The notes under the pieces are model-generated. The model had not been told where the DNA came from and made no database searches. It worked only from the letters and a program-made list of their open reading frames with translations. Shown in pieces: positions 1 through 64,000 of a stretch of DNA of 64,000 nt (position 1 is the stretch's first letter; each line of letters begins with the position of its first letter). Both the position numbers and the translations under genes were made by a program. The DNA is from Spirochaetae bacterium HGW-Spirochaetae-2 (lineage in GTDB: Bacteria; Spirochaetota; Spirochaetia; Sphaerochaetales; Sphaerochaetaceae), in assembly GCA_002839355.1 (NCBI GenBank), contig PGXW01000021.1, positions 1-64,000 of the forward strand, read 5' to 3'.

Positions 1-341
1 CCCTATGGAACATATACTTAAAAAGTGTGGCTCCAAAGACTTCGACGACTCTGAGAATAAACAACTACGGTTCATGGAGTTATAACCGGACAGTAGTGAC
101 ATTTGATAGTGAATTTGAAGGTATCCCCAGTGGCCCCAGCATATCGCACGACTGTCTCGTGTTTCGGCAAGCCCGCGCTTTGCCTCCCCAACGACCAGAA
201 CCATTGGTCGATCTCAACCATCTCAAACTGTTGGGCATACTCCGCCAAATAGCTGTCCGGATCGGACTGCGAATAGACCAGGTCCAGCCACGAAGGATAT
301 TTCCAAGAACACGTTCCGAACAGTATCGCTCCCATTACCAT
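1..341 (-). pseudogene. DUF72 (YecE-like) gene remnant, frameshifted, cut by window edge
   Basis: From the ATG at 341 the translation gives the DUF72 N-terminal signature GTCSWKYPSW, then MVEIDQWFWS and a FKFTIK strand. It then leaves the family pattern and stops at 72, about 89 residues, against roughly 230-290 for the family. A second frame stays open from about base 105 to base 1 and includes SLEPHFLSIC, which loosely resembles the next helix of the family. A frameshift, natural or a sequencing error, plus truncation at the window edge is the simplest reading. The biochemical function of DUF72 is unknown. Confidence 0.55.
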
Positions 342-399
342 AATCTATCCATGCCACCGGCAGGAGGCAAGCGGTGCAACTTGGGGTAGACGAATTCTT

Positions 400-429
400 T
401 TGACACCCCAGCGGACGAACGTGTACTGT
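400..429 (+). promoter_or_regulatory. Sigma70-like promoter, predicted leaderless start
   Basis: TTGACA at 400-405 and TACTGT at 424-429 are separated by 18 nt. Exactly six bases follow before the ATG at 436, so transcription is expected to begin at the A of that ATG. No Shine-Dalgarno sequence precedes the ATG. The in-frame TTG at 400 is part of the -35 box and is therefore a poor start candidate. Confidence 0.55.
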
Positions 430-435
430 AAGCCA

Positions 436-1407
436 ATGGCTTTTATCGTCTTCCTGCTACTCATGCTAGCCTCCTCTGGTGCTGCCTGGTACATAACCAG
501 AAGGGAAAAAAGAAGTTTCCGAAGTTGGACAAGTGAGCAATTGCTGCATTTGAGGTGGAAGAAGGGTTGGTTTCATGCGAACGAGGACCCCCAGCACTTT
601 CTCAGGCAACAGGCCCTGGTGAATGAGAATCCCTATATCATGCCGGCTCCTTTGAAGCTGCTTGGTAGTATCGAACGCAAGGTGATCGCCGAATTGGATT
701 GCGTTGTCTTGCAGGAACGCACCGGCACAACAAACCTGAGGATTCTCTACCTGCATGGGGGAGCATATGTCGAACAACCGATACTTCCCCATTGGCTGTT
801 TCTCGACAGGATAAACAATGCGTGCAGGGCGATAATCACCGTTCCCCTCTATCCGAAAGCGCCAGTCCACACATTCGAAGAGACGACCGACCGATTGATC
901 GCACTGTATCGGAAGATGTTGGAAAGATCAAAGGCAAGGAACATCGTTGTCATGGGTGATTCTGCTGGGGGAGGATTGGCAATGGCCTTGTCGCAACACA
1001 TAGCATTGTCGGGTCTGCCCATTCCCAAGGCAACCATCCTCATTTCCCCTTGGTTGGACATCACATTGCGGAATGCCGATATCGATGCTCTCGAACCGAA
1101 GGATCCCATGTTGAACAGGAACCAGCTGAAGGCAATGGGACAGGCGTGGGTAGGAAATGGTGATCCCAACCATTGGAAGGTAAGCCCCATCAATGGCCCT
1201 CTCATAGGACTTCCCCCATTGTCATTGTTTATCGGCACGCATGAGCTTTTCCTTGCCGATGCGAGAAAACTGTTGCTGTTGTGCAAGAGGAACGGTGTTC
1301 AAATCGATTATCACGAGTATCCCAAGATGAACCACGACTTTCCGCTCTTTCCCATTCCCGAGGCAAGGAAAGCCCAGAAACATATCGTGGAGATCATCAA
1401 GGGGTGA
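436..1407 (+). CDS. Membrane-anchored alpha/beta hydrolase (HSL-like esterase)
   Basis: A 324-residue member of the hormone-sensitive-lipase-like alpha/beta hydrolases (acetyl esterase type), which hydrolyse short acyl esters. The oxyanion-hole motif HGGAY lies near residue 107, the nucleophile elbow GDSAGGG has Ser at about 176, and the triad is probably completed by Asp about 275 (LADARK) and His about 300 (MNHDF). The N-terminus is hydrophobic (AFIVFLLLMLASS) followed by KREKR-type basic residues, so the enzyme is likely anchored in the membrane. ATG 436 is preferred over the in-frame TTG 400 because the latter sits in a -35 box. The substrate is unknown. It converges on the DUF3006 gene with only 3 nt between the stops. 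Confidence 0.85.
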   Translation: MAFIVFLLLMLASSGAAWYITRREKRSFRSWTSEQLLHLRWKKGWFHANEDPQHFLRQQALVNENPYIMPAPLKLLGSIERKVIAELDCVVLQERTGTTNLRILYLHGGAYVEQPILPHWLFLDRINNACRAIITVPLYPKAPVHTFEETTDRLIALYRKMLERSKARNIVVMGDSAGGGLAMALSQHIALSGLPIPKATILISPWLDITLRNADIDALEPKDPMLNRNQLKAMGQAWVGNGDPNHWKVSPINGPLIGLPPLSLFIGTHELFLADARKLLLLCKRNGVQIDYHEYPKMNHDFPLFPIPEARKAQKHIVEIIKG

Positions 1408-1410
1408 GAA

Positions 1411-1572
1411 TCATTCTACTTTCCGGTAGGTCCCATCGACATATTTCAGTTGGTCTCCTGCAACCGAATCCACAGGGATATCCTCGAATGGGATATTGAC
1501 GGTTCGATCATCCGTTGCGTTGCACACTGCGTAATCTTCTTCGAATCGTTCGATCCTGTATAAAATGTCCAT
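1411..1572 (-). CDS. DUF3006-like small protein
   Basis: A 53-codon gene of the DUF3006 type. It starts MDILYRIERFEEDYAVC and continues with a short stretch ending in a TVNIPFEDIP segment, matching the family pattern of a basic strand, ERFEG-like turn, DYAV strand and a later IP. AAGGAGG stands four bases before the ATG at 1572, which supports real translation. DUF3006 proteins are small, probably beta-rich and of unknown function, often in secreted or metallohydrolase contexts. The gene faces the end of the esterase gene. Confidence 0.7.
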   Translation of the reverse strand: MDILYRIERFEEDYAVCNATDDRTVNIPFEDIPVDSVAGDQLKYVDGTYRKVE

Positions 1573-1829
1573 ACATCCTCCTTCGTTGGTATGCTCGGGT
1601 ATTGTGTCCTGGTAACATCATGGTGGTATCGGAACTGTGGCAACCACATAAGAGCCCGGGACTGCTTACCCGGACAACATGCGTCGGTGTGTACTGCTGC
1701 CTGTCGGTCATGGTGGACAAATATATTGCCATCAGGCCTCCTGAGGCCATTATGGATGACAATTCTGCACCTGTCAAACAAAGATTCTCCAATAAGCGGA
1801 AGCATTGTCCGCGGTTTGTTCACCAAAAC
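1573..1829. other. Intergenic stretch without a supported gene
   Basis: Between the DUF3006 start and the next promoter no frame shows protein-like composition or a convincing ribosome binding site. The only structure I see is the inverted repeat GGCCTC-CT-GAGGCC at 1735-1748, which lacks a T-run and so is not an obvious terminator. Long open frames here are extensions of the downstream gene or antisense shadows. Confidence 0.5.
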
Positions 1830-1858
1830 TTGCATTTCCCGATTGGTTGGCGTAGAAT
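1830..1858 (+). promoter_or_regulatory. Sigma70-like promoter for the membrane-protein gene
   Basis: TTGCAT at 1830-1835, a 17-nt spacer, and TAGAAT at 1853-1858. This places transcription start near 1865, about 19 nt ahead of the ATG at 1884. It argues against any start upstream of 1865 for the following gene. Confidence 0.5.
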
Positions 1859-1883
1859 AGGCGTTTATGAGTGGAGAAGTCGG

Positions 1884-3371
1884 ATGATCGATGTTCGCGT
1901 ACATTCAAGCAGGCACCTCGAGACGAAAATCACCTACCCCATATCCGAGCATACCTCGTATGACAGGGATGTGAATTATTATATCTTCACCCCCGCACAA
2001 CTGCATGTCTGTGCCGATTTCATTTCGGATGAAGCCATGTTGAGAAAGTTCCAGGCCCATGCCCGCTATAGCTCACCGGAAATCACCTTGGATGAGTTGT
2101 TGGACAAGGGAAACAGGACGAGTCCACTGGTTTTGTTGGAATCGTATACCCGACAGCGGGTAGAACGGTCGGGTGACGTCGCCGATACGATATTCATGCA
2201 TGAATTGCAGACGCTGTCCAACTCCTTTCGACACGAATCCGGCATCATCCTGTCCGAATGCAAGGAATTGGCCAAGGAGAACAAACTGGACGAGCTCCGT
2301 GGATTGCTCCAGGATTGGTACAAGGAAACCGGTTATGCCATGCAGCGGTTCCGGGCGTTATTGAAAATGATGCGGGTGTTCTATCCCACCGGGAACCGTA
2401 TGGTGACCGCGTTCGAGTGGGCCGACGAGGCGATCAGCCTTGTGGTGGAAAGCACCAGTCTGGAGATGTACTTGTCGTTGGAACCGTTGTTCGGTGAGTT
2501 GCAGGAATCCGCATACAACCTGTTGCGTCATTCGCGGGCGGAACTCGGGTATCGTCGCGAGCAGAAATACGAATCGGTAGTCAGCAAGGGCAACCGGTAT
2601 TCGACTGAAGCGGTCGCCTATCGTTCGGGCGTGCTCAAGAAATGGACCCAGTCAGTCCTGTACCTGACCCCGGTCCACTCGAAGGCACCCCAACGGGTCG
2701 CGGGTGTACTGGCGGGAACAGCCGCCGCCATAGCGATGACATTCGCGACGCTTGCCGCCATATTCGCCGAAACCTTCTTTTTGAAGAACAGTATGCAATG
2801 GGCGTTGTTGGTCATCCTTGCCTATGTGTTCAAGGATAGGATCAAGGAGGGGCTCAGGGCGTTCTTCTCACGTGTCGTTCCCCGCCTGCTTGCCGACCAG
2901 ATATCCTCTTTCATTTCTCCGCGTACCGGTAAGAGGTTGAGCAGGACGAAAGTGGTCATACATATAAGGAAAGCCTCCGACATGCCGCCGGAAATACAGG
3001 ACAAGCGGCTTGAGGATGGCAATCCGTTCCAAGACATGTTGCCGCAGGAGGATGTCGTCCACTACACCCGGTTCGTCAAGATCTTCAAGACCGAGAAGGA
3101 TAGGACCATCGGGCCTTGGATCAATGCGATCACTGTCATTACACGTATCCGGATCGACGATTGGCTGAAGGAGATGGATGATCCGAACGATGTCATGTAT
3201 GTGGCCTCCGGTGATGGTGATTTTGAACAGCAGAACAGCGACAGGGTATACCATGTCCATCTGGTGATCACCGAGACATCGAAGAAGCAGGATATCAACG
3301 ATATCCACCATTACCGCATCATCATGAACAAGAAGGGGATATTGCGGATGGAAACCTTGGACAGACCCTAG
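1884..3371 (+). CDS. Hypothetical protein with central membrane hairpin
   Basis: A 495-residue protein I do not recognise. About 270 soluble residues (helical, rich in charged residues) precede two membrane segments, roughly residues 272-300 (Ala/Thr rich, GVLAGTAAAIAMTF) and 303-317 (MQWALLVILAYVF). About 175 mostly soluble residues follow, with a beta-rich tail (VVIHIRKAS, RVYHVHLVIT). The start at 1884 has GGAGAAG seven bases upstream and lies just after a promoter; the frame is open upstream but that part has no coding character. It converges on the HD gene with a 4-nt gap. Function is unknown. Confidence 0.75.
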   Translation: MIDVRVHSSRHLETKITYPISEHTSYDRDVNYYIFTPAQLHVCADFISDEAMLRKFQAHARYSSPEITLDELLDKGNRTSPLVLLESYTRQRVERSGDVADTIFMHELQTLSNSFRHESGIILSECKELAKENKLDELRGLLQDWYKETGYAMQRFRALLKMMRVFYPTGNRMVTAFEWADEAISLVVESTSLEMYLSLEPLFGELQESAYNLLRHSRAELGYRREQKYESVVSKGNRYSTEAVAYRSGVLKKWTQSVLYLTPVHSKAPQRVAGVLAGTAAAIAMTFATLAAIFAETFFLKNSMQWALLVILAYVFKDRIKEGLRAFFSRVVPRLLADQISSFISPRTGKRLSRTKVVIHIRKASDMPPEIQDKRLEDGNPFQDMLPQEDVVHYTRFVKIFKTEKDRTIGPWINAITVITRIRIDDWLKEMDDPNDVMYVASGDGDFEQQNSDRVYHVHLVITETSKKQDINDIHHYRIIMNKKGILRMETLDRP

Positions 3372-3375
3372 CGGA

Positions 3376-3930
3376 CTAAGCCAGATCCAATTCCGGTGCG
3401 ATTTCGCGCATGCCTTCGATTGTAAGCTGTATGACCTGGTCGAGTTCCATGCCCACCATCTGCGAGCCCCGGGCAATCAGTTCCCTATCCACTCCGACAG
3501 AGAAACCCTTGGTCTTCCATTTCTTCTTCACCGATTTCACTTCCAGGTCCATGAGGCTTTTCGAAGGACGCATGAGAGCCGTGGCTGTGACCAGTCCTGT
3601 CAGTTCATCTATGGTGAACAGCACCTTTTCCATGGGATGGACCGGTTCGACATCGCTGCACAAGGTCCATCCGTGGGAAACGACCGCATGGATGATATCG
3701 TCGGATACCCCGGCGGTCGAGAGGAGTTCGGGAGCCTTCTTGCAGTGTTCGTCGGGATACTGCTCGTAATCGATATCGTGCAGGAGTCCTACAATGCCCC
3801 AATAGTCCACGTCGTGCCCCATTTCCCGGGCAAAGCGACGCATGACTGCTTCCACGGACAATGCATGCTTGTAGAGGCTGTCCGAGGAATTGTATTGCCT
3901 GTACAATTGAAGAGCTTCATTTCTGGTCAT
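3376..3930 (-). CDS. HD-domain phosphohydrolase
   Basis: A 184-residue HD-superfamily protein of the short, HDIG-related type found in many anaerobes. It shows H-ALSVEAVMR, then LLHDIDYEQYP carrying the HD dyad, and HAVVSHGW with another candidate metal ligand. Such proteins are metal-dependent phosphohydrolases, often of nucleotides, but the substrate is not predictable here. The ATG at 3930 follows GGAGG by five bases; an upstream in-frame start at 3984 would add 18 residues lacking family character. It shares no operon with neighbours. Confidence 0.8.
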   Translation of the reverse strand: MTRNEALQLYRQYNSSDSLYKHALSVEAVMRRFAREMGHDVDYWGIVGLLHDIDYEQYPDEHCKKAPELLSTAGVSDDIIHAVVSHGWTLCSDVEPVHPMEKVLFTIDELTGLVTATALMRPSKSLMDLEVKSVKKKWKTKGFSVGVDRELIARGSQMVGMELDQVIQLTIEGMREIAPELDLA

Positions 3931-4025
3931 CGTATCCTCCAAGGTCAAAAAAGTACCATACAAACCAATTTGTATCATCTGCACCGGTTTACAGCAATAT
4001 CTCCGGTAAAACTTTCCAATCCCCC

Positions 4026-4054
4026 TTTATCACATGACCTCTATATGGTATGAT
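4026..4054 (+). promoter_or_regulatory. Candidate promoter of the leader ORF-corA unit
   Basis: TATGAT at 4049-4054 is a good -10 box; 17 nt upstream lies TTTATC (4026-4031), a weak -35. Transcription would begin near 4061, giving a leader of nearly 200 nt before the corA ATG. Confidence 0.4.
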
Positions 4055-4113
4055 TTTTATGTCTCGGGCATTGCCGATATGGCGATGGATTCTTTTCACA
4101 CAAGGAGGATGCT

Positions 4114-4203
4114 ATGTCTACTTCAGACGATGGCGGGAGTATACGCTATCGCCCATCAAAAAAATACATTTCAGCGCTCCTCCCGAACCAAGCCAACGTG
4201 TAG
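4114..4203 (+). CDS. Short leader ORF upstream of corA
   Basis: A 29-codon ORF beginning MSTSDDGGSIRYRPSKKYIS and ending at the TAG at 4201. AAGGAGG with 5-nt spacing to its ATG is among the strongest ribosome binding sites in the window, so it is very likely translated. It ends 50 nt before corA and is followed by hairpin-forming sequence. Short ORFs controlling Mg2+ transporters are known (mgtL, mgtM in enterobacteria), but this peptide shows no relation to them. It may be a leader peptide or simply a small protein. Confidence 0.5.
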   Translation: MSTSDDGGSIRYRPSKKYISALLPNQANV

Positions 4204-4205
4204 TT

Positions 4206-4227
4206 CCAGCCCTGCCAGGGCTGCTGG
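4206..4227 (+). promoter_or_regulatory. Hairpin-forming sequence between leader ORF and corA
   Basis: AGCCCT-GCC-AGGGCT forms a compact hairpin at 4208-4222. An alternative pairing joins CCAGC (4206-4210) with GCTGG (4223-4227). The element begins three bases after the leader stop codon and lies before the corA ribosome binding site (GAGGAGGA at about 4243-4250), so ribosome position on the leader could change its folding. There is no T-run, so translational control is more likely than termination. Confidence 0.4.
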
Positions 4228-4253
4228 TTCCCGGGGAATGCCGAGGAGGAACC

Positions 4254-5282
4254 ATGATCACAATCCGAAACGATATAGCCAGCAGAATTCCAGGTGACAA
4301 CACATCTTCGGGTGGCTACACTTGGATCGATGCCCGAGAGATCACACGTGACGATATAACCGAATTGCAGGAAAACTACGCTATCAGCTCGGAACTTCTC
4401 GCGGATATTATGGACTTGGACGAACAAGCCCGTATCGAGAAGGAGGACGACTATGTAGTCCTTATCGTTCGACTTCCTGCTTTCGCGGATGATAGCCATG
4501 GTATCAACCAATATTGCGTTCCACTTGGCATTGTCATGATGAAGGATACCATCATCACCATTTGCCAGAGCGACAGCGTGATCCTCGAGGACTTCGCACG
4601 CAACCGGTTCCGGCAGTATCCGGTCCAGACGCAGGAAGGGTTTGTCATCAGTCTCATGGGGCGGGCGGCCATGGTCTTTATCCGGCTGTTGAAATACCTG
4701 AACAGGCAGAAGAACCTGATTGAAGAAGAATTGCATAAGTCTGTCCGCAATGACGAACTTATCCAATTGCTCTCCATACAGAAATCACTCGTATATTTCA
4801 CCACCAGCCTCACGACCAATGAAATCCTCCTGGAGAAATTGCAGAAGTCACCATATTTCCGCGTGAATACCGATGAAGAGCGGGAATTCCTGGAAGATAT
4901 CATCATCGACAACAAGCAGGCTATCGAGATGTCCAACATCTACTCGTCGATCCTCACCGGAACCATGGATGCCTTCGCTTCTGTTATTTCCAACAATCTG
5001 AGCATTATCATGCGGAGACTTACGGTCATTTCCATTGCATTCATGTTTCCGACCTTTCTCGTCGGCTATTACGGCATGAACCTGAAGCTTCCGTTCGAAG
5101 GGAATCCGTTCATGATGTACTGGATTATTGGATTAAGCCTTCTTGCCGGTTTTGGAAGCACCTATATACTGAGTGACAAGCGATCGAGAAAACGAGCGGA
5201 ACGGCACTTGGAATCGGCAAGGAAACGGCGGGAGAAACAACGGCGGACCAACCGCCGAAAAGGTCGCGTCCGGGAGGATTGA
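4254..5282 (+). CDS. corA: CorA-family divalent metal transporter
   Basis: A 342-residue CorA/MIT-family channel for Mg2+ or other divalent ions in the inner membrane. A long cytoplasmic alpha/beta and coiled-coil region covers residues 1-255. Two transmembrane helices lie at the C-terminus, with the signature YGMN at about 273-276 between them, followed by a strongly basic tail. The ATG at 4254 follows GAGGAGGA; longer upstream frames have no CorA character. A 29-codon leader ORF and hairpin precede it, suggesting regulated translation. Ion specificity (Mg, Co, Zn) cannot be read from sequence. Confidence 0.88.
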   Translation: MITIRNDIASRIPGDNTSSGGYTWIDAREITRDDITELQENYAISSELLADIMDLDEQARIEKEDDYVVLIVRLPAFADDSHGINQYCVPLGIVMMKDTIITICQSDSVILEDFARNRFRQYPVQTQEGFVISLMGRAAMVFIRLLKYLNRQKNLIEEELHKSVRNDELIQLLSIQKSLVYFTTSLTTNEILLEKLQKSPYFRVNTDEEREFLEDIIIDNKQAIEMSNIYSSILTGTMDAFASVISNNLSIIMRRLTVISIAFMFPTFLVGYYGMNLKLPFEGNPFMMYWIIGLSLLAGFGSTYILSDKRSRKRAERHLESARKRREKQRRTNRRKGRVRED

Positions 5283-5336
5283 CTGGACGTCGGGTTTCCT
5301 ATACATTGCCTCCAACCTCCGAGGGGTGGGGTGAAG

Positions 5337-6011
5337 ATGGAAGCTCTCTATTCGCTTTGCGATCGATTCTCCGAGTTTTCGGTTTCCAGCCAATGGCGCT
5401 CGCTCTTGGATTTGTATCTACTTATTGAAAAAGAAACTACAGAATTCCAGAAAACGTATGGTGTGGCATGTCCTCCAGGGTGCGGCACCTGTTGTGAGCA
5501 CTTTGTGCCCGAGTTGACAGACCTGGAGGCTTCCTTGATAGGAGCCTACTTGCTTTTCGTGAAGCAAGACCCTTCTGTGGTTGCGAGACTCGCCGCATTC
5601 GAAGCTTCCAGCGGCATGTGTCCACTCTATGATCCCGATTCGCCGTACCACTGCACCGTGTACCCCGTTCGAGGCATGATCTGCCGTCTGTTCGGAGCTT
5701 GTCCCTCGGACGACAAATTTGGAAATCCACTCTTCCGCAAGTGCAAATACAACACCAATGGGGATTCCCCTGCCTCGTTGGATGCCAGGGATTTTGGCAC
5801 AGATACCACCGATATCCCGACCATGCGGAAACTGTCCGTCCAATTCTCGGCTTTGGAACCGATTGCCGCTACACTGCCGATCGCAGATGCGCTCCTGCGG
5901 TCCTTCTCACGGTTGCAGTTTATCGCCGCACACATGGGTAGCGATTCTCATGACGATGACAATGGCGGCTCCGATCCTTTGGTTCCGACTCCTACACCCT
6001 TGGCTTCATGA
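5337..6011 (+). CDS. YkgJ-family cysteine-cluster protein
   Basis: About 224 residues with the YkgJ/CxxCxxCC metal-binding cluster: CPPGCGTCC near residues 46-54, then CPLYDPDSPYHCTVYPVRG, RLFGACPS and KCK further on. These cysteines are expected to bind zinc or an iron-sulfur cluster; the family's role is unknown. A GTG at 5331 is an alternative start two codons upstream, both after a GAGGGGTGGGG purine tract. The last 64 bases overlap the end of the oppositely oriented MFS gene. Confidence 0.8.
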   Translation: MEALYSLCDRFSEFSVSSQWRSLLDLYLLIEKETTEFQKTYGVACPPGCGTCCEHFVPELTDLEASLIGAYLLFVKQDPSVVARLAAFEASSGMCPLYDPDSPYHCTVYPVRGMICRLFGACPSDDKFGNPLFRKCKYNTNGDSPASLDARDFGTDTTDIPTMRKLSVQFSALEPIAATLPIADALLRSFSRLQFIAAHMGSDSHDDDNGGSDPLVPTPTPLAS

Positions 6012-7198
6012 TTGCGTTTCCCGAGTATCCGGATGGCAGCGAGGCATACCAGCATGGCAAGGGGATACGCCGTGCCAGCGAGCATTCCCACACGCAACGG
6101 AGAGAGGGTAGCGGAGGCAGGTACGAAGTCCGCTATGAGTCCGAGCAACCAGGGGCCGACAGCCGCTCCGGTATCTCCTCCCGCGGCAAGGATCGCGAAC
6201 ATCGACGCTCCCGCCAAAGGAAAGCGGTGCGCGGCGTTGACTACCGAGCCAGGCCACAAGAGTGCGACTCCAAGCCCGCAGCCGGCACACGCTACCAGTG
6301 AAATCCACGGAATAGGGGAGAGTGCGGCCACAAGATAACAACCCGCCGCGAAAAACGATCCCCAGAACATGACGTGCCACACATCGATGTTCTTGCCATA
6401 TTTGCCATAGAGCATCCTTCCCGTCCCGAGCAAAGCGGCGAACAAACACAAACCCAAAAGGTCCCCGGTGGTCTTCGAGAGTCCCAGTGTTGTCTCGGCG
6501 TAGGCCGATGTCCATTGGGACATCGATACTTCCGCCGCACCTCCCAATGCTATTCCCGTTACGACCAACATGAAGAACGGGGACGCCAGCAGCGTCCTTG
6601 TCGAGGTCCTGTGTTCGTCCGGAACCTGGGGGGCGAGGGGAACACGGAGAAAATTGAAGAAGTTGAGCAACGGTATGATTGACCAGATGAGGACGATGAT
6701 GGGCCAATTCACACTACCGAACAGGGCTATCATGACCGAGGTAAGCACCACGACACCAATGAAACCCCATGCATAGAACGCATGGAGCAGACTCATGGCA
6801 GCAGCCTTGGCCTCCGAGGGAATCGCCTGGACTATCGCACTGAGCAACAGCTCGAGCAATCCTCCGCCGCAGGAGAATACGACAGTGGCGAGCATGATTC
6901 CAAGGTAGGGATTTGTCGGGAACAACCGGGGAGCGAAGGCGAACATGACGAATCCGAGGAACACCATAAGGTGTCCGAACGTGATGAAAGGACGTACACC
7001 ATAGCGGTCCACAGGTTTGCTGAAAGCGAGATCGGCCACTATCTGGGTGAAGAAGTTGATGAGGGTCAACCTTCCGACTTGTTCGAATGAAAGTCCGAAA
7101 CCTTGCATGAGTGTCACAAACAATAATGGCGACAGGTTGGTCACCAGCGCTCCTACCAGGTTGCCCAGATAGCAAGCGCGGATAGTAGATGTATACAT
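5948..7198 (-). CDS. MFS transporter
   Basis: A 416-residue major facilitator permease with about 12 hydrophobic helices in two halves. Loop 2-3 carries the family-like SKPVDRYGVRPFITFG motif. A Gly-rich helix near the C-terminal half (AACAGCGLGVALLWPG) resembles fucose/sugar-type MFS carriers, but the substrate is not predictable. The start ATG at 7198 lies seven bases after a TATAAT box and has no Shine-Dalgarno, so the mRNA is predicted leaderless. The 3' end overlaps the YkgJ gene. Confidence 0.82.
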   Translation of the reverse strand: MYTSTIRACYLGNLVGALVTNLSPLLFVTLMQGFGLSFEQVGRLTLINFFTQIVADLAFSKPVDRYGVRPFITFGHLMVFLGFVMFAFAPRLFPTNPYLGIMLATVVFSCGGGLLELLLSAIVQAIPSEAKAAAMSLLHAFYAWGFIGVVVLTSVMIALFGSVNWPIIVLIWSIIPLLNFFNFLRVPLAPQVPDEHRTSTRTLLASPFFMLVVTGIALGGAAEVSMSQWTSAYAETTLGLSKTTGDLLGLCLFAALLGTGRMLYGKYGKNIDVWHVMFWGSFFAAGCYLVAALSPIPWISLVACAGCGLGVALLWPGSVVNAAHRFPLAGASMFAILAAGGDTGAAVGPWLLGLIADFVPASATLSPLRVGMLAGTAYPLAMLVCLAAIRILGKRNHEAKGVGVGTKGSEPPLSSS

Positions 7199-7205
7199 AA
7201 AGCGG

Positions 7206-7235
7206 ATTATATACCCGGGTGACGTACCCTGTAAA
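7206..7235 (-). promoter_or_regulatory. Promoter of the MFS gene, predicted leaderless
   Basis: On the minus strand TTTACA (7235-7230), 18-nt spacer and a perfect TATAAT (7211-7206). Seven bases remain before the ATG at 7198, so the transcript should begin at or one base before the start codon. It interleaves with the divergent promoter of the phosphatase gene. Confidence 0.6.
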
Positions 7236-7248
7236 GTTCGGTTATACT
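7219..7248 (+). promoter_or_regulatory. Promoter of the HAD phosphatase gene, predicted leaderless
   Basis: GTGACG (7219-7224), 18-nt spacer and TATACT (7243-7248). Six bases follow to the ATG at 7255, so the A of the ATG is the predicted first transcribed base. The core overlaps the oppositely directed MFS promoter between 7219 and 7235, so the two polymerases should compete. Confidence 0.5.
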
Positions 7249-7254
7249 CGAATC

Positions 7255-7935
7255 ATGACTACATACAATACATTTTCAGCATTATTGTTCGACCTTGACG
7301 GCACACTGGTGGATACCTCGCGGGATATTGCCTTCGCGCTCAATGCCGCCCTCGCAAGTGCGGGAGTCGCACCGGTTTCCGACAACGATTGCATGCGGTA
7401 TGTCGGGAGGGGATTGCGCAATGCGCTGGCCTGTGCCTTGTGTGATGCGGGGGAAACTGTTGGGGACCATGATATGGACGCGTTGCTCAAAATACTGCAA
7501 AAAACATACGAAGAACATCCATTCGATAGGGCCCGCGTGTACCCGGGCATCGACCGGATACTCGAGAAATCTGTTGCAGGTGGGTACAAACTCGGAGTAC
7601 TATCGAATAAGGACGATTCGTTGGTCAAGCGTATCGTAGGGGAACTCTTCGGGCAGATACCGTTCATCATGATTCAAGGTGCGGCAGAGCCGATTCCCCT
7701 AAAACCCGACCCGACGTCGGCCCGTATGTTCGCGCGATCCGCTGGGTGTGCTGCCGGTTCTGTACTCTTGGTAGGTGATACCGAGGTGGATTATCAGACG
7801 GCATTGGCTGCAGGAATGCGGACGGCGGTGGTAACCTGGGGATTCCGGAGCAGGTCAAACCTGGAATCCGCGGGCTGCGCACCATTGTACGATACGGTCG
7901 AGGAACTTGAGACGGAGGTATTCCCATGGCAATGA
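7255..7935 (+). CDS. HAD-family phosphatase (phosphoglycolate phosphatase-like)
   Basis: A 226-residue haloacid-dehalogenase phosphatase of the Gph/PgmB subfamily with a helical cap. Motif I is FDLDGTLVD at about residues 11-19, motif II SNKDD, the motif III lysine is in PLKPDP, and motif IV is LLVGDTEVDYQTALAAG. It probably hydrolyses a small phosphate ester such as 2-phosphoglycolate, though members of this group vary. ATG 7255 is chosen because homology begins right after it and the -10 box lies six bases upstream. It overlaps phosphoglucomutase by 10 nt, implying coupling. Confidence 0.82.
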   Translation: MTTYNTFSALLFDLDGTLVDTSRDIAFALNAALASAGVAPVSDNDCMRYVGRGLRNALACALCDAGETVGDHDMDALLKILQKTYEEHPFDRARVYPGIDRILEKSVAGGYKLGVLSNKDDSLVKRIVGELFGQIPFIMIQGAAEPIPLKPDPTSARMFARSAGCAAGSVLLVGDTEVDYQTALAAGMRTAVVTWGFRSRSNLESAGCAPLYDTVEELETEVFPWQ

Positions 7936-9644
7936 AGGAACAGGAGAAGGTTCTCATCTATCAAAAGGCCCAGGAGTATGTGCAGACTGAAACGGAAGCC
8001 CAATTCAAGAAAGAGATAATCGATGCCTTGGACGAGCATGCCGACGATGAGCTCTACGACAGGTTCTATACGACACTCTCGTTCGGTACCGCAGGCATGC
8101 GAGGGGTGATCGGAGGTGGAACGAACCGGATCAACCCCTATATGGTGAGGAAAGTCACCCAGGGAATGGCCGATTATCTGGTGTCCCAGGTTGCCAATCC
8201 TTCGGTGACCATCGCCTTCGACTCCCGCAACTATTCCGAACTGTTCGCGAGACAAGCTGCGTTGACCCTCTGTGCCAATGGTGTGAAGGTGTATCTATAC
8301 AACACTTTGCATCCTGTGCCGATGCTTTCCTTTGCCCTGCGGTACCTGAAGACAACAGCAGGTATTGTTATCACTGCCAGTCATAATCCTGCCAAATACA
8401 ATGGATACAAGGTATATTGGTCGGATGGTGGACAAGTTACTCCTCCGCACGATATCGGGATCGCCGAACGGGTCGCAGCCGTGGTACCAGGGGCGATCCG
8501 CACCATGAGCCAATCGGAGGCAAAAGCCTCGTCCTTGTTGTCGAATGTTCCCGAATCGGTGGATGAAGCCTATTATTCCATGGTGACTGGAAGTCTTGCC
8601 CGTCCCGAGTTGCTTTCAAGCAGCTCCGTGACCGTCGCCTACACACCACTGCATGGAGCCGGGAATATTCCCGTCCGAACTATTCTGGCCAAACTTGGCG
8701 TGCATTGCGAGGTAGTGGAACAGCAGGAGCTTCCGGATGGGGATTTTCCAACGGTCTCCATGCCAAATCCCGAAGATCCCCAAGCCATGCGATTGGCAAT
8801 TGGCCTTGGAATCCAATGCAAGGCCGATATCGTCCTGGGGACAGACCCCGACGGCGATCGCCTGGGCATAGCGATTCCCTCAAGTCCGAACAAGGACTCG
8901 TATTCTTTGCTCACCGGCAACCAGATTGCAGTCCTGCTCTGCGACTACCTGATCCAAACCTGGAAGGAACGTGCCCGGAAAGGAACCAAGCAGGCTTTGG
9001 TCGTGAAATCGATAGTGACGACCGACCTTGTGCGGGAAATAGCCGAAAAGAATGGTGCAGCCTGTGTCGATGTGCTGACCGGATTCAAATACATAGCCGA
9101 GAAGATCGCCGCGCTCGAGCATTCGGAGAAGCAATTCTTCCTCTTCGGGTGTGAAGAGAGTTTCGGATACCTTTCGGTTCCACAGGTCCGTGACAAGGAT
9201 GCGGTCTCGACTGCAGTCCTGGCTGTGGAAATGATGAGCCATTATGCATCCGAAGGATTGTCGCTGAAGGAGCGGCTCAACCAGATATACGATTCCTACG
9301 GGTATTACACCGAGTCGGTACTTTCCTTCACCTACGAAGGAAGTGCGGGAAAGCAGAAGATGGCTGATATCATGAAGGATTTCCGCTCGCTGAAAGCCGC
9401 CGACACCTTCGCAGGGTATACCATAACCGAAACGACGGACCTGCTGCACGGTGCTGCGGATGGACTTCCCCCCTCGGATGTGATTATACTACGTTTCTCT
9501 ACCGGGGACAAATTGGTGGTTCGGCCATCTGGCACCGAACCGAAAGTCAAATATTATCTGTTCTTCCATACCGACGGTAAGGATAGGGAATCGTTCAAGG
9601 CAACATTGCAAGAAAAGATTGCAAATTTCAAGTCGGTATTATAA
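7926..9644 (+). CDS. pgm: Phosphoglucomutase / phosphomannomutase
   Basis: A 572-residue alpha-D-phosphohexomutase interconverting hexose 1- and 6-phosphates. The hallmarks appear in order: FGTAGMRG near residue 54, the catalytic phosphoserine loop ITASHNP near 148, the metal loop DPDGDR near 303, the sugar loop GCEESFGY near 406, and the phosphate loop RPSGTEPKVKYY near 530. The length fits the long PgmB/YbbT-like bacterial and eukaryotic PGM2-type group. ATG 7926 follows GGAGG by about seven bases, inside the end of the HAD gene; ATG 7932 is a weaker alternative. Confidence 0.92.
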   Translation: MAMKEQEKVLIYQKAQEYVQTETEAQFKKEIIDALDEHADDELYDRFYTTLSFGTAGMRGVIGGGTNRINPYMVRKVTQGMADYLVSQVANPSVTIAFDSRNYSELFARQAALTLCANGVKVYLYNTLHPVPMLSFALRYLKTTAGIVITASHNPAKYNGYKVYWSDGGQVTPPHDIGIAERVAAVVPGAIRTMSQSEAKASSLLSNVPESVDEAYYSMVTGSLARPELLSSSSVTVAYTPLHGAGNIPVRTILAKLGVHCEVVEQQELPDGDFPTVSMPNPEDPQAMRLAIGLGIQCKADIVLGTDPDGDRLGIAIPSSPNKDSYSLLTGNQIAVLLCDYLIQTWKERARKGTKQALVVKSIVTTDLVREIAEKNGAACVDVLTGFKYIAEKIAALEHSEKQFFLFGCEESFGYLSVPQVRDKDAVSTAVLAVEMMSHYASEGLSLKERLNQIYDSYGYYTESVLSFTYEGSAGKQKMADIMKDFRSLKAADTFAGYTITETTDLLHGAADGLPPSDVIILRFSTGDKLVVRPSGTEPKVKYYLFFHTDGKDRESFKATLQEKIANFKSVL

Positions 9645-9663
9645 AGGTCGTCAACATGGCATC

Positions 9664-10356
9664 ATGTTTTATCTTGAAATCCTTTGGCATGCCTCCACCG
9701 GGTTGAATACCCACGAGAAGGACGATGCACTGTTCACCCTCTATACCCAGATTGATCGCGGCGTCGACCGTTGGATCCAGGATGCACGGTATATTCCCCG
9801 ATTGTTGGTATCTTCGGCGGTCTTCCTTACCGTCTACTTCTTCTTTTCGTTGGCGGTGCGCGATCCCATTCCCATGGTGGATGAATTGGTTCTTGCCATA
9901 GCAGCCTCCTTTCTTGCCGCGTATGCCTTGTCAAAGAGGGACAAGAAGGGTGAGTTGGCTATGAAACGTCGCCTGGAACTGAAGCAGAACGCCTCACGGT
10001 GCGATTATACTATCCAAGAGGGCCTTTCCTCATACGAAGCGTACCTCGATACCTGTTCGTACCTGGATACCCTTGACCTGGCCGACAGGTTGGCGTTGAC
10101 CGGAGAAGCTGATTTGCCGGTTCTGGAAATCGCCGAATCGGAGATGGGCCCGTGGCAGAAGGAGTTCAAAGAGATACTTCTGCGCCATTTCGAGCTCACC
10201 GACCGTCCCCTGTATGCGTTGTACGTGCAGGTGATGCGAGTCCGGACGTCCGAAGCTGGGGACGAGGCTTTTGCCGCGCGACTCATCAAGTTGGCCATGC
10301 ATAAGAATCTTGATCTTCCGTTGCTTGCATTGATGGTTGTCTCTTCGAAGCAATAA
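9664..10356 (+). CDS. Hypothetical protein with two membrane segments
   Basis: About 230 residues, family not recognised. Two hydrophobic helices lie at roughly residues 48-64 (LLVSSAVFLTVYFFFSLAV) and 72-90 (DELVLAIAASFLAAYAL), with an acidic, helical cytoplasmic domain after them (SYEAYLDTCSYLDTLDLAD). Start choice is uncertain: ATG 9664 is preferred, while an in-frame TTG at 9619 would overlap the phosphoglucomutase end. It lies between pgm and a ComEC-like gene on the same strand. Confidence 0.65.
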   Translation: MFYLEILWHASTGLNTHEKDDALFTLYTQIDRGVDRWIQDARYIPRLLVSSAVFLTVYFFFSLAVRDPIPMVDELVLAIAASFLAAYALSKRDKKGELAMKRRLELKQNASRCDYTIQEGLSSYEAYLDTCSYLDTLDLADRLALTGEADLPVLEIAESEMGPWQKEFKEILLRHFELTDRPLYALYVQVMRVRTSEAGDEAFAARLIKLAMHKNLDLPLLALMVVSSKQ

Positions 10357-10380
10357 CACCACTTCTGCAGTATATTCTGC

Positions 10381-12060
10381 ATGATATGCTGTTCATTCGA
10401 TGGATATGCCAGACCTGTTGCAAGGGTTCTGATAGGATTCCCCATTTCGCTGTTGCTCTCGCTGCTCGTAGCCGGAATCGTCGGAATCGATATGGGGTTC
10501 CCCATGAGCATGGCGGTACTATTGTTGCTATGGAGTCTGGGTTCCCTGGTATTGATCCTCAACCATGGGTGCCCCACCAAGTGCCTGATACAGGTTCTGG
10601 TTGTCCTATGCCTGCTGTTCACCGCAAGCATGCAGATGGAACTCTTGGTACAAGGGGGCCGGCAACACTTTGGGTTTTCTCCGCATAGGATTGTATATGT
10701 CGCGGGAACCCTCCGTTTCGATTCCACCTCGACCGAAGAAGGCAATTGCGTACTGCAGATCACCCTCGATTCGGTTGGTACCAGGTTCGGGGATACGGCA
10801 TCGGCCGGAGGGACCCTTGTTGCGATAGGTCCTGCCAATCCGATTGTTCCGGCAGGAACAGTGTGCGAAGCCTATGGGGAGCTTGTCCGTACGGAAACGA
10901 ACGAATGGCTTTTCATCTCCTCACGTCTTGAATTCGACTATGCTTCCTCTATGATGCATCGCCTATCGATGGGGCGTTTGCGTCTGATGCACATATTCTC
11001 GCAACGCCTGGACTCCTTGGGAGGGGCCGCATCCACCTTGGCAAAGGCCTTGGTGCTGGGAAATCCGGGAGCGCAGGGGTTTTCGTTGCGGCAGATGGCA
11101 ATCGGAAGCGGTTGCGCCCATATATTGGCCCTATCGGGAATGCATCTCCATTGTCTCGTCCTGATCCTGATTCTGTGTGGGAACAAGGTGGTGGGAAAAC
11201 GGATTGCCCAACCGCTGGCGTGTGCCGGTGCCATAGTGTATGTCTGCATCGTGGGATTCAAACCCTCCTTGGTCCGGGCAATGGTATTGCTCTGTCTCCG
11301 TCCGTTCCGCCATAGGTTTCCGATCCTGCAATTGCTTGCCATCACATGCATGGTACAACTCTTCGTTTTTCCTTGGACCATGGACTCGACAGGGGCGCTC
11401 CTCTCGTATTGCGCATTGTTCGCCATCATTGTCTGCTCGACGCCAATCGCGGGGGCATTGTCGCTGTTGATGCCAAAATGGTCGGCGATTGTGTTTGCCG
11501 CCACACTTGCCGCTTCTCTGGTCACAGCTCCCATTTCCCTGGTAGTGTTCGGTTCATGGCATGGCATAGGTATCTTGCTCTCACCGGTTGCGGCACCAGT
11601 GGCACTTGTCGTGTTGTTCTGCTCGCTCGTCTGGATAGTGTGGCCATTGCCCCCGGTTGGTTATATCGCAGGTAAGGCGTCACGTGTGTTCCTATGGCTG
11701 ATGGAATGGGGAACCGGGTGGTCGACGAGCCACGGCAATGGTGGGGACCTTTCCGTATGGGTGTGGAGTATGGTTGCGCTGTTGACTGCTACTGGAATTC
11801 TCAAGTATGCTGGCCGAACCATTCGGAAAAGGAATAGAAGAGCCTATGATTTGGGATTTTCCCTACGATTCGCCAAACGCGATCATCGCATTGTTGGAGA
11901 GCCACGGATTTGCGATGTCGAAGAAGTTCGGGCAAAATTTCTTGATTTCCCCTTCGGCACGCCAAAAGATTACCGATTGCCTGCAACCGCTGTCTGGTCG
12001 TCGTGTCTGGGAAATCGGTCCCGGAATCGGAGCTCTGACAACGTTGCTCCTACAGAATGA
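10381..12060 (+). CDS. ComEC/Rec2-family membrane protein
   Basis: A competence-type DNA-uptake membrane protein. The diagnostic HILALSGMHL motif sits near residue 244, followed by multiple hydrophobic helices of the competence domain (CIVGFKPSLVRAMVL, LLSYCALFAI). The N-terminal part has paired membrane helices and an OB-like segment. The C-terminal metallo-beta-lactamase domain of classical ComEC is absent, as in many bacteria with a shorter form. The frame continues 215 nt into rsmA; that tail of about 70 residues has no recognisable character. No good ribosome binding site precedes the ATG at 10381. Confidence 0.78.
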   Translation: MICCSFDGYARPVARVLIGFPISLLLSLLVAGIVGIDMGFPMSMAVLLLLWSLGSLVLILNHGCPTKCLIQVLVVLCLLFTASMQMELLVQGGRQHFGFSPHRIVYVAGTLRFDSTSTEEGNCVLQITLDSVGTRFGDTASAGGTLVAIGPANPIVPAGTVCEAYGELVRTETNEWLFISSRLEFDYASSMMHRLSMGRLRLMHIFSQRLDSLGGAASTLAKALVLGNPGAQGFSLRQMAIGSGCAHILALSGMHLHCLVLILILCGNKVVGKRIAQPLACAGAIVYVCIVGFKPSLVRAMVLLCLRPFRHRFPILQLLAITCMVQLFVFPWTMDSTGALLSYCALFAIIVCSTPIAGALSLLMPKWSAIVFAATLAASLVTAPISLVVFGSWHGIGILLSPVAAPVALVVLFCSLVWIVWPLPPVGYIAGKASRVFLWLMEWGTGWSTSHGNGGDLSVWVWSMVALLTATGILKYAGRTIRKRNRRAYDLGFSLRFAKRDHRIVGEPRICDVEEVRAKFLDFPFGTPKDYRLPATAVWSSCLGNRSRNRSSDNVAPTE

Positions 12061-12715
12061 AGCGCAGGTAACCGCATTTGAAATCGACCATGGCTTTTGC
12101 AGGATTCTGCGGGAAGAAGCTTTTCCTGATGAAAACGCCCTGGTCCTGATCGAAGGGGATGCGCTCAAGACGTGGCACGCGATCTATGAACAGGAAGGTG
12201 TGCCCGACCTCATATTCGGCAATTTGCCTTACAATATCGGCTCCATCTGTATCGCCCGGTTCCTCGAGTCGCAGTGTTTGCCCCAACGGATGGTGTTCAC
12301 CCTGCAAAAGGAAGTCGGCGAGAGGCTTGGAGCAGGACCGGGATCCAAAGCGTGGTCGACCCTCTCCATACTCGCCCAGATCGATTACGAGGTCGAACAA
12401 GTATCCCTGATCAAAGGCAGTGCCTTCTTTCCTCCTCCCAATGTCGATTCGGTGGTTATCCGCATGGAGAAGCGTCCCCAGCCGATGGTGAATGTGGCTA
12501 TCAGGGATTTGTTCCTCCAGCTCATGGACGATTTGTTCACACAACGTCGGAAGACCGTCCGCAACAACCTGTTGCATGGGAAGGCCGGTTCACGCCATGG
12601 CAAGGAAGTGGTATTGCAGGCCTTGGCCGATGCCGGTATCCCGGAATCGGAACGGGCGGAAAAGCTCGGGTTCGACGAGTTGTTGCGCTTGGCGGAAGCT
12701 TTCGCAACACTATAG
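11846..12715 (+). CDS. rsmA: 16S rRNA adenine dimethyltransferase RsmA (KsgA)
   Basis: A 289-residue SAM-dependent enzyme that dimethylates the two adjacent adenines in the 3' hairpin of 16S rRNA. It shows KKFGQNFLIS near residue 28, SAM motif I VWEIGPGIGALT, an acidic ribose-binding FEIDHGF, and the catalytic NLPYNIGS near residue 126. The ATG at 11846 gives the usual family length, with only a weak AGAAG ahead. It overlaps the ComEC-like frame by 215 nt in another frame and converges on the MATE gene with 12 nt between. Confidence 0.92.
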   Translation: MIWDFPYDSPNAIIALLESHGFAMSKKFGQNFLISPSARQKITDCLQPLSGRRVWEIGPGIGALTTLLLQNEAQVTAFEIDHGFCRILREEAFPDENALVLIEGDALKTWHAIYEQEGVPDLIFGNLPYNIGSICIARFLESQCLPQRMVFTLQKEVGERLGAGPGSKAWSTLSILAQIDYEVEQVSLIKGSAFFPPPNVDSVVIRMEKRPQPMVNVAIRDLFLQLMDDLFTQRRKTVRNNLLHGKAGSRHGKEVVLQALADAGIPESERAEKLGFDELLRLAEAFATL

Positions 12716-12727
12716 CTGTCTATACCA

Positions 12728-14131
12728 TCAATCTTTCCATGCATCGATCCAAGTACCTTTGCGGTACCTGCGGTAGTTGAGGAGTCCCCTGACCACCAGA
12801 TCGGCAACCATGCATCCCCAAGCGGCCTCAAGGCCGAATCCGAACCCAAGTATGAGGATCGATGCAGGAATCAGTCGAACGACCCACATGCCGATCAACG
12901 AGTTGATGAATGGCCACTTGGTATCGCCGGCACCGCGAAGTATGCCGCTGATCACAATGCTCAGTGCAAAGAACGGTTCGGCGAAGGCTTCGATCCGCAA
13001 GACCCGGGAGCCGAGTTCTATGACCGCCAGATCGGGAGAGAAGAACGCCATGAGTTGTCGTGAGAATATGTACATGAGCAAGCCGGTGCCAGACATGAGC
13101 ATGACACCCCATCTGAGACTGCGTTTGGCGAAGTCGAGCGCCATTTCCCGTTTCTGGGCGCCGAGGGATTGCGCGACCAATGTGGTCGCTGCCAGGGAGA
13201 ATCCACTTACAGGCATATAGGTTATCGATTCGGCTGTGATCGCCAGGTGGTGAGCGGCCAACGAGACAGTACCTATCCGGGTCACAAGGACGGTCAGGAT
13301 AATCTGCCCGATGGAGAGTGTCGCCCGTTCCAATGCATGCGGAGTCCCCAATCTGAATACTTGACGCATGACATTCCAATCGACTTTCCATGATACGCCG
13401 CGAAATGGTGTTCGCAATGGCGAGTCTTTCAACACCAGTACCCCGAACAGGATCAATGCACTGAGTGCCGTTGCACCGGCTGTTCCTATCGCGGCTCCCT
13501 TGACTCCGAGGCCCGCCCCCGGCATCAAGAAGTCCCACCCGAACAGGGTGACCTGACGGGTCGGGAAAATAAGGAGGTAGTTGGCGACAATATTGGCGAT
13601 ATTGGTGATGATATTGGCGATCAAAGGGGAACGGGTATCTCCGGAACTTCGGATCAAGTTCGCCATATAGGCAAAGAGGATGGTAAAAGGGTAGGCCAAT
13701 GCTATAATGCTCATGTATGTACCCGCCACTGGTACAACCTGGTCTTCCACTCCAATCCAGACCGGCAGGATTCTCGCGATACTGAGCATGAGGGTTGTGA
13801 TGACCACTGAGAATCCGACAACGGCCAGCAGAGCCTGTCGGACAGTATGGTGCACGGCCGTGTTGTTGCCCGCACCAATCTGACGCGCCGCCAAGACGGC
13901 AAACGCAGCGCCGAATGAATACATCATCCCATTTACGAGCCAAATGGTCGAACTGTTTGCCGCCACGGCTGCAGTCGCGACTGCCCCCAACGATCCCACC
14001 ATGGCGGAATCGACATAATGGACCATTGTCTGGAAGCTTTGGTCCAGGATGACTGGCCACGCGAGCATCCATATGGTACGTGCCGGCGTCCGTGAAGGGT
14101 CGAGTAGTGAACTGTACTGTCGAGAACTCAT
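12728..14131 (-). CDS. MATE-family efflux transporter
   Basis: A 467-residue multidrug and toxic compound extrusion protein with about 12 transmembrane helices in two six-helix halves. The N-terminal WPVILDQSFQTMVHYVDSAMVG stretch and the matching region in the second half are typical. MATE proteins expel organic cations or drugs using Na+ or H+; the coupling ion and substrate are not predictable. Its ATG overlaps the stop codon of the GGDEF/EAL gene (ATGA at 14128-14131), so the two are cotranscribed and translationally coupled. Confidence 0.9.
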   Translation of the reverse strand: MSSRQYSSLLDPSRTPARTIWMLAWPVILDQSFQTMVHYVDSAMVGSLGAVATAAVAANSSTIWLVNGMMYSFGAAFAVLAARQIGAGNNTAVHHTVRQALLAVVGFSVVITTLMLSIARILPVWIGVEDQVVPVAGTYMSIIALAYPFTILFAYMANLIRSSGDTRSPLIANIITNIANIVANYLLIFPTRQVTLFGWDFLMPGAGLGVKGAAIGTAGATALSALILFGVLVLKDSPLRTPFRGVSWKVDWNVMRQVFRLGTPHALERATLSIGQIILTVLVTRIGTVSLAAHHLAITAESITYMPVSGFSLAATTLVAQSLGAQKREMALDFAKRSLRWGVMLMSGTGLLMYIFSRQLMAFFSPDLAVIELGSRVLRIEAFAEPFFALSIVISGILRGAGDTKWPFINSLIGMWVVRLIPASILILGFGFGLEAAWGCMVADLVVRGLLNYRRYRKGTWIDAWKD

Positions 14132-16029
14132 GGATCGATACCCTTCCGTTGTTTGATGTGATCGATCAGATCGCTACCCGGCATGGGTCTGGCAAATAGA
14201 AAACCCTGCACGCGTGTGGCCCCGGCCTCGGAAAGCAATGCAAGCTGTTGTTCGGTCTCCACTCCCTCGGCGACAATCTTTTTTCCCATACTCGTAAGCA
14301 TCAACATGATCGATTCGATGAGAGTATAGTTCTTTTGGCATGCTTGGACGATACTCTTGTCCACTTTTACGGTACTAAAAGGCAAATTTACCAAATATTC
14401 CAAATTCGAGTAGCCTTTTCCGTAATCGTCGAGTGCAAAGCTGATTCCGTTGGCAGCCATATGGTCCATCGCCTCCTTGACCCGGTCGAACGACTCGACG
14501 ATCACCGATTCCGTCAATTCGAATTTAATGTTCCGTGGGGAAACTCCATGTTCGCGGATCACTGCAAGAAGATGCTTTTCCATGGACGGCTCCAGGAAAT
14601 TGATCGCCGACAGGTTTATGGCAATCCTGGAAAAATGCGACGGATAGGATTCCAACTTCTTCCATAATAGACACACTTGGCGGATGATCGAGTAGGTGAG
14701 GTCAATGATCAAACCGCTGGTTTCGGCGATTGGAATGAATTCGGCGGGAGAGATGGGACCAAGGATGGGATCGTCGATTCGTGCAAGCGCTTCGGCAGAA
14801 TAGATGTTGAGGGTTTGTGTTTCGAAAATCGGTTGGTATAGCACCTGGACAGAGTCGGTTTCTATCGCCAACCTGATAGCCTGTTCCACATCCCGTTTCC
14901 GTTGGTGTATCGCGCTTATTTCCCGGGTATATCGTGCGATTGCCAGCTTGTTGCCGGTTTTTGCCTTTACCAATGTGAGGTCGATGGCGTTGATCATCTC
15001 CTCGGCATTCTGCAGGTGTCCCGGGAAGGGTACGAGGGCAAGCCGTATGTCGGTACGGGCATTCGCCCCGCCGATTTCCCAGGTTGCATCGAACCGTTGC
15101 CGAATCGTGCGCAATGTCCGTTGGATATCCTCCTCCTCGACCTCCCGCAAGATAAGACCGAACTGGTCCCCGCCGTATCTGTATACGGTCTTGTCGTATG
15201 CGACTTTTTCAAAGAAATTCCCAACCGCCTTTAGCAGCCTATCGCCATTGTGTTGCCCGAACTTCTGGTTGAAATATTTGAAATTCTCGATGTCGGCGAT
15301 CAATACGGTACCTCGTGCGGTCCCGTTGAACAGCTTGCGCAGCTTGTTTATGAAAGCCCCTCTGGTAAGTACTCCAGTCAATTGGTCGATGGAAAATCTT
15401 CGGTTCTGGATAATCAGGTAGGTGGTGAGGACCGCGATACTGATTGCGGTACTTACAAGCAGGTGGTTTCCAAAAATCGCATAGGAAATGATCGAGATCG
15501 TCAATATGACCGGTATGAAGGCAAGGCTACGCCGTGTCGAGGCCAGCAGATGTTTCCATCTGCACAACACCGGCACCAGCACCCCGATTGCCCATAGGAC
15601 AGTCAGGACGGCCAATACCACCCGTTTGGTTCGTACGGTGAACAGGCCGTCTTTGGGTATATCGGCGATTGAGGCGATTGTGAAGATGACGACGCAGATG
15701 GCAGCGTAGACTCCGATCCCTCTGATGCTGCGATGTCCTTCGAACAGATTCTCCAGAACGAACATCAACCAGAGGAAAAGGGTGACAAGCAGGCAAATCG
15801 CATGAAGGTTTCCAAATGTACGTATAGCCCATGGAGGACAATTGCTGTTTGCCGCCGAACACACCGCACGGGAAATGCCCATCATGATGGTGACAAGGCC
15901 TGCGACTCCGATCCTACGGAACAATCCGTCCTTGAACGTTTCGGAAAGCAGCCGATGTCTGAAAGTATCCACAAGAATGGTAATCATTACGAACAGGGCG
16001 ACCAGGTCGCCTTCAAATAACAAGTTCAC
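14128..16029 (-). CDS. Membrane GGDEF-EAL protein with degenerate GGDEF motif
   Basis: A 633-residue cyclic-di-GMP signalling protein. About 205 N-terminal residues form around seven membrane helices, likely a sensor. The GGDEF domain (about 206-365) carries GGDQF at 286-290 in place of GG(D/E)EF and has no RxxD inhibitory site, so cyclase activity is doubtful. The EAL domain (about 385-630) keeps EAL at 413-415, DDYGKG, the KVDKSIV lysine and EGVETE, so phosphodiesterase activity is plausible. The GTG start at 16029 follows GGAG by seven bases. It leads an operon with the MATE exporter. Confidence 0.85.
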   Translation of the reverse strand: MNLLFEGDLVALFVMITILVDTFRHRLLSETFKDGLFRRIGVAGLVTIMMGISRAVCSAANSNCPPWAIRTFGNLHAICLLVTLFLWLMFVLENLFEGHRSIRGIGVYAAICVVIFTIASIADIPKDGLFTVRTKRVVLAVLTVLWAIGVLVPVLCRWKHLLASTRRSLAFIPVILTISIISYAIFGNHLLVSTAISIAVLTTYLIIQNRRFSIDQLTGVLTRGAFINKLRKLFNGTARGTVLIADIENFKYFNQKFGQHNGDRLLKAVGNFFEKVAYDKTVYRYGGDQFGLILREVEEEDIQRTLRTIRQRFDATWEIGGANARTDIRLALVPFPGHLQNAEEMINAIDLTLVKAKTGNKLAIARYTREISAIHQRKRDVEQAIRLAIETDSVQVLYQPIFETQTLNIYSAEALARIDDPILGPISPAEFIPIAETSGLIIDLTYSIIRQVCLLWKKLESYPSHFSRIAINLSAINFLEPSMEKHLLAVIREHGVSPRNIKFELTESVIVESFDRVKEAMDHMAANGISFALDDYGKGYSNLEYLVNLPFSTVKVDKSIVQACQKNYTLIESIMLMLTSMGKKIVAEGVETEQQLALLSEAGATRVQGFLFARPMPGSDLIDHIKQRKGIDP

Positions 16030-16063
16030 CTACGAGCTCCACACACTGTTGTATATGGCAAAC

Positions 16064-16092
16064 ATTGTACGGGAGGTTTTTTGATATTACAA
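16064..16092 (-). promoter_or_regulatory. Promoter of the GGDEF/EAL-MATE operon
   Basis: Minus strand: TTGTAA (16092-16087), 17-nt spacer and TACAAT (16069-16064). Transcription would start near 16057, about 28 nt before the GTG start. Confidence 0.5.
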
Positions 16093-16135
16093 GTATAAAT
16101 AATAAAATGAATGCAACTTCAGATCGATTTGATGC

Positions 16136-16174
16136 ATAAAAAATACAGCAGGTCGGATTGGTCCGACCTGCTGT
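16136..16174 (-). terminator. Intrinsic terminator behind pta
   Basis: A perfect 13-bp stem, ACAGCAGGTCGGA pairing with its complement around a 4-nt loop (16145-16174), is followed on the minus strand by a T-rich run (ATTTTTTA, 16144-16136). It lies 20 bases past the pta stop codon. Confidence 0.9.
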
Positions 16175-16194
16175 GCAGTAGTGGGACCAATAGG

Positions 16195-17193
16195 TCAGTT
16201 CCCGGCTTGGGCCAGAGTGATCGCACTGGTCACCACGATATCCTCGATGCTGCAACCTCGGGAGAGGTCGCTGACCGGTTTCGCGAACCCTTGCAGGATC
16301 GGACCGTAGGCCTCGGCACCGGCAAGACGTTGCACAAGCTTGTATCCGATATTTCCGGCTTGCAGGTCGGGGAATACCAATACATTGGCTTTTCCGGCCA
16401 CAGTCGAACCTGGTGCCTTGCTCTTGCCGACAGATTCGACAATAGCCGCATCGAGCTGCAATTCGCCGTCGACCAAGAGGTCCGGACGCTTTTGCTGGAG
16501 CAGTTGCACCGCAGTGGCAACCTTGTCAACAAGCGGGCCTTTCGCCGAACCCTTGGTTGAATAGGAAAGCATGGCCACCACTGGTTCGGCTCCCAGGTAT
16601 ATCCTGCAGGACTCAGCCGACTCTTCGGCGATTTCGGCCAATTGCTCCGCAGTGGGTTCCGGTATCGTCGCGCAATCGCTGAATATGAAGGAGCCGTTCG
16701 CTCCCAGGTCCGTCTTGTCTGTCGCCATGACGAAACAGGATGATGCGCTTTTGATTCCCGGTTTGGTCTTGATGATGTGGAAGGACGCCAGAAGGACATT
16801 GCCTGTTGTATTCTCGGCACCTGCCACCATGGCGTCGGCATCACCCAGCCTGACCATCATGGCTCCGTAGCGCAATTGGTCGGCGATACCTTCGTATGCC
16901 GCTTCCTCGGTCATTCCCTTGTGTTTCCGCAACGAATAGTATTCCGCAGCGTACGTTTTCCGCAATGACGAGGTCGACGGATCGATCACTTCGATACCAT
17001 CGAGCGTTACACCGGCTGCGTCAGCAGTCTTTTTGACCGCTTCGACTGCACCCAACAATGTGACGCGGGAAGCCAATTTCTCATCGACTATCTTTCGGGC
17101 AGCCGCTACGGTTCTCGGCTCGGTTCCTTCGGGCAGGACAAGAGCCTTCTGCAATTGTACTGCCTTCGCTTTCATGTTCTCTGAAAATGTCAT
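16195..17193 (-). CDS. pta: Phosphate acetyltransferase
   Basis: A 332-residue short-form Pta, which converts acetyl-CoA and phosphate to acetyl phosphate, the step before acetate kinase in fermentative ATP synthesis. Recognisable parts are LVLPEGTEPRTVAAARKI at the N-terminus, ADAMVAGAENTTGNVL in the middle, and NVLVFPDLQAGNIGYKLVQRL near the C-terminus. It lacks the extra N-terminal domain of the long enterobacterial form. The ATG at 17193 follows GGAG. No ackA is present nearby. A strong terminator follows it. Confidence 0.93.
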   Translation of the reverse strand: MTFSENMKAKAVQLQKALVLPEGTEPRTVAAARKIVDEKLASRVTLLGAVEAVKKTADAAGVTLDGIEVIDPSTSSLRKTYAAEYYSLRKHKGMTEEAAYEGIADQLRYGAMMVRLGDADAMVAGAENTTGNVLLASFHIIKTKPGIKSASSCFVMATDKTDLGANGSFIFSDCATIPEPTAEQLAEIAEESAESCRIYLGAEPVVAMLSYSTKGSAKGPLVDKVATAVQLLQQKRPDLLVDGELQLDAAIVESVGKSKAPGSTVAGKANVLVFPDLQAGNIGYKLVQRLAGAEAYGPILQGFAKPVSDLSRGCSIEDIVVTSAITLAQAGN

Positions 17194-17283
17194 GTGAATC
17201 TCCTAGAATCGGATCGTATTTTCCCCCTTAGGATACCACAATGGCCGTTACAATTAAATACCTTGCGCTCACCAAGCTGCCAA

Positions 17284-17313
17284 TTGTCTGTATTGCGGCA
17301 TCTGTGGTAGGAT
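17284..17313 (+). promoter_or_regulatory. Promoter of tyrA, predicted leaderless
   Basis: TTGTCT (17284-17289), 18-nt spacer and TAGGAT (17308-17313). Six bases (GCGCGC) follow before the ATG at 17320, placing the predicted transcription start on the ATG itself. No Shine-Dalgarno is present. Confidence 0.45.
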
Positions 17314-17319
17314 GCGCGC

Positions 17320-18069
17320 ATGAATGTCGGAATATATGGATTGGGTCGGTTCGGAGCATTCTGGGCCGCGGAACTTGCCAAGCAGGTACAGGTGAAAGGG
17401 TATAATCGCTCACCACAGAGGACACTCCCCCGGGGTGTGCTTTCTGCGACCGAGGATGAGGTGCTTGCCTGCGATACGGTGATACTCTGTGTTTCGATAT
17501 CTTCCTTCAAGCGAGTTGTCGCTTCCATTGCTCCTCGACTCAAACCGGGAACAGTGGTCATGGATACGTGTTCGGTCAAGACGTATCCTGCGCAAATCAT
17601 GCGGGAATTGTTGCCTCCACATGCCAATATCATTGCCACACACCCGATGTTCGGCCCCGATTCGGGTAAGGACGGCATAGCAGGATTGCCGTTGGTGTTC
17701 ACGCCGGTCCGTTGCGAAGCCGAGTTGGCCTCGAAGTGGAAGGGACTGTTCCTTTCCATGAATCTGAAAGTCCTGGAAATGGATTGCGATCAGCACGACC
17801 GGGAGGCTGCGTATTCGCAGGGCGTAACCCACTTCGTGGGACGGGTGCTCGATGAATTGCATCTTGCTCCGACACAGCTTGCGACAGTCGGGTACCACCG
17901 GCTCATGTCTATTGTCGAGCAGACGTGCAACGATCCTATCCAGCTGTTCTATGATTTGCAGAGATACAATCCGTATGCACATGATATGCACGAACGGTTG
18001 AAAACTGCGCTCGATACCGTCATGGCCGTTCTCGATGCTCATGACGACACTCCCGTGGAGACTAGATGA
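17320..18069 (+). CDS. tyrA: Prephenate dehydrogenase-like protein
   Basis: A 249-residue TyrA-type dehydrogenase, expected to oxidise and decarboxylate prephenate to 4-hydroxyphenylpyruvate in tyrosine synthesis. The Rossmann motif GIYGLGRFGAFWA begins at residue 4, with strand-end VILCVS, the VMDTCSVK segment, and the catalytic-site HPMFGPDSG around residues 108-116. The helical C-terminal dimerisation domain is shorter than in E. coli and no chorismate mutase or ACT domain is attached. Its stop overlaps the start of mtaB by 4 nt. Confidence 0.85.
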   Translation: MNVGIYGLGRFGAFWAAELAKQVQVKGYNRSPQRTLPRGVLSATEDEVLACDTVILCVSISSFKRVVASIAPRLKPGTVVMDTCSVKTYPAQIMRELLPPHANIIATHPMFGPDSGKDGIAGLPLVFTPVRCEAELASKWKGLFLSMNLKVLEMDCDQHDREAAYSQGVTHFVGRVLDELHLAPTQLATVGYHRLMSIVEQTCNDPIQLFYDLQRYNPYAHDMHERLKTALDTVMAVLDAHDDTPVETR

Positions 18070-19415
18070 GAGTTTTGATCTATACATTGGGATGCAAGTT
18101 GAACCAATGCGAGAGCGAGGCGATAGCGGATGCATTTGCCACCGAAGGGTTCGAGATCGTCCGCACAGACGAAGCCGCCGACTTGTGTATTGTGAATACC
18201 TGTACGGTAACGGGAAAAGCCGAACAAAAGGCACGGCGGATGATCCGCAAATACGCAGTGCAGGCGCACCGACCTGTCGTGTTGGTCACCGGTTGTTATG
18301 CCCAACTGGAAAAGGAAGCTTTGCAGAACCTGTCCGAGCGGGTCGTGGTCGTTTCTTTGGATGAGAAACCCTCACTGCTTGGTCTTCCCAATATGTTGGC
18401 CAACCATTTGGTCGCCGATTTGGACCTGTTGCAGTCTGTCAGGAAATTCGTCGAGGAAACTGGCGACGCGAAGCTTGCCACTGCGGGTACTCCGTTCGAT
18501 TACGATGCGGCGACATTCTCCTTCCACAGCCGTGCGTTCCTGAAAATCCAAGATGGTTGCGACAACTCCTGCGCATATTGCCGGGTAACCATTGCCAGGG
18601 GCGATGCGGTCAGCCTGGATCTCAAAGAGGTCGTCAGGCGATCGTTGGTATTGGAACAGGATGGTTTCAAGGAGATTGTGTTGACGGGAGTCAATATCAG
18701 CGCATATCGAAGCGGTGACGTCGTTTTGGCCGGGTTGCTGGATTCGTTGTTGAATCATCTTGGTCCCGGAATCCGTTTGCGGCTCAGTTCCCTTGAGCCG
18801 GACCGGCTGGATGACCAGCTGTTGGATATGTTCGCCGATTCCAGGATCCAACCGCATTTCCATATACCGATACAGTCGGGGTCGAACCAGGTCCTGCAGC
18901 GGGTGAACCGGCACTACGATGTGTCCCGTATGGAACAAGCGGTTGCCAGGTTGCGGCAGGTCAAGGACGATCCGTTCATTGCCGCCGATATCATCACCGG
19001 GTTGCCGGGGGAGACCAACGGGGAGTTTGAGAAAACCGTAGAGTTCCTGAAATCCATGGATATCAGCCAGTTGCATGTCTTTCCATTCTCCCCAAGGCCT
19101 TTGACCGCGCTGCATACGGCAAAGGACAAGGTTCCCGAAAGTGTCAGGGATGAACGGGCGAAGTTTTTACGAGATCTGTCGGCAATCCATTTTCGACGCT
19201 ACTTGAACCGCCAGATCGGCAGGGATGTGGAACTCATAGTGGAGGAACAGAAGGGTGGGATCTGGTCGGGATTGACGGGCAACTACTTGAAGATCAAGGT
19301 GTTGGACACCCCTTCCTGGTTGACCAGAGGCTCATTGGCTTCCGTACACCTCGAAAGGGATGCCCGAACCGGTATGCCGGTAGGCAGGTTCCTGAGAACT
19401 CAGACGCCGGAATAG
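18066..19415 (+). CDS. mtaB: tRNA ms2t6A methylthiotransferase MtaB
   Basis: A 449-residue radical-SAM methylthiotransferase that adds the methylthio group to t6A at position 37 of tRNAs reading ANN codons. The N-terminal UPF0004 domain has cysteines in TLGCKLNQCES, NTCTVT and TGCYAQ for the auxiliary cluster. The radical-SAM motif is CDNSCAYC near residue 167, and a C-terminal TRAM-like region follows. KLNQ-type spacing points to MtaB rather than MiaB or RimO. It is coupled to tyrA and ends 16 nt inside the SDR gene on the other strand. Confidence 0.9.
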   Translation: MRVLIYTLGCKLNQCESEAIADAFATEGFEIVRTDEAADLCIVNTCTVTGKAEQKARRMIRKYAVQAHRPVVLVTGCYAQLEKEALQNLSERVVVVSLDEKPSLLGLPNMLANHLVADLDLLQSVRKFVEETGDAKLATAGTPFDYDAATFSFHSRAFLKIQDGCDNSCAYCRVTIARGDAVSLDLKEVVRRSLVLEQDGFKEIVLTGVNISAYRSGDVVLAGLLDSLLNHLGPGIRLRLSSLEPDRLDDQLLDMFADSRIQPHFHIPIQSGSNQVLQRVNRHYDVSRMEQAVARLRQVKDDPFIAADIITGLPGETNGEFEKTVEFLKSMDISQLHVFPFSPRPLTALHTAKDKVPESVRDERAKFLRDLSAIHFRRYLNRQIGRDVELIVEEQKGGIWSGLTGNYLKIKVLDTPSWLTRGSLASVHLERDARTGMPVGRFLRTQTPE

Positions 19416-20233
19416 GCGTTGAATCCACCATCGACAGGAATTATCACACCGGTCACGAAACCGGAAGCTTCGCTATCGATCAGGAACTGTACGGTACCCA
19501 ACAGGTCCTTGGGATCCCCGAACCGGCCCATGGGAGTTCCTGCGATGATCTTCTTGGATCGCGCTGTCGGCATGCCTTGTGCATCGAAGAGCAGGTTCCT
19601 GTTCTGGGCAGTAGCGAAAAATCCGGGTGCGACGGCGTTCACTCGGATTCCCATATGGGAAAAATGCACCGCCAGCCACTCGGTCAGATTGTTCACCGCC
19701 GATTTCGCGGCAGAATAACCCAAGACTTTTGTCAGGGGATGGTACGAGGACATGGATGAGATGTTGAGGATGCTGCATCCCGCACGCCCGATCATGTCGC
19801 CGGTGAATTCCTGGGTGGGGAGAAAGGTCCCGAGGAAGTTCAAGTTGAATACTCCCTGGACGGCATCCTGGTTCAAAGAGAAGAACGAACGGAGGGAAGG
19901 GTCGAGGTCGTTCTCGTGGTATTCCACCGCTGTGACCGCTTCGTCCATGTTGCCACCGGCACCGTTTATCAGGATGTCGCAGGGGCCGAAATCGGCTTGT
20001 ACCCGGGCATGCACTGCCTTCAGGGCATCCTTGTCGAGGACATCGACTTGGTAGGGTTTTGCTATCCCCCCCGCAGCTTCGATTTCCTGTGCGATCTTCT
20101 CCACTTTCGAAAGGGTCCTGTTCAAGAGGGCTACTTTCCCTCCAACCGATGCGATATGGCGGGCGAATTCACTGCAGAGAACTCCACCCGCTCCTGTAAT
20201 AACTACTGTTTTTCCTTTGATGCCGTTGCCCAT
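19400..20233 (-). CDS. SDR-family oxidoreductase (fructuronate reductase-like)
   Basis: A 277-residue classical short-chain dehydrogenase. It has the cofactor motif TGAGGVLCSEFA near residue 14, NGAGG, the catalytic Ser in NISSMSS, YSAAK with the catalytic Tyr and Lys, and the C-terminal PVDGGFNAY. The Arg in NRTLSK after strand two favours NADP(H). The insert after NGAGGN is like SDR-type D-mannonate oxidoreductases (fructuronate reductases), so a sugar-acid role is likely but not proven. Its ATG follows GGAGG. It diverges from an AraC regulator that may control it. Confidence 0.82.
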   Translation of the reverse strand: MGNGIKGKTVVITGAGGVLCSEFARHIASVGGKVALLNRTLSKVEKIAQEIEAAGGIAKPYQVDVLDKDALKAVHARVQADFGPCDILINGAGGNMDEAVTAVEYHENDLDPSLRSFFSLNQDAVQGVFNLNFLGTFLPTQEFTGDMIGRAGCSILNISSMSSYHPLTKVLGYSAAKSAVNNLTEWLAVHFSHMGIRVNAVAPGFFATAQNRNLLFDAQGMPTARSKKIIAGTPMGRFGDPKDLLGTVQFLIDSEASGFVTGVIIPVDGGFNAYSGV

Positions 20234-20360
20234 TGGGTGCCTCCTGGCGATTGGTTGGGTATAGTAGCAGGTTTTTTATCACAGCTAAAGACCACGGGAG
20301 ATATAATATCCTTGCTTTTCGGACTAAACATGGATATCCTTACTACAAAGGTGAGGAACT

Positions 20361-21122
20361 ATGGAAGAAAAAACCGATCCGGATCAAGCGATTACTGAGA
20401 AAGGATTCATGCCTGACTCGATGAATATGGTACAGATCGAACGACGGTATGAATTGGAACAAGAAATGTTGCATGCAGTCAAATGGGGCAATCCCTATAA
20501 GGTAGAGGATGTGCTCGACATGCGACGCAAGATTTTCCCCGATCTCGTGTGTTGTGGCAAGGAAAGTGCTACCGAAGCATTGCGCTGTTGCAAGAATGAA
20601 CTTGTTGCCTTGAATGCCCTGTGCCGCTTCTCTGCCAAGCAAGGCGGAGTACAGCCGCTGTATCTCCATAGCCTGTCCAACAAATATGCGCTCATGATTG
20701 AAAATGCTGTCTCGATAGCATACCTGCACGATGTACTCTATCCACAGATCGCCATTGATTATGCGACAGCGGTACTTGAATTCTCCATCAACAGTTATAG
20801 TCCCATGATCAAGAAGATTGTCACCTATCTGACAGTACATCTGACAGAAGATGTCCGGATAGAACAACTTGGGAAAATGCACAATACCCACATCTCGCAT
20901 ATCTCCCGCAAGTTCAAGAAGGAGACGGGAATGTCCATTCCCGCATACGTCAGCAAGCAGCGGGTAGGACTTGCAAAGCTGTATTTCGAGGATGGCCAGA
21001 CGTCCATAAAGGATATCTCGGACCTGTTGGGGTTCAACGACAGCAATTATTTCAGCAAGGTTTTCAAACGGTACGCCGGTATGACGCCATCCGATTACAT
21101 CAATTCCATACACGAACGGTAA
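20361..21122 (+). CDS. AraC-family transcriptional regulator
   Basis: A 253-residue regulator. The C-terminal half (about 150-250) has the two helix-turn-helix units of AraC/XylS proteins: IEQLGKMHNTHISHISRKFKKETG and IKDISDLLGFNDSNYFSKVFKRYAG, the latter being the family signature. The N-terminal 140 residues are helical and not a cupin, resembling sensor domains common in Firmicute and spirochaete sugar regulators. GAGG precedes the ATG. It is divergent from the SDR gene, a possible target, across 127 nt that include a TATAAT near 20302. Confidence 0.88.
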   Translation: MEEKTDPDQAITEKGFMPDSMNMVQIERRYELEQEMLHAVKWGNPYKVEDVLDMRRKIFPDLVCCGKESATEALRCCKNELVALNALCRFSAKQGGVQPLYLHSLSNKYALMIENAVSIAYLHDVLYPQIAIDYATAVLEFSINSYSPMIKKIVTYLTVHLTEDVRIEQLGKMHNTHISHISRKFKKETGMSIPAYVSKQRVGLAKLYFEDGQTSIKDISDLLGFNDSNYFSKVFKRYAGMTPSDYINSIHER

Positions 21123-21140
21123 TCGGGCGGGTCCGATATC

Positions 21141-22097
21141 TCAGCGTATGGAAGTGGGATTGTCACACGTCTTCTCCAGGTTCCGCGGTGCCAGTTCCCG
21201 CATGATACTTTTCGGTTCCTCATTCTGGACCAGGGTATTTGCGGGAATGTCGTGCCGGATCCAGGAGTTTGAGCCCACAATGGTATTTTCGCCTATCGTT
21301 ATGTCTCCCAACAACGTGGCGTTCGCATAGACCGTCACACGGTCCTTCAACGTCGGGTGTCGTCTGGCGCCCCGAATCAAGGTTCCGCATGCATTCTTCG
21401 GGAAGCTCAAAGCGCCCAACGTGACCCCTTGGTATATCTTCACTTGATTTCCAATGACCGAGGTTTCTCCAATAACCACACCGGTTCCATGGTCTATGAA
21501 AAGGCAGCGTCCGATGGTGGCTCCGGGATGGATATCGATGCCTGTCTGCTTATGGACAGTCTCGCTGAGCATCCTCGGCACCAAAGGAACCTTTTGTGCA
21601 TAGAGGAAGTGCGCGATCCTGTGGATGGTCAGCGCCCGCACCCCCGGGTAGGAGATGATGGTTTCGCGGATAGAGGTCGCGGCTGGATCTCCGTCGAAAG
21701 CGCTCTGGGCATCTTCCTTCATCATCCTGCGAAGCGATGGGAGGGCATCGAACAACTTGTGTACAGCCTGCCGGGCAAGATTGTGGTAAGGCTCGGTAAA
21801 CTCATCCGCAAGGTCGAGGGGATTCTCATGGTACCAGGCGACAAAAATCTGCTTTTGCAGGTTGTCGCCGATCTTGGCGAGCAGCGAGGCCACAACTTCC
21901 CGGATACCCGAATTGTCCATGACCCGTCTTCCGCTCCTCCCTGGAAACAGCAGTTCCATGAAATCCTCGACTATTGCCTCGATCTCCATCATCGATGGAA
22001 TCGGACGGAAGCTGATAAAGCTCGCCTGTCCATACCGTTCGAAACTTTCCATATACGGATCGACGAACCGGTCGAACTCTGCGTGTGTTTCATCCAT
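21141..22097 (-). CDS. cysE: Serine O-acetyltransferase
   Basis: A 318-residue serine acetyltransferase (EpsC/SATase type), producing O-acetylserine for cysteine synthesis. The N-terminal 180 residues are helical. The C-terminal left-handed beta-helix has hexapeptide repeats from HPGATIGRCLFIDHGTGVVIGE through ITIGENTIVGSNSWI, with the catalytic His of the DHG motif. ATG 22097 follows GGGAGGGG by about seven bases; the frame is open further upstream but lacks family character. It diverges from argS. No cysK is in the window. Confidence 0.9.
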   Translation of the reverse strand: MDETHAEFDRFVDPYMESFERYGQASFISFRPIPSMMEIEAIVEDFMELLFPGRSGRRVMDNSGIREVVASLLAKIGDNLQKQIFVAWYHENPLDLADEFTEPYHNLARQAVHKLFDALPSLRRMMKEDAQSAFDGDPAATSIRETIISYPGVRALTIHRIAHFLYAQKVPLVPRMLSETVHKQTGIDIHPGATIGRCLFIDHGTGVVIGETSVIGNQVKIYQGVTLGALSFPKNACGTLIRGARRHPTLKDRVTVYANATLLGDITIGENTIVGSNSWIRHDIPANTLVQNEEPKSIMRELAPRNLEKTCDNPTSIR

Positions 22098-22186
22098 ATG
22101 AGAACCCCTCCCGAGGATGTCTTGCCCAAAACAATACACCAACACTATCCTTTGCTCAAGGCGGCGCCCTCTACTTGAGAGGATGC

Positions 22187-22203
22187 CCGGATTTCCGTAT
22201 AGT
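22187..22203 (+). promoter_or_regulatory. Promoter of argS (-10 region)
   Basis: TATAGT at 22198-22203 lies 17 nt after TTGAGA (22175-22180), a near-consensus sigma70 pair. Transcription would begin near 22210, giving a 34-nt leader to the ATG at 22244. Confidence 0.55.
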
Positions 22204-22243
22204 TGCAATGGTGCGTCCACATGGCGCGAATGGAGAAACGACG

Positions 22244-24016
22244 ATGATGCAACAGATACGGAACACTTGGAAAGAGCTCGTTGAGAAGGAATTGGCCATC
22301 TATGCCACAGAAGTTTTAGGAACCGCCGAAGCGCTACAGGGTGCGCCATCCTTGACCGTGCAGAAGCCGCCCAAACCGGAATTGGGCGATGTGGCTTTTC
22401 CGATGTTCGCTTATGCGAAAAGTTTCAGGATGGCACCGAACAAGCTGGCCGAGATACTGCGCGACAGGCTTTCCGCCAAATCCGACCTGCCGATAGGCGA
22501 GCTGTTGGTCGCAGGACCCTATTTGAACGTACGTGTCGATATCGCCGCCTTGGCAACAGAGGTCCACCAGTCGGTGAACCGTGAAGGGGATGCCTATGGT
22601 TGTGGGGATATCTTCGCGGGAAAGAAGATCATGGTCGAGTTCAGTTGTCCGAACACGAACAAGCCGCTGCATCTCGGGCATTTGCGCAACGATGCGATCG
22701 GGGAGAGCATATCCGCGATACTGAAGGCGAACGGAGCCGACGTCCTGAAGGTCAACTTGATAAACAACCGGGGTGTGCACATTTGCAAATCGATGTTGGC
22801 ATACCAGAAGTTCGGCAATGGCGAGACTCCTGAAAGTGCCGGCATCAAGGGTGACCATCTGGTGGGCAAGTATTACGTCAAGTTCGCCCAATGGGAGAAG
22901 GAAGACCCCGGTGTGACCGCCATGGCCCAGGACATGCTCAAGAAGTGGGAAGAGGGTGATCCCGAGGTATTGTCCCTGTGGACCCTCATGAACGGGTGGA
23001 CACTCGATGGCGTGGCCGAAACCTACAAGAATACGGGTATTTCATTCGACAAGTATTATTATGAAAGCAATACCTATATGTTGGGAAAGGATACTGTCCT
23101 GCAGGGTGTTCGGAAGGGCGTTTTCTACAAGGAGGATGATGGTTCCGTTTGGATCGACCTGGCGGAGATCAACCTCGACAAGAAGGTGTTGTTGCGCAAG
23201 GACGGCACATCGTTGTACCTGACCCAGGATATCGGCACAGCGATTTCCCGGCATGGCGATTGGCCATTCGATTCGCTCATCTACGTGGTGGCCAGCGAAC
23301 AGACGTACCACTTCAAGGTCCTGTTCCATGTATTGGAAAAGCTTGGGTATCCATGGGCCTCCGACTTGCATCACCTGGCCTATGGCATGGTCAATCTCCC
23401 CGAAGGGAAGATGAAGAGCAGGGAAGGGACTGTTGTCGATGCCGACGACCTGTTCGAGCAGCTGACATTGTTGGCGATGTCGGAGATCAAGGAGAAGGAA
23501 CGGGAGAATGCCGTGGGCGATGTCAGGGCAACCAGCGAAGCTATCGCCCTCGGAGCACTGAACTACTTCCTGCTGCAGGTGAATCCGATGAAGGATATGG
23601 TGTTCAACCCTTCCGAATCGATCTCTTTCAGTGGCAACACCGGTCCGTATCTGCAATATATGGGTGCGCGGATACACAGCATGATCCGCAAATTCTCCGA
23701 AGTGGCCAAAGATTATGAAGGTATTGCATTCGACGGTTCGTTGCTTTCATTGCAAGAAGAGCGGGAATTGGTTAAACTCATAGCGGGATTTGGTGAAGTG
23801 GTGCAAGAGGCGGGAAGGGACCTCAACCCATCGGCAATCGCGGCGTATCTGTATGAGCTCTCGCGATTGTTCAGCAAGTATTACCACGACCATCCCATAT
23901 TGAAGGCTCCGTCGGCACCGTTGGTGAGGGCGAGGGTCTCGTTGGTATCCATGGTGCTCCAGGTTCTCCGCAATGCGTATGCTTTGGTGGGGATTCCGTT
24001 CTTGGAGTCCATGTAG
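22244..24016 (+). CDS. argS: Arginyl-tRNA synthetase
   Basis: A 590-residue class I synthetase charging tRNA-Arg. The HIGH motif is read in NTNKPLHLGHLRNDAIG near residue 148. The region EGKMKSREGTVVDADD corresponds to KMSKS, and the C-terminal anticodon-binding DALR domain ends the protein. The start MMQQIRNTW at 22244 has GGAG eight bases upstream; ATG 22247 is equally possible. A promoter at 22175-22203 rules out the longer upstream frame. Confidence 0.95.
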   Translation: MMQQIRNTWKELVEKELAIYATEVLGTAEALQGAPSLTVQKPPKPELGDVAFPMFAYAKSFRMAPNKLAEILRDRLSAKSDLPIGELLVAGPYLNVRVDIAALATEVHQSVNREGDAYGCGDIFAGKKIMVEFSCPNTNKPLHLGHLRNDAIGESISAILKANGADVLKVNLINNRGVHICKSMLAYQKFGNGETPESAGIKGDHLVGKYYVKFAQWEKEDPGVTAMAQDMLKKWEEGDPEVLSLWTLMNGWTLDGVAETYKNTGISFDKYYYESNTYMLGKDTVLQGVRKGVFYKEDDGSVWIDLAEINLDKKVLLRKDGTSLYLTQDIGTAISRHGDWPFDSLIYVVASEQTYHFKVLFHVLEKLGYPWASDLHHLAYGMVNLPEGKMKSREGTVVDADDLFEQLTLLAMSEIKEKERENAVGDVRATSEAIALGALNYFLLQVNPMKDMVFNPSESISFSGNTGPYLQYMGARIHSMIRKFSEVAKDYEGIAFDGSLLSLQEERELVKLIAGFGEVVQEAGRDLNPSAIAAYLYELSRLFSKYYHDHPILKAPSAPLVRARVSLVSMVLQVLRNAYALVGIPFLESM

Positions 24017-24033
24017 GTATTACCATGCAGGTA

Positions 24034-24062
24034 TTGCCATTAATCGGCTGTTGTGGTATAAG
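24034..24062 (+). promoter_or_regulatory. Promoter of the rplU-rpmA-obgE cluster
   Basis: TTGCCA (24034-24039), 17-nt spacer and TATAAG (24057-24062). The predicted leader to rplU is about 30 nt, too short to hold an elaborate ribosomal-protein autoregulatory structure. Confidence 0.55.
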
Positions 24063-24097
24063 GTAGCCTGCACATTTTAGAGTAAGGATGTATACAC

Positions 24098-24409
24098 ATG
24101 TACGCACTGGTAGAGATTCTTGGCAAGCAGTACAAGGCGCAAGAAGGCGCAACATTGAAAGTCGATAAGATCGATATGGAATCTGGCAAAGAGCTGGAGT
24201 TCGATACAGTTGTCGCGATCGCGGATGGTGAAAAGTCCGTGTTCGGAACACCCTATGTCGAGGGTGCGAAGGTTGTCGCCACATTGGGTGATATCGTGAA
24301 GGGCACGAAGATCAAGGTCTTCAAGTACCATCGCAGAAAGGGATACCGCAGGACACAAGGCCATCGCGAGAAATATTCGATGCTCACAATCAAAGAGATT
24401 AAGGCGTAA
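24098..24409 (+). CDS. rplU: 50S ribosomal protein L21
   Basis: A 103-residue L21, a 50S subunit protein binding 23S rRNA. It begins MYALVEILGKQYKAQEG and ends with the family signature region KVFKYHRRKGYRRTQGHR, a basic rRNA-binding tail. AAGGA precedes the ATG. It heads the conserved L21-L27-Obg cluster and is separated from rpmA by 13 nt. Confidence 0.97.
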   Translation: MYALVEILGKQYKAQEGATLKVDKIDMESGKELEFDTVVAIADGEKSVFGTPYVEGAKVVATLGDIVKGTKIKVFKYHRRKGYRRTQGHREKYSMLTIKEIKA

Positions 24410-24422
24410 GGAGAAATAGGCA

Positions 24423-24677
24423 ATGGCTCATAAGAAAGGTGGCGGTAGCTCAAGAAACGGTCGTGATTCCAATTCGCAACGTCTGGGAGTCAAGAGGTTC
24501 GGCGGACAGATTGTCAAGGCCGGAGAGATTATCGTGCGTCAGCACGGCAATAAATTTCATGCGGGCGAAAATGTTGGCTGCGGAAGGGATTTCACCCTTT
24601 TTGCAAAGGAATCCGGAGCAGTGGATTTCCATATTCGAAACAACCGCAAATACGTTCGTATCCTCGCATCAGAGTGA
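24423..24677 (+). CDS. rpmA: 50S ribosomal protein L27
   Basis: An 84-residue L27, which reaches the peptidyl transferase centre. It begins directly with [21 protein letters not shown], with no N-terminal extension of the kind cleaved by Prp protease in Firmicutes and fusobacteria. Consistent with that, no prp gene lies between rplU and rpmA. The rest ([22 protein letters not shown]) is standard. Confidence 0.97.
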
Positions 24678-24691
24678 GGATAAGGCGGTAA

Positions 24692-26353
<1,662 letters not shown>

Positions 26354-26373
<20 letters not shown>

Positions 26374-26938
26374 CCAGTATGTCTCCAAACATGTTTGTGA
26401 AAAGCGCCTGGCGCATTGTCGTTCAACGGCTTTGCAGGCAGAGGAGCTGCTGACTCGATTCGAACCGTCTCTCGAAGGGATTGCCGGTCGTGTGGCAGGG
26501 CTTTGGCATGACGTGGCACGAGAGTGGACAGAACCACAATTGCTCGATTATTGCCTGTCCAACAGTGTGCATATGGAACCTGAGGAGATGAGGCATCCCA
26601 TGCTGCTGCACGGAGCGGTTGGTGCCCATCTGTTGCTGTCCTTCGTTCCCGGGACCGAGGATTCGTTGTGCACGGCCATACGGTGGCACACCCTTGGATC
26701 GCCGGATATGGGATTCTTGGGCGCGGTGCTGTTTGTTGCCGATTATCTGGAACCGTTACGGACATATCTCGATGAAGACACACGGAAAGCTCTACTGGAC
26801 AAAGATTCCTTGGAGGAGATTTGCCTGGAAGTGGCACAACTGCAATTGTTGCACATACGGCAAGGGGGCAAGCCTCCGGCGGGTTCGACCCTGGCCTTGG
26901 CTGAATTCCTGCAAAAGGGAGGATCGTTCAGTACATGA
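26354..26938 (+). CDS. yqeK: HD-domain protein YqeK (Ap4A hydrolase-like)
   Basis: A 194-residue HD protein next to nadD. YqeK proteins hydrolyse diadenosine tetraphosphate symmetrically to ADP. Metal ligands appear in CEKRLAHCRSTALQAEELL, LWHDVAREW (HD dyad), HPMLLHGAVGAHLL and IRWHTLG, and the C-terminal FVADYLEPLR is a family signature. The ATG at 26354 lies within the end of nadD, and the final codons overlap the next gene (ATGA). Confidence 0.92.
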
Positions 26939-27567
26939 GACGTGTAGCTACGATTCTTCTGGTGCTCTATCTATCGGCGATGGCCGTATCCTGTACCAAA
27001 CAACCTTCATACGATGTTTGGTATGGATATTCGGATCGATACGGATTCATGATCGTGTCGGTGGAGAAGGGCAAGGCTGTTGTTGTCGCGGCGATTCCGC
27101 AATCGATCTTGGGTGACTTCCGCAGAGCGCTGGCGGCCCAAGGTATCGAATCCGACGATCTGGGGGCCATCCAATCATTGTTCGGCTTGGAGGCCAACCA
27201 TTATATCCGGGGGGATGCCCAGCAATGGTCGTCTGTTGCCGAACATTTGATGTTGGCAGAGGGATTGCCCTATCTGGGAATCCGGCCATCGGTCGATGCC
27301 ATTGCACGCCTGCTGGTCAAACATGCAGGACCCTTGAGTAAAGATAGCACTATCGGTACACTAGGAAGTCTTGGTGGACCGAATACCGATAGCGGTGATA
27401 TCGTTTCCGCTTTGAAATTGTTGGAAAAGCGAGTTCCATTGCTGCGTGTGTATGATATGGGAAGATTTCTGTCCGAAGGGATGGAAACGGGGCATTTGCA
27501 ATGGTGGATAGGAAAATGGACAGATCAAGTATTGCGGGAAGCGGTACTCGAAATAGGAGTTAATTAG
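26935..27567 (+). CDS. Putative lipoprotein, possibly divergent LCP-like
   Basis: A 210-residue exported protein. A basic start and hydrophobic segment (RRVATILLVLYLSAMAVSC) ends in Cys 20 in a loose spirochaetal lipobox, so lipidation is likely. The middle stretch GAIQSLFGLEANHYIRGD resembles the helix-strand of LytR-CpsA-Psr wall ligases, and the gene lies between yqeK and rsfS where other bacteria may carry an LCP gene. It is shorter than LCP proteins and I do not see their catalytic Arg/Asp set, so enzyme activity is doubtful. Confidence 0.6.
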   Translation: MRRVATILLVLYLSAMAVSCTKQPSYDVWYGYSDRYGFMIVSVEKGKAVVVAAIPQSILGDFRRALAAQGIESDDLGAIQSLFGLEANHYIRGDAQQWSSVAEHLMLAEGLPYLGIRPSVDAIARLLVKHAGPLSKDSTIGTLGSLGGPNTDSGDIVSALKLLEKRVPLLRVYDMGRFLSEGMETGHLQWWIGKWTDQVLREAVLEIGVN

Positions 27568-27568
27568 C

Positions 27569-27949
27569 ATGATGGATGATGCGACAAAACTATTGGCAGC
27601 TGAAATAGCCCAGTTTGTCACCGACCACAAGGGACTTGATCCTGTGGTGATCGATGTTTCGGAACATACTGGATGGGCCGATTGTTTTATTGTGGCTACA
27701 GTCAATAGTCTGGGACATCTCAGGGGTGTCACAAAAGAGCTGTGGGGCTTTCTTGCGGATAAGGGTATCACTGTCCTCAACCGGCACAAGAGTGTCGCAG
27801 GGGATGGGTGGGAACTTGTCGATTGTGGGAATATCCTGATTCACCTCATGAGTGCCGAGTTGAGGGAATTCTATGCACTGGAAAAGCTCTGGCACGCCGG
27901 AGAGAAACTCGACTTCGTGGCATTGGTTGAAGAGGCGAAAGAAGACTAA
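27569..27949 (+). CDS. rsfS: Ribosomal silencing factor RsfS
   Basis: A 126-residue RsfS/YbeB/Iojap protein, which binds L14 and blocks subunit joining when nutrients fall. The core shows VVIDVSEHTGWADCFIVATVNS, GDGWELVDCGNILIHLMSAELREFYALEKLW, all diagnostic. Two adjacent ATGs (27569, 27572) are possible starts, one base after the stop of the lipoprotein gene. It closes the rplU-rsfS cluster. Confidence 0.95.
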   Translation: MMDDATKLLAAEIAQFVTDHKGLDPVVIDVSEHTGWADCFIVATVNSLGHLRGVTKELWGFLADKGITVLNRHKSVAGDGWELVDCGNILIHLMSAELREFYALEKLWHAGEKLDFVALVEEAKED

Positions 27950-27974
27950 CACTACCCGACACTCCGACGTTGCT

Positions 27975-28021
27975 ACGAAAAAGAAGACGCCCTTGGAGAT
28001 TTTCGAGTCCCCGGGCGTCTT
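27975..28021 (-). terminator. Intrinsic terminator between rsfS and the ABC operon
   Basis: AAGACGCCC (27984-27992) pairs perfectly with GGGCGTCTT (28013-28021). On the minus strand the stem is followed by TTCTTTTTCG, so it terminates the leftward ABC operon. On the plus strand only a short CTTT follows, so termination of rsfS may be weaker. Confidence 0.8.
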
Positions 28022-28044
28022 TGCTGTATGGTGCGAAGATTGAA

Positions 28045-28839
28045 TCAGGTGGTGAGCAGATCCTCGTCGGAGGCATATTCCTGGTTCTTGATCGATTTGA
28101 ACATTTCCACCAGTTTCTGTACTGTCAACGACTTCTTCTCCTCTGCTGTCAGGTCCAGGATGATGCGTCCCTCATCCATCATGATCAACCTGTTTCCAAA
28201 ATCAATCGCGTGCTGCATATTATGGGTGACCATAAGGGAAGTAAGCTTGTAGCGTTCGATGAATTGCGTGGTGAGATCCATGACAATCTGCGCATTCCTG
28301 GGATCCAACGCGGCGGTGTGTTCATCGAGCAGGAGCATTTGAGGACGGCTCAGCACAGTCATGAGCAACGTCAGGGCCTGCCGTTGACCTCCGGACAACA
28401 GTCCCACATTGTCTTTCAACCGATCTTCCAGACCCATGGACAACTGTTTCAATTCTTCCTTGAAATAACCTCTCTTGCTGGCATTCAAGGTGATCTTCAA
28501 TCCTTTCATACCTTTGTGGAGGGCTGTGACCATATTGTCTTCGATCGACATTTTCGCGGCTGTTCCCTTTGTAGGGTCCTGGAAAATGCGGCCTATGGTG
28601 AAAGCCCGCTTGTATTCGGGGGTATTCGTGACATCCTTGCCGTTCAAGGTGATTTTACCCCCGGTAACCGGATAGGTACCACTGATCAGATTGAACAGTG
28701 TGCTTTTCCCTGAGCCATTGCTCCCGACCACGGTAATGAAATCCCCGTCTTTGACCGTAAGGTCAATGTATTCTATCGCCGTCTTCTCATTGACCGTCCC
28801 TGGGTAGAAAACCTTGGATATCTGTTCAATTTTCAACAT
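28045..28839 (-). CDS. ABC transporter ATP-binding protein (TrpZ-like)
   Basis: A 264-residue ABC ATPase energising the adjacent permease. Walker A is GSNGSGKST near residue 40, the signature region reads LLSGGQRQALTLL, Walker B MLLLDEHTAAL, and the switch His is in MVTHNM. The EHTAAL form is typical of the ATPases paired with ABC_sub_bind (TrpX-type) binding proteins in TrpXYZ transporters. ATG 28839 follows GGAGG by six bases and overlaps the permease end by 14 nt. Confidence 0.9.
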   Translation of the reverse strand: MLKIEQISKVFYPGTVNEKTAIEYIDLTVKDGDFITVVGSNGSGKSTLFNLISGTYPVTGGKITLNGKDVTNTPEYKRAFTIGRIFQDPTKGTAAKMSIEDNMVTALHKGMKGLKITLNASKRGYFKEELKQLSMGLEDRLKDNVGLLSGGQRQALTLLMTVLSRPQMLLLDEHTAALDPRNAQIVMDLTTQFIERYKLTSLMVTHNMQHAIDFGNRLIMMDEGRIILDLTAEEKKSLTVQKLVEMFKSIKNQEYASDEDLLTT

Positions 28840-29785
28840 GGCCAGCCTCCTTGTCCAAGGCTTCCCGACGTTCCTTGTTGCGACGCAATGCTTTTTTCCG
28901 TGCATCGGCACTCGATGCGGCATTCCTGGTCTGGGCGACTATGAGGGAAATGATCACCAGGATACCAGTGAGCAATTTCAGGTCGCTCGGTGTCAGATTG
29001 ATATAGTATCCATAATATCTGCCCAAGAACATGAGGGCCTTGTATATGATGGCTCCGAAAATCACCCGTAGGGTGATCAACGATATCTTGTTGCTGTCGA
29101 ACAGGAACTCGCCGATCATGATTGCCGCAAGTCCTTGGACGACCATTCCCTGTCCCAGGTTCGCATCCGCGAATCCTTGGTATTGGGCCAACAATCCACC
29201 TGAAAGCGCGATCAATCCGTTCGAGAGCGCCATACCGATGACTTTCAACAACTTGGGGTCGATCCCCATGCTGATTATCATCTGTTCATTGCTTCCCAAG
29301 GCACCGATGGCGATTCCCAGGTCGGTCCTGAAGAACACATCGATCAGTTCCTTCACGATCAGGACAATGATCAGCGTTCCGACCAACAAAGCCCAAGGGT
29401 TGGACAGCATGGAGAATATCTTGGGGAATCTCGTGTACAACGTTTCGATGCGGAGCAAAGGTACATTTGCCCTTCCGCCCAAGATGCGGATATTGATCGA
29501 ATACAACATGGTCATGGTCAGGATTCCGGCAAGCAATCCCGGCACCTTCAAGCGGTTGTGTATGGTTGCTGTGATCACACCGGCAATCGCTCCAGCCCCA
29601 GATGCAAGCAAAAGGGCTGTCGCCAGCCCTGTTCCGTTAACTATCGCCATAGTCGCTACGGCGGCTCCTGTAGCAAAGGAGCCGTCGCAGGTAAGGTCGG
29701 CGAAATCAAGTATCCGGTATGATATCAGCACACCGATTACCATGATGGAAAAAATCAATCCATCTACAAAAATACCTTCTAACAT
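28826..29785 (-). CDS. ABC transporter permease (TrpY-like)
   Basis: A 319-residue permease of the branched-chain amino acid/ribose (BPD_transp_2) type. It has about nine membrane helices, with the characteristic early GVLISYRILDFADLTCDGSF segment shared by TrpY-like permeases. A strongly basic C-terminal tail (DARKKALRRNKERREALDK) is cytoplasmic. It lies nine bases after the first binding-protein gene and overlaps the ATPase gene, so all three act together. Confidence 0.88.
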   Translation of the reverse strand: MLEGIFVDGLIFSIMVIGVLISYRILDFADLTCDGSFATGAAVATMAIVNGTGLATALLLASGAGAIAGVITATIHNRLKVPGLLAGILTMTMLYSINIRILGGRANVPLLRIETLYTRFPKIFSMLSNPWALLVGTLIIVLIVKELIDVFFRTDLGIAIGALGSNEQMIISMGIDPKLLKVIGMALSNGLIALSGGLLAQYQGFADANLGQGMVVQGLAAIMIGEFLFDSNKISLITLRVIFGAIIYKALMFLGRYYGYYINLTPSDLKLLTGILVIISLIVAQTRNAASSADARKKALRRNKERREALDKEAGHVEN

Positions 29786-29794
29786 TAGAACTTC

Positions 29795-30790
29795 CTATTT
29801 GACGATTTTCTGACCATTCTGGTATACCACAGCTGCGGTCTCCAGTAAATCGGCAGGAATGGAAATTCCCAATTTCTTTGCGACATCAAGGTTGAACCAG
29901 AGCTCGAAGTCTTCCGGATCGGTCAGGAACTTGGTTCCGATTTCTCCAGGTTTCTTGCCGTCCAACAACTGCGCGACAATTTCGCCAGTCGCAAGTCCGA
30001 TCTTGTAATAGTCGAATCCCCAGGCGACCAGGAAATCCAAGCCATCGACATTCGACGGATCGGCGGTCATGAGTGGGACTCCAGCCTTCGAAGCAACGTC
30101 GTCAACCGAGGGGAGTGCCGAGATGACCGTATTGTCGGTAGCGATATAGATCGCATCGACACGACCGATGATTGCCTGTGTGGCTTGCATGACTTCGGAT
30201 GTATTCGCGACTGCAGCTGGAACGAATGCCACGCCGAGTTTTTGTGCGGCGGCTTTCGCCTGTTCCATGAGGGTAACTCCATTTGCCTCGCCACTGGCAT
30301 AGATATTGCCGATGGTCTTGGCTCCTGTGAGTCTCACCAGCAGTTCGATTTGGGCTGCGACAGGGTTCATGTCGGAAACACCGGTGACATTGTCCGAATT
30401 GGGTGTCGTGTAGGTGGTTACCAAACCAGCTCCGAGCGGATCTGTAATCGCGGAGAAGATGACTGGGATATCACCGAATACGTTCACCAAAGCCTGGGCC
30501 GTCGGTGTCGCGATTCCTACGACCATGTCGACACGGTCGGCTTTGAATTTTTGTGCAATCTGGGCGGAAGCGGAAACGTCGGCATTCGCATTCTGGAAAT
30601 CGAATCTGACCTTCTTTCCAACTGACTTCAGATAGTCCTGCATGCCTGTTTCCACTGCATCGAGTGCAGGGTGGGCGAGGAATTTGGAGACGCCGACCAA
30701 TGGTTCGGACTTGGCTTCTTGTACGCCTGCGGCAGACAACGACGCCACAAGAACAAATGACAGCAGCAACAGTATACCGACTCTTTTCAT
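29795..30790 (-). CDS. ABC transporter substrate-binding protein (TrpX-like), copy 1
   Basis: A 331-residue periplasmic binding protein of the ABC_sub_bind family. An N-terminal signal (MKRVGILLLLSFVLVASLSAAG) is cleaved after an Ala; no lipobox Cys is present. The mature domain starts VGVSKFLAHPALDAVETGMQDYL, with VVGIATPTAQAL and SGEANGVTL typical of the family. Relatives bind tryptophan or tyrosine, but specificity here is inferred only at family level. ATG 30790 follows AAGGAG. It has its own promoter and is a paralogue of the next gene upstream. Confidence 0.88.
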   Translation of the reverse strand: MKRVGILLLLSFVLVASLSAAGVQEAKSEPLVGVSKFLAHPALDAVETGMQDYLKSVGKKVRFDFQNANADVSASAQIAQKFKADRVDMVVGIATPTAQALVNVFGDIPVIFSAITDPLGAGLVTTYTTPNSDNVTGVSDMNPVAAQIELLVRLTGAKTIGNIYASGEANGVTLMEQAKAAAQKLGVAFVPAAVANTSEVMQATQAIIGRVDAIYIATDNTVISALPSVDDVASKAGVPLMTADPSNVDGLDFLVAWGFDYYKIGLATGEIVAQLLDGKKPGEIGTKFLTDPEDFELWFNLDVAKKLGISIPADLLETAAVVYQNGQKIVK

Positions 30791-30821
30791 AACATGCTCC
30801 TTAGCTTGTGATTTGATGGTC

Positions 30822-30850
30822 ACTATAGACCGACCGACAGCTTTTGTAAA
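30822..30850 (-). promoter_or_regulatory. Promoter of binding-protein copy 1 operon
   Basis: Minus strand: TTTACA (30850-30845), 17-nt spacer and TATAGT (30827-30822). A perfect 14-bp palindrome, GGTTATGCATAACC (30854-30867), lies four bases upstream of the -35 box and could be an operator or a weak hairpin ending transcription from copy 2. Confidence 0.6.
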
Positions 30851-30890
30851 GATGGTTATGCATAACCGTGCATAAAGATACGTTAGATAT

Positions 30891-31898
30891 TCAGCGCTGG
30901 ATGGTTTTTCCGCCACGTTGGATTACTGCGGCACTGTCGATCAAATCCTGTGGTACCGAGATGCCGAGCTTGGCAGCGACATCCAGATTGAACCACAATT
31001 CGAAATCGGCCGGATCGGTTATGAAGATGGTCCCGAGCTCTCCTGCAGTCTTTTCCTGTCGCAAGACCTGGGCAACCGCTTCGCCCGTCTTTCTTCCATG
31101 CTTGTAATAATTGAAGCCCCAAACCATGAAATAGTCCAATCCTTGCGCGCTGGTGGGGTCGGCGGTGAATAGGGGGACACCAGCTTGGGCACAGACCTCG
31201 CTGAGACTGTTGATTGCTGAGACGACCGTATTGTCGGTTCCAACGTACAATCCGTCGATCCTGTTCACTATGGAGAGGATAGCTTGCTTGACCTCCGCGG
31301 AATTCGAGACTCCTGCCTCCACAAAGCCCAGCCCCAATTCCGTGGCCGCCTGTTTGACCAAGTCCCTGAGTTGGACTCCATTGGCTTCTCCACTGGTGAA
31401 AACGATGCCGATTGTCTTCGCACCAGTCAATTCGGAAAATACCTTTATCTGGTCATATACCGGATTCTTGTCGGAAACGCCACCAACATTTCCATCGTTC
31501 GGTCTGTAGGTCGGTACCAGGCCCGCTTCCAACGGGTCGGTTATGCCTCCGAAGACTACTGGAGTCTCGGTGAACACGTTCGCCAGGGCTTGTGCAACCG
31601 GTGTGCCGATGCCGACAACCAGATCCGATTTGTCGGCCTTGAACTTCTGTGCGATGGAAGCGGCTGTCGAGATATCCCCGTTGGCGCTTTGTACATCGTA
31701 TGTGATTGAGAATCCCTGTTCTGCCAGATAGTCTTTCATTCCCTGCTCGATGGCATCCAAAGCAGGATGGGTCACTATTTTGGAGACACCAATGGTATAG
31801 GTGCCTTGTGTCTTCTCAATTTGTCCGGTGGCGAACAACGCCGGAGAACATACCGCTAGAGCCACCAACAGGATACATAATTTCCGCATAATCTTCAT
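30891..31898 (-). CDS. ABC transporter substrate-binding protein (TrpX-like), copy 2
   Basis: A 335-residue paralogue of the downstream binding protein, sharing VSKIVTHPALDAIEQGMKDYL, ANGDISTAASIAQKFKAD, VVGIGTPVAQALANVF and DPADFELWFNLDVA. The signal segment (KLCILLVALAVCSPALFATG) is followed by a mature domain of the same length. The ATG at 31898 follows GGGAGGG; the extra 25 codons upstream lie within promoter sequence and are not used. Two receptors feeding one permease would widen or tune substrate range. Confidence 0.88.
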   Translation of the reverse strand: MKIMRKLCILLVALAVCSPALFATGQIEKTQGTYTIGVSKIVTHPALDAIEQGMKDYLAEQGFSITYDVQSANGDISTAASIAQKFKADKSDLVVGIGTPVAQALANVFTETPVVFGGITDPLEAGLVPTYRPNDGNVGGVSDKNPVYDQIKVFSELTGAKTIGIVFTSGEANGVQLRDLVKQAATELGLGFVEAGVSNSAEVKQAILSIVNRIDGLYVGTDNTVVSAINSLSEVCAQAGVPLFTADPTSAQGLDYFMVWGFNYYKHGRKTGEAVAQVLRQEKTAGELGTIFITDPADFELWFNLDVAAKLGISVPQDLIDSAAVIQRGGKTIQR

Positions 31899-31931
31899 TT
31901 TCGATCCCTCCCAGGATATCGTGTGATTTGG

Positions 31932-31973
31932 ACTATAGCCCGATTGCGTGTTTCTGTAAATAGAAACACGCAA
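31932..31973 (-). promoter_or_regulatory. Promoter with -35 inside a 30-nt inverted repeat
   Basis: Minus strand: TTTACA (31960-31955), 17-nt spacer and TATAGT (31937-31932). The -35 box occupies the centre of a perfect inverted repeat, TTGCGTGTTTCT (31944-31955) and its complement (31962-31973) around a 6-nt loop. A repressor bound here would block RNA polymerase. No dedicated regulator gene is adjacent. Confidence 0.6.
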
Positions 31974-31995
31974 GAATCACTGGGATTTTTTCCAA

Positions 31996-32024
31996 GAAAA
32001 AACCGCCAGATGCTTCTGGCGGTT
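31996..32024 (-). terminator. Intrinsic terminator behind the acidic-protein gene
   Basis: AACCGCCAGA-TGCT-TCTGGCGGTT forms a perfect 10-bp stem with a 4-nt loop (32001-32024), followed on the minus strand by six T residues (32002-31997). It separates the acidic protein from the ABC operon. Confidence 0.9.
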
Positions 32025-32049
32025 GGATCGATCGTGTATGGTCTGACAA

Positions 32050-32325
32050 TCAATAATCGAAGGGATCTTCTTCCTCATCGGAAATCTCATCCACATCGAA
32101 GAGCAGGTCGTCTTCCTCCTCCTCTTCCTCAATTACTTCCGTTTCCTCATCGTCAAGGAAAAATCCTTCGAGATCGTCGTCATCCTCTTCCTCGAACTCA
32201 TCGTAATCATCATCTTCCCTGAGCTCGTTCGGGTCGAAGTCATCATCGATCGCCAGTTCTTCCTCATCCTCGATTTCTTCGTCGAAATATTTGTCTTCCC
32301 ACTCATCTTCATCTTGATATTTCAT
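32050..32325 (-). CDS. Extremely acidic small protein
   Basis: A 91-residue protein with 55 Asp/Glu and only three Lys/Arg. It has no signal sequence or membrane segment and is probably disordered, with a scattering of Phe, Tyr and Leu between acidic runs (DEFEEEDDDDLEGFFLDD). GAGGGGG precedes the ATG and a consensus promoter lies upstream, so expression is likely substantial. Similar acidic proteins can mimic nucleic acid, chelate cations or act as chaperone tails; I do not recognise a family. Confidence 0.8.
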   Translation of the reverse strand: MKYQDEDEWEDKYFDEEIEDEEELAIDDDFDPNELREDDDYDEFEEEDDDDLEGFFLDDEETEVIEEEEEEDDLLFDVDEISDEEEDPFDY

Positions 32326-32327
32326 GG

Positions 32328-33401
32328 TTGAACCCCCTCTCAGGAACCGATGTCTACACAGTAGAAGAGAAGAACGTATCTGTCAATTGTAAATCCACAT
32401 CCGATTCCCTACTTTTTCCAATGGGTGATCCCGCAGGGATAGGACCTGAAATAGTCTTGAAGGCACTCAATGCCGCTGCCCATGGCAATTTGGCGACTGT
32501 GGTGGTTCTTGGAGACGAAAAGGTGTTCGAGAAGGTGGCAGCGGACTGTGCATTGGCCAATCCTTTCAAGAAGGTGGTTTCCGACGACGATTCTCTCCGG
32601 GAGGCGCTTGATTCCCATTGCGATACCATATTGTACAACCAGCAGCTGGTCGACCTTTCGAAGTTCACCTACGGTGAGATAGACGGTATGTGCGGACGGG
32701 CAGCCTACGAATCGATCGTACGAGCCGTACGGATTACCCAAAACGGCATGGCAACTGCCCTGGTGACGCCTCCGTTGCACAAGGAATCGTTGCGTGCCGG
32801 CGGAATCCACTCCATCGGCCACACGGAGATATTGGGAGATTTGACCGATAGCCCCTCTCCAATAACCATGTTCGAGACATTGGGACTGAAGATTTTCTTC
32901 ATGACCCGCCACTTGAGTCTTCGTCAGGCCTGCGACTCGGTAACCGAGGAACGGGTCTACCGTTCGATAAAGGAGTGTTACCGTTTGACACTGAACAATG
33001 CCTTCGACATACGGAAACCACTTGTCGTGGCGGCCTTGAATCCCCATGGAGGTGAGCATGGATTGTTCGGTGACGAGGAACAGCTGGCGATTGTCCCGGC
33101 AATCGGGCATGCCCATCGGGATGGTCTTGATGTAGTCGGCCCGGTAGGAGCCGATTCCGCTTTCCATTTGGCGAAGATAGGCAAATATCGGGCGGTGCTC
33201 TCCCTATATCATGACCAAGGGCATATCGCCGCGAAGACACTCGATTTCGATCGGACCATCTCTGTCACCTGGGGACTGCCGTTCCTCAGGACATCCGTGG
33301 ACCATGGGACCGCATTCGATATCGCCGGGAAGGGAATTGCTTCCGAAATCAGCATGATAGAGGCAATCAAGGTCGCTATACGATACCTCGCCGGCAAGTG
33401 A
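32328..33401 (+). CDS. pdxA: 4-hydroxythreonine-4-phosphate dehydrogenase family (PdxA)
   Basis: A PdxA-family NAD-dependent dehydrogenase, in vitamin B6 synthesis acting on 4-phosphohydroxythreonine. Evidence is MGDPAGIGPEIVLKAL near the N-terminus, VTPPLHKESLRAGG, FGHTE-like IGHTEILGDL, NPHGGEHGLFGDEE, and YHDQGHIAAKTLDF with metal-binding His. PdxA2 enzymes for phosphorylated threonate cannot be excluded. The start is uncertain: TTG 32328 has no ribosome binding site, and the only later start, ATG 32421, drops the first beta strand but lies just after TTGTAA-N17-TACTTT (32387-32415). Confidence 0.83.
   Translation: MNPLSGTDVYTVEEKNVSVNCKSTSDSLLFPMGDPAGIGPEIVLKALNAAAHGNLATVVVLGDEKVFEKVAADCALANPFKKVVSDDDSLREALDSHCDTILYNQQLVDLSKFTYGEIDGMCGRAAYESIVRAVRITQNGMATALVTPPLHKESLRAGGIHSIGHTEILGDLTDSPSPITMFETLGLKIFFMTRHLSLRQACDSVTEERVYRSIKECYRLTLNNAFDIRKPLVVAALNPHGGEHGLFGDEEQLAIVPAIGHAHRDGLDVVGPVGADSAFHLAKIGKYRAVLSLYHDQGHIAAKTLDFDRTISVTWGLPFLRTSVDHGTAFDIAGKGIASEISMIEAIKVAIRYLAGK
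32358..32386 (-). promoter_or_regulatory. Strong promoter of the acidic-protein gene
   Basis: Minus strand: perfect TTGACA (32386-32381), 17-nt spacer and TACTGT (32363-32358). A predicted 5' leader of about 26 nt precedes the ATG at 32325. Confidence 0.65.
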
Positions 33402-33408
33402 GCGATAG

Positions 33409-34155
33409 ATGATCCAAGTAGAGAACCTGACGAAAACCTTCACGACAAGGAAGTCCTCCAAACAAGTTGTCGGCGGAATTTCCTTTACCGCAAACGACGG
33501 GGAAGTCTTCGGATTGCTCGGACCAAACGGTGCGGGAAAGACAACCACTTTGCGCACCATCGCGACCTTGCTGCAACCTACGTCGGGAAGCGTTCTGGTG
33601 GATGGTCTGGATGTGGTGGCACACAGCCGGGCAGTACGATATCGGATCGGGTTTCTCACTGGAGAAATGAAGTTGACCGGTCAATTGACCGGAAGAGAAA
33701 TGTTGGAGTTCTTCGGAAATCTCGACCACATGGAAACTGCCCGGATACAACAGAGGATCGGACAACTCGCGCTCGATCTGGATATGGAGCGGTTCCTCGA
33801 TACTCCAATCGCGAAACTCTCCTCCGGCATGTCACAGAAGGTTTCGTTGGCAATAAGCCTCTTGCATGAACCGCACGTTATCATTTTCGATGAACCGACC
33901 AGCAACCTCGATGTGTTGGCGGTGAAGATCGTTTCCGATTTTATCCGGCGTGCGAAGGAAGAGGGCAAATGTGTTGTCCTTTCCACCCATATCTTGAGTG
34001 AAGCCGAGCGGTTGTGCGATCGGATCGGGATATTGTACGAGGGAAGGTTGCTCTGTGAAGGTCCTGTCGATACTGTACTCGCGGAGCATGAAGCCCGTGA
34101 TCTCGAGCAACTGTTCTTCCAATTGGTACAGCAACAAAAGGTGCCGCTATGTTGA
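33409..34155 (+). CDS. natA: ABC exporter ATP-binding protein (NatA-like)
   Basis: A 248-residue ABC ATPase of the NatA/CcmA-type export group. Walker A GPNGAGKTT is near residue 40, the signature LSSGMSQKVSLAISLL near 140, Walker B HVIIFDEPTSNLD near 160, and the switch His in STHILSEAE. NatAB exports Na+ in Bacillus, and the IGFLTGEMKLTGQLTGREML stretch is like NatA, but substrate remains inferred. It begins seven bases after pdxA and overlaps the permease gene by 7 nt. Confidence 0.87.
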   Translation: MIQVENLTKTFTTRKSSKQVVGGISFTANDGEVFGLLGPNGAGKTTTLRTIATLLQPTSGSVLVDGLDVVAHSRAVRYRIGFLTGEMKLTGQLTGREMLEFFGNLDHMETARIQQRIGQLALDLDMERFLDTPIAKLSSGMSQKVSLAISLLHEPHVIIFDEPTSNLDVLAVKIVSDFIRRAKEEGKCVVLSTHILSEAERLCDRIGILYEGRLLCEGPVDTVLAEHEARDLEQLFFQLVQQQKVPLC

Positions 34156-35303
34156 AAGACGCTTTGATCATATTCAGGAAGGAAGTGAAAAACCTATTCA
34201 AGGATCGAAGAACACTTTTCTCGACTTTTTTCCTTCCGTTGCTGGTGCTTCCAATCATTTTCATCGGCATGGGTTCGGTACTCGGCTCGATGGAGAGGGA
34301 CGCCCAGGAATCGACCTATGCAATTTCCATAACCGGCAACCGGGACCCTGTCTTCTTGGAACTGTTGGCGACTTTCCTTTCCTTTACGCCGGTGGCGCAG
34401 CAACAAGCGGAAATCTCGATCGCATTTCCTGCCGGGTATGCACCTGGCATATCGGCGAACGTTGTGGTCTCCTACGATTCGAGTAGTCGTAAAAACCAAT
34501 TCGCGGCTCAGCAAGTGGTGCAGGTTATCAAGGATTACGAGTCTGTCCTGGCCCAGGATTTGCTGTCACATTACGGTTTGGATCGCCAGGACCTGCATAC
34601 ACTGGATATCCTGATGGTCGACGTGGCTTCGGAAGCCACCCGGACCGGAGGCTCCATGCTTGCGATGCTGGTTCCCTATTTCCTGGTGATTTTCCTGTTC
34701 GCCGGTTCCATGAATGCCGGTCTGGATACGACTAGTGGAGAAAAGGAACGCGGCAGCCTTGCAGTCCTCCTGGTGAACCAGGTTTCCAGGACCTCGATAG
34801 CCTGGGGTAAGATACTGTATGTATCGGTTGTCGCCATCTGTTCTGCCCTCGCAACATTTCTCGGTTTGCTGATAACCGTGTATCTTCCGGTCGGTTCGTC
34901 CGCAATGATGGGTCCGGATCTCAGGGCATTCGTCATCGAGGGACATGTATTGGCCATGATTGTAGCGACTTTACTTTCCACGGCGCTTCTGTCTGCTTCG
35001 GTAGTAACCCTTTTGGGCTGCATCGCACGGACAATGAAAGAGGGCAGCAGCTATGTGATGCCGTTGTATATGGTCGTAATTTTAATAGGGGTCACCACCA
35101 TGTATATGGATCCTACAGAACGGGTAGTACTCTTCCTGGTACCGATCGTAAATACCATTTTCATGATGAAAGAGAGTTTTATGGGAATGGCGACTGTAGG
35201 TCATCTGGTTATGACAGTCGTTTCGAATATCTCCTTCGCGACAGTTTGTGCCCTCATGGTGTCCAGACTGTTCAATTCGGAGAAAATATTGCAGACGGTA
35301 TGA
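34149..35303 (+). CDS. natB: ABC exporter permease (NatB-like)
   Basis: A 384-residue ABC-2 permease. The first helix follows KEVKNLFKDRRTLFSTFFLPLLVLP, the NatB-like N-terminal motif. A large extracytoplasmic domain of about 140 residues follows, then five to six helices including the conserved TTSGEKERGSLAVLLVNQVSR cytoplasmic segment. It pairs with the preceding ATPase to form an exporter, probably of Na+ or a small molecule. Confidence 0.87.
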   Translation: MLKDALIIFRKEVKNLFKDRRTLFSTFFLPLLVLPIIFIGMGSVLGSMERDAQESTYAISITGNRDPVFLELLATFLSFTPVAQQQAEISIAFPAGYAPGISANVVVSYDSSSRKNQFAAQQVVQVIKDYESVLAQDLLSHYGLDRQDLHTLDILMVDVASEATRTGGSMLAMLVPYFLVIFLFAGSMNAGLDTTSGEKERGSLAVLLVNQVSRTSIAWGKILYVSVVAICSALATFLGLLITVYLPVGSSAMMGPDLRAFVIEGHVLAMIVATLLSTALLSASVVTLLGCIARTMKEGSSYVMPLYMVVILIGVTTMYMDPTERVVLFLVPIVNTIFMMKESFMGMATVGHLVMTVVSNISFATVCALMVSRLFNSEKILQTV

Positions 35304-35328
35304 CGAGAGAAGAGGCTCGATACAACGT

Positions 35329-36357
35329 ATGAAAAAGTCGATTTCCTATCTATTGGTCTTGGTATTCGCCGCTATGCTTATGGGGTGTGCCACCCATGTT
35401 CCGATCAACTATATGGTTCCCGCCGACGACAACATGTCCGAATTCCGTGACCTGGCGATCGCGAGTGTCGATCCGTACCGGTTCAGTCTGTTGTACGGTC
35501 CCTCCACGACCGTGCCCGATTTGAGTGGCACCTTTCCCATCAGGGTATATTCGGGGTACCAACCGTTCTCCGAGAGATTGCTTGCCAACCATGCGACCGG
35601 TACCCTGTTCGAATCGTTGGATGCCACCGGGTATTTCAACCTTATGGCGCCATCTGAAACCGATCGGTATGGCCGAAGATACGCAAACCTGCATGCACTC
35701 GGCTACGATGCCACGATTGTTGTTGAATTCGAACGGATGGATATCGAGGAATACGTGTATGCGCGGAAAGTTGCTGTAGTGGACAATGTCGAAACCGAAG
35801 AGGTGGAAACGGAGAAGCTCGCATACTATTTGCGGCAAAAGGTGTTTGTATCCCTTTCATACGAAGTCATCGAGAATTCCTCGGGGCGTCGTCGCTATTC
35901 GAGAACGTTCCAGGAGCGGTCTGAACGGACTTTCTCACTGGACCCGGAAGACACCGCCATCATATTTGCTCCTTCGATGACCCCGGTGATCTTGGATATG
36001 GTCGAGCGAATTGTCCTGGACATGACGGATGCCCTGGCACCAAGATGGGTACAGTCGAACGTGGCCCTGATGAAAAACCGACCGACGGCAAGCAGTGTCG
36101 AGACGGCTTACGATGCCGCAAAGGAGGGGCGCTTCGCTGCCGCATACCAAGCATTCATGCGCGAATGGCAGCAAAGTGGTCATGTACCGTCGGGATACAA
36201 TGCCGCGCTTCTTGCGGAATCCTCCGGAAGGCGTGACGAAGCGATTGATCTCATGGGAGAAGTGTTTCAATCCAGTGGGAACAACAAGGCAAAGAGGCAA
36301 CTTGACCGGATGCGCAGGTACCGGTCCGAGCATGCGCTTGCATCGGCGCAATTCTGA
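35329..36357 (+). CDS. Predicted outer-surface lipoprotein
   Basis: A 342-residue lipoprotein. The signal MKKSISYLLVLVFAAMLMGC ends in a good lipobox (LMGC, Cys 20). After it comes a beta-rich domain with RVYSGYQPFSERLLANHATGTLFESLDATGYF and VVEFERMDIEEY, and a C-terminal helical segment (AAYQAFMREWQQSGHVPSGYNAALLAESSGRRDEA) that reads like a TPR unit. It faintly recalls DUF6340-type Bacteroidetes lipoproteins, but that is a low-confidence comparison. It follows natB closely and may share its transcript. Confidence 0.75.
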   Translation: MKKSISYLLVLVFAAMLMGCATHVPINYMVPADDNMSEFRDLAIASVDPYRFSLLYGPSTTVPDLSGTFPIRVYSGYQPFSERLLANHATGTLFESLDATGYFNLMAPSETDRYGRRYANLHALGYDATIVVEFERMDIEEYVYARKVAVVDNVETEEVETEKLAYYLRQKVFVSLSYEVIENSSGRRRYSRTFQERSERTFSLDPEDTAIIFAPSMTPVILDMVERIVLDMTDALAPRWVQSNVALMKNRPTASSVETAYDAAKEGRFAAAYQAFMREWQQSGHVPSGYNAALLAESSGRRDEAIDLMGEVFQSSGNNKAKRQLDRMRRYRSEHALASAQF

Positions 36358-36387
36358 GAACCTTTGGGATAAAGGGGCAAAAATACT

Positions 36388-36921
36388 ATGGAGAGAGTCC
36401 ATCTGCTGATTGTATATACAGGGAACGGGAAAGGGAAAACCACCGCGGCGATGGGACTGCTGTTGAGGAGCCTCGGACAGGGGGGAAGGTGTGCGGTCCT
36501 ACAATTCATCAAACCCGATTCGTTGGAAACCGGAGAGAAGCGGTTTTCCCGAAAGCTCGAGATACTTTGGGAAAATTTTGGCGAGGGGTTCCTGTGGGAC
36601 CAGGAAAGCGAGGAACCGACACGGGTCGCGTGCCGTCGAGGCTGGATGCGGGCCAAGACACTGATTTCCTCGGAAGCGTACGATCTTGTGGTACTCGATG
36701 AATTCACCTATGTGCTGAAGCAGGGGTATGTATCCATAAAGGAGTTCTCCGACTATATCGAAGCGTTGAAGGGAGAAGTGAAGACTCCCCATATTGTCAT
36801 AACCGGACGGGATGCTCCCGAAGGGTTGGTCGATATCGCGGACATGGTGCATGAGATCGTGGAGATCAAACATCCTTGGAGGACTGCCCAAATACCGGCA
36901 CAGCCGATGATTGAATATTAG
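36388..36921 (+). CDS. cobO: Cob(I)yrinic acid a,c-diamide adenosyltransferase
   Basis: A 177-residue CobO/BtuR-type corrinoid adenosyltransferase that forms adenosylcobalamin from cob(I)alamin and ATP. The P-loop GNGKGKTTAAMGLLLR begins at about residue 12, with VLQFIKP, and VVLDEFTYVLKQGYVS as Walker B-like region, then HIVITGRDAPEGLVDIADMVHEI typical of the family. No other cobalamin gene or cobalamin riboswitch is visible nearby, so it may serve salvage. Confidence 0.92.
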   Translation: MERVHLLIVYTGNGKGKTTAAMGLLLRSLGQGGRCAVLQFIKPDSLETGEKRFSRKLEILWENFGEGFLWDQESEEPTRVACRRGWMRAKTLISSEAYDLVVLDEFTYVLKQGYVSIKEFSDYIEALKGEVKTPHIVITGRDAPEGLVDIADMVHEIVEIKHPWRTAQIPAQPMIEY

Positions 36922-37005
36922 ACGGATGCCTAAAAATGATTAGAGCACCGATTAATGTATACCAAACAGTTGAAACAGGATATAATCGGTCTATGAGGTT
37001 ACCCA

Positions 37006-37647
37006 ATGGGATTCATTGAATGTCATTCGCATCTCCTTCCATTCGTTGATGATGGCGTCCGTTCGAAGGACGATTGTCTGAATGTCTTGGATGCCTATGC
37101 GAAGGCAGGATTCGATCGGGTTGTGGTAACACCGCACTTGTACAATCCTATGGTCACCACACGCATACAAAATATCCGGCCCATGTTTTCCTGGGCATCG
37201 GAAGAAGCGGGGACCAGGGGAATCGAGTTGATCTTGGGAAGTGAAACCTATGTCGGTGGTATGTTGGATCCGCAGGTGTTACCTTTCCTGAACAACTTCG
37301 TATTGCTTGAGGTGGATACCCAGACCGAACCGTTGTTCTTGCTTCACCATGCATTCGGATTGCGTAAGCGGGGGCATTCGGTGATACTGGCGCACGTGGA
37401 GCGGTACAGATGGTTCGATGAAAAATCTTCGGTCGCCGTCAAGTTGCGCGAAATGGGAGTGTACTTCCAGTGTAATGTGGATGGGGTCGAGAAAGGGTCG
37501 GCCGACCGCTATTTGCAAAGTGGTTTGGTGGATATCATAGCAGGAGACAATCACGGCGATGAAACGTTGCCCGCGCGGTTGGCCGCATTGCTGCAATCGT
37601 ATCCTGCTGTTGCACAACGGATGGAAAATCTGTTTTACATGCGTTAG
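37006..37647 (+). CDS. CpsB/CapC-like PHP-domain phosphatase
   Basis: A 213-residue PHP-fold protein related to the manganese-dependent tyrosine phosphatases CpsB/YwqE that control capsule kinases. It has the N-terminal metal motif ECHSHLLPFVDDGV, VVVTPHLYNP, LGSETYV, LAHVERYRW and the C-terminal IIAGDNHGDE, all candidate metal sites. No tyrosine kinase or polysaccharide cluster is near, so the substrate is open. GAGG precedes the ATG. It is the first gene of a five-gene rightward run. Confidence 0.85.
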   Translation: MGFIECHSHLLPFVDDGVRSKDDCLNVLDAYAKAGFDRVVVTPHLYNPMVTTRIQNIRPMFSWASEEAGTRGIELILGSETYVGGMLDPQVLPFLNNFVLLEVDTQTEPLFLLHHAFGLRKRGHSVILAHVERYRWFDEKSSVAVKLREMGVYFQCNVDGVEKGSADRYLQSGLVDIIAGDNHGDETLPARLAALLQSYPAVAQRMENLFYMR

Positions 37648-37667
37648 GAAAAATAGGGGGAATGTGT

Positions 37668-38903
37668 ATGCTGCTGGACATGACAATATCCAATTTTCGT
37701 TCGGTTCAGAATCCACAGACAATATCTTATGAAGCGGTGAAAGACAATCGGCTTTCCGCATCGAAGATCGTGGAAGTGACCGAAAAGCTAAAAGTCATCA
37801 AGACTTTGGCGATTATCGGGCCCAACGGTGCGGGAAAAAGTACCTTTGTCCGGGCACTGGAGGCGTTGAAGGCAATCATCCTTGCCGATGCCGAAATGGA
37901 GAATCCATTGCAGTTGCTCGCGGGAACCGCCTTCGCGTATTCCGAGGTGAAGGGTGGCCCGGCCGATATGACCGTCGAGTTGGTCCTTGGTACCGATGAA
38001 GTGACCGGCCAGGCACTGGTTGGCAAGTATACACTTGTCGCGGACCGTGAAAAGATCTATGAGGAATCGTTTCACCTGTTTGTAGGACGTTCCCGCAAAC
38101 TGATGTTCGAACGCAAGCTTGTCGATGGCAATGCGGAGGAGCTCAATTACAAGTACCGTTGGGGGAAGATGTTCCGGGGAGAGAAGAAGCGTTTGGTGGG
38201 AAAAGTTCCACCGACACACACCTATCTCGCAGCAGCTGCCAGAAAGGACAGTTCAACCTTGCTCCCGGTCTATATGTGGTTCTCCGAAGAGCTGATGATC
38301 CTTCCCTTCGGTTTGTCCACAACCAGTGAAAAGATGATCGTCGACCAATTGAAGAAGAACCCGTCGTGGAAAAAGTACTTGATCGATTTCCTCTGGAGCG
38401 TCGATATCACCGATATCAGGGATATCCGGTTCCAGGACGACCGCTTGATATTCGTGCATACCAATGTGATGCAGCACTATGCATCGTTTTTCAGCAACGA
38501 GTCGCTGAGCCTGCGTCGGTTGACTTCGATCGCGGTGGCGATGTTCGAGAGCTTTACGGCCAAACGGTTGCTGGTTGTCGATGATTTCGGCATGTTGTTG
38601 CATCCGTTCGCGTTGGAACATGTGGTGAGTGTATTCGAAGGAAACAACAGTTCATACGGATCGCAAATGATGGCTGTCGATTGCAATCCATCATTGTTGA
38701 AGGATGGTGTATTGCGCCGGGATGCCGTCTGGTTTGCGCAGAAGAATTCGGAATCGGCTACTGAGTATTTCAGCCTTGCCGATTTCAAGTATTCGAAAGC
38801 AAAGAAGGATCTCACAGGTCAATTGTACCTGAATGGTTCTTTCGGCGCATTGCCGATAACAAGTGAATTTGCTTTTGTTGACGAAGGGAAGAAGGAGCAG
38901 TGA
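37668..38903 (+). CDS. AAA/ABC-type ATPase, AbiL/RloA-like with altered catalytic motifs
   Basis: A 411-residue RloA/AbiLi-type ATPase: N-terminal LDMTISNFRSVQN strand, intact Walker A GPNGAGKST at 51-59, and the family's C-terminal LLVVDDFGMLLHP, RRDAVWFAQKN and LNGSFGALPI stretches. Catalysis looks impaired. The signature reads ESLSLRR (279-284) with Ser 281 where Gly is usual; Walker B is DD (305-306), not DE; the switch His position is Cys 339, with Asn 340 for Asp. ATP binding is likely, hydrolysis doubtful. ATG 37668 has AGGGGG seven bases upstream; ATG 37662 is too close to it. RloB follows by one base. Confidence 0.8.
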   Translation: MLLDMTISNFRSVQNPQTISYEAVKDNRLSASKIVEVTEKLKVIKTLAIIGPNGAGKSTFVRALEALKAIILADAEMENPLQLLAGTAFAYSEVKGGPADMTVELVLGTDEVTGQALVGKYTLVADREKIYEESFHLFVGRSRKLMFERKLVDGNAEELNYKYRWGKMFRGEKKRLVGKVPPTHTYLAAAARKDSSTLLPVYMWFSEELMILPFGLSTTSEKMIVDQLKKNPSWKKYLIDFLWSVDITDIRDIRFQDDRLIFVHTNVMQHYASFFSNESLSLRRLTSIAVAMFESFTAKRLLVVDDFGMLLHPFALEHVVSVFEGNNSSYGSQMMAVDCNPSLLKDGVLRRDAVWFAQKNSESATEYFSLADFKYSKAKKDLTGQLYLNGSFGALPITSEFAFVDEGKKEQ

Positions 38904-38904
38904 A

Positions 38905-39549
38905 ATGAAGCGGAAAAAAATCAATGAAAATCCACGCAAGACGTTGCTGATCGTCACATCTACCGAAGCCGAGTCACTGTATTTCTCCCAGATGAGAAAG
39001 GATTGCCGATATACGAACATGACCATAATCTGGGCAGACGAAGCCGTGACAGTCGAGGATATGGTCAAGCGTGCCGCCCAGGAACGTACCAAGGGGAAGT
39101 TTGATTCCACCTGGTGTGTATTCGGGTTCTCGGCAATGGGGCTGACTCCCGGGCAAGTACGGGAAGCGGTAGCCATCAGCGCCAAAAAGAAAGTCCAACT
39201 GGCTTGGACGAACCCGGGGATCGCCCTATGGTACCTGTTGCATCTGCAGACACCACGCATGCCGATCGGAGACGAAAGTCTCATAGACAGGACACTAGGG
39301 GGTGTGTTCCCCAAGTTCTCCTCAACTGCAGAGTACCTGCTGACCGAAGGAGCCTCCCTGCATTTGAAGCTGTTTCCCACCAAGGCGCAAGCTGTAGTCA
39401 ATGCAGGCAACTACAATTCGATCGCACAGCAGAATTCGGGTGGAGTCCCACCGGTACAGATGGCCAAGTTGCTCAACGAGATTTCCGATATCTGCGGGAA
39501 TGCCGATATGTCGCACAACCAGAAGCTCATCGGATTGAAGAACAGTTGA
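38905..39549 (+). CDS. RloB/AbiLii-like protein lacking most acidic active-site residues
   Basis: A 214-residue RloB-family protein, normally a Toprim-like nuclease partner of RloA. Family landmarks remain: LLIVTSTEAESLYF (14-27), WCVF (70-73), and AWTNPGIALWYLLHL (100-114). The usual CEG before TE is TST, the DxD after WCVF is GFS (74-76), and the Glu of NPCFELW is Ala 107. Only Glu 23 of the first motif survives. This predicts an inactive or differently acting protein. GGAG precedes its ATG, one base after the ATPase stop, so the pair is coupled. Confidence 0.72.
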   Translation: MKRKKINENPRKTLLIVTSTEAESLYFSQMRKDCRYTNMTIIWADEAVTVEDMVKRAAQERTKGKFDSTWCVFGFSAMGLTPGQVREAVAISAKKKVQLAWTNPGIALWYLLHLQTPRMPIGDESLIDRTLGGVFPKFSSTAEYLLTEGASLHLKLFPTKAQAVVNAGNYNSIAQQNSGGVPPVQMAKLLNEISDICGNADMSHNQKLIGLKNS

Positions 39550-39551
39550 CC

Positions 39552-40433
39552 ATGTTGAGCCAAGGTCTTACGATTCTATTGTATATGTTTGCCTTTGCCA
39601 CAGGGTGCATGACGCTCGTGCTCTCTGTGGTGTTTCATATACGCGAGTCGTACGAGTGGACAAAATACTTCATCGTATTTCATGCCTCTTTGCTACTGGT
39701 CATGGTGCTACAGGTGTTGAACGTCTTCGTGGATGTGTTCTTGGGGAACACTGTCGCTTCGGTGACGGGAATCGTGATCCAAAGCCTATTGGCGGCAAAT
39801 GTCAGTTTCCTGATTGCGTTTGTCCCCTTTTTCACCACGTGGATAATCGCCCAACCTTGGAGAAACCCTTTTAGGATATTGTTCTTCTTGCTGGCTGGCG
39901 CATATATGGCCTTGAGTGTTCTCGATATGATTTTCACTTCGACATGGGTATTCCAAAGTTCCATGATGTTGGTGTTCGTAGCAACATTGTTCTTCTGCAT
40001 ATCCGTCATCGTGAAGAATCTGAAAACCATTATCCAGCCCGATGTGAGGACTGTCAGCAAGGCGATCATCATCCTCTCCTTCGTCATGATCCCCTTGTTG
40101 GCGATCAGCATCGTGTTTCCCGACTTGCGCTATATATCCTATCCAATCTATTTCATGGCCTTCTCGGTCATCATACTGGTGTACCTGTTCATCTATTTCA
40201 AGCGGATGCCGCACGCTCTGGTTAGGGAATTGACATATGAACATGTTGCGAAATTCCATATCACCGAACGGGAATACGAGGTGGTGAAGCATATCAAATC
40301 GGGCTTTACGAACAAGGAGATAGCTTCTGCCCTCGGTATTTCCGTCAACACGGTGAACAACCATGTGGCGAATATCTTTTTCAAGACACAGGTTCGTAGC
40401 CGCATAGATCTTTTGAATGTATTGAACCAGTGA
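39552..40433 (+). CDS. Membrane-bound LuxR-type regulator (7TM-HTH)
   Basis: A 293-residue protein with about seven hydrophobic helices over residues 5-217 and a C-terminal LuxR helix-turn-helix at about 228-290. The HTH shows ITEREYEVVKHIKSGFTNKEIASALGISVNTVNNHVANIFFK, the standard LuxR recognition unit. Such 7TM-LuxR proteins couple a membrane signal directly to transcription; no phosphoacceptor domain is present. The start lies two bases after rloB, implying cotranscription. Target genes are unknown. Confidence 0.85.
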   Translation: MLSQGLTILLYMFAFATGCMTLVLSVVFHIRESYEWTKYFIVFHASLLLVMVLQVLNVFVDVFLGNTVASVTGIVIQSLLAANVSFLIAFVPFFTTWIIAQPWRNPFRILFFLLAGAYMALSVLDMIFTSTWVFQSSMMLVFVATLFFCISVIVKNLKTIIQPDVRTVSKAIIILSFVMIPLLAISIVFPDLRYISYPIYFMAFSVIILVYLFIYFKRMPHALVRELTYEHVAKFHITEREYEVVKHIKSGFTNKEIASALGISVNTVNNHVANIFFKTQVRSRIDLLNVLNQ

Positions 40434-40445
40434 TAGGGGGAACCA

Positions 40446-41246
40446 ATGGCAATCAAACGAGAACCGTCGGTGCGCAAGTGCGCTAGGCCGATCACACTGG
40501 TCCATGAACCGAAGGCAACAAAAGCGATCCTTTGTCTACATGGATATTCGGGATACCCGGGAGAGTTGGCTTTACCGGCGAAAAGACTTTTCGAAGCAGG
40601 ATTCGATGTGTTTGTACCCAGATACCCGGGGCATGGAACCGATGGGGAGGATTTCCTTTCCACCGGAGCCAAGGACTGGATCGGGGAGGCCGAAGGCATG
40701 CTCCGTAAACTGGACGGACAGTATGCGCAGGTGTCCTTGGTCGGTCATTCCATGGGTGGGGCGATCGCCGTGATTCTCGCAAAGCGATACGCGATCAAAA
40801 GCCTGGTGTTGTATGCTCCTGCATTGTTGATCCCTGCATTGAACCATGGAATGGTCTCTATGCTCAGCCTGTTTGTGAAAAAGAGACCGCGGGTCTGGAA
40901 CCAAGATCCCCGATACAGCTTCTTCGATGAAAGGGATGCCGATGACGATTTGTATCTCGGGTCGCAGTATTGGAGCTGGCTCTATCCCAAACAGTTGCGC
41001 CAATTGTCGCTCATCCGACGCGAAGCCGAACTGGCCTTGGCAGAAACCACCGCCGATATCCTTGTCCTCACCGGCGAGAACGATACCACTGTAAGTCAGG
41101 ATGTCGGAATACTGGTGCTTGAAAAAGGCTTGGGCAACAACAACTGGGTACATATGCCAAAGGCAACCCATCTGATTCCCTACGATATCGATACGGCGAC
41201 CCGTGAGGAAGCCATGGAACGGACGGTATCCTGGCTTTCGCTGTAG
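40446..41246 (+). CDS. Alpha/beta hydrolase (carboxylesterase/lysophospholipase-like)
   Basis: A 266-residue alpha/beta hydrolase close to Est30-type carboxylesterases and monoacylglycerol lipases. It has LCLHGYSGYPGE near residue 29 as the oxyanion region, PRYPGHG, the nucleophile elbow GHSMGG with Ser about 103, Asp in GENDTTV and His in ATHLIPYD. It probably cleaves acyl esters in the cytoplasm. AGGGGG lies ahead of the ATG, 12 nt after the LuxR gene, making it the last gene of the run. Confidence 0.85.
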   Translation: MAIKREPSVRKCARPITLVHEPKATKAILCLHGYSGYPGELALPAKRLFEAGFDVFVPRYPGHGTDGEDFLSTGAKDWIGEAEGMLRKLDGQYAQVSLVGHSMGGAIAVILAKRYAIKSLVLYAPALLIPALNHGMVSMLSLFVKKRPRVWNQDPRYSFFDERDADDDLYLGSQYWSWLYPKQLRQLSLIRREAELALAETTADILVLTGENDTTVSQDVGILVLEKGLGNNNWVHMPKATHLIPYDIDTATREEAMERTVSWLSL

Positions 41247-41264
41247 GTGTGTTCCATCGGCAGG

Positions 41265-41294
41265 TTGTTGCCACTTTTCCCTTTTTGCTATAAA
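41265..41294 (+). promoter_or_regulatory. Candidate promoter of the gltX-glyS-tyrS operon
   Basis: TTGTTG (41265-41270), 18-nt spacer and TATAAA (41289-41294). The predicted leader to the gltX ATG is about 47 nt. I see no T-box (no tRNA-binding TGGN box followed by a terminator). Confidence 0.45.
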
Positions 41295-41347
41295 ACTGTA
41301 CCAACTGGGGTCGATACATGACCTTATGTCAGGAGGAGACCATCCCC

Positions 41348-42826
41348 ATGAGTGTTCGCGTACGTTACGCACCTTCTCCCACCGGAATGCAGCATATCGG
41401 TGGAGTCAGAACCGCATTGTTCAACTATTTTTTTGCCCGGGCCCAGAAGGGTTCGTTCATCCTGCGTGTCGAGGACACCGACCAGGAACGGTCGACTCCG
41501 GAAGCCTTGCAGGATTTGTACGATACCCTCGAATGGTTGGGTGTCGAATGGGATGAAGGCCCACTCGTGGGTGGTGATTATGGACCTTACGTCCAGAGCC
41601 AACGTTTCGAACTCTATAAGGAGTATGCCGAGAAACTGGTTGCGGATGGTAAGGCGTACCGCTGCTACTGCACCTCCGAACGGCTCGATGCCCTGCGCGA
41701 GAAGCAGACACTCGAAAAATCGAAGCAGCAGGGGTATGACCGGCATTGCAGAAATCTGGACGAAGCCGAACGGTCAGCGCTTGAGCAACAGGGGCTTGCC
41801 TCGGTAATTCGCCTGAAGGTTCCCTTGGAAGGAAAGACCACGTTCCACGACGTTCTCATGGGTGATATCACGAGAAGGAATACCGACGTCAATCCCGATC
41901 CGGTCCTCCTCAAGTCGGATGGGTTCCCGACATACCATTTGGCGAACGTGATCGATGACCATCTCATGGGTATCACCCATATCATGCGGGCGCAGGAATG
42001 GATCCCCTCCGGACCGTTGCATATTCTCCTGTATGAAGCATTCGGATGGGAACCTCCCATGTACTGCCATTTGCCCATGGTGATGGGAAAGGATGGGCAA
42101 AAGCTCTCCAAGCGCCATGGGTCGACTTCGGTGCGGGATTTCAAGGCCAAGGGATATTTGCCGGAAGCCCTCATCAACTATGTGAGCATGGTCGGTTGGT
42201 CCTATGACGGCGAGAGGGAATTCTTTACGAAGGACGAATTGTGTGAAGTGTTCTCGTTGGAGAAGATCAACAAGGCACCCGGGGTCTTCGACTACAAGAA
42301 GCTCGAATGGTACAACGGCATGTATATCAGGCAAAAGAGCGACGGGCAGCTTACGGACATGCTGATTCCCTATCTGGTGGATGCCGGATTTGTTTCAGGG
42401 AACCCCTCGGAGAGTGAGACTGCCAAGATTGCGGCATTGGTACCGATAATCAAGGAACGTCTCAAGGTCCTTGGAGATGTCGTTGACATGGCACGGTTCC
42501 TCTTTGCGGAAATCGAAGCACCCGCGGTGGAGGATTTGTTGCCGAAGAAACAGGATATTCCCACAACATTGGAAGTCTTGGTTCGGGTCCTGCCGATACT
42601 ACGCAAGCTGGGTTCGGTAGGGGATGAGGTGCTGGAGCAGGAGCTTGCGGATATCGCGACACTTTTGGATATTAAAGTCAATGGAGTGTTCATGCCGATC
42701 CGTGTTGCGATCACAGGGAGTACCGTGAGTCCTCCCTTGTTGGACTCGATCCGGTTGCTTGGCATGGATACTGCCGTCGCCCGTCTTGAACGGGCTATTA
42801 CGATACTGAAGAACGAGGTTGCATGA
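41348..42826 (+). CDS. gltX: Glutamyl-tRNA synthetase
   Basis: A 492-residue class I synthetase. The HIGH-like motif is in [20 protein letters not shown] near residue 8, EDTDQERS is the usual glutamate-pocket segment, and KMSKS appears as [11 protein letters not shown] near 257. The C-terminal helical anticodon-binding domain is complete. ATG 41348 follows AGGAGGAG; an in-frame start ten codons upstream lies over that site. Whether it is discriminating or also charges tRNA-Gln cannot be told. The stop overlaps glyS (ATGATG). Confidence 0.95.
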
Positions 42827-44151
42827 TGGCTGATACGACAATGGACAAATTGGTTTCCCTTTGCAAGAGACGTGGTTTCATATTCCAGTCCAGCGAAATC
42901 TATGGAGGACTCTCCGGAGCATGGGACTACGGTCCGCTTGGAGTGCAACTCAAGAACAATATCCGTGATTTCTGGTGGAAGGAAATGACGCAGATGCACG
43001 ACAATATCGTTGGGTTGGATGCCTCGATCCTCATGCATCCCCGAGTGTGGGAAGCGAGTGGCCACGTTTCCAACTTCACCGATCCCATGGTGGATTGCAA
43101 ACAGTGCAAGAGCCGTTTCCGATCCGACCAGATCGATCTCGAGGCCGCGTGTCCGAACTGTGGCACCAAAGGCTCGTTCACCGAACCAAGGAACTTCAAT
43201 CTCATGTTCTCCACCCATATCGGGCCGGTCCATGACGACGGATCGGTTGTCTATCTGCGCCCGGAGACCGCACAAGGTATCTATGTCGATTTCAAGAATG
43301 TCGTGCAGAGCAGTAGGGTGAAGGTACCGTTCGGTATCGCCCAGGTCGGCAAGTCCTTCAGGAATGAGATCACCACCAAGAACTTCATCTTCCGTTCTTG
43401 TGAATTCGAACAGATGGAGATGCAATATTTCTGCAAACCGGGTAGCGATGAGCAGTGGTTCTCGTTCTGGCGCGACCAACGCATGGCTTTCTACCATAAG
43501 ATGGGTATCAAACCCGAATCGTTGCGCTGGCATCGGCATGGCGAGGATGAGCTGGCTTTCTATGCGAAGGATGCGTACGATATCCAGTTCCTTTTTCCCA
43601 TGGGCTGGCAAGAGCTTGAAGGAGTCCACAACAGGACCGATTACGACCTTGGCCAACACCAGAAGTTCAGTGGCAAGGACCTCTCCTATCTGGAGCAGGA
43701 AACCAATGAACGATACTTGCCGTATGTAGTCGAGACTTCGGCCGGTCTGACCAGGAATGTACTCATGGCCCTCTCCGATGCTTATGAGGAGCAGGAGCTT
43801 GAAGGTGGCGATGTGCGGACAGTACTCCATTTCCATCCGGCGATCGCGCCTGTCACCGTTGCCGTGCTTCCCTTGGTGAAGAAGGATGGCATAGGGGAGC
43901 TCGCCGAGAACCTTGAACATGAACTGCGTGAGGATTTCGCCACGTTCTACGACCAGAGCGGAGCTATCGGACGTCGGTACCGGAGAATGGATGAGATCGG
44001 CACACCGTATTGCGTGACAGTCGATTACCAGACACTCGAGGACAAGACGGTAACCTTGCGCTTCCGTGATTCCATGGAACAGGTAAGGGTGCCCATCGAT
44101 GGATTGGTTTCGCGAATGCGAACAGAGACCAAGCAATACAAGAGAGCATAG
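42823..44151 (+). CDS. glyS: Glycyl-tRNA synthetase (alpha2 type)
   Basis: A 442-residue class II synthetase of the dimeric, eukaryote-like type instead of the alpha2beta2 type. It begins with [16 protein letters not shown] and [15 protein letters not shown], has zinc-like cysteines (CKQCKSRF and CPNCGTKG), [11 protein letters not shown], and motif 3 [10 protein letters not shown]. The C-terminal anticodon domain includes [12 protein letters not shown] and [23 protein letters not shown]. The start overlaps the gltX stop, indicating translational coupling. Confidence 0.96.
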
Positions 44152-44161
44152 GAGCAGTTCG

Positions 44162-45415
44162 ATGAACAAGGCATTACAGGTTTTGCAGGATCGTGGATTC
44201 TTACGGCAATGCACCGATTTGGAGGGGCTCAGCGCTCTGATGGACGAAGGTCCGGTAACATTCTATGTCGGTGTCGATCCGACAGGAAAAAGTATCCACA
44301 TCGGCCACATGGTTCCATTCTTCGCAATGCACCACTTGCAGGAGGCCGGACACAATCCCATCGCCTTGGTCGGTGGCGGAACCTCGTTGATTGGAGATCC
44401 CTCCGGCAAATCCGAGATGCGAAAGATGCTGACGATCGAACAGATCCGCGATAACAGCGCTTCCCTGAAAGCCCAATTGGGCACTGTCGTCGACTTTTCG
44501 CCGAACGAGGGAAGTGGCAAGGGGCACGCCATCATGCTGAACAATTACGATTGGTTGGGGAATCTCAATTATATCGAATTCCTGCGTGATATCGGCAAGC
44601 ACTTCTCCGTAAACCGCATGTTGACCTTCGAAAGCTACAAGCAACGTCTTGAGCGTGGTCTCTCCTTCATAGAATTCAACTACCAGTTGCTGCAATCATT
44701 CGATTTCTTGACGCTGTATCGGAACCAGGGATGCAAACTCCAGATCGGAGGTGACGACCAATGGGGCAATATCGTGGCTGGAATCGAATTGATCAGGCGA
44801 ATCGAAGGTTCGGAAAGCTATGGATTGACCTTCAACCTCATAACCCGTTCCGATGGCCACAAGATGGGCAAGAGTGAGAAGGGCGCGGTATTCCTTGATC
44901 CCGAAATGTTCAGTCCCTACGATTTCTACCAATATTGGCGCAATGTCAACGATGCCGATGTGGTGAAGTTCCTGAAGCTGTTCACATTCCTTCCGCTGGA
45001 TGAAATTGCCAGGTATGAAGGACAGGAAGTCAATATCAACGATGCGAAGGAACGGTTGGCATACGAGCAGACCAAGATAATCCATGGTGTGCAGGAGGCG
45101 GATAAAGCCAGGGAGGCCGCAAGAGCCTTGTTTGGTGGCGGCCTGTCGCTGGATTCGAGGGAAGGGCTTCCTTCCATATCGATTTCACAAAAGCTCTTGG
45201 AAGCTGGAATCGGTGCGGTCGAACTATTCGCAATGACCGATCTTTGCAAGAACAATTCCGAAGCCCGGCGATTGATCCAACAAGGTGGAGCGTTGGTTGG
45301 GGAAAGGAAAGTCGAAGATGTTCAACAAATAATCGATACATCTTGGGCCAATCAGGGTGAGATGATCCTCCGTGCCGGTAAAAAGCGGTATTTCAGAATC
45401 ATAATAGAGTCCTGA
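44162..45415 (+). CDS. tyrS: Tyrosyl-tRNA synthetase
   Basis: A 417-residue TyrRS. The HIGH motif appears in DPTGKSIHIGHMVPF near residue 41, the tyrosine pocket in YQLLQSFDFLTL and GGDDQWGNI, and KMSKS as HKMGKSEKGAVFLD near 237. A C-terminal S4-like RNA-binding domain (SEARRLIQQGGALVGERKV) completes it. The ATG at 44162 follows GAGCAG ten bases after glyS. Third gene of the synthetase operon. Confidence 0.96.
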   Translation: MNKALQVLQDRGFLRQCTDLEGLSALMDEGPVTFYVGVDPTGKSIHIGHMVPFFAMHHLQEAGHNPIALVGGGTSLIGDPSGKSEMRKMLTIEQIRDNSASLKAQLGTVVDFSPNEGSGKGHAIMLNNYDWLGNLNYIEFLRDIGKHFSVNRMLTFESYKQRLERGLSFIEFNYQLLQSFDFLTLYRNQGCKLQIGGDDQWGNIVAGIELIRRIEGSESYGLTFNLITRSDGHKMGKSEKGAVFLDPEMFSPYDFYQYWRNVNDADVVKFLKLFTFLPLDEIARYEGQEVNINDAKERLAYEQTKIIHGVQEADKAREAARALFGGGLSLDSREGLPSISISQKLLEAGIGAVELFAMTDLCKNNSEARRLIQQGGALVGERKVEDVQQIIDTSWANQGEMILRAGKKRYFRIIIES

Positions 45416-45456
45416 TACAAGGCTTGCCGGAAGCCGATTCCGACATGAGGCACTAT

Positions 45457-46458
45457 ATGAAGAGCGTTTCCCGAAAAATCCTTCCGATGCTGATTGTCAC
45501 TGTCATGCTATGTCTTGGGTTTCCCTTGACTGCCCGTGCGGCTCAAGAGATCCAGCTTGCTTCGCAGCAAGTGGAAGTACGCATGGCGGTAATGCAAGGC
45601 CCAAGTGGTTTCAGTACTGTCGGCATGACACGCAACGAGGGTCGTCTTGACGATTATACTGTTGTGGACATACAGGTGTTCCCATCACCCAACGAGGTGA
45701 TCGCCAGACTGGCCAACGGAGAACTTGACATCGCGGCACTTCCGACGAATGTCGCGGCAAATCTCTATGCCAAGGGCGTGCCGGTGAAATTGGCCGCTGT
45801 TGTAGGTGAGGGCATGTTGATGTTCCTGACCAACGATGCGAATATCACCGAATTGACCGATCTTGCCCAAAGGAAAATTTCCATTCCAGGAGCAGGCGGC
45901 ACACCGGACCAGATGACCAGGATCCTTATTGCGGCACTTGGGTATGACTCGGAGACAGATGTGGAGTTGGATTACAGCATTGCCGCTCCCGCCCAACTTA
46001 CGCAGATGTTGATAGCAGGTAGGATCGACCTGGCTGTTCTGCCCGAACCGTTTGTCTCGATGGCTCTCAATTCAAGCGACTCGGTGATTCCATTGCTGGA
46101 TGTCCAAGCCTTGTGGTCTGCGCTGACAGGAACCGGTAATTATCCGATGACCGTTGTTGTCGTCTCCGATCGATTCGTGGAGGAACACCCGGGAACATTG
46201 CCTTTGGTGATGGGTTCGTTGAAGGATTCCGTCCAATGGGTCAATTCAAATCCCGCGGAGGCCGGCAAGTTGATCGAGGAAGTCGGTATCATGAAAGCAA
46301 CGATGGCAGTTCCAGCGATTCCACGATGCAATCTGGTCTTCAAGACCGCGAAGGAAGGCTACGAAGCCACGGACCTGTACTTGAAGGTGTTGTATGGTTT
46401 CGATTATACCTCGGTCGGTGGCACTGTACCCGATGAATCGTTCTACCTGGATTACTAA
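45457..46458 (+). CDS. ABC transporter substrate-binding protein (SsuA/NitT-like)
   Basis: A 333-residue periplasmic binding protein of the NMT1/SsuA fold. The N-terminal signal (KILPMLIVTVMLCLGFPLTARAA) has a clean Ala-x-Ala cleavage site. The mature part has RLANGELDIAALPTNVAANLYAKGVPVKL and RIDLAVLPEPFVSMAL, matching transporters for sulfonates, nitrate, taurine or thiamine precursors. GAGG precedes ATG 45457; ATG 45445 is a weaker alternative. It ends inside the permease gene. Confidence 0.85.
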   Translation: MKSVSRKILPMLIVTVMLCLGFPLTARAAQEIQLASQQVEVRMAVMQGPSGFSTVGMTRNEGRLDDYTVVDIQVFPSPNEVIARLANGELDIAALPTNVAANLYAKGVPVKLAAVVGEGMLMFLTNDANITELTDLAQRKISIPGAGGTPDQMTRILIAALGYDSETDVELDYSIAAPAQLTQMLIAGRIDLAVLPEPFVSMALNSSDSVIPLLDVQALWSALTGTGNYPMTVVVVSDRFVEEHPGTLPLVMGSLKDSVQWVNSNPAEAGKLIEEVGIMKATMAVPAIPRCNLVFKTAKEGYEATDLYLKVLYGFDYTSVGGTVPDESFYLDY

Positions 46459-47218
46459 TCTCATCACGGCCCTTTCTGTCCTGATACTATTGGGTATCTG
46501 GCAGATAGGGGCTGTGCTGTTGGACGCAGGGGTAATATTGCCAACTCCCGGGACTACATTCTCCGCTTTGGCCAGGGTGGTCCAACAAAAACCATTCTCC
46601 CTCAATATTTTCGCAACTGTTTCTCGAGCCCTGCAGAGTTTCCTGATTATCTTTCTGGTCGGGGGATTGTTGGGGATTCTTTCCGGGTACTCGCGATCGC
46701 TCCACGCCTTCCTGGTTCCCCTGCTCGTCATATGTAAGGCAACACCCGTGATGTCGGTCATCCTCCTCGCATTCATATGGTTCTCAAGTGGAACAGTTCC
46801 TCTCTTCTCGGCATTTCTCATGGGGTTTCCGGTCATGTTTATCCAGGTTGAACAGGGAGTGAAGCTCATTTCACCACGGCTTCATGAAATGACCGTAGCA
46901 TATGGATTCACCCCCCTTCGGCGACTTATCCATTTGGTTATACCCTCATTGACCCCTTCGATCATCACTGGGGCGAAAGCGTCCCTATCGATGGTCTGGA
47001 AAGTGGTGATAGCGGCCGAAGTCCTTACTGTTCCACGATATGGTGTGGGATCCAGGATGCAAATGGCCCAAGTGAATCTGGAAACCGCCGAAGTTCTGGC
47101 ATGGACTCTTATTGCGATTCTCCTGACTGCTTTGGGGGATTTGATTTTCCTGTCGCTGCTCGAACTACCAAGGAAACTTCGTGCCCGCCGTTCCGAATTT
47201 TTGGAGGCGGTCCGATGA
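46433..47218 (+). CDS. ABC transporter permease (SsuC/NitT-like)
   Basis: A 261-residue BPD_transp_1 permease with about six helices. The EAA-loop equivalent is in EMTVAYGFTPLRRLIHLVIPSLTPSIITGAKASLSM. The early LPTPGTTFSALARVVQQ is typical of SsuC/TauC-like permeases. The ATG at 46433 lies within the last codons of the binding-protein gene, and the stop overlaps the ATPase start (ATGA). Confidence 0.87.
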   Translation: MNRSTWITNLITALSVLILLGIWQIGAVLLDAGVILPTPGTTFSALARVVQQKPFSLNIFATVSRALQSFLIIFLVGGLLGILSGYSRSLHAFLVPLLVICKATPVMSVILLAFIWFSSGTVPLFSAFLMGFPVMFIQVEQGVKLISPRLHEMTVAYGFTPLRRLIHLVIPSLTPSIITGAKASLSMVWKVVIAAEVLTVPRYGVGSRMQMAQVNLETAEVLAWTLIAILLTALGDLIFLSLLELPRKLRARRSEFLEAVR

Positions 47219-47928
47219 TTCTGAAGAACTTGAGCAAAGGGTATCATGTCTCGAGTGAGTACCTGTCGGTATTGGATGACTTCTCCTTGTCGGTCGAACC
47301 GGGGACCATCACCGCATTGGTAGGCCCTTCAGGATGTGGCAAGACGACATTGCTTCGCCTTGTGGGGGAGCTGGAACAACCCGATGGGGGAGTGTTGGAA
47401 AAAACGGCGGAGGAGCAGGGGCCATTGAGTTATCTGTTCCAGGAACCCAGGCTCTTGCCATGGCACAGTGTCCTGCATAATGTGGAGCTGGTCATGCGCC
47501 CCTGGTATCCAGACAAGGTGGAGCGTATCGCACGGGCAAGGGATTTTCTCACTATGGTTGGTCTTTCGGACTTCACGACCTTCAAGCCCGACCAATTGTC
47601 CGGGGGCATGCGGCAACGAGTCGCGATCGCCCGCGCCTTCGCCTATCCAGGCCACATGCTGTTGTTGGACGAACCGTTCCAAAGCCTCGATACCAATTTG
47701 CGATGGTCGCTGGTAAACGCCTTCCTCAAGTTGTGGAATGCGGAAAAACGTACGACCATCTATGTCACACACGATGTTCCCGAGGCGCTGTTGATGGCCG
47801 ATACGGTGATCAGGTTGTCCTCGAGGCCTATGCGGATCCTCGAGAACCATACGATCGGAACCCCTAGGGAAGAACGTTCCCTTGGGAGTCCCGAATTCCT
47901 GGCATTGCAGGCTAGATTCTATACATAG
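47215..47928 (+). CDS. ABC transporter ATP-binding protein (SsuB/NitT-like)
   Basis: A 237-residue ABC ATPase. Walker A is GPSGCGKTT near residue 38, the Q-loop LFQEPRLLPWHSVLHNVELV is the SsuB/TauB form, the signature LSGGMRQRVAIARAF lies near 124, Walker B HMLLLDEPFQSLD follows, and the switch His is in YVTHDVPEAL. Together with the preceding two genes it forms a complete importer for a small anionic or aromatic nutrient. The final 10 bases overlap gdhA on the other strand. Confidence 0.9.
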   Translation: MILKNLSKGYHVSSEYLSVLDDFSLSVEPGTITALVGPSGCGKTTLLRLVGELEQPDGGVLEKTAEEQGPLSYLFQEPRLLPWHSVLHNVELVMRPWYPDKVERIARARDFLTMVGLSDFTTFKPDQLSGGMRQRVAIARAFAYPGHMLLLDEPFQSLDTNLRWSLVNAFLKLWNAEKRTTIYVTHDVPEALLMADTVIRLSSRPMRILENHTIGTPREERSLGSPEFLALQARFYT

Positions 47929-49280
47929 CCCTGGTCGATCATAGCGTTGGCGACTTTGAGGAAGCCTGCAATATTCGCTCCATCGACCAGATTTCCCTTG
48001 CTTCCATGCCGTTCTGCAGTTTCACTGATTGTTGCGTAGATTCCTTTCATGATCCTCTGCAGCTGCTGGTCGACTTTCTCTGCGGTCCATTGGATGCGGG
48101 AGCTGTTTTGGGCCATCTCAAGCCCACTGACTGCTACTCCTCCTGCATTCGCCGCCTTGGCAGGAGCGAACAGGATGCCATTGTCATGGAAAACATCGAC
48201 ACCTTCCAATGAAGTGGGCATGTTGGCTCCTTCGGCTACGAGTCGGACACCACCGGCGAGAAGGTTCTTCGCATCGATTTCCCGGATCTCGTTTTGTGTC
48301 GCGCAGGGAAATGCGCAATCGGCAGGGAATGTCCATATCTTGTTCGCACCATTGTTCTCCGTCCGCGGATAATATTCGGCTTCCTTGTATTTGCCGGCAT
48401 ATGCCGCGATACGTCCTCTCGTGACATTTTTCAAGGTCTTGATGAAGGCCAGTTTCTCTGTGTCTATTCCTGACGGGTCATAGATGCATCCCGAAGAATC
48501 GCTGAGTGTGACAACTTTTGCCCCGAGAGCATTGAGCTTCTCAACCGTAAACTGTGCCACGTTGCCGCTTCCAGAAACGAGACAGGTCTTGCCTTCGAAT
48601 GAATCGCTTTTGTCCTGCAGCATCGCCGCCGCAAGGTAGACGAGTCCGTAACCGGTGGCCTCGGGACGGATATAGGAACCACCCCACAATGGACTTTTTC
48701 CAGTCAAGGTTCCGGTGAATTCATTGCGCAAGCGCTTGTATTGACCGAACATGTATCCAATTTCCCGACCTCCGACACCGATATCGCCTGCCGGAACGTC
48801 CGTGTCCGGACCGATATGGCGACTCAATTCCGTCATGAAGCTTTGGCAAAAGCGCATGACTTCGGCATCGCTTTTCCCCTTCGGATCGAAATTGGATCCA
48901 CCTTTGCCACCGCCCATCATCAATCCGGTCAAGCTATTCTTGAAGGTCTGCTCGAATGCGAGGAACTTGATGATGCTCAAATTTACGGATGGGTGAAAAC
49001 GCAAACCGCCTTTATACGGTCCCAATGCACTGTTCATCTGGACCCGAAATCCTCTGTTGACCCGCAGTGTCCCTTCATCGTCGGTCCAGGGGACGCGAAA
49101 TATGATAGCACGTTCAGGTTCGATGAGCCGATCAAGAATCTTGTGGTAGGCCACATGTGGCAAATCGTCGATCACCTTGTCTACTGAAAGCAGGAATTCC
49201 TGTGCTGCCTGTTGAAATTCGGCTTGGTTGGGGTCGTCTTGTCTGATCTTGTTGAAGATGGCGGCTGTGATGTCTCTCAT
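47919..49280 (-). CDS. gdhA: NADP-type glutamate dehydrogenase
   Basis: A 453-residue hexameric-class glutamate dehydrogenase, assimilating ammonia into glutamate. It has RVNRGFRVQMNSALGPYKGGLRFHPSV, catalytic Lys in LMMGGGKGGSNFDPKGK, DVPAGDIGVGGREIGYMFGQYK, and the Rossmann SGSGNVAQFTVEKL. The DSSGCIYDPSGID region after it favours NADP as in bacterial GdhA. ACAGGAGCC precedes the ATG. It converges with the ABC operon. Its own promoter is at 49327-49355. Confidence 0.95.
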   Translation of the reverse strand: MRDITAAIFNKIRQDDPNQAEFQQAAQEFLLSVDKVIDDLPHVAYHKILDRLIEPERAIIFRVPWTDDEGTLRVNRGFRVQMNSALGPYKGGLRFHPSVNLSIIKFLAFEQTFKNSLTGLMMGGGKGGSNFDPKGKSDAEVMRFCQSFMTELSRHIGPDTDVPAGDIGVGGREIGYMFGQYKRLRNEFTGTLTGKSPLWGGSYIRPEATGYGLVYLAAAMLQDKSDSFEGKTCLVSGSGNVAQFTVEKLNALGAKVVTLSDSSGCIYDPSGIDTEKLAFIKTLKNVTRGRIAAYAGKYKEAEYYPRTENNGANKIWTFPADCAFPCATQNEIREIDAKNLLAGGVRLVAEGANMPTSLEGVDVFHDNGILFAPAKAANAGGVAVSGLEMAQNSSRIQWTAEKVDQQLQRIMKGIYATISETAERHGSKGNLVDGANIAGFLKVANAMIDQGYV

Positions 49281-49326
49281 GTAAGGCTCCTGTGAAAATT
49301 TGATGGATTGGGAAGCTCGGAGCTAC

Positions 49327-49355
49327 ACTATAGAGAGCCAAATTACTTTGGTAAA
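49327..49355 (-). promoter_or_regulatory. Promoter of gdhA
   Basis: Minus strand: TTTACC (49355-49350), 17-nt spacer and TATAGT (49332-49327). A leader of about 40 nt follows. Confidence 0.6.
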
Positions 49356-49437
49356 GAGGTGAGTTTGGTCAGAAAGGGTATGGGTAGTAGCGCAAATACA
49401 CAGTATTTTTCCTGCACCGCAATCGAAACAGGGACAT

Positions 49438-49451
49438 TTAGGTATACCTAA
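49438..49451. promoter_or_regulatory. Perfect 14-bp palindrome upstream of gdhA
   Basis: TTAGGTATACCTAA is a perfect palindrome centred on GTATAC, about 83 bp upstream of the gdhA -35 box and 55 bp after the AEC permease stop. It has the form of a dimeric regulator site, for example of GntR-family proteins. Apart from this site and the gdhA promoter I see nothing coding in 49281-49506. Confidence 0.4.
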
Positions 49452-49506
49452 GAGTTTGAATGCGTAAATTGAGGAATACGTAAAATGTATAAATATGCAA
49501 AAAATA

Positions 49507-50442
49507 TTAGATAAATCCGAGTAGCATGAGTCCCGATATCCAAAAAAAGAGAGTGATAAGCGAGATGGCTGTGGTGAATACCACAATTTGACCTGCAAGT
49601 TCTCCATCGCCATTCATCTGTTGGGCCATGGTATAGGAGGATACCGCTGCCGGAGAAGCGAACATGGACATGAGGAGCACAAGTTCGAGTCCCCGGTATC
49701 CGACCAGGATGGAGATGGCCAGTCCAACCGCAGGAACGATCACCAATCGATTGAGCACACCGATTACCAAGGGTTTTACATTTGCTCTTGCCGATGTGAA
49801 GGTTACCGAACCTCCCAGGATAATCAACGCCAGTGGGGTCGCGATATCTGCGACTTCAAATATCAAGCCTTCGATTAATTTCGGCAGCTTCATTCCACTA
49901 AGGGCAAACACCATACCGAGTATTCCGCCAAGGATGATCGGGTTCAGCAGAATCCCCTTGATGATCTTGGGATAATCGGGTGTGTTTCCACGAAAATACT
50001 CCAATGCTATCACAGAGGTTATATTCACCAGGGGTACGACGACACCAACCATCAGGGAAGCGATTCCCGCACTGGCTCCACCATACAGGGTTGCAGCCAT
50101 CGGCATGCCGAAGAATATGAAGTTGCTCCTGCAAATCCCTTGTACCAGGACGCCACGTTTCTGATTGTCTTCTATCAACCTTGGTATGGTAACCATGTAG
50201 AAGACGAACATGGTCAGGATTGCCAATACCGAATAGCCCAGCAATCCGAAGGATGTTATTTGCGTAAAATCGGTCTTATAGATATTTGAAAACAACAAGG
50301 TTGGAAGGAATACCCGGAATACGACGTTGTTCATCTCCCGCAACGTCTTTTCCGATAGGAAATTGAATCTTCTTAGACTGTATCCGATGATAATTTTGCC
50401 AAACAAAGGAAACAAGACGGAGAAGGCGGTGAGGAATATCAT
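49507..50442 (-). CDS. AEC-family transporter (auxin efflux carrier-like)
   Basis: A 311-residue AEC permease with ten predicted helices in two inverted halves. The first half has FGKIIIGYSLRRFNFLS and NNVVFRVFLPTLLFSNIY, the second ATPLALIILGGSVTF and NRLVIVPAVGL, all family signatures. Bacterial members carry malate, malonate or other small organic acids. ATG 50442 begins directly after the mtnA stop; a GTG four codons earlier is possible. It is the last gene of the GntR-led operon. Confidence 0.88.
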   Translation of the reverse strand: MIFLTAFSVLFPLFGKIIIGYSLRRFNFLSEKTLREMNNVVFRVFLPTLLFSNIYKTDFTQITSFGLLGYSVLAILTMFVFYMVTIPRLIEDNQKRGVLVQGICRSNFIFFGMPMAATLYGGASAGIASLMVGVVVPLVNITSVIALEYFRGNTPDYPKIIKGILLNPIILGGILGMVFALSGMKLPKLIEGLIFEVADIATPLALIILGGSVTFTSARANVKPLVIGVLNRLVIVPAVGLAISILVGYRGLELVLLMSMFASPAAVSSYTMAQQMNGDGELAGQIVVFTTAISLITLFFWISGLMLLGFI

Positions 50443-50443
50443 T

Positions 50444-51514
50444 TCACATACCACCCAGTGCGATTCGCAGTTCCTCGATATGCTTGTCGTATGGAGGATA
50501 GAGGATACCCTTCTCGGTGATGATTCCTGTCACATGCTGGTGGGGGGTCACGTCGAACGCAGGATTGTAGACCTGCATGCCTGCCGGTGCGACCGGGACA
50601 CCCCCGGGGTGTGTGATCTCCTCGGCATCACGCTCTTCTATGGGAATGTCGGCACCGTTAGCGATTGTGAAATCGATCGTCGATACCGGGACTACGCTAT
50701 AGAATGGAACTCCATAGAGTTTGCATAGGGCACTGAGCATGAAAGTACCGATCTTATTGCAGACGTCGCCGTTGGCTGCGACACGATCACCACCAAGGAT
50801 CACCAGATCGATTTTGCCATCCCGGATCAAAGTGGCCGCGACACTATCGGGTATCAACTTGCTGGGGATACCGGCTTGCATCAATTCCCATGCCGTCAAT
50901 CGAGCACCTTGGAATCGTGGACGTGTCTCGTCGGCATATACGAATATGTCCTTTCCACCATAAAAGGCTTCCTTGATCACTCCCAGTGCGGTTCCCCATC
51001 CCGCGGTTGCCAGTGCTCCGGTATTGCAGTGGGTGAGGATCGTGGCCTTGTGGGGCACGATATCGTTGCCGACACGCGCCATGGCTTTGTTCGTCGCGAT
51101 ATCTTCGCTACGGATACAATCGGCTTCCTGCTCGAGACCGGCTAGGATACGTTCCATGCTGTCCCAACCCGAAGTGTCCAATTTCTGCAACATCCGCTGC
51201 AATGCCCAATGCAGATTGACCGCAGTGGGACGGGCGGCATCGAGGAAAGCGCAGGCATCGCCAAGTTTTTTCCTGAATTCCTGTGGACTGGCGGTTCTGT
51301 ATATGGGTTCGAATTCCTTCGCAGCCATGAGGACCCCGAACGCGGCCACAGCTCCAATCGCGGGGGCACCCCTGACCACCATGTCCCGAATGGCGAACTC
51401 CACATCCCTATAGTTTGCGCAACGGAACATGGTATATTCGTTCGGCAGCAGCCGTTGGTCGATCAAGTGCAGCTCGTTGTCCTTGTACTCAAGGGTTATG
51501 AAAGTTTCGTCCAT
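50444..51514 (-). CDS. mtnA: S-methyl-5-thioribose-1-phosphate isomerase
   Basis: A 356-residue MtnA, converting 5-methylthioribose 1-phosphate to the ribulose form in methionine salvage or disposal of 5-deoxyribose. Evidence is VVRGAPAIGAVAAFG, the HCNTGALATAGWGTALG segment with catalytic Cys, ADETRPRFQGARLTAWEL, and VILGGDRVAANGDVCNKIGT containing the catalytic Asp. The start at 51514 is four codons inside the longest frame. It follows the MTA/SAH deaminase by 18 nt, an arrangement also known in Pseudomonas aeruginosa. Confidence 0.93.
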   Translation of the reverse strand: MDETFITLEYKDNELHLIDQRLLPNEYTMFRCANYRDVEFAIRDMVVRGAPAIGAVAAFGVLMAAKEFEPIYRTASPQEFRKKLGDACAFLDAARPTAVNLHWALQRMLQKLDTSGWDSMERILAGLEQEADCIRSEDIATNKAMARVGNDIVPHKATILTHCNTGALATAGWGTALGVIKEAFYGGKDIFVYADETRPRFQGARLTAWELMQAGIPSKLIPDSVAATLIRDGKIDLVILGGDRVAANGDVCNKIGTFMLSALCKLYGVPFYSVVPVSTIDFTIANGADIPIEERDAEEITHPGGVPVAPAGMQVYNPAFDVTPHQHVTGIITEKGILYPPYDKHIEELRIALGGM

Positions 51515-51532
51515 GCGTTCCTCCACATAAGG

Positions 51533-52825
51533 CTAATCTACCCTGTCCTGGATATCGGACCAGGTACGATTGACGAGGTCCAGCGTTTTTTGTAGGTCGA
51601 TAGTCTGCAACTCGCGGTTTTCCATAAGCAATTGCCCTGCGCAGAGCACTGTCCGCACATCGGAGGACTTCGCGGAAAAGACCAGTGCGCTGAACATGTT
51701 GTTCAACGGTGTCATATGGGCATTCTTGGAATCGAGCAGAATAATATCCGCATCCTTGCCGATTTCAAGTGTTCCACATTCCTTCTCCCGTCCCAAGGCT
51801 TTCGCTCCGCCATATGTCGCCATGCGAAGGATTTCAAATGGGCTGAGAGCCACCGGATTCCCGGTCGCAACCGACGAGAGCATGGCTGCCAGCCGAATCT
51901 CCTGGAATAGGTCCAAGGTGTTGTTTGAGGATGCTCCATCTGTGCCCAGCGCAAGTGCGACCGAATGTTCGGTGAACGTGGTGATTGGAGCAATGCCACT
52001 GGCAAGTTTGCAGTTGCTGCTTGGATTATGCACCACGGACGCCCGCGCACCGGCGAGCACATTGAATTCAGCTTCGGTGGGGTGAACGCAATGGGCCAGA
52101 TAGCTGTCGACCGTGGAGAGACCGAGCGATTCGAGATACGCGATTGGAGGAATGCCATGATCCCGGATGCAATCCTCGACTTCCTTCAGTGTTTCACTTG
52201 CATGCGTATGCAACCGGCAGCCGTTGGTCCTTGCCGTTTCTATTGCAAGCCGATAGGTCTCGGCTGTGCATGTGTAGACGGCATGGGGTGCGATATCATA
52301 GGTGATCAATCCAGCCGATAGTCTGGAGATTTCCTGTAAGATCGGCAACTTCCGGTCGATCCGTGCCCTGGAGTCTTCGATCCCACCGAACAGTGTCAAC
52401 CCGATGTTTGCCTTGATCTTCGATTCCATGACTGCCCGGCAAGTTCCCTCGGGGAAGAAATACATGTCGGCGAAACAGGTTGTTCCGCTCGAGATCATCT
52501 CTGCGATTCCAAGCAGGGAAGCCGGGTAGGTGTCTTCCTCGACCAACGTGTCTTCCAGTTTCCAGACTTCCTTCAACCAGTCGTGGAGATCGGCAACCGA
52601 GTCCCGGTAATTGCGGAAATAGGTCATGCTCAGGTGTGTATGTGCATTCACCAATCCAGGAAGCGCGATCATTCCGTCGGCATCTATGGTTTTGTCGGGT
52701 TGGAAGTTGTTTGGGATAGTACCAAGGCCGACAATAGTCTTGCCTTCCACAGCGATCGACCCCAAGAAGACCTGATCTTCGGACGTCATAGGAACAATGG
52801 TGGCATTGGCAATCAGGGTTTTCAT
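51533..52825 (-). CDS. mtaD: 5-methylthioadenosine/S-adenosylhomocysteine deaminase
   Basis: A 430-residue amidohydrolase of the MtaD/SsnA group, deaminating MTA or SAH to the inosine analogues. Metal and active-site motifs are LPGLVNAHTHLSM near residue 59, HAVYTCTAET, LHTHASETLKEVE, LAHCVHPTEAE, and ALGTDGASSNNTLDLF. The ATG at 52825 is eight codons into the longest frame. With mtnA downstream it would feed methylthioinosine, after phosphorolysis, to the isomerase; a nucleoside phosphorylase is not in the window. Confidence 0.9.
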   Translation of the reverse strand: MKTLIANATIVPMTSEDQVFLGSIAVEGKTIVGLGTIPNNFQPDKTIDADGMIALPGLVNAHTHLSMTYFRNYRDSVADLHDWLKEVWKLEDTLVEEDTYPASLLGIAEMISSGTTCFADMYFFPEGTCRAVMESKIKANIGLTLFGGIEDSRARIDRKLPILQEISRLSAGLITYDIAPHAVYTCTAETYRLAIETARTNGCRLHTHASETLKEVEDCIRDHGIPPIAYLESLGLSTVDSYLAHCVHPTEAEFNVLAGARASVVHNPSSNCKLASGIAPITTFTEHSVALALGTDGASSNNTLDLFQEIRLAAMLSSVATGNPVALSPFEILRMATYGGAKALGREKECGTLEIGKDADIILLDSKNAHMTPLNNMFSALVFSAKSSDVRTVLCAGQLLMENRELQTIDLQKTLDLVNRTWSDIQDRVD

Positions 52826-52845
52826 GGGAATGATAGTATCATGAA

Positions 52846-53526
52846 TCAACTTGAAGTGTCATCGGCACAATGGAAGTAATTGAAGTCGAAGGAGGAGACG
52901 ATATGTTCGTTCAAATTATCGATGAACGACTCCTTATCCCTCTTGTTGATCGCATCTATCATGCCAGCGTGCCGTTTGCGCAAATAATCCGAAGGGAGGA
53001 TCTTTGGTTTTGTATACGATTGAATGTATTGGATGCGGGTTCTCAAGACTTTCCACATGCGGTGCAGAAGGTCGTTGCCACACACTTTGAAAAAATATTC
53101 ATGGAAATTCAAATCGGCTTCAGTCGCCTCGAATATCAGCCCGTGATTGCAATAGGTATCGGACTGTTGGGTAAAGTCCAAGAGTATTTTTGCATCCGCT
53201 GGTGTCAGTTTGTCGAAACAAAGGTTTGCCACACCAACTTCGAGTATACGGCGGGTATCCAGGACGTTCTGGACATAGTCGGAGGTGATCTGGGTGACAT
53301 AGGTACCCTTGAATGGATACACGGTCAACAACCCCTCATTGGCCAATTGCGAGAAGGCTTGCCGTACGGGGGTTATGCTTACCGCCAATTCTCTCGCAAT
53401 CTTGGTCTCGACAAGCCGCTCTCCGCTGGGAAGGGATTTGTTGATGATCAGCTTGCGAATAGTATCGCAGACCTGGTCGCTTACACTCTTGCTTTCATGA
53501 ATTATATTGTACGAGACGTCGGCCAT
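52846..53526 (-). CDS. GntR/FadR-type (FCD) transcriptional regulator
   Basis: A 226-residue regulator. The winged helix-turn-helix spans about residues 10-75 (VCDTIRKLIINKSLPSGERLVETKIARELAVSITPVRQAFSQLANEGLL), and the helical FCD effector domain follows with metal-type ligands in DLNFHEYFF and RKRHAGMIDAI plus LNEHI. FCD regulators usually sense carboxylic acids. It leads the operon with mtaD, mtnA and the AEC permease and diverges from the tct operon, so it may control both. ATG 53526 has AAGGA nine bases upstream. Confidence 0.9.
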   Translation of the reverse strand: MADVSYNIIHESKSVSDQVCDTIRKLIINKSLPSGERLVETKIARELAVSITPVRQAFSQLANEGLLTVYPFKGTYVTQITSDYVQNVLDTRRILEVGVANLCFDKLTPADAKILLDFTQQSDTYCNHGLIFEATEADLNFHEYFFKVCGNDLLHRMWKVLRTRIQYIQSYTKPKILPSDYLRKRHAGMIDAINKRDKESFIDNLNEHIVSSFDFNYFHCADDTSS

Positions 53527-53830
53527 ACATACCATCCTTTTGGTAGGGTGTAGACAATTCCCAAGCGCAACTTGGGGAAAGGAAGCAGCTCGACAATTCC
53601 CTTCCCGAGCGAATGCCGGGAATGCAAGGTGAACTTGTGTAACCTTTCATTGGTCCAGTATACACCGGGAAACATGATTTTGCAATCGTTCTTGCAGTAT
53701 CTTTAGTGTATCCTGCAGGATGCAAATTATTTTCTTGACAGTTGGCCCACCCGGTGCTAGCATATGTGAAAATTCAAATTTCAGACACCGGGCGTATGTC
53801 CGGATGCGTTTGAAGGAGAGGTTAGAGGTT
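53527..53830. promoter_or_regulatory. Divergent control region between GntR and tctC
   Basis: The gap holds two promoters pointing away from each other. For GntR: TTGCAA (53685-53680), 17 nt and TATACT (53662-53657) on the minus strand, with a leader of about 125 nt containing CCCAAG-TTGCG-CTTGGG. For tctC: perfect TTGACA (53735-53740), 17 nt and TAGCAT (53758-53763). A perfect palindrome ATCCTGCAGGAT (53710-53721) lies between them, and GTATAC (53658-53663) overlaps the GntR -10. Both are candidate operators. Confidence 0.6.
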
Positions 53831-54793
53831 ATGAAAAAGTTAGTACTGGTCACAGTCTGTCTCGTGATGATGGCGGGAATGGTATTCGCTCAAGGTTCGG
53901 CGGAACCGAAGGTTGCTTCCGCTGCCAAGTATCCCGATGGGGATGTGTCCTTCATTGTGCCGAATGGTGCAGGTGGTGGAAATGACCTGACTACCCGTGC
54001 TTTGATTCCAAGTCTGCAAAGATCGTTCGGAGTCAATGTCATTCCATTGAACCAGGGGGAATCGAAGGGTGCTGTGGCAGCACAGAATGTCATGAGTGCC
54101 AAACCCGATGGGAGAACGTTCTATTTCAATTCCCAGACACTGATTCTTATGCCTTACGGTGGAATGCCTTCCATCGATCTTGATCAGTTCCAGCCTGTCG
54201 CCCAGGTCGTTGAGGATACCGGAGTCATCTATGTGAAGGCCGATTCCCCCTATCAGACGATCCAGCAATTGCTGACAGCCATGAAGTCCAACACCTTGAA
54301 GATGGGGCATAACGGAAACGGAGCTCTTTGGCACCTTGCCTCTTTGCAGCTTGCCAAGGCGACCGGAGCGAATTTCCGATATATCGCCTATACATCGGGT
54401 GGAACCCAGATGTTGACAGCGCTTGCTGCTGGCGAAGTGGACCTGTGTATCGTGAATGCCGCCGAGGGCCGTTCCATGGTGGATTCCGGCCTTGTCAAAC
54501 CACTTGCTTCACTTGGGGAAACCAGGACCGATGTATTTACCATTCCTACGTTGGTTGAAGTCGGTGTCGACTACATCTTCCCAGTCTGGCGTGGTGTTTT
54601 CACCAAAACCGGTGCAAGTGAAGAAATCCTTGCACAAATCGACAAGGCGTTCAAGGCTGCGGCCGAATCGCCGGAATTCGTCGAATATGCAAAAAACAAT
54701 GGTCTTCCAATAAGGTATCGGGACCACAAGGAATTCAGTGCTTTCATAGAGAAGGAAAAGAAGGTGTACGCCGATCTCATGGGTAGTCTGTAA
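53831..54793 (+). CDS. tctC: Tripartite tricarboxylate transporter receptor (TctC-like)
   Basis: A 320-residue periplasmic Bug/TctC receptor. The signal MKKLVLVTVCLVMMAGMVFA is followed by a flexible stretch and the domain start KYPDGDVSFIVPNGAGGGNDLTTRAL, with SKGAVAAQNVMSAKPDGRTF and the YTSGGTQMLTALAAGEVDL segment typical of TctC. These receptors bind carboxylates such as citrate or aromatic acids; the ligand here is unknown. GGAGAGG precedes the ATG region. It is the first gene of the operon and likely the most abundant. Confidence 0.92.
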   Translation: MKKLVLVTVCLVMMAGMVFAQGSAEPKVASAAKYPDGDVSFIVPNGAGGGNDLTTRALIPSLQRSFGVNVIPLNQGESKGAVAAQNVMSAKPDGRTFYFNSQTLILMPYGGMPSIDLDQFQPVAQVVEDTGVIYVKADSPYQTIQQLLTAMKSNTLKMGHNGNGALWHLASLQLAKATGANFRYIAYTSGGTQMLTALAAGEVDLCIVNAAEGRSMVDSGLVKPLASLGETRTDVFTIPTLVEVGVDYIFPVWRGVFTKTGASEEILAQIDKAFKAAAESPEFVEYAKNNGLPIRYRDHKEFSAFIEKEKKVYADLMGSL

Positions 54794-54813
54794 ACAGTAA
54801 CGATTTGATGACA

Positions 54814-54842
54814 CTCTGGCTGTTTGAATAAAGCAGCCAGAG
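54814..54842 (+). promoter_or_regulatory. Intercistronic hairpin after tctC
   Basis: CTCTGGCTG (54814-54822) pairs perfectly with CAGCCAGAG (54834-54842) around an 11-nt loop. No T-run follows. Such hairpins between binding-protein and permease genes commonly protect the upstream mRNA or reduce readthrough, keeping the receptor in excess. Confidence 0.55.
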
Positions 54843-54868
54843 GTCACATCCACTGAAAGGTTGTTTTC

Positions 54869-55315
54869 ATGAAAGATTATATAGTCGGTATATCTGGATT
54901 GGGTCTCTCCGGATATGTGTTTTTTGCGTCTAAGGCCTTCCAGCGACTGGGCTCCGGGCTTTCCGAGGATCCGGCCTACTATCCCCGGATACTCGCAGGA
55001 ATCTTGGCGGCGATGTCGATTGGTCTGCTTGTCGGTGCGCTGAGAAAACGAAACAAGATAGAAATCAAATTCAATAGGGCCCTGCTGATCAATCTTGGCA
55101 AGTTCTTGGGGCTGCTGATTGTATATATCCTGCTTATCGTACCGCTTGGCTTCATTATCGCGACAGCATTGTTCACTTTCTCAATGATTTGGCTATTGGG
55201 CGGAACAAGGAAGCAAGCACTTGTCTATGCCTTGCCGATATCGCTTTTGACCTACCTGTTGTTTTCCTACTTGCTCAAAGTGCCCTTGCCCAAAGGGATA
55301 TTACAATTCATCTAG
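54869..55315 (+). CDS. tctB: Tripartite tricarboxylate transporter small subunit (TctB-like)
   Basis: A 148-residue membrane protein with four predicted helices: a first near the N-terminus, then RILAGILAAMSIGLLVGAL, FLGLLIVYILLIVPLGFIIATALFTF, and a last near YALPISLLTYLLFSYLLKVPLP. This is the usual length and pattern of TctB. It lies between tctC and tctA with 12 nt to tctA. Confidence 0.88.
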   Translation: MKDYIVGISGLGLSGYVFFASKAFQRLGSGLSEDPAYYPRILAGILAAMSIGLLVGALRKRNKIEIKFNRALLINLGKFLGLLIVYILLIVPLGFIIATALFTFSMIWLLGGTRKQALVYALPISLLTYLLFSYLLKVPLPKGILQFI

Positions 55316-55327
55316 AAGGAAATTACC

Positions 55328-56872
55328 ATGTTTGACTTTTCATTGTATACGGCGGGACTTCCTCTGATGGGAATCACTACCATAATCGCTTTGATCGGAG
55401 GAACATTAACGGGAATTGTCATCGGAGCCCTCCCAGGATTGAGTGCGATGATGGCCGTTTCCATCCTCGTTCCACTTACCTATGGGATGACAGCCGAAGT
55501 TGCGATATTGATGTTGCTTGGTGTTTATTGCGGAGCGAACTATGGTGGTAGCATTGCCGCAACCCTCGTCAATATTCCGGGGACACCATCTGCGGTCATG
55601 ACAACTTTGGATGCCTATCCCATGGCCAAGAATGGCCAGGCCGGGCTCGCGATCGGATTGGCGACCATGTCTTCGGCCATCGGTGGTTTCTTCAGTGTAA
55701 TTGTGCTGTCCATGCTGTCACCTTTGATCGCGCGTTTTGCACTGCAATTCACTTCGTTGGAGAAACTTTCAATTGCGATTTTCGGTATAAGTGTCATGGC
55801 CTTCATATCGAAAGGCTCCACGGTCAAGGGATTGATGGCGGGTATTTTCGGTCTCATGGTTGCGAGCATGGGGTTCGATCCGAATACTTCGATCCTCAGA
55901 TTCAACTTCGGATCCATTTATCTGAACTCCGGAGTAAACTTCACCGCCGCCATGATCGGACTCTTCGGGATGACGGAGATCATGCTTTCAGCCGAGAAGA
56001 AGGCGAAAAAGGTACCCGAAAAACAAATCGAGGCAGTGAAGAATCCATTTGCCTGTTTCAAATATCTCCGTCTCTCCTTGGGCAATATATTTCGCTCGAG
56101 TGTCATTGGTGTTATTGTCGGAGCTATTCCGGGAGCCGGTGGTACGATTGCATCGATCATCTCCTATGCTCAACAGAAGAAGATATCCAAGCACCCCGAG
56201 AAGATGGGCCAAGGTGCCGTGGAGGGTATTGTCGCCGCTGAAGCCGCAAACAATGCCTGTACAGGTGGTGCGATGACCACACTGCTGTCTTTGGGAATCC
56301 CAGGTGATGCGGTTACCGGCATTCTGATGGGCGCGTTCATCATCCACGGTCTGCAACCGGGACCGAATCTGTTCAATACCAATTACAATCTTATCTCGGC
56401 GATCTTCATCGGCATGTTTCTGATCAACATACTGATACTGGTCCTTGGACTCCTCGGGGCACCATATTTCGCCAAACTGCTTAAATTTCCGCGACAACTG
56501 TTGAACACAGTTATTCTGGTACTTTGCGTGGTTGGCACATTCGGGGTGCAGAACAGCATGTTCGATGTTCGGGTAATGGTGGTCTTTGCGATCATCGGTT
56601 ATATCTTCACCAAGTTGGAAGTGCCCAGGGCCCCGATTGTCCTCGCGTTGATCCTCGGTTCCATGATGGAGGAGAACCTTCGCAGATGGCTTTCCCTTGC
56701 CGACGGCCAATATTGGGCATACTTCATGGAATGCAGCCGTAAGACACCGATCGCTCCGATTATTCTCGCGATAACCATATTTACCCTGATTTCGCCATTA
56801 TTCAAAAAGACAAAAGTGTTCTCCGAAGATGCTTTGGATGAATACGAAGAGATCAATAAGAAGAATTCTTAA
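55328..56872 (+). CDS. tctA: Tripartite tricarboxylate transporter large subunit (TctA-like)
   Basis: A 514-residue TctA permease with 11-12 helices. Signatures include GTLTGIVIGALPGLSAMMAVSILVPLTYGM, YGGSIAATLVNIPGTPSAVMTTLDAYPMAKNG near residue 75, and GAIPGAGGTIASIISYAQQKK with EAANNACTGGAMTTLLSLGIPGDAVT in the second half. It forms the transport channel with TctB, fed by TctC, and is driven by an ion gradient. An acidic C-terminal tail is cytoplasmic. Confidence 0.94.
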   Translation: MFDFSLYTAGLPLMGITTIIALIGGTLTGIVIGALPGLSAMMAVSILVPLTYGMTAEVAILMLLGVYCGANYGGSIAATLVNIPGTPSAVMTTLDAYPMAKNGQAGLAIGLATMSSAIGGFFSVIVLSMLSPLIARFALQFTSLEKLSIAIFGISVMAFISKGSTVKGLMAGIFGLMVASMGFDPNTSILRFNFGSIYLNSGVNFTAAMIGLFGMTEIMLSAEKKAKKVPEKQIEAVKNPFACFKYLRLSLGNIFRSSVIGVIVGAIPGAGGTIASIISYAQQKKISKHPEKMGQGAVEGIVAAEAANNACTGGAMTTLLSLGIPGDAVTGILMGAFIIHGLQPGPNLFNTNYNLISAIFIGMFLINILILVLGLLGAPYFAKLLKFPRQLLNTVILVLCVVGTFGVQNSMFDVRVMVVFAIIGYIFTKLEVPRAPIVLALILGSMMEENLRRWLSLADGQYWAYFMECSRKTPIAPIILAITIFTLISPLFKKTKVFSEDALDEYEEINKKNS

Positions 56873-56887
56873 CCATAGAGGAAGCAA

Positions 56888-57934
56888 ATGGAAACACACA
56901 ATGTGAACTGGGAGACACTGCGCAAGCAATGTCAGGATTTGATGATGAGCTTGGATGTGCCCGAAAGCGAGGCATGGACCATAGCGGACAATCTTGTCGA
57001 CGCAGATCTCTGTGGTGTTGAATCACACGGTGTCAGCCGGATGTCGATCTATATGAAACGCCTGAAGAGTGGTGTGGTCAATATCAAGGGCGAATCGGTC
57101 ATTACCCAAGAGCATCCTTCGAGCATCCACTGGGATGGAAGAAACTCCATGGGTATGGTTACCGGTGTGAAGGCGATGCAACGGTGCATCGAGAAGGCTA
57201 GGGAGACCGGGTGTTGTTTCGTCGCCGTAAACCATTCGAACCACTATGGTATGGCTTCATACTATGTGAAGATGGGTGCCGAAGCTGGTATGGTCGCATT
57301 CAGCGGGACGAATGCTCCTCCCAACATCGCCCCGTGGGGGAGTCCTGTCGCGTACATGGGGACAAACCCGTTGGCGATAGCGGTCCCCACCCATGGCGAA
57401 CCGATGCTTCTCGACATGGCTCCCAGTGTTGTGGCCATGGGAAAGGTGATCCTGGCCGCCAAGTTGGGGAAGATGATTCCCGAAGGCTGGGCACAGACGA
57501 AAGAGGGCAAGCCGACCACCGATCCCAACGAAGGTATGAAAGGAACAGTGCTTCCCATCGGAGGGCCGAAGGGATACGGGCTCTCTTTGTTCATGGATGT
57601 CCTGTGCGGGGTATTGGCTGATGCTGAATTTGGTCCGCATTTGAACAATATGTGGAGTGATTTTGAGAATCCTCAGAATGTCGGCCATGTGTTTTGCTGT
57701 ATCGATATTTCGAAATTCGTGGACCTCGAACGTTTCAGGGACCGTATGCAGCAGATGATGACGGAGATCAAGGCGTTGAAGAAGAATCCTGGGGTCGAGG
57801 AGATATTCGTTCCAGGGGAGATAGAACAACGGCGACGGCTACAACGGAAAAGGGACGGATTGGAACTCCATGAGGTCGTGTACAACGAGATTCGTGTTCT
57901 CTGTGAAGAACACGGTGTGAATTTCATATTATAG
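56888..57934 (+). CDS. Ldh2-family NAD(P)-dependent 2-hydroxyacid dehydrogenase
   Basis: A 348-residue member of the malate/L-lactate (Ldh2/YiaK) dehydrogenase family, unrelated to Rossmann LDHs. Family marks are ADLCGVESHGVSRMSIYMKRL near residue 38, VNHSNHYGMASYYVKMG, TNPLAIAVPT, LLDMAPSVVAMGK, EGKPTTDPNEG and GGPKGYGLSLFMDVLCG. Relatives oxidise or reduce malate, lactate, ureidoglycolate, sulfolactate or diketogulonate; substrate cannot be chosen. It follows tctA by 15 nt and is the first catabolic gene. Confidence 0.9.
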   Translation: METHNVNWETLRKQCQDLMMSLDVPESEAWTIADNLVDADLCGVESHGVSRMSIYMKRLKSGVVNIKGESVITQEHPSSIHWDGRNSMGMVTGVKAMQRCIEKARETGCCFVAVNHSNHYGMASYYVKMGAEAGMVAFSGTNAPPNIAPWGSPVAYMGTNPLAIAVPTHGEPMLLDMAPSVVAMGKVILAAKLGKMIPEGWAQTKEGKPTTDPNEGMKGTVLPIGGPKGYGLSLFMDVLCGVLADAEFGPHLNNMWSDFENPQNVGHVFCCIDISKFVDLERFRDRMQQMMTEIKALKKNPGVEEIFVPGEIEQRRRLQRKRDGLELHEVVYNEIRVLCEEHGVNFIL

Positions 57935-57946
57935 CAGGGGGGTTGT

Positions 57947-58939
57947 ATGTTTTTATTGGACTGTACGCTTCGTGATGGAGCGAATGTGATAGGAAAAGGC
58001 TTTTCAGCCGCAATGACTGTCTCCATGATCAAAGGATTGATCGACAACAATATCAAGGTTATTGAAATGGGCAACTGCCTCGGGGTGGGTGCCTATGAAG
58101 CGAACGATTCGATTTCCCCGCTCAACGATGTGGAGTATATGGATCTTGTCGCGCCGTATCTGGACAAGGCGGAAATCGGCATGTTCATGGGGTACAAGAA
58201 TGCCAATGGCAGGAATATCGGATTGACCGCAGAAAAGGGGCTACATTTCCTCAGGGTCGGGGCAAATGCCGGTGATGGTAAACTCGCATCGGATGCAGTA
58301 CGGCAAGTGAAAGCCGCAAACTTGAAATGCCGGTACTCCATGATGAAGGGGTATATCCTTGGACCGAAGGAGTTGGCTGCCGAGGCAAAGATGCTCGAAG
58401 GCTGTGGCTTGGATGAGATCACGATTATGGATTCGGCGGGGACGATGTTCCCGGAACAAGTGTATGAATATGTTTCCGAAATGGTCATGTCGATAAAGAT
58501 TCCCGTGGGATTCCATGGGCACAACAATCTCAGCCTATCGATGGCCAATGCGATCGCAGCCGATGCGGCCGGGGCCTCCGTGCTCGATTGTGGTTTGATG
58601 GGAATGGCCCGGAGTGCCGGAAATCTTGCCACGGAAGTCGCTGTGGCTACTTTTCAGCGGATGGGAAAGCTTACCGATATCGATTTGTATGGATTACTCC
58701 ATTACATCGACAATGACCTTATTCCCGCGATGAACGAATACGGGTACAAGACAGCCATTACTCCCGAGGATTTGGTCTATGGCTATGCCGGTTGCCACTC
58801 CAGTTTTGCCAACATGTTCGAGACTGTCGCGAAAGAGCAACAGGTCGACCTGTACAAATTGATTGTGGAAGTCTCAAAAATCGATCAGAAGGCTCCTCCC
58901 AAGGAATTGTTGGAAAAAGTCGCCAAACTGATAAAGTGA
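57947..58939 (+). CDS. DRE-TIM aldolase (4-hydroxy-2-oxovalerate aldolase-like)
   Basis: A 330-residue DRE-TIM metallolyase. The DRE motif is LLDCTLRDGANV at residues 3-14 and the metal His pair is in GFHGHNNLSLSMANA near 193; CGLMGMARSAGN follows as in DmpG. DmpG splits 4-hydroxy-2-oxo acids into pyruvate and an aldehyde. The partner acetaldehyde dehydrogenase DmpF is absent, so the released aldehyde would go elsewhere, perhaps to the aldo/keto reductase two genes on. Substrate is inferred only at family level. Confidence 0.83.
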   Translation: MFLLDCTLRDGANVIGKGFSAAMTVSMIKGLIDNNIKVIEMGNCLGVGAYEANDSISPLNDVEYMDLVAPYLDKAEIGMFMGYKNANGRNIGLTAEKGLHFLRVGANAGDGKLASDAVRQVKAANLKCRYSMMKGYILGPKELAAEAKMLEGCGLDEITIMDSAGTMFPEQVYEYVSEMVMSIKIPVGFHGHNNLSLSMANAIAADAAGASVLDCGLMGMARSAGNLATEVAVATFQRMGKLTDIDLYGLLHYIDNDLIPAMNEYGYKTAITPEDLVYGYAGCHSSFANMFETVAKEQQVDLYKLIVEVSKIDQKAPPKELLEKVAKLIK

Positions 58940-58949
58940 AGGGAATAGA

Positions 58950-59741
58950 ATGAAAGAGAACCATCTTCGGAATCTGTTGAATTCTGGAAAGCCCACCATG
59001 GGAACCAGGATGTGGTCGACGCTTCCTTTCTTTACAGAGGCGGTTGGTGCGACCGGTTTCTACGACTATGTGGAATTTGTTGCGGAATATGCACCCTTCA
59101 CCCTGTACGATTTGGACAACATGTGCATGGCTTGTGAATTGCACGGCATGGGGTCCATGATCAAGCTTGATTTCTTGAATCGCGGGTATTTCGCCCAGAA
59201 GGCGATACAAAGTGGTTTCCAGTCAGTCATGTTCACCGATTGTCGGACTGCCGATGAAGTCAGGTCCTCCTTGAAGATGATAACACCGGAAACCTTGGAG
59301 GAAGGCGGTACCTTCGGGTATGCGAACAGAAGGTATATCGGATTTCAGCCACGGATTTCCCAAATGGCACATGCCCAGCGACAGCGGGACATCGTAGTTT
59401 CCCTGATGATCGAGAAACGGGCCGCAATAGAGAATATTGAGGAAATTTGTAAAGTGCCGGGAGTCGATATGGTACAATTCGGACCTTCCGATTACTCACT
59501 GAGCAATGGATGGGATGCGAAGGACCATGTGCCGGAGACAAAGGAAGCCGAACGCCATATGATCAAGACTGCGATTGCACATGGAGTGAGACCCCGTTGT
59601 GAGATCCAAAAGGTCGAGGACGCGCGCTACTATGTCGAATTGGGAGTCAGGGACTTCTGTATGGGTGATCAGATGTGGAAACTCATGGCATCATGGGCAC
59701 ATGATGGGGAGAAGCTGCGGGATGTCCTGGCAACTGTATAA
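58950..59741 (+). CDS. HpcH/HpaI-family class II aldolase
   Basis: A 263-residue HpcH/HpaI aldolase (phosphoenolpyruvate-like TIM barrel, divalent metal). Family features are TMGTRMWSTLPFFTEAVGATGFYDYVEF at the N-terminus, MIKLDFLNRGYFAQKAIQSGFQSVMFTD, VSLMIEKRAAIENIEEICKVPGVDMVQFGPSDYS with the metal Glu and substrate region. The usual GTRP/R70-type arginine segment looks modified. Members cleave or form 2-oxo-4-hydroxy acids to pyruvate plus aldehyde. Two pyruvate aldolases in one operon is unusual. Confidence 0.85.
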   Translation: MKENHLRNLLNSGKPTMGTRMWSTLPFFTEAVGATGFYDYVEFVAEYAPFTLYDLDNMCMACELHGMGSMIKLDFLNRGYFAQKAIQSGFQSVMFTDCRTADEVRSSLKMITPETLEEGGTFGYANRRYIGFQPRISQMAHAQRQRDIVVSLMIEKRAAIENIEEICKVPGVDMVQFGPSDYSLSNGWDAKDHVPETKEAERHMIKTAIAHGVRPRCEIQKVEDARYYVELGVRDFCMGDQMWKLMASWAHDGEKLRDVLATV

Positions 59742-59781
59742 TCCGGGTTTTTAATTTTAATGACCGTGAGAGGTGAATGGT

Positions 59782-60762
59782 ATGGAATATAGGGTATTGG
59801 GTAAGACGGGCATCCAGATTTCCAAATTGGGTTTCGGGACCATGACGTTCGGTAGCGAAGCCGATGAGGATATGAGCAAACGCCTTTTCCATAGATGCAG
59901 GGATGCAGGAATAAATATTTTTGACACAGCCAATATCTATGGTGACAAACGGGATGGCGAATCGGAAGAAATCCTCGGGAAATTGATACAAGGCTGCAGG
60001 GATGAAGTTGTCATCACCTCAAAGGTAGGTACCCCAAGATGGGGGAACCCGAATGACGGTGGACTCTCACGTAGATATATCATGATAGAGGTCGAGAAGA
60101 GCCTGAAGCGATTGAAGACAGATAGGATCGATTTGTATTTTTTGCATAAGCTTGATCCGAAGACACCATTCGAGGAAACGCTTCGTGCACTGGATGATTT
60201 GCAGAGACAGGGCAAGATCGTGTATCCCGCGATAAGCAATTCCGCGGCATGGCAAATCGCGAAGTGCCTTGGCATATCCGCCAAGGAGGGCTTGGCTCCG
60301 TTTGCCTGTATCGAACCGATGTACAATCTGGTGAAACGGCAGGCTGAAGTGGAAATATTGCCGCTAGCCCAATCTGAGAATCTTGGCGTCATAACCTACA
60401 GTCCATTGGGTGCGGGACTCTTGACAGGCAAATATAGTGGCAACAACAGGAATGCCGAAGGTCGAATCAGTTCGAGCCAACGGTATAAGGGCCGATACAA
60501 CGATGAAAACTATTATACGATCGCCGATGCGTTTGTCGCACATGCCAAGGAAAAGGGAGTGGCTCCCTCCGCGTTGGCTATCGCATGGGTCATGTCGCAT
60601 CCGGCGGTCACAGCCCCGTTGATAGGCGCTCGGAATCTGGAGCAATTGGAAAGTTCGCTGGAAGCTTTGGCTATACCGATGACTGAGAGTTGGAGAAGGG
60701 AGATAAGCAGTCTTTCCATCGATCCTCCACCGGCAACCGATCGTACGGAAGAGAAGGCCTGA
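59782..60762 (+). CDS. Aldo/keto reductase
   Basis: A 326-residue AKR barrel. The tetrad and cofactor motifs are KLGFGTMTFG near residue 14, FDTANIYGDKRDGESEEILGK with catalytic Asp and Tyr near 48, Lys in VITSKVG, and IDLYFLHKLDP with His. The YSPLGAGLLTGKYSG and LIGARNLEQLESSLEAL stretches bind NADPH. It probably reduces an aldehyde or keto sugar made by the upstream aldolases. ATG 59782 follows GAGAGGTG. Confidence 0.88.
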   Translation: MEYRVLGKTGIQISKLGFGTMTFGSEADEDMSKRLFHRCRDAGINIFDTANIYGDKRDGESEEILGKLIQGCRDEVVITSKVGTPRWGNPNDGGLSRRYIMIEVEKSLKRLKTDRIDLYFLHKLDPKTPFEETLRALDDLQRQGKIVYPAISNSAAWQIAKCLGISAKEGLAPFACIEPMYNLVKRQAEVEILPLAQSENLGVITYSPLGAGLLTGKYSGNNRNAEGRISSSQRYKGRYNDENYYTIADAFVAHAKEKGVAPSALAIAWVMSHPAVTAPLIGARNLEQLESSLEALAIPMTESWRREISSLSIDPPPATDRTEEKA

Positions 60763-60840
60763 AGACCAAATGGTCGGATCCATGCTATCGTTGTACGGGA
60801 ATGAAGAAAATCATAGTGTAACCGTTGTGGAGGTTTGTAT

Positions 60841-61800
60841 ATGAAGATTGTGATTTTGGATGGGTTCACCGAGAATCCGGGAGACTTGTCTTGGGAAGGC
60901 TTTGAAAAACTTGGTAGCGTCACAGTGTACGATAGGACCGCGAAAGAGGATATCATAGCTAGGATTGGCGATGCGCAAATAGTAGTCACCAACAAGGTCC
61001 CGTTGGATGCAGTGACTTTGGAAGCTTGCCCGTCGATCAAGTATATCGGTGTATTGGCAACCGGTTTCAATGTGGTCGATACGGTCACCGCGAAGGAAAA
61101 GGGGATAGTGGTCACCAATATCCCCACCTACGGAACAGCGGCTGTAGCCCAATTCGCCATGGCGCTCCTGTTGGAGATTTGCCACCGTGTGGGGCATCAT
61201 AACAAGACTGTCCATGAAGGCCGGTGGAGTTCTTGTCCCGATTTCTGTTATTGGGACTATCCATTGATCGAGTTGGCCGGCAAGACCATCGGTATCATCG
61301 GGTTCGGCCGTATCGGGCAAAGTGTCGCAAAATTGGCAATGGCTTTTGGGATGCCGGTCCTCGCCTACGATGCCTTTCCAAACAAATCCTTGGAGAGCGA
61401 CATGTGCAGATATGTCGATATGGAGACATTGTTGGCCAACTCGGACGTCATTTCCCTGCACGCGCCATTGACACCGGAAACCCAGGGGCTCGTCAACAAA
61501 AAGACCATTTCAAGGATGAAGGACGGGGTAATCATCCTCAACAATTCCCGTGGACCCCTGATTGTGGAACAGGACCTGCGTGAAGCCTTGCTTTCCGGTA
61601 AAGTCTATGCTGCGGGGCTGGATGTGGTTTCGAGCGAGCCGATCAAGGCGGACAACCCATTGCTGGGGCTCGACAATTGCATCATAACACCGCATATATC
61701 GTGGGCACCCAAGGAATCCCGGCAACGTCTCATGGACATTGCGGTGAGCAACCTGAAGTCGTTCCTCGAAGGTAATCCGACGAACGTGGTGAACGGCTGA
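60841..61800 (+). CDS. D-2-hydroxyacid dehydrogenase (glycerate/hydroxypyruvate type)
   Basis: A 319-residue NAD(P)-dependent 2-hydroxyacid dehydrogenase. It shows LATGFNVVDTVTAKEKGIVVTNIPTYGTAAVAQ near residue 79, the Rossmann GIIGFGRIGQSVAKLA near 150, the catalytic Arg in LNNSRGPLI, Glu in DVVSSEPIKADNPLL, and His in ITPHISWAPKESR. It resembles glycerate dehydrogenase/hydroxypyruvate reductase. GGAGG precedes ATG 60841. A possible extra promoter, TTGTAC-N17-TAGTGT, lies in the 78-nt gap upstream. Confidence 0.9.
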   Translation: MKIVILDGFTENPGDLSWEGFEKLGSVTVYDRTAKEDIIARIGDAQIVVTNKVPLDAVTLEACPSIKYIGVLATGFNVVDTVTAKEKGIVVTNIPTYGTAAVAQFAMALLLEICHRVGHHNKTVHEGRWSSCPDFCYWDYPLIELAGKTIGIIGFGRIGQSVAKLAMAFGMPVLAYDAFPNKSLESDMCRYVDMETLLANSDVISLHAPLTPETQGLVNKKTISRMKDGVIILNNSRGPLIVEQDLREALLSGKVYAAGLDVVSSEPIKADNPLLGLDNCIITPHISWAPKESRQRLMDIAVSNLKSFLEGNPTNVVNG

Positions 61801-61825
61801 TCGACACCTGGTGTCCAATTAGTGA

Positions 61826-61864
61826 GGAAAGAAACAAGGGCTTGTCGCTTTCGCGGCAAGCCCT
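61826..61864 (-). terminator. Intrinsic terminator behind fucI
   Basis: AGGGCTTGTCGC and GCGGCAAGCCCT pair over 12 bp with one G-U around loop TTTC (61837-61864). On the minus strand TTGTTTCTTTCC follows, so it ends the fucI transcript. On the plus strand no T-run follows, but the hairpin may also slow the rightward operon. Confidence 0.75.
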
Positions 61865-61889
61865 ACATCATTTGAGTCGCCGCAAGCGG

Positions 61890-63716
61890 TCAATACTTGC
61901 CGTACAGCGGACCATAAGCCGAACATGCACGGTAATCGGCTCCTTCCTTATCCATGCCGAACGCATTCCATGCGCTGGGGCGGAAAATCTGGCTCTCGGG
62001 TACGTTGTGCATACAGACAGGAATCCGCAACATGGAGCAGAGGGTTATCAGGTCAGCACCGATATGGCCATAGCTGATCGCCCCATGGTTGGCTCCCCAA
62101 GCTGCCATGACCGAATAGACATCTTTGAATGGGCCGTCGTTTTTCTCAAGTCTGGGTACGAACCAGGTAGTTGGCCAGGTGGGATCGGTCCGTTTGTTGA
62201 TTTTATCGAAGACCGAAGCGGGAATATCGCATGTCCAGCCTTCCGCAAGCTGCAGGACCGGACCAACACCCTTCACCAGATTCAGGCGGCTCATGGTCAC
62301 CGGCATTTCACCTGTTGTCAGGAACGTGGATGAATAGCCGCCACCTCTGAAATAGCCTCCGTTGCCAACGCTGAAATCCGTAGCGTCGAGTGTCGCGGCT
62401 ACATCGTCGGATGTGATTTCCCAGAAATACTTCATGATGGAATTCCCGTCGGCATCCTTCATTCGTCCTGCGGCATCCAAGGTGGTGGCTCCCGAGTTGA
62501 TCAGGTGGATGAATCCATCCTTCGCCCGTCCCTCGGGCTTCCACCCAGTTACCCGTTCTATCGCCTCGGGACTCCAGTAAGTCCGCACATCGCTGAATAT
62601 CTGGGCACGATTGGTCAGCAGTTTTCCGAACAACATGGCTGTTCCGTTGCAGAAATCGTTCTCTGTGGCCATGATATAGGGTTCGCGGACCCCGTTCCAA
62701 TCGAAGGAGGTGCATAGCATGGTCTCCATGAAATCGCCATTCGGCCAGTGGTCGGTCCATTGCCTTTGACCCTGGAATCCAGCGGCGATGGCATTGCGTC
62801 CCAACGATTCCTCGACAAATCCCAACTTGGCGAGCTTTTCGTTGCCGACCATGAGGTCCCGTCCGATCATGACCATCTTGATACAATAGTCCCAATCGGC
62901 TTTCCTCTGTGCTTCCGTACGTTGCCACTCCGGCGGGTTCACGGTATCGGGTGCCTCGGTGCAATTTTCGGCGACCCACTGTTTGGCCATGGCAAACTCC
63001 TCGGGATCGAAAATCTCTTCCTCGACACGCCGGGCGATCTCGCTCATATCGACTACTTCGGTCCTCATACCCAGATAGGCTTGGAGGAAGTCCTGGTCTA
63101 CGATCGAACCGGCGATACCCATGGAACAACCGCCGATCGAGAGGTACGAACGATTCTTCATGCGTGCCACCGCGACGCCGGCTCGGGCGAAACGAAGAAT
63201 CTTTTCAGAGACATCCTCGGGTATGGAGGTATCGCTATTGTCCTGGACATCACGTCCGTAGATTCCGAAAGCGGGCAGACCCTTCTGGGCATGTGCCGCA
63301 AGCACCGCGGCCAGATATACGGCACCGGGTCGCTCGGTTCCATTGAAGCCCCAGACCGCTTTGACTGTCAACGGATCCGCATCGAACGTTTCCGTACCAT
63401 AACACCAGCAGGGTGTGACGGTGAGAGTTACGGCCACATTCTCCTTTGAGAATTTGGCTTGGCACTGTGCGGCTTCCGCAATGCCACCGATAGTAGTGTC
63501 GGCGATTATGCATTCCACCGGTTCGCCCGTGGTATGGCGGAGGTTGTCCGTAATGAGTTTTGCGGCAGCCTTGGCCATGTTCATCGTCTGGTCTTCCAGC
63601 GATTCCCTTACTCCCCGGTGTCGACCATCGATTGTCGGACGAATTCCAATCTTCGGCAGGTCGTCGGCATAGCGACGTTCAGGTCCTATGTTTTTTATAC
63701 GGTTAACATTTGCCAT
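61890..63716 (-). CDS. fucI: L-fucose isomerase
   Basis: A 608-residue FucI converting L-fucose to L-fuculose with Mn2+. The N-terminus has [24 protein letters not shown] and [13 protein letters not shown]; the metal ligands sit in [16 protein letters not shown]-like [43 protein letters not shown] and [15 protein letters not shown]; and the C-terminal [28 protein letters not shown] is typical. The first two cited regions have family length and order. AGGAGG precedes the ATG. It diverges from fucU around a LacI-type operator. Confidence 0.96.
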
Positions 63717-63759
63717 TTGGCACCTCCTATGGTATATACTATAGCTACGATATAGGCCG

Positions 63760-63796
63760 TGTAATCGTTTACATCGACTCTAGTATCGCATAGAGT
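63760..63796 (+). promoter_or_regulatory. LacI-type operator overlapping the fucU promoter
   Basis: TGTAATCGTTTACA (63760-63773) fits the TGTAAnCGnTTACA pattern of LacI-family operators with central CG. Its right half supplies the -35 box TTTACA (63768-63773); after 17 nt comes TAGAGT (63791-63796), pointing to fucU. On the other strand a TATAGT at about 63743-63738 could serve fucI, with the operator close to its -35 region. No LacI-type gene is inside the window. Confidence 0.6.
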
Positions 63797-63849
63797 CCCA
63801 GATAACGCAATCATTATTTACCACCCGGCAGGTGGAAGGAGAGATAGTC

Positions 63850-64000
63850 ATGTTGAAGAATATTCCTTCGTTGTTGAGTCCTGAATTGTTGAAGATACTC
63901 ATGGAGATGGGCCATGGCGACGAGTTGGTGATTGGGGACGGCAACTTCCCCGCCGCCTCCTGTGCACAGCGTTTGGTCCGTCTCGATGGTTTGGGGGTTC
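63850..64000 (+). CDS. fucU: L-fucose mutarotase (RbsD/FucU family), partial
   Basis: The first 50 codons of a RbsD/FucU protein run off the window. It reads MLKNIPSLLSPELLKILMEMGHGDELVIGD, with the family's catalytic-region GHGDELVIGDGNFPAAS. FucU interconverts the anomers of L-fucose and supplies the form used by FucI. AGGAGAG precedes the ATG. Pairing with fucI supports a fucose role over ribose. Confidence 0.9.
   Translation, partial: MLKNIPSLLSPELLKILMEMGHGDELVIGDGNFPAASCAQRLVRLDGLGV

Follow-up and report, generated by a model that had tools for sequence, protein, structure and literature searches.

The corA gene of Spirochaetae bacterium HGW-Spirochaetae-2 is preceded by a short leader ORF with an acidic N-terminus, which is conserved across the Sphaerochaetaceae, and by RNA regions that can form alternative helices reaching the corA Shine–Dalgarno sequence (SD). 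We propose that these elements form a cis-acting translational switch through which the leader peptide controls synthesis of the Mg2+ importer CorA, a reading whose probability we put at about two in three. The window is the whole stretch of 64,000 nucleotides analysed here (contig PGXW01000021.1). A first-pass annotation of the window had noted a 29-codon ORF, 50 nt before corA and with the best ribosome binding site of its surroundings, followed by two short pairings and the corA ribosome binding site; both the ORF (4114-4203, with the SD AAGGAGG) and the corA ribosome binding site (AGGAGG, 4244-4249) are present as described. The features of the transcript start, the leader and the gene are as follows.

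4046-4054, plus strand: extended -10 promoter element TGG-TATGAT (TGGTATGAT), based on the motif count in relatives; predicted transcript start at about 4061
4102-4108, plus strand: leader SD AAGGAGG, read from the sequence; pairs with 4173-4183 in the minimum-energy fold
4114-4203 including the stop, plus strand: leader ORF MSTSDDGGSIRYRPSKKYISALLPNQANV, 29 codons, with the acidic pair at residues 5-6
4254-5282, plus strand: corA (Pfam CorA PF01544, E 3.5e-52), with the YGMN motif read from the translation

The distance from the leader stop to the corA ATG (4254) is 50 nt. An ATG at 4050, which is in frame with corA and opens an ORF of 410 codons, was rejected as the corA start, as the relatives start at the equivalent of ATG 4254 with an SD. 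Of 68 non-redundant relatives, 60 have the motif TGNTANNNT at 15-110 nt 5' of the leader ATG; mononucleotide shuffling gives an expectation of 13.0, and a stretch of the same length within corA contains it in 3 of 68. Because this conserved extended -10 element sits upstream of the leader, the leader is probably part of the corA transcript, and a transcript starting after 4203, which the first-pass annotation had named as evidence against its own proposal, appears unlikely. Concerning the neighbouring genes, an HD-domain gene (PF01966) lies at 3376-3984 on the minus strand, divergent from the leader–corA transcript, and a gene for a CxxCxxCC putative zinc- or iron-chelating protein (PF03692) is found 3' of corA at 5331-6011 on the plus strand.

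The family search covered 139 genomes and found corA-type matches in 98; by a count of the list, close orthologues account for 95 and distant CorA genes for the rest. We sampled 93 of the 95 family genomes (all except G068 and G108), and collapsing duplicates gave 90 distinct upstream regions, with L070 retained for one of them; L104 and L126 were dropped for having no usable start. From the 90 regions, 68 representatives were taken for folding. All 90 of these Sphaerochaetaceae regions have a leader ORF with an SD and an acidic N-terminus. The count is a selected one, since the leader picker chooses, among candidates that contain one or more acidic residues, the one with the best score; the controls gauge that bias. 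Among the family loci, 90 of 90 reach a leader score of at least 9; the figure is 45 of 76 for other Spirochaetia loci, 0 of 30 for non-spirochaete corA loci (the class-level set is part of the matches listed, and the totals of 76 and 30 exclude the distant CorA loci L026-L031) and 1.5% for 1500 random places in the window. Chance as the origin of the leader signal was rejected on the basis of the random places and the non-spirochaete corA loci. The second, distant CorA-like gene of the window genome (L031, contig handle G000:C61, 23% identity) has no such leader. Other types of acidic leader are seen before the corA genes of Treponema and Spirochaetaceae (e.g. MDTDPGSSRCRK, MPDSDSKPSEPLSPHIRQPRRG and MDSGSSYPIRFL); loci with such leaders are L077, L080, L081, L083, L085, L086, L096, L098, L105 and L121, together with other Spirochaetia.

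The leaders of the family are 14-32 residues long and start with ATG, or with GTG in some relatives. An adjacent acidic pair lies within the first nine residues of 89 of the 90 leaders, and PLP within the first 20 residues of 68; the window leader has the acidic pair and carries RYRP where most relatives have PLP. The N-termini fall into the types MDEGGSxNPLP, MDDGSYPLP and MSxxDDGGSxxPLP, as in the series MDEGGSINPLP, MDDGSYPLP, MSTVDDGGSINPLP and MSTSDDGGSIRYRP, and the C-termini are variable. The same division is seen in pN/pS: the MDEGG clade has a value of 0.10 over codons 2-11, the MDDGS clade 0.20 over codons 2-9 vs 0.78 over codons 10-15, and the clade that includes the window 0.53 over codons 2-9 vs 0.92 over codons 13-20. 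The N-terminal codons of the two MS clades give 0.53 and 0.61, and the C-terminal codons 0.68-0.92. These substitution patterns indicate that selection acts on the N-terminus of the peptide. A long functional small protein was discarded as an explanation, conservation being limited to the N-terminus. The conservation of the leader in relatives had itself been named as a point on which the first-pass proposal could fail, and the proposal survives it.

Four regions of the leader RNA can be distinguished across the family. Region 1 consists of the leader SD, the start and the first codons; region 2 is the 3' part of the leader (just past the stop in the shortest leaders); region 3 lies between the leader stop and the corA SD; and region 4 is the corA SD. 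In the window they are located as follows, together with a small hairpin.

4102-4108 plus 4109-4113, plus strand: region 1 of the switch in the window species, the leader SD and the bases after it; pairs with region 2
4174-4190, plus strand: region 2 (GCGCUCCUCCCGAACCA), in the 3' part of the leader; pairs with region 1 or region 3 through overlapping bases
4207-4223 (arms 4207-4213 and 4217-4223), plus strand: hairpin CAGCCCU-GCC-AGGGCUG, apical, between regions 2 and 3, genus-specific
4225-4241, plus strand: region 3 (UGGUUCCCGGGGAAUGC); partner of region 2 in the ON fold, with its bases 4225-4231 pairing instead with the corA SD region in the OFF fold
4244-4254, plus strand: region 4, comprising the corA SD AGGAGG, GGAACC and the first base (A) of the ATG; hidden by 4225-4231 in the OFF fold

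The predicted pairings in the window are 4104-4113 with 4173-4183 (1:2), 4174-4190 with 4225-4241 (2:3) and 4225-4231 with 4248-4254 (3:4). By themselves they are only suggestive: the whole-region fold has a z of -1.82 (11 of 200 shuffles), and the duplexes are weak against shuffles (1:2 p 0.18, 2:3 p 0.07, 3:4 p 0.75). It is the relatives that lend them significance. When the regions are fixed and 200 shuffles are made for each of the 68 representatives, the mean z of the duplexes is -1.81 for 2:3, -1.46 for 1:2 and -0.57 for 3:4, and +0.37 for the control duplex 1:3; the 3:4 duplex is thus weak overall.

In the MDEGG clade, region 1 is formed by the Asp-Glu-Gly codons: GAAGGC pairs with GCCUUC in region 2, which also pairs with GAAGGC in region 3, and region 3 ends 11-16 nt before the corA ATG (26 MDEGG loci). 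Helix 2:3 of this clade (26 sequences) has 85.5% of its cells paired and 21 double-change cells; its covariation score is reached by 0 of 500 shuffles, and each of the six slid versions falls below it. Coding constrains helix 1:2, which is 85.4% paired; 17 to 19 of 500 shuffles match it on three measures, and more do so on the remaining two. Group A comprises 10 sequences, the window among them; its helix 2:3 has 68.1% of cells paired and 11 double-change cells, with a covariation score reached in 0 of 500 shuffles. The two-part shape of its ON hairpin is kept while the bases change (GGCAUCC/GGAUGCC in L009, GACCCUCC/GGGAGGGUC in L003). The OFF helix (3:4) of group A has 84.8% of cells paired and, being nearly invariant, no covariation. 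Neither helix of clade B (14 sequences) exceeds shuffles in the covariation tests; both are above all slid versions in the percentage paired. Viewed sequence by sequence, the SD-hiding arm of the MDDGS clade and of others varies between species yet stays complementary. Alignment A4, which is misaligned in some rows, was left out of the covariation counts, and the OFF arms of its clade are given per sequence. As judged from the alignments, helix 2:3 covaries in two of the three clades tested.

The small hairpin between the leader stop and corA had been the centre of the first-pass annotation, which drew AGCCCT/AGGGCT (4208-4213/4217-4222) and CCAGC/GCTGG (4206-4210/4223-4227) as mutually exclusive pairings. 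Both pairings exist; they are not mutually exclusive and make up one hairpin in every computed state, the CAGCCCU/AGGGCUG stem being predicted in both the ON and the OFF fold. The hairpin lies in the loop between the true arms of the switch, and among the ten group A loci its sequence is found only in L001 and L002, the latter being the nearest relative. The region from the leader stop to corA folds no better than shuffles in 64 relatives (mean z -0.18). As a single hairpin, unconserved and within an inner region that is not significant, 4207-4223 was rejected as the switch. The conservation and covariation that the annotation had proposed to look for are seen in the leader and in helix 2:3, respectively.

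For every leader codon, each representative was folded with a 29-nt block standing in for the ribosome, and the energetic cost of exposing the corA SD up to the ATG was calculated; the competition between the helices was computed at equilibrium. Across the 68 representatives, a block on codons 2, 4 and 6 (numbering from 0) lowers this cost by 1.81 kcal/mol on average compared with no ribosome. The mean benefit of the same block is -0.53 kcal/mol after dinucleotide shuffling downstream of codon 11 and 0.90 kcal/mol after synonymous recoding of codons 2-10. A benefit above 2 kcal/mol is seen in 32 of 68 real sequences vs 2% of shuffled and 25% of recoded ones, and for 48 of 68 the real benefit is greater than that of at least 11 of 12 shuffles. 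For leaders of the MDEGG clade, opening often becomes abruptly costlier by about codon 9, when the ribosome is past the acidic pair and reaching PLP; examples are L150 (2.8 with the ribosome at the start vs 10.1 with none) and L160 (2.6 vs 10.0). The cost in the window is 6.8 with no ribosome, 4.1-4.3 with the ribosome on codons 1-2 and 7.9-8.6 on codons 20-27; in the window species the benefit is mainly at the very first codons, though the acidic pair is at codons 5-6. In the constrained folding, the effect has the opposite direction in L138, L139, L182, L156, L007 and L033, among others, and is not clear in L005, L008, L018, L021, L034 and L180. In several loci with a leader stop near corA (e.g. 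L150, L151 and L160), a ribosome on the last leader codons reopens the corA SD, which would blur the switch unless termination is fast. In these models, then, the position of the ribosome on the leader alters the predicted access to the corA SD in many lineages. A translated leader coupled to RNA folding before an Mg2+ transporter gene, as suggested in the first-pass annotation, is well supported by the comparison, which gives a conserved leader and alternative helices that reach the corA SD.

By sequence comparison, the leader RNA is capable of two folds that exclude each other, and the proposed switch would work as follows. In the OFF state, region 1 would pair with region 2, and region 3 would sequester the corA SD (region 4); in the ON state, regions 2 and 3 would form a large hairpin that stops next to the corA SD, which would stay accessible. 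When Mg2+ is low, the acidic pair, with PLP where it is present, would slow or destabilise the ribosome on the first codons; the ribosome there would cover region 1, helix 2:3 would form and corA would be translated. At sufficient Mg2+, the ribosome would move on and either expose region 1 or occupy region 2, and helix 3:4 would shut the corA SD. We infer that the leader is translated, that Mg2+ is the signal, that the regulation runs in this direction and that the ribosome dwells long enough on the first codons. Were destabilised ribosomes to leave the RNA instead of lingering, nothing would cover region 1 and the model would predict OFF.

The probable signal is Mg2+, on three grounds that fall short of proof. 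According to extracts of PMC11552253, PMC11282234 and PMC8092293, acidic residues near the N-terminus, often with proline, impair the translation of MgtL and mgtQ; high Mg2+ is described as suppressing such translation abortion in an extract of PMC9718836, and these sources state that bL31 counteracts abortion in enterobacteria. The window genome encodes bL31. Intrinsic ribosome destabilization was reportedly first described in Chadani 2017. In the genomes G000-G022 (23), a CorA orthologue is present in 13 and MgtE in 12, both are present only in G000 and G021, and no genome has neither; the two importers are complementary across this set. The third ground is that MgtE genes of the family have acidic/proline leaders of their own, as described below. 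A known riboswitch was discarded as the explanation, as Rfam gives no match in the window and the M-box (RF00380) is found in 0 of 37 relatives; control genomes match in 2 of 14.

The same leader and RNA switch may instead respond to another signal, namely the general status of translation (EF-P, an EttA-type factor, the initiation rate or an inhibitor), as in ermC-type attenuation. The 1:2, 2:3 and 3:4 geometry would equally suit stalling that is induced at early codons; PLP occurs in 68 of 90 leaders; EF-P is encoded in 21 of 21 relatives; and E. coli EttA is reported to modulate the translation of acidic N-termini, including that of MgtL (PMC11282234, in extract). However, the leaders precede corA and, as other acidic/proline peptides, mgtE, and these genes have only Mg2+ import in common; we regard a signal other than Mg2+ as unlikely.

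It is also rather improbable that the output is Rho-dependent or other transcription termination, with folds that expose or hide a Rho site and not the corA SD, as for corA of Salmonella and E. coli and mgtA of Salmonella. The E. coli and Salmonella corA leaders act via Rho, as stated in PMC11552253, and the lack of an SD switch in the MgtE leaders of the relatives makes another output possible; against this, the corA SD is where the competing helices end, either on it or next to it (region 3 of the 26 MDEGG loci stops 11-16 nt short of the ATG), and predicted SD access changes with the position on the leader in many lineages. Plain translational coupling, in which leader translation raises corA translation and the peptide senses nothing, would fit the strong leader SD, the 50 nt spacing in the window and the opening of structure by ribosomes on the leader (in some loci also at its end), but it is very improbable given that the N-terminal amino acids are conserved and the C-terminal half is not, and that ribosomes late on the leader close the SD in several lineages (L001, L004, L009 and L032).

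Leaders are also found before the other importer gene. Acidic/proline leaders with a score of at least 9 precede the MgtE genes of the family in 17 of 32 distinct upstream regions (e.g. MESADPGPSRNAFLRKAF, MEAGSSRLFADSDPVPD and MDADPGSCRGRIM), and MDADPGS, the start of an MgtE leader, also opens the Treponema corA leader L081. The mgtE loci with acidic/proline leaders are of several types and comprise L239, L240, L241, L243, L270, L271, L274, L277, L280, L282-L284, L286 and L287. Folding was carried out for 20 of the 32 upstream regions (score of at least 8, two left out), and a benefit above 2 kcal/mol was seen in only 1 of 20. The MgtE leaders thus show no SD switch, so that either their output differs or their starts are misplaced, and the claim of an SD switch is confined to corA. 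A wider reading, to which we give somewhat less than even odds, is that acidic/proline leaders control whichever Mg2+ importer, CorA or MgtE, is used throughout the spirochaetes; the ribosome would be the Mg2+ sensor, the first codons would serve both as destabilising peptide and as pairing arm, and the arrangement would have arisen, or been kept, independently of the enterobacterial mgtL, corL and mgtQ.

To our knowledge, leaders that read Mg2+ through the stability of the ribosome are known only from enterobacteria. No report of a spirochaete corA or mgtE leader was found in the open-licence literature; an mgtQ-like ORF is reported in Brucella in an extract of PMC8092293. A conserved spirochaete family before two unrelated importers would, if true, suggest a widely reused sensing principle, and it would explain the regulation of Mg2+ import in organisms with no detected M-box. 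The family also offers about 90 natural variants with which the required features of peptide and RNA can be tested.

In ermC-type attenuators, holding a ribosome at the early codons of the leader causes three helices to rearrange, which frees a downstream SD; the gene and the signal are different from those considered here, where there is no link to antibiotics. The corL/corA system of E. coli and Salmonella is similar in having a leader ORF and two alternative RNA structures before corA, and in E. coli it responds to intracellular Mg2+. It differs in that translation of corL lowers corA via Rho and that the peptide has fewer acidic and proline residues and a UUG start in E. coli (PMC11552253, as excerpted), whereas the spirochaete leader is acidic, starts with ATG (GTG in some relatives) and has the SD as its predicted target. 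The mgtL leader of mgtA (E. coli and Salmonella) shares the acidic and proline-containing N-terminus and the position before an Mg2+ transporter gene, and ribosomes of E. coli drop off more readily at its EPDP when Mg2+ is low; its output is Rho-dependent transcription termination, in contrast to the predicted corA SD access here, and its peptide sequence differs (extracts of PMC11282234 and PMC11552253). The view of the first-pass annotation that the peptide is not like the known ones does not hold at the level of kind, the N-terminal acidic pair, mostly followed by PLP, being comparable to the EPDP of MgtL and to Asp2 and Glu5 of mgtQ. The mgtQ ORF before mgtB of Salmonella is, as described in PMC8092293, a short ORF with a strong SD (AGGAGG) and acidic residues near its N-terminus, located before an Mg2+ transporter gene; stems 1:2 and 3:4 compete with 2:3, stem 3:4 hides the transporter SD, and the output is translational, as is predicted here. 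In that system, mgtQ is located between mgtC and mgtB, is 8 codons long, carries Asp2 and Glu5, and serves the transporter MgtB; the spirochaete leaders have 14-32 residues, mostly with an adjacent acidic pair and PLP, and precede the gene of a CorA channel. We make no claim of common descent; likened to the published description of mgtQ, the spirochaete leader would best be read as working by the mgtQ scheme with a peptide of the MgtL/mgtQ type.
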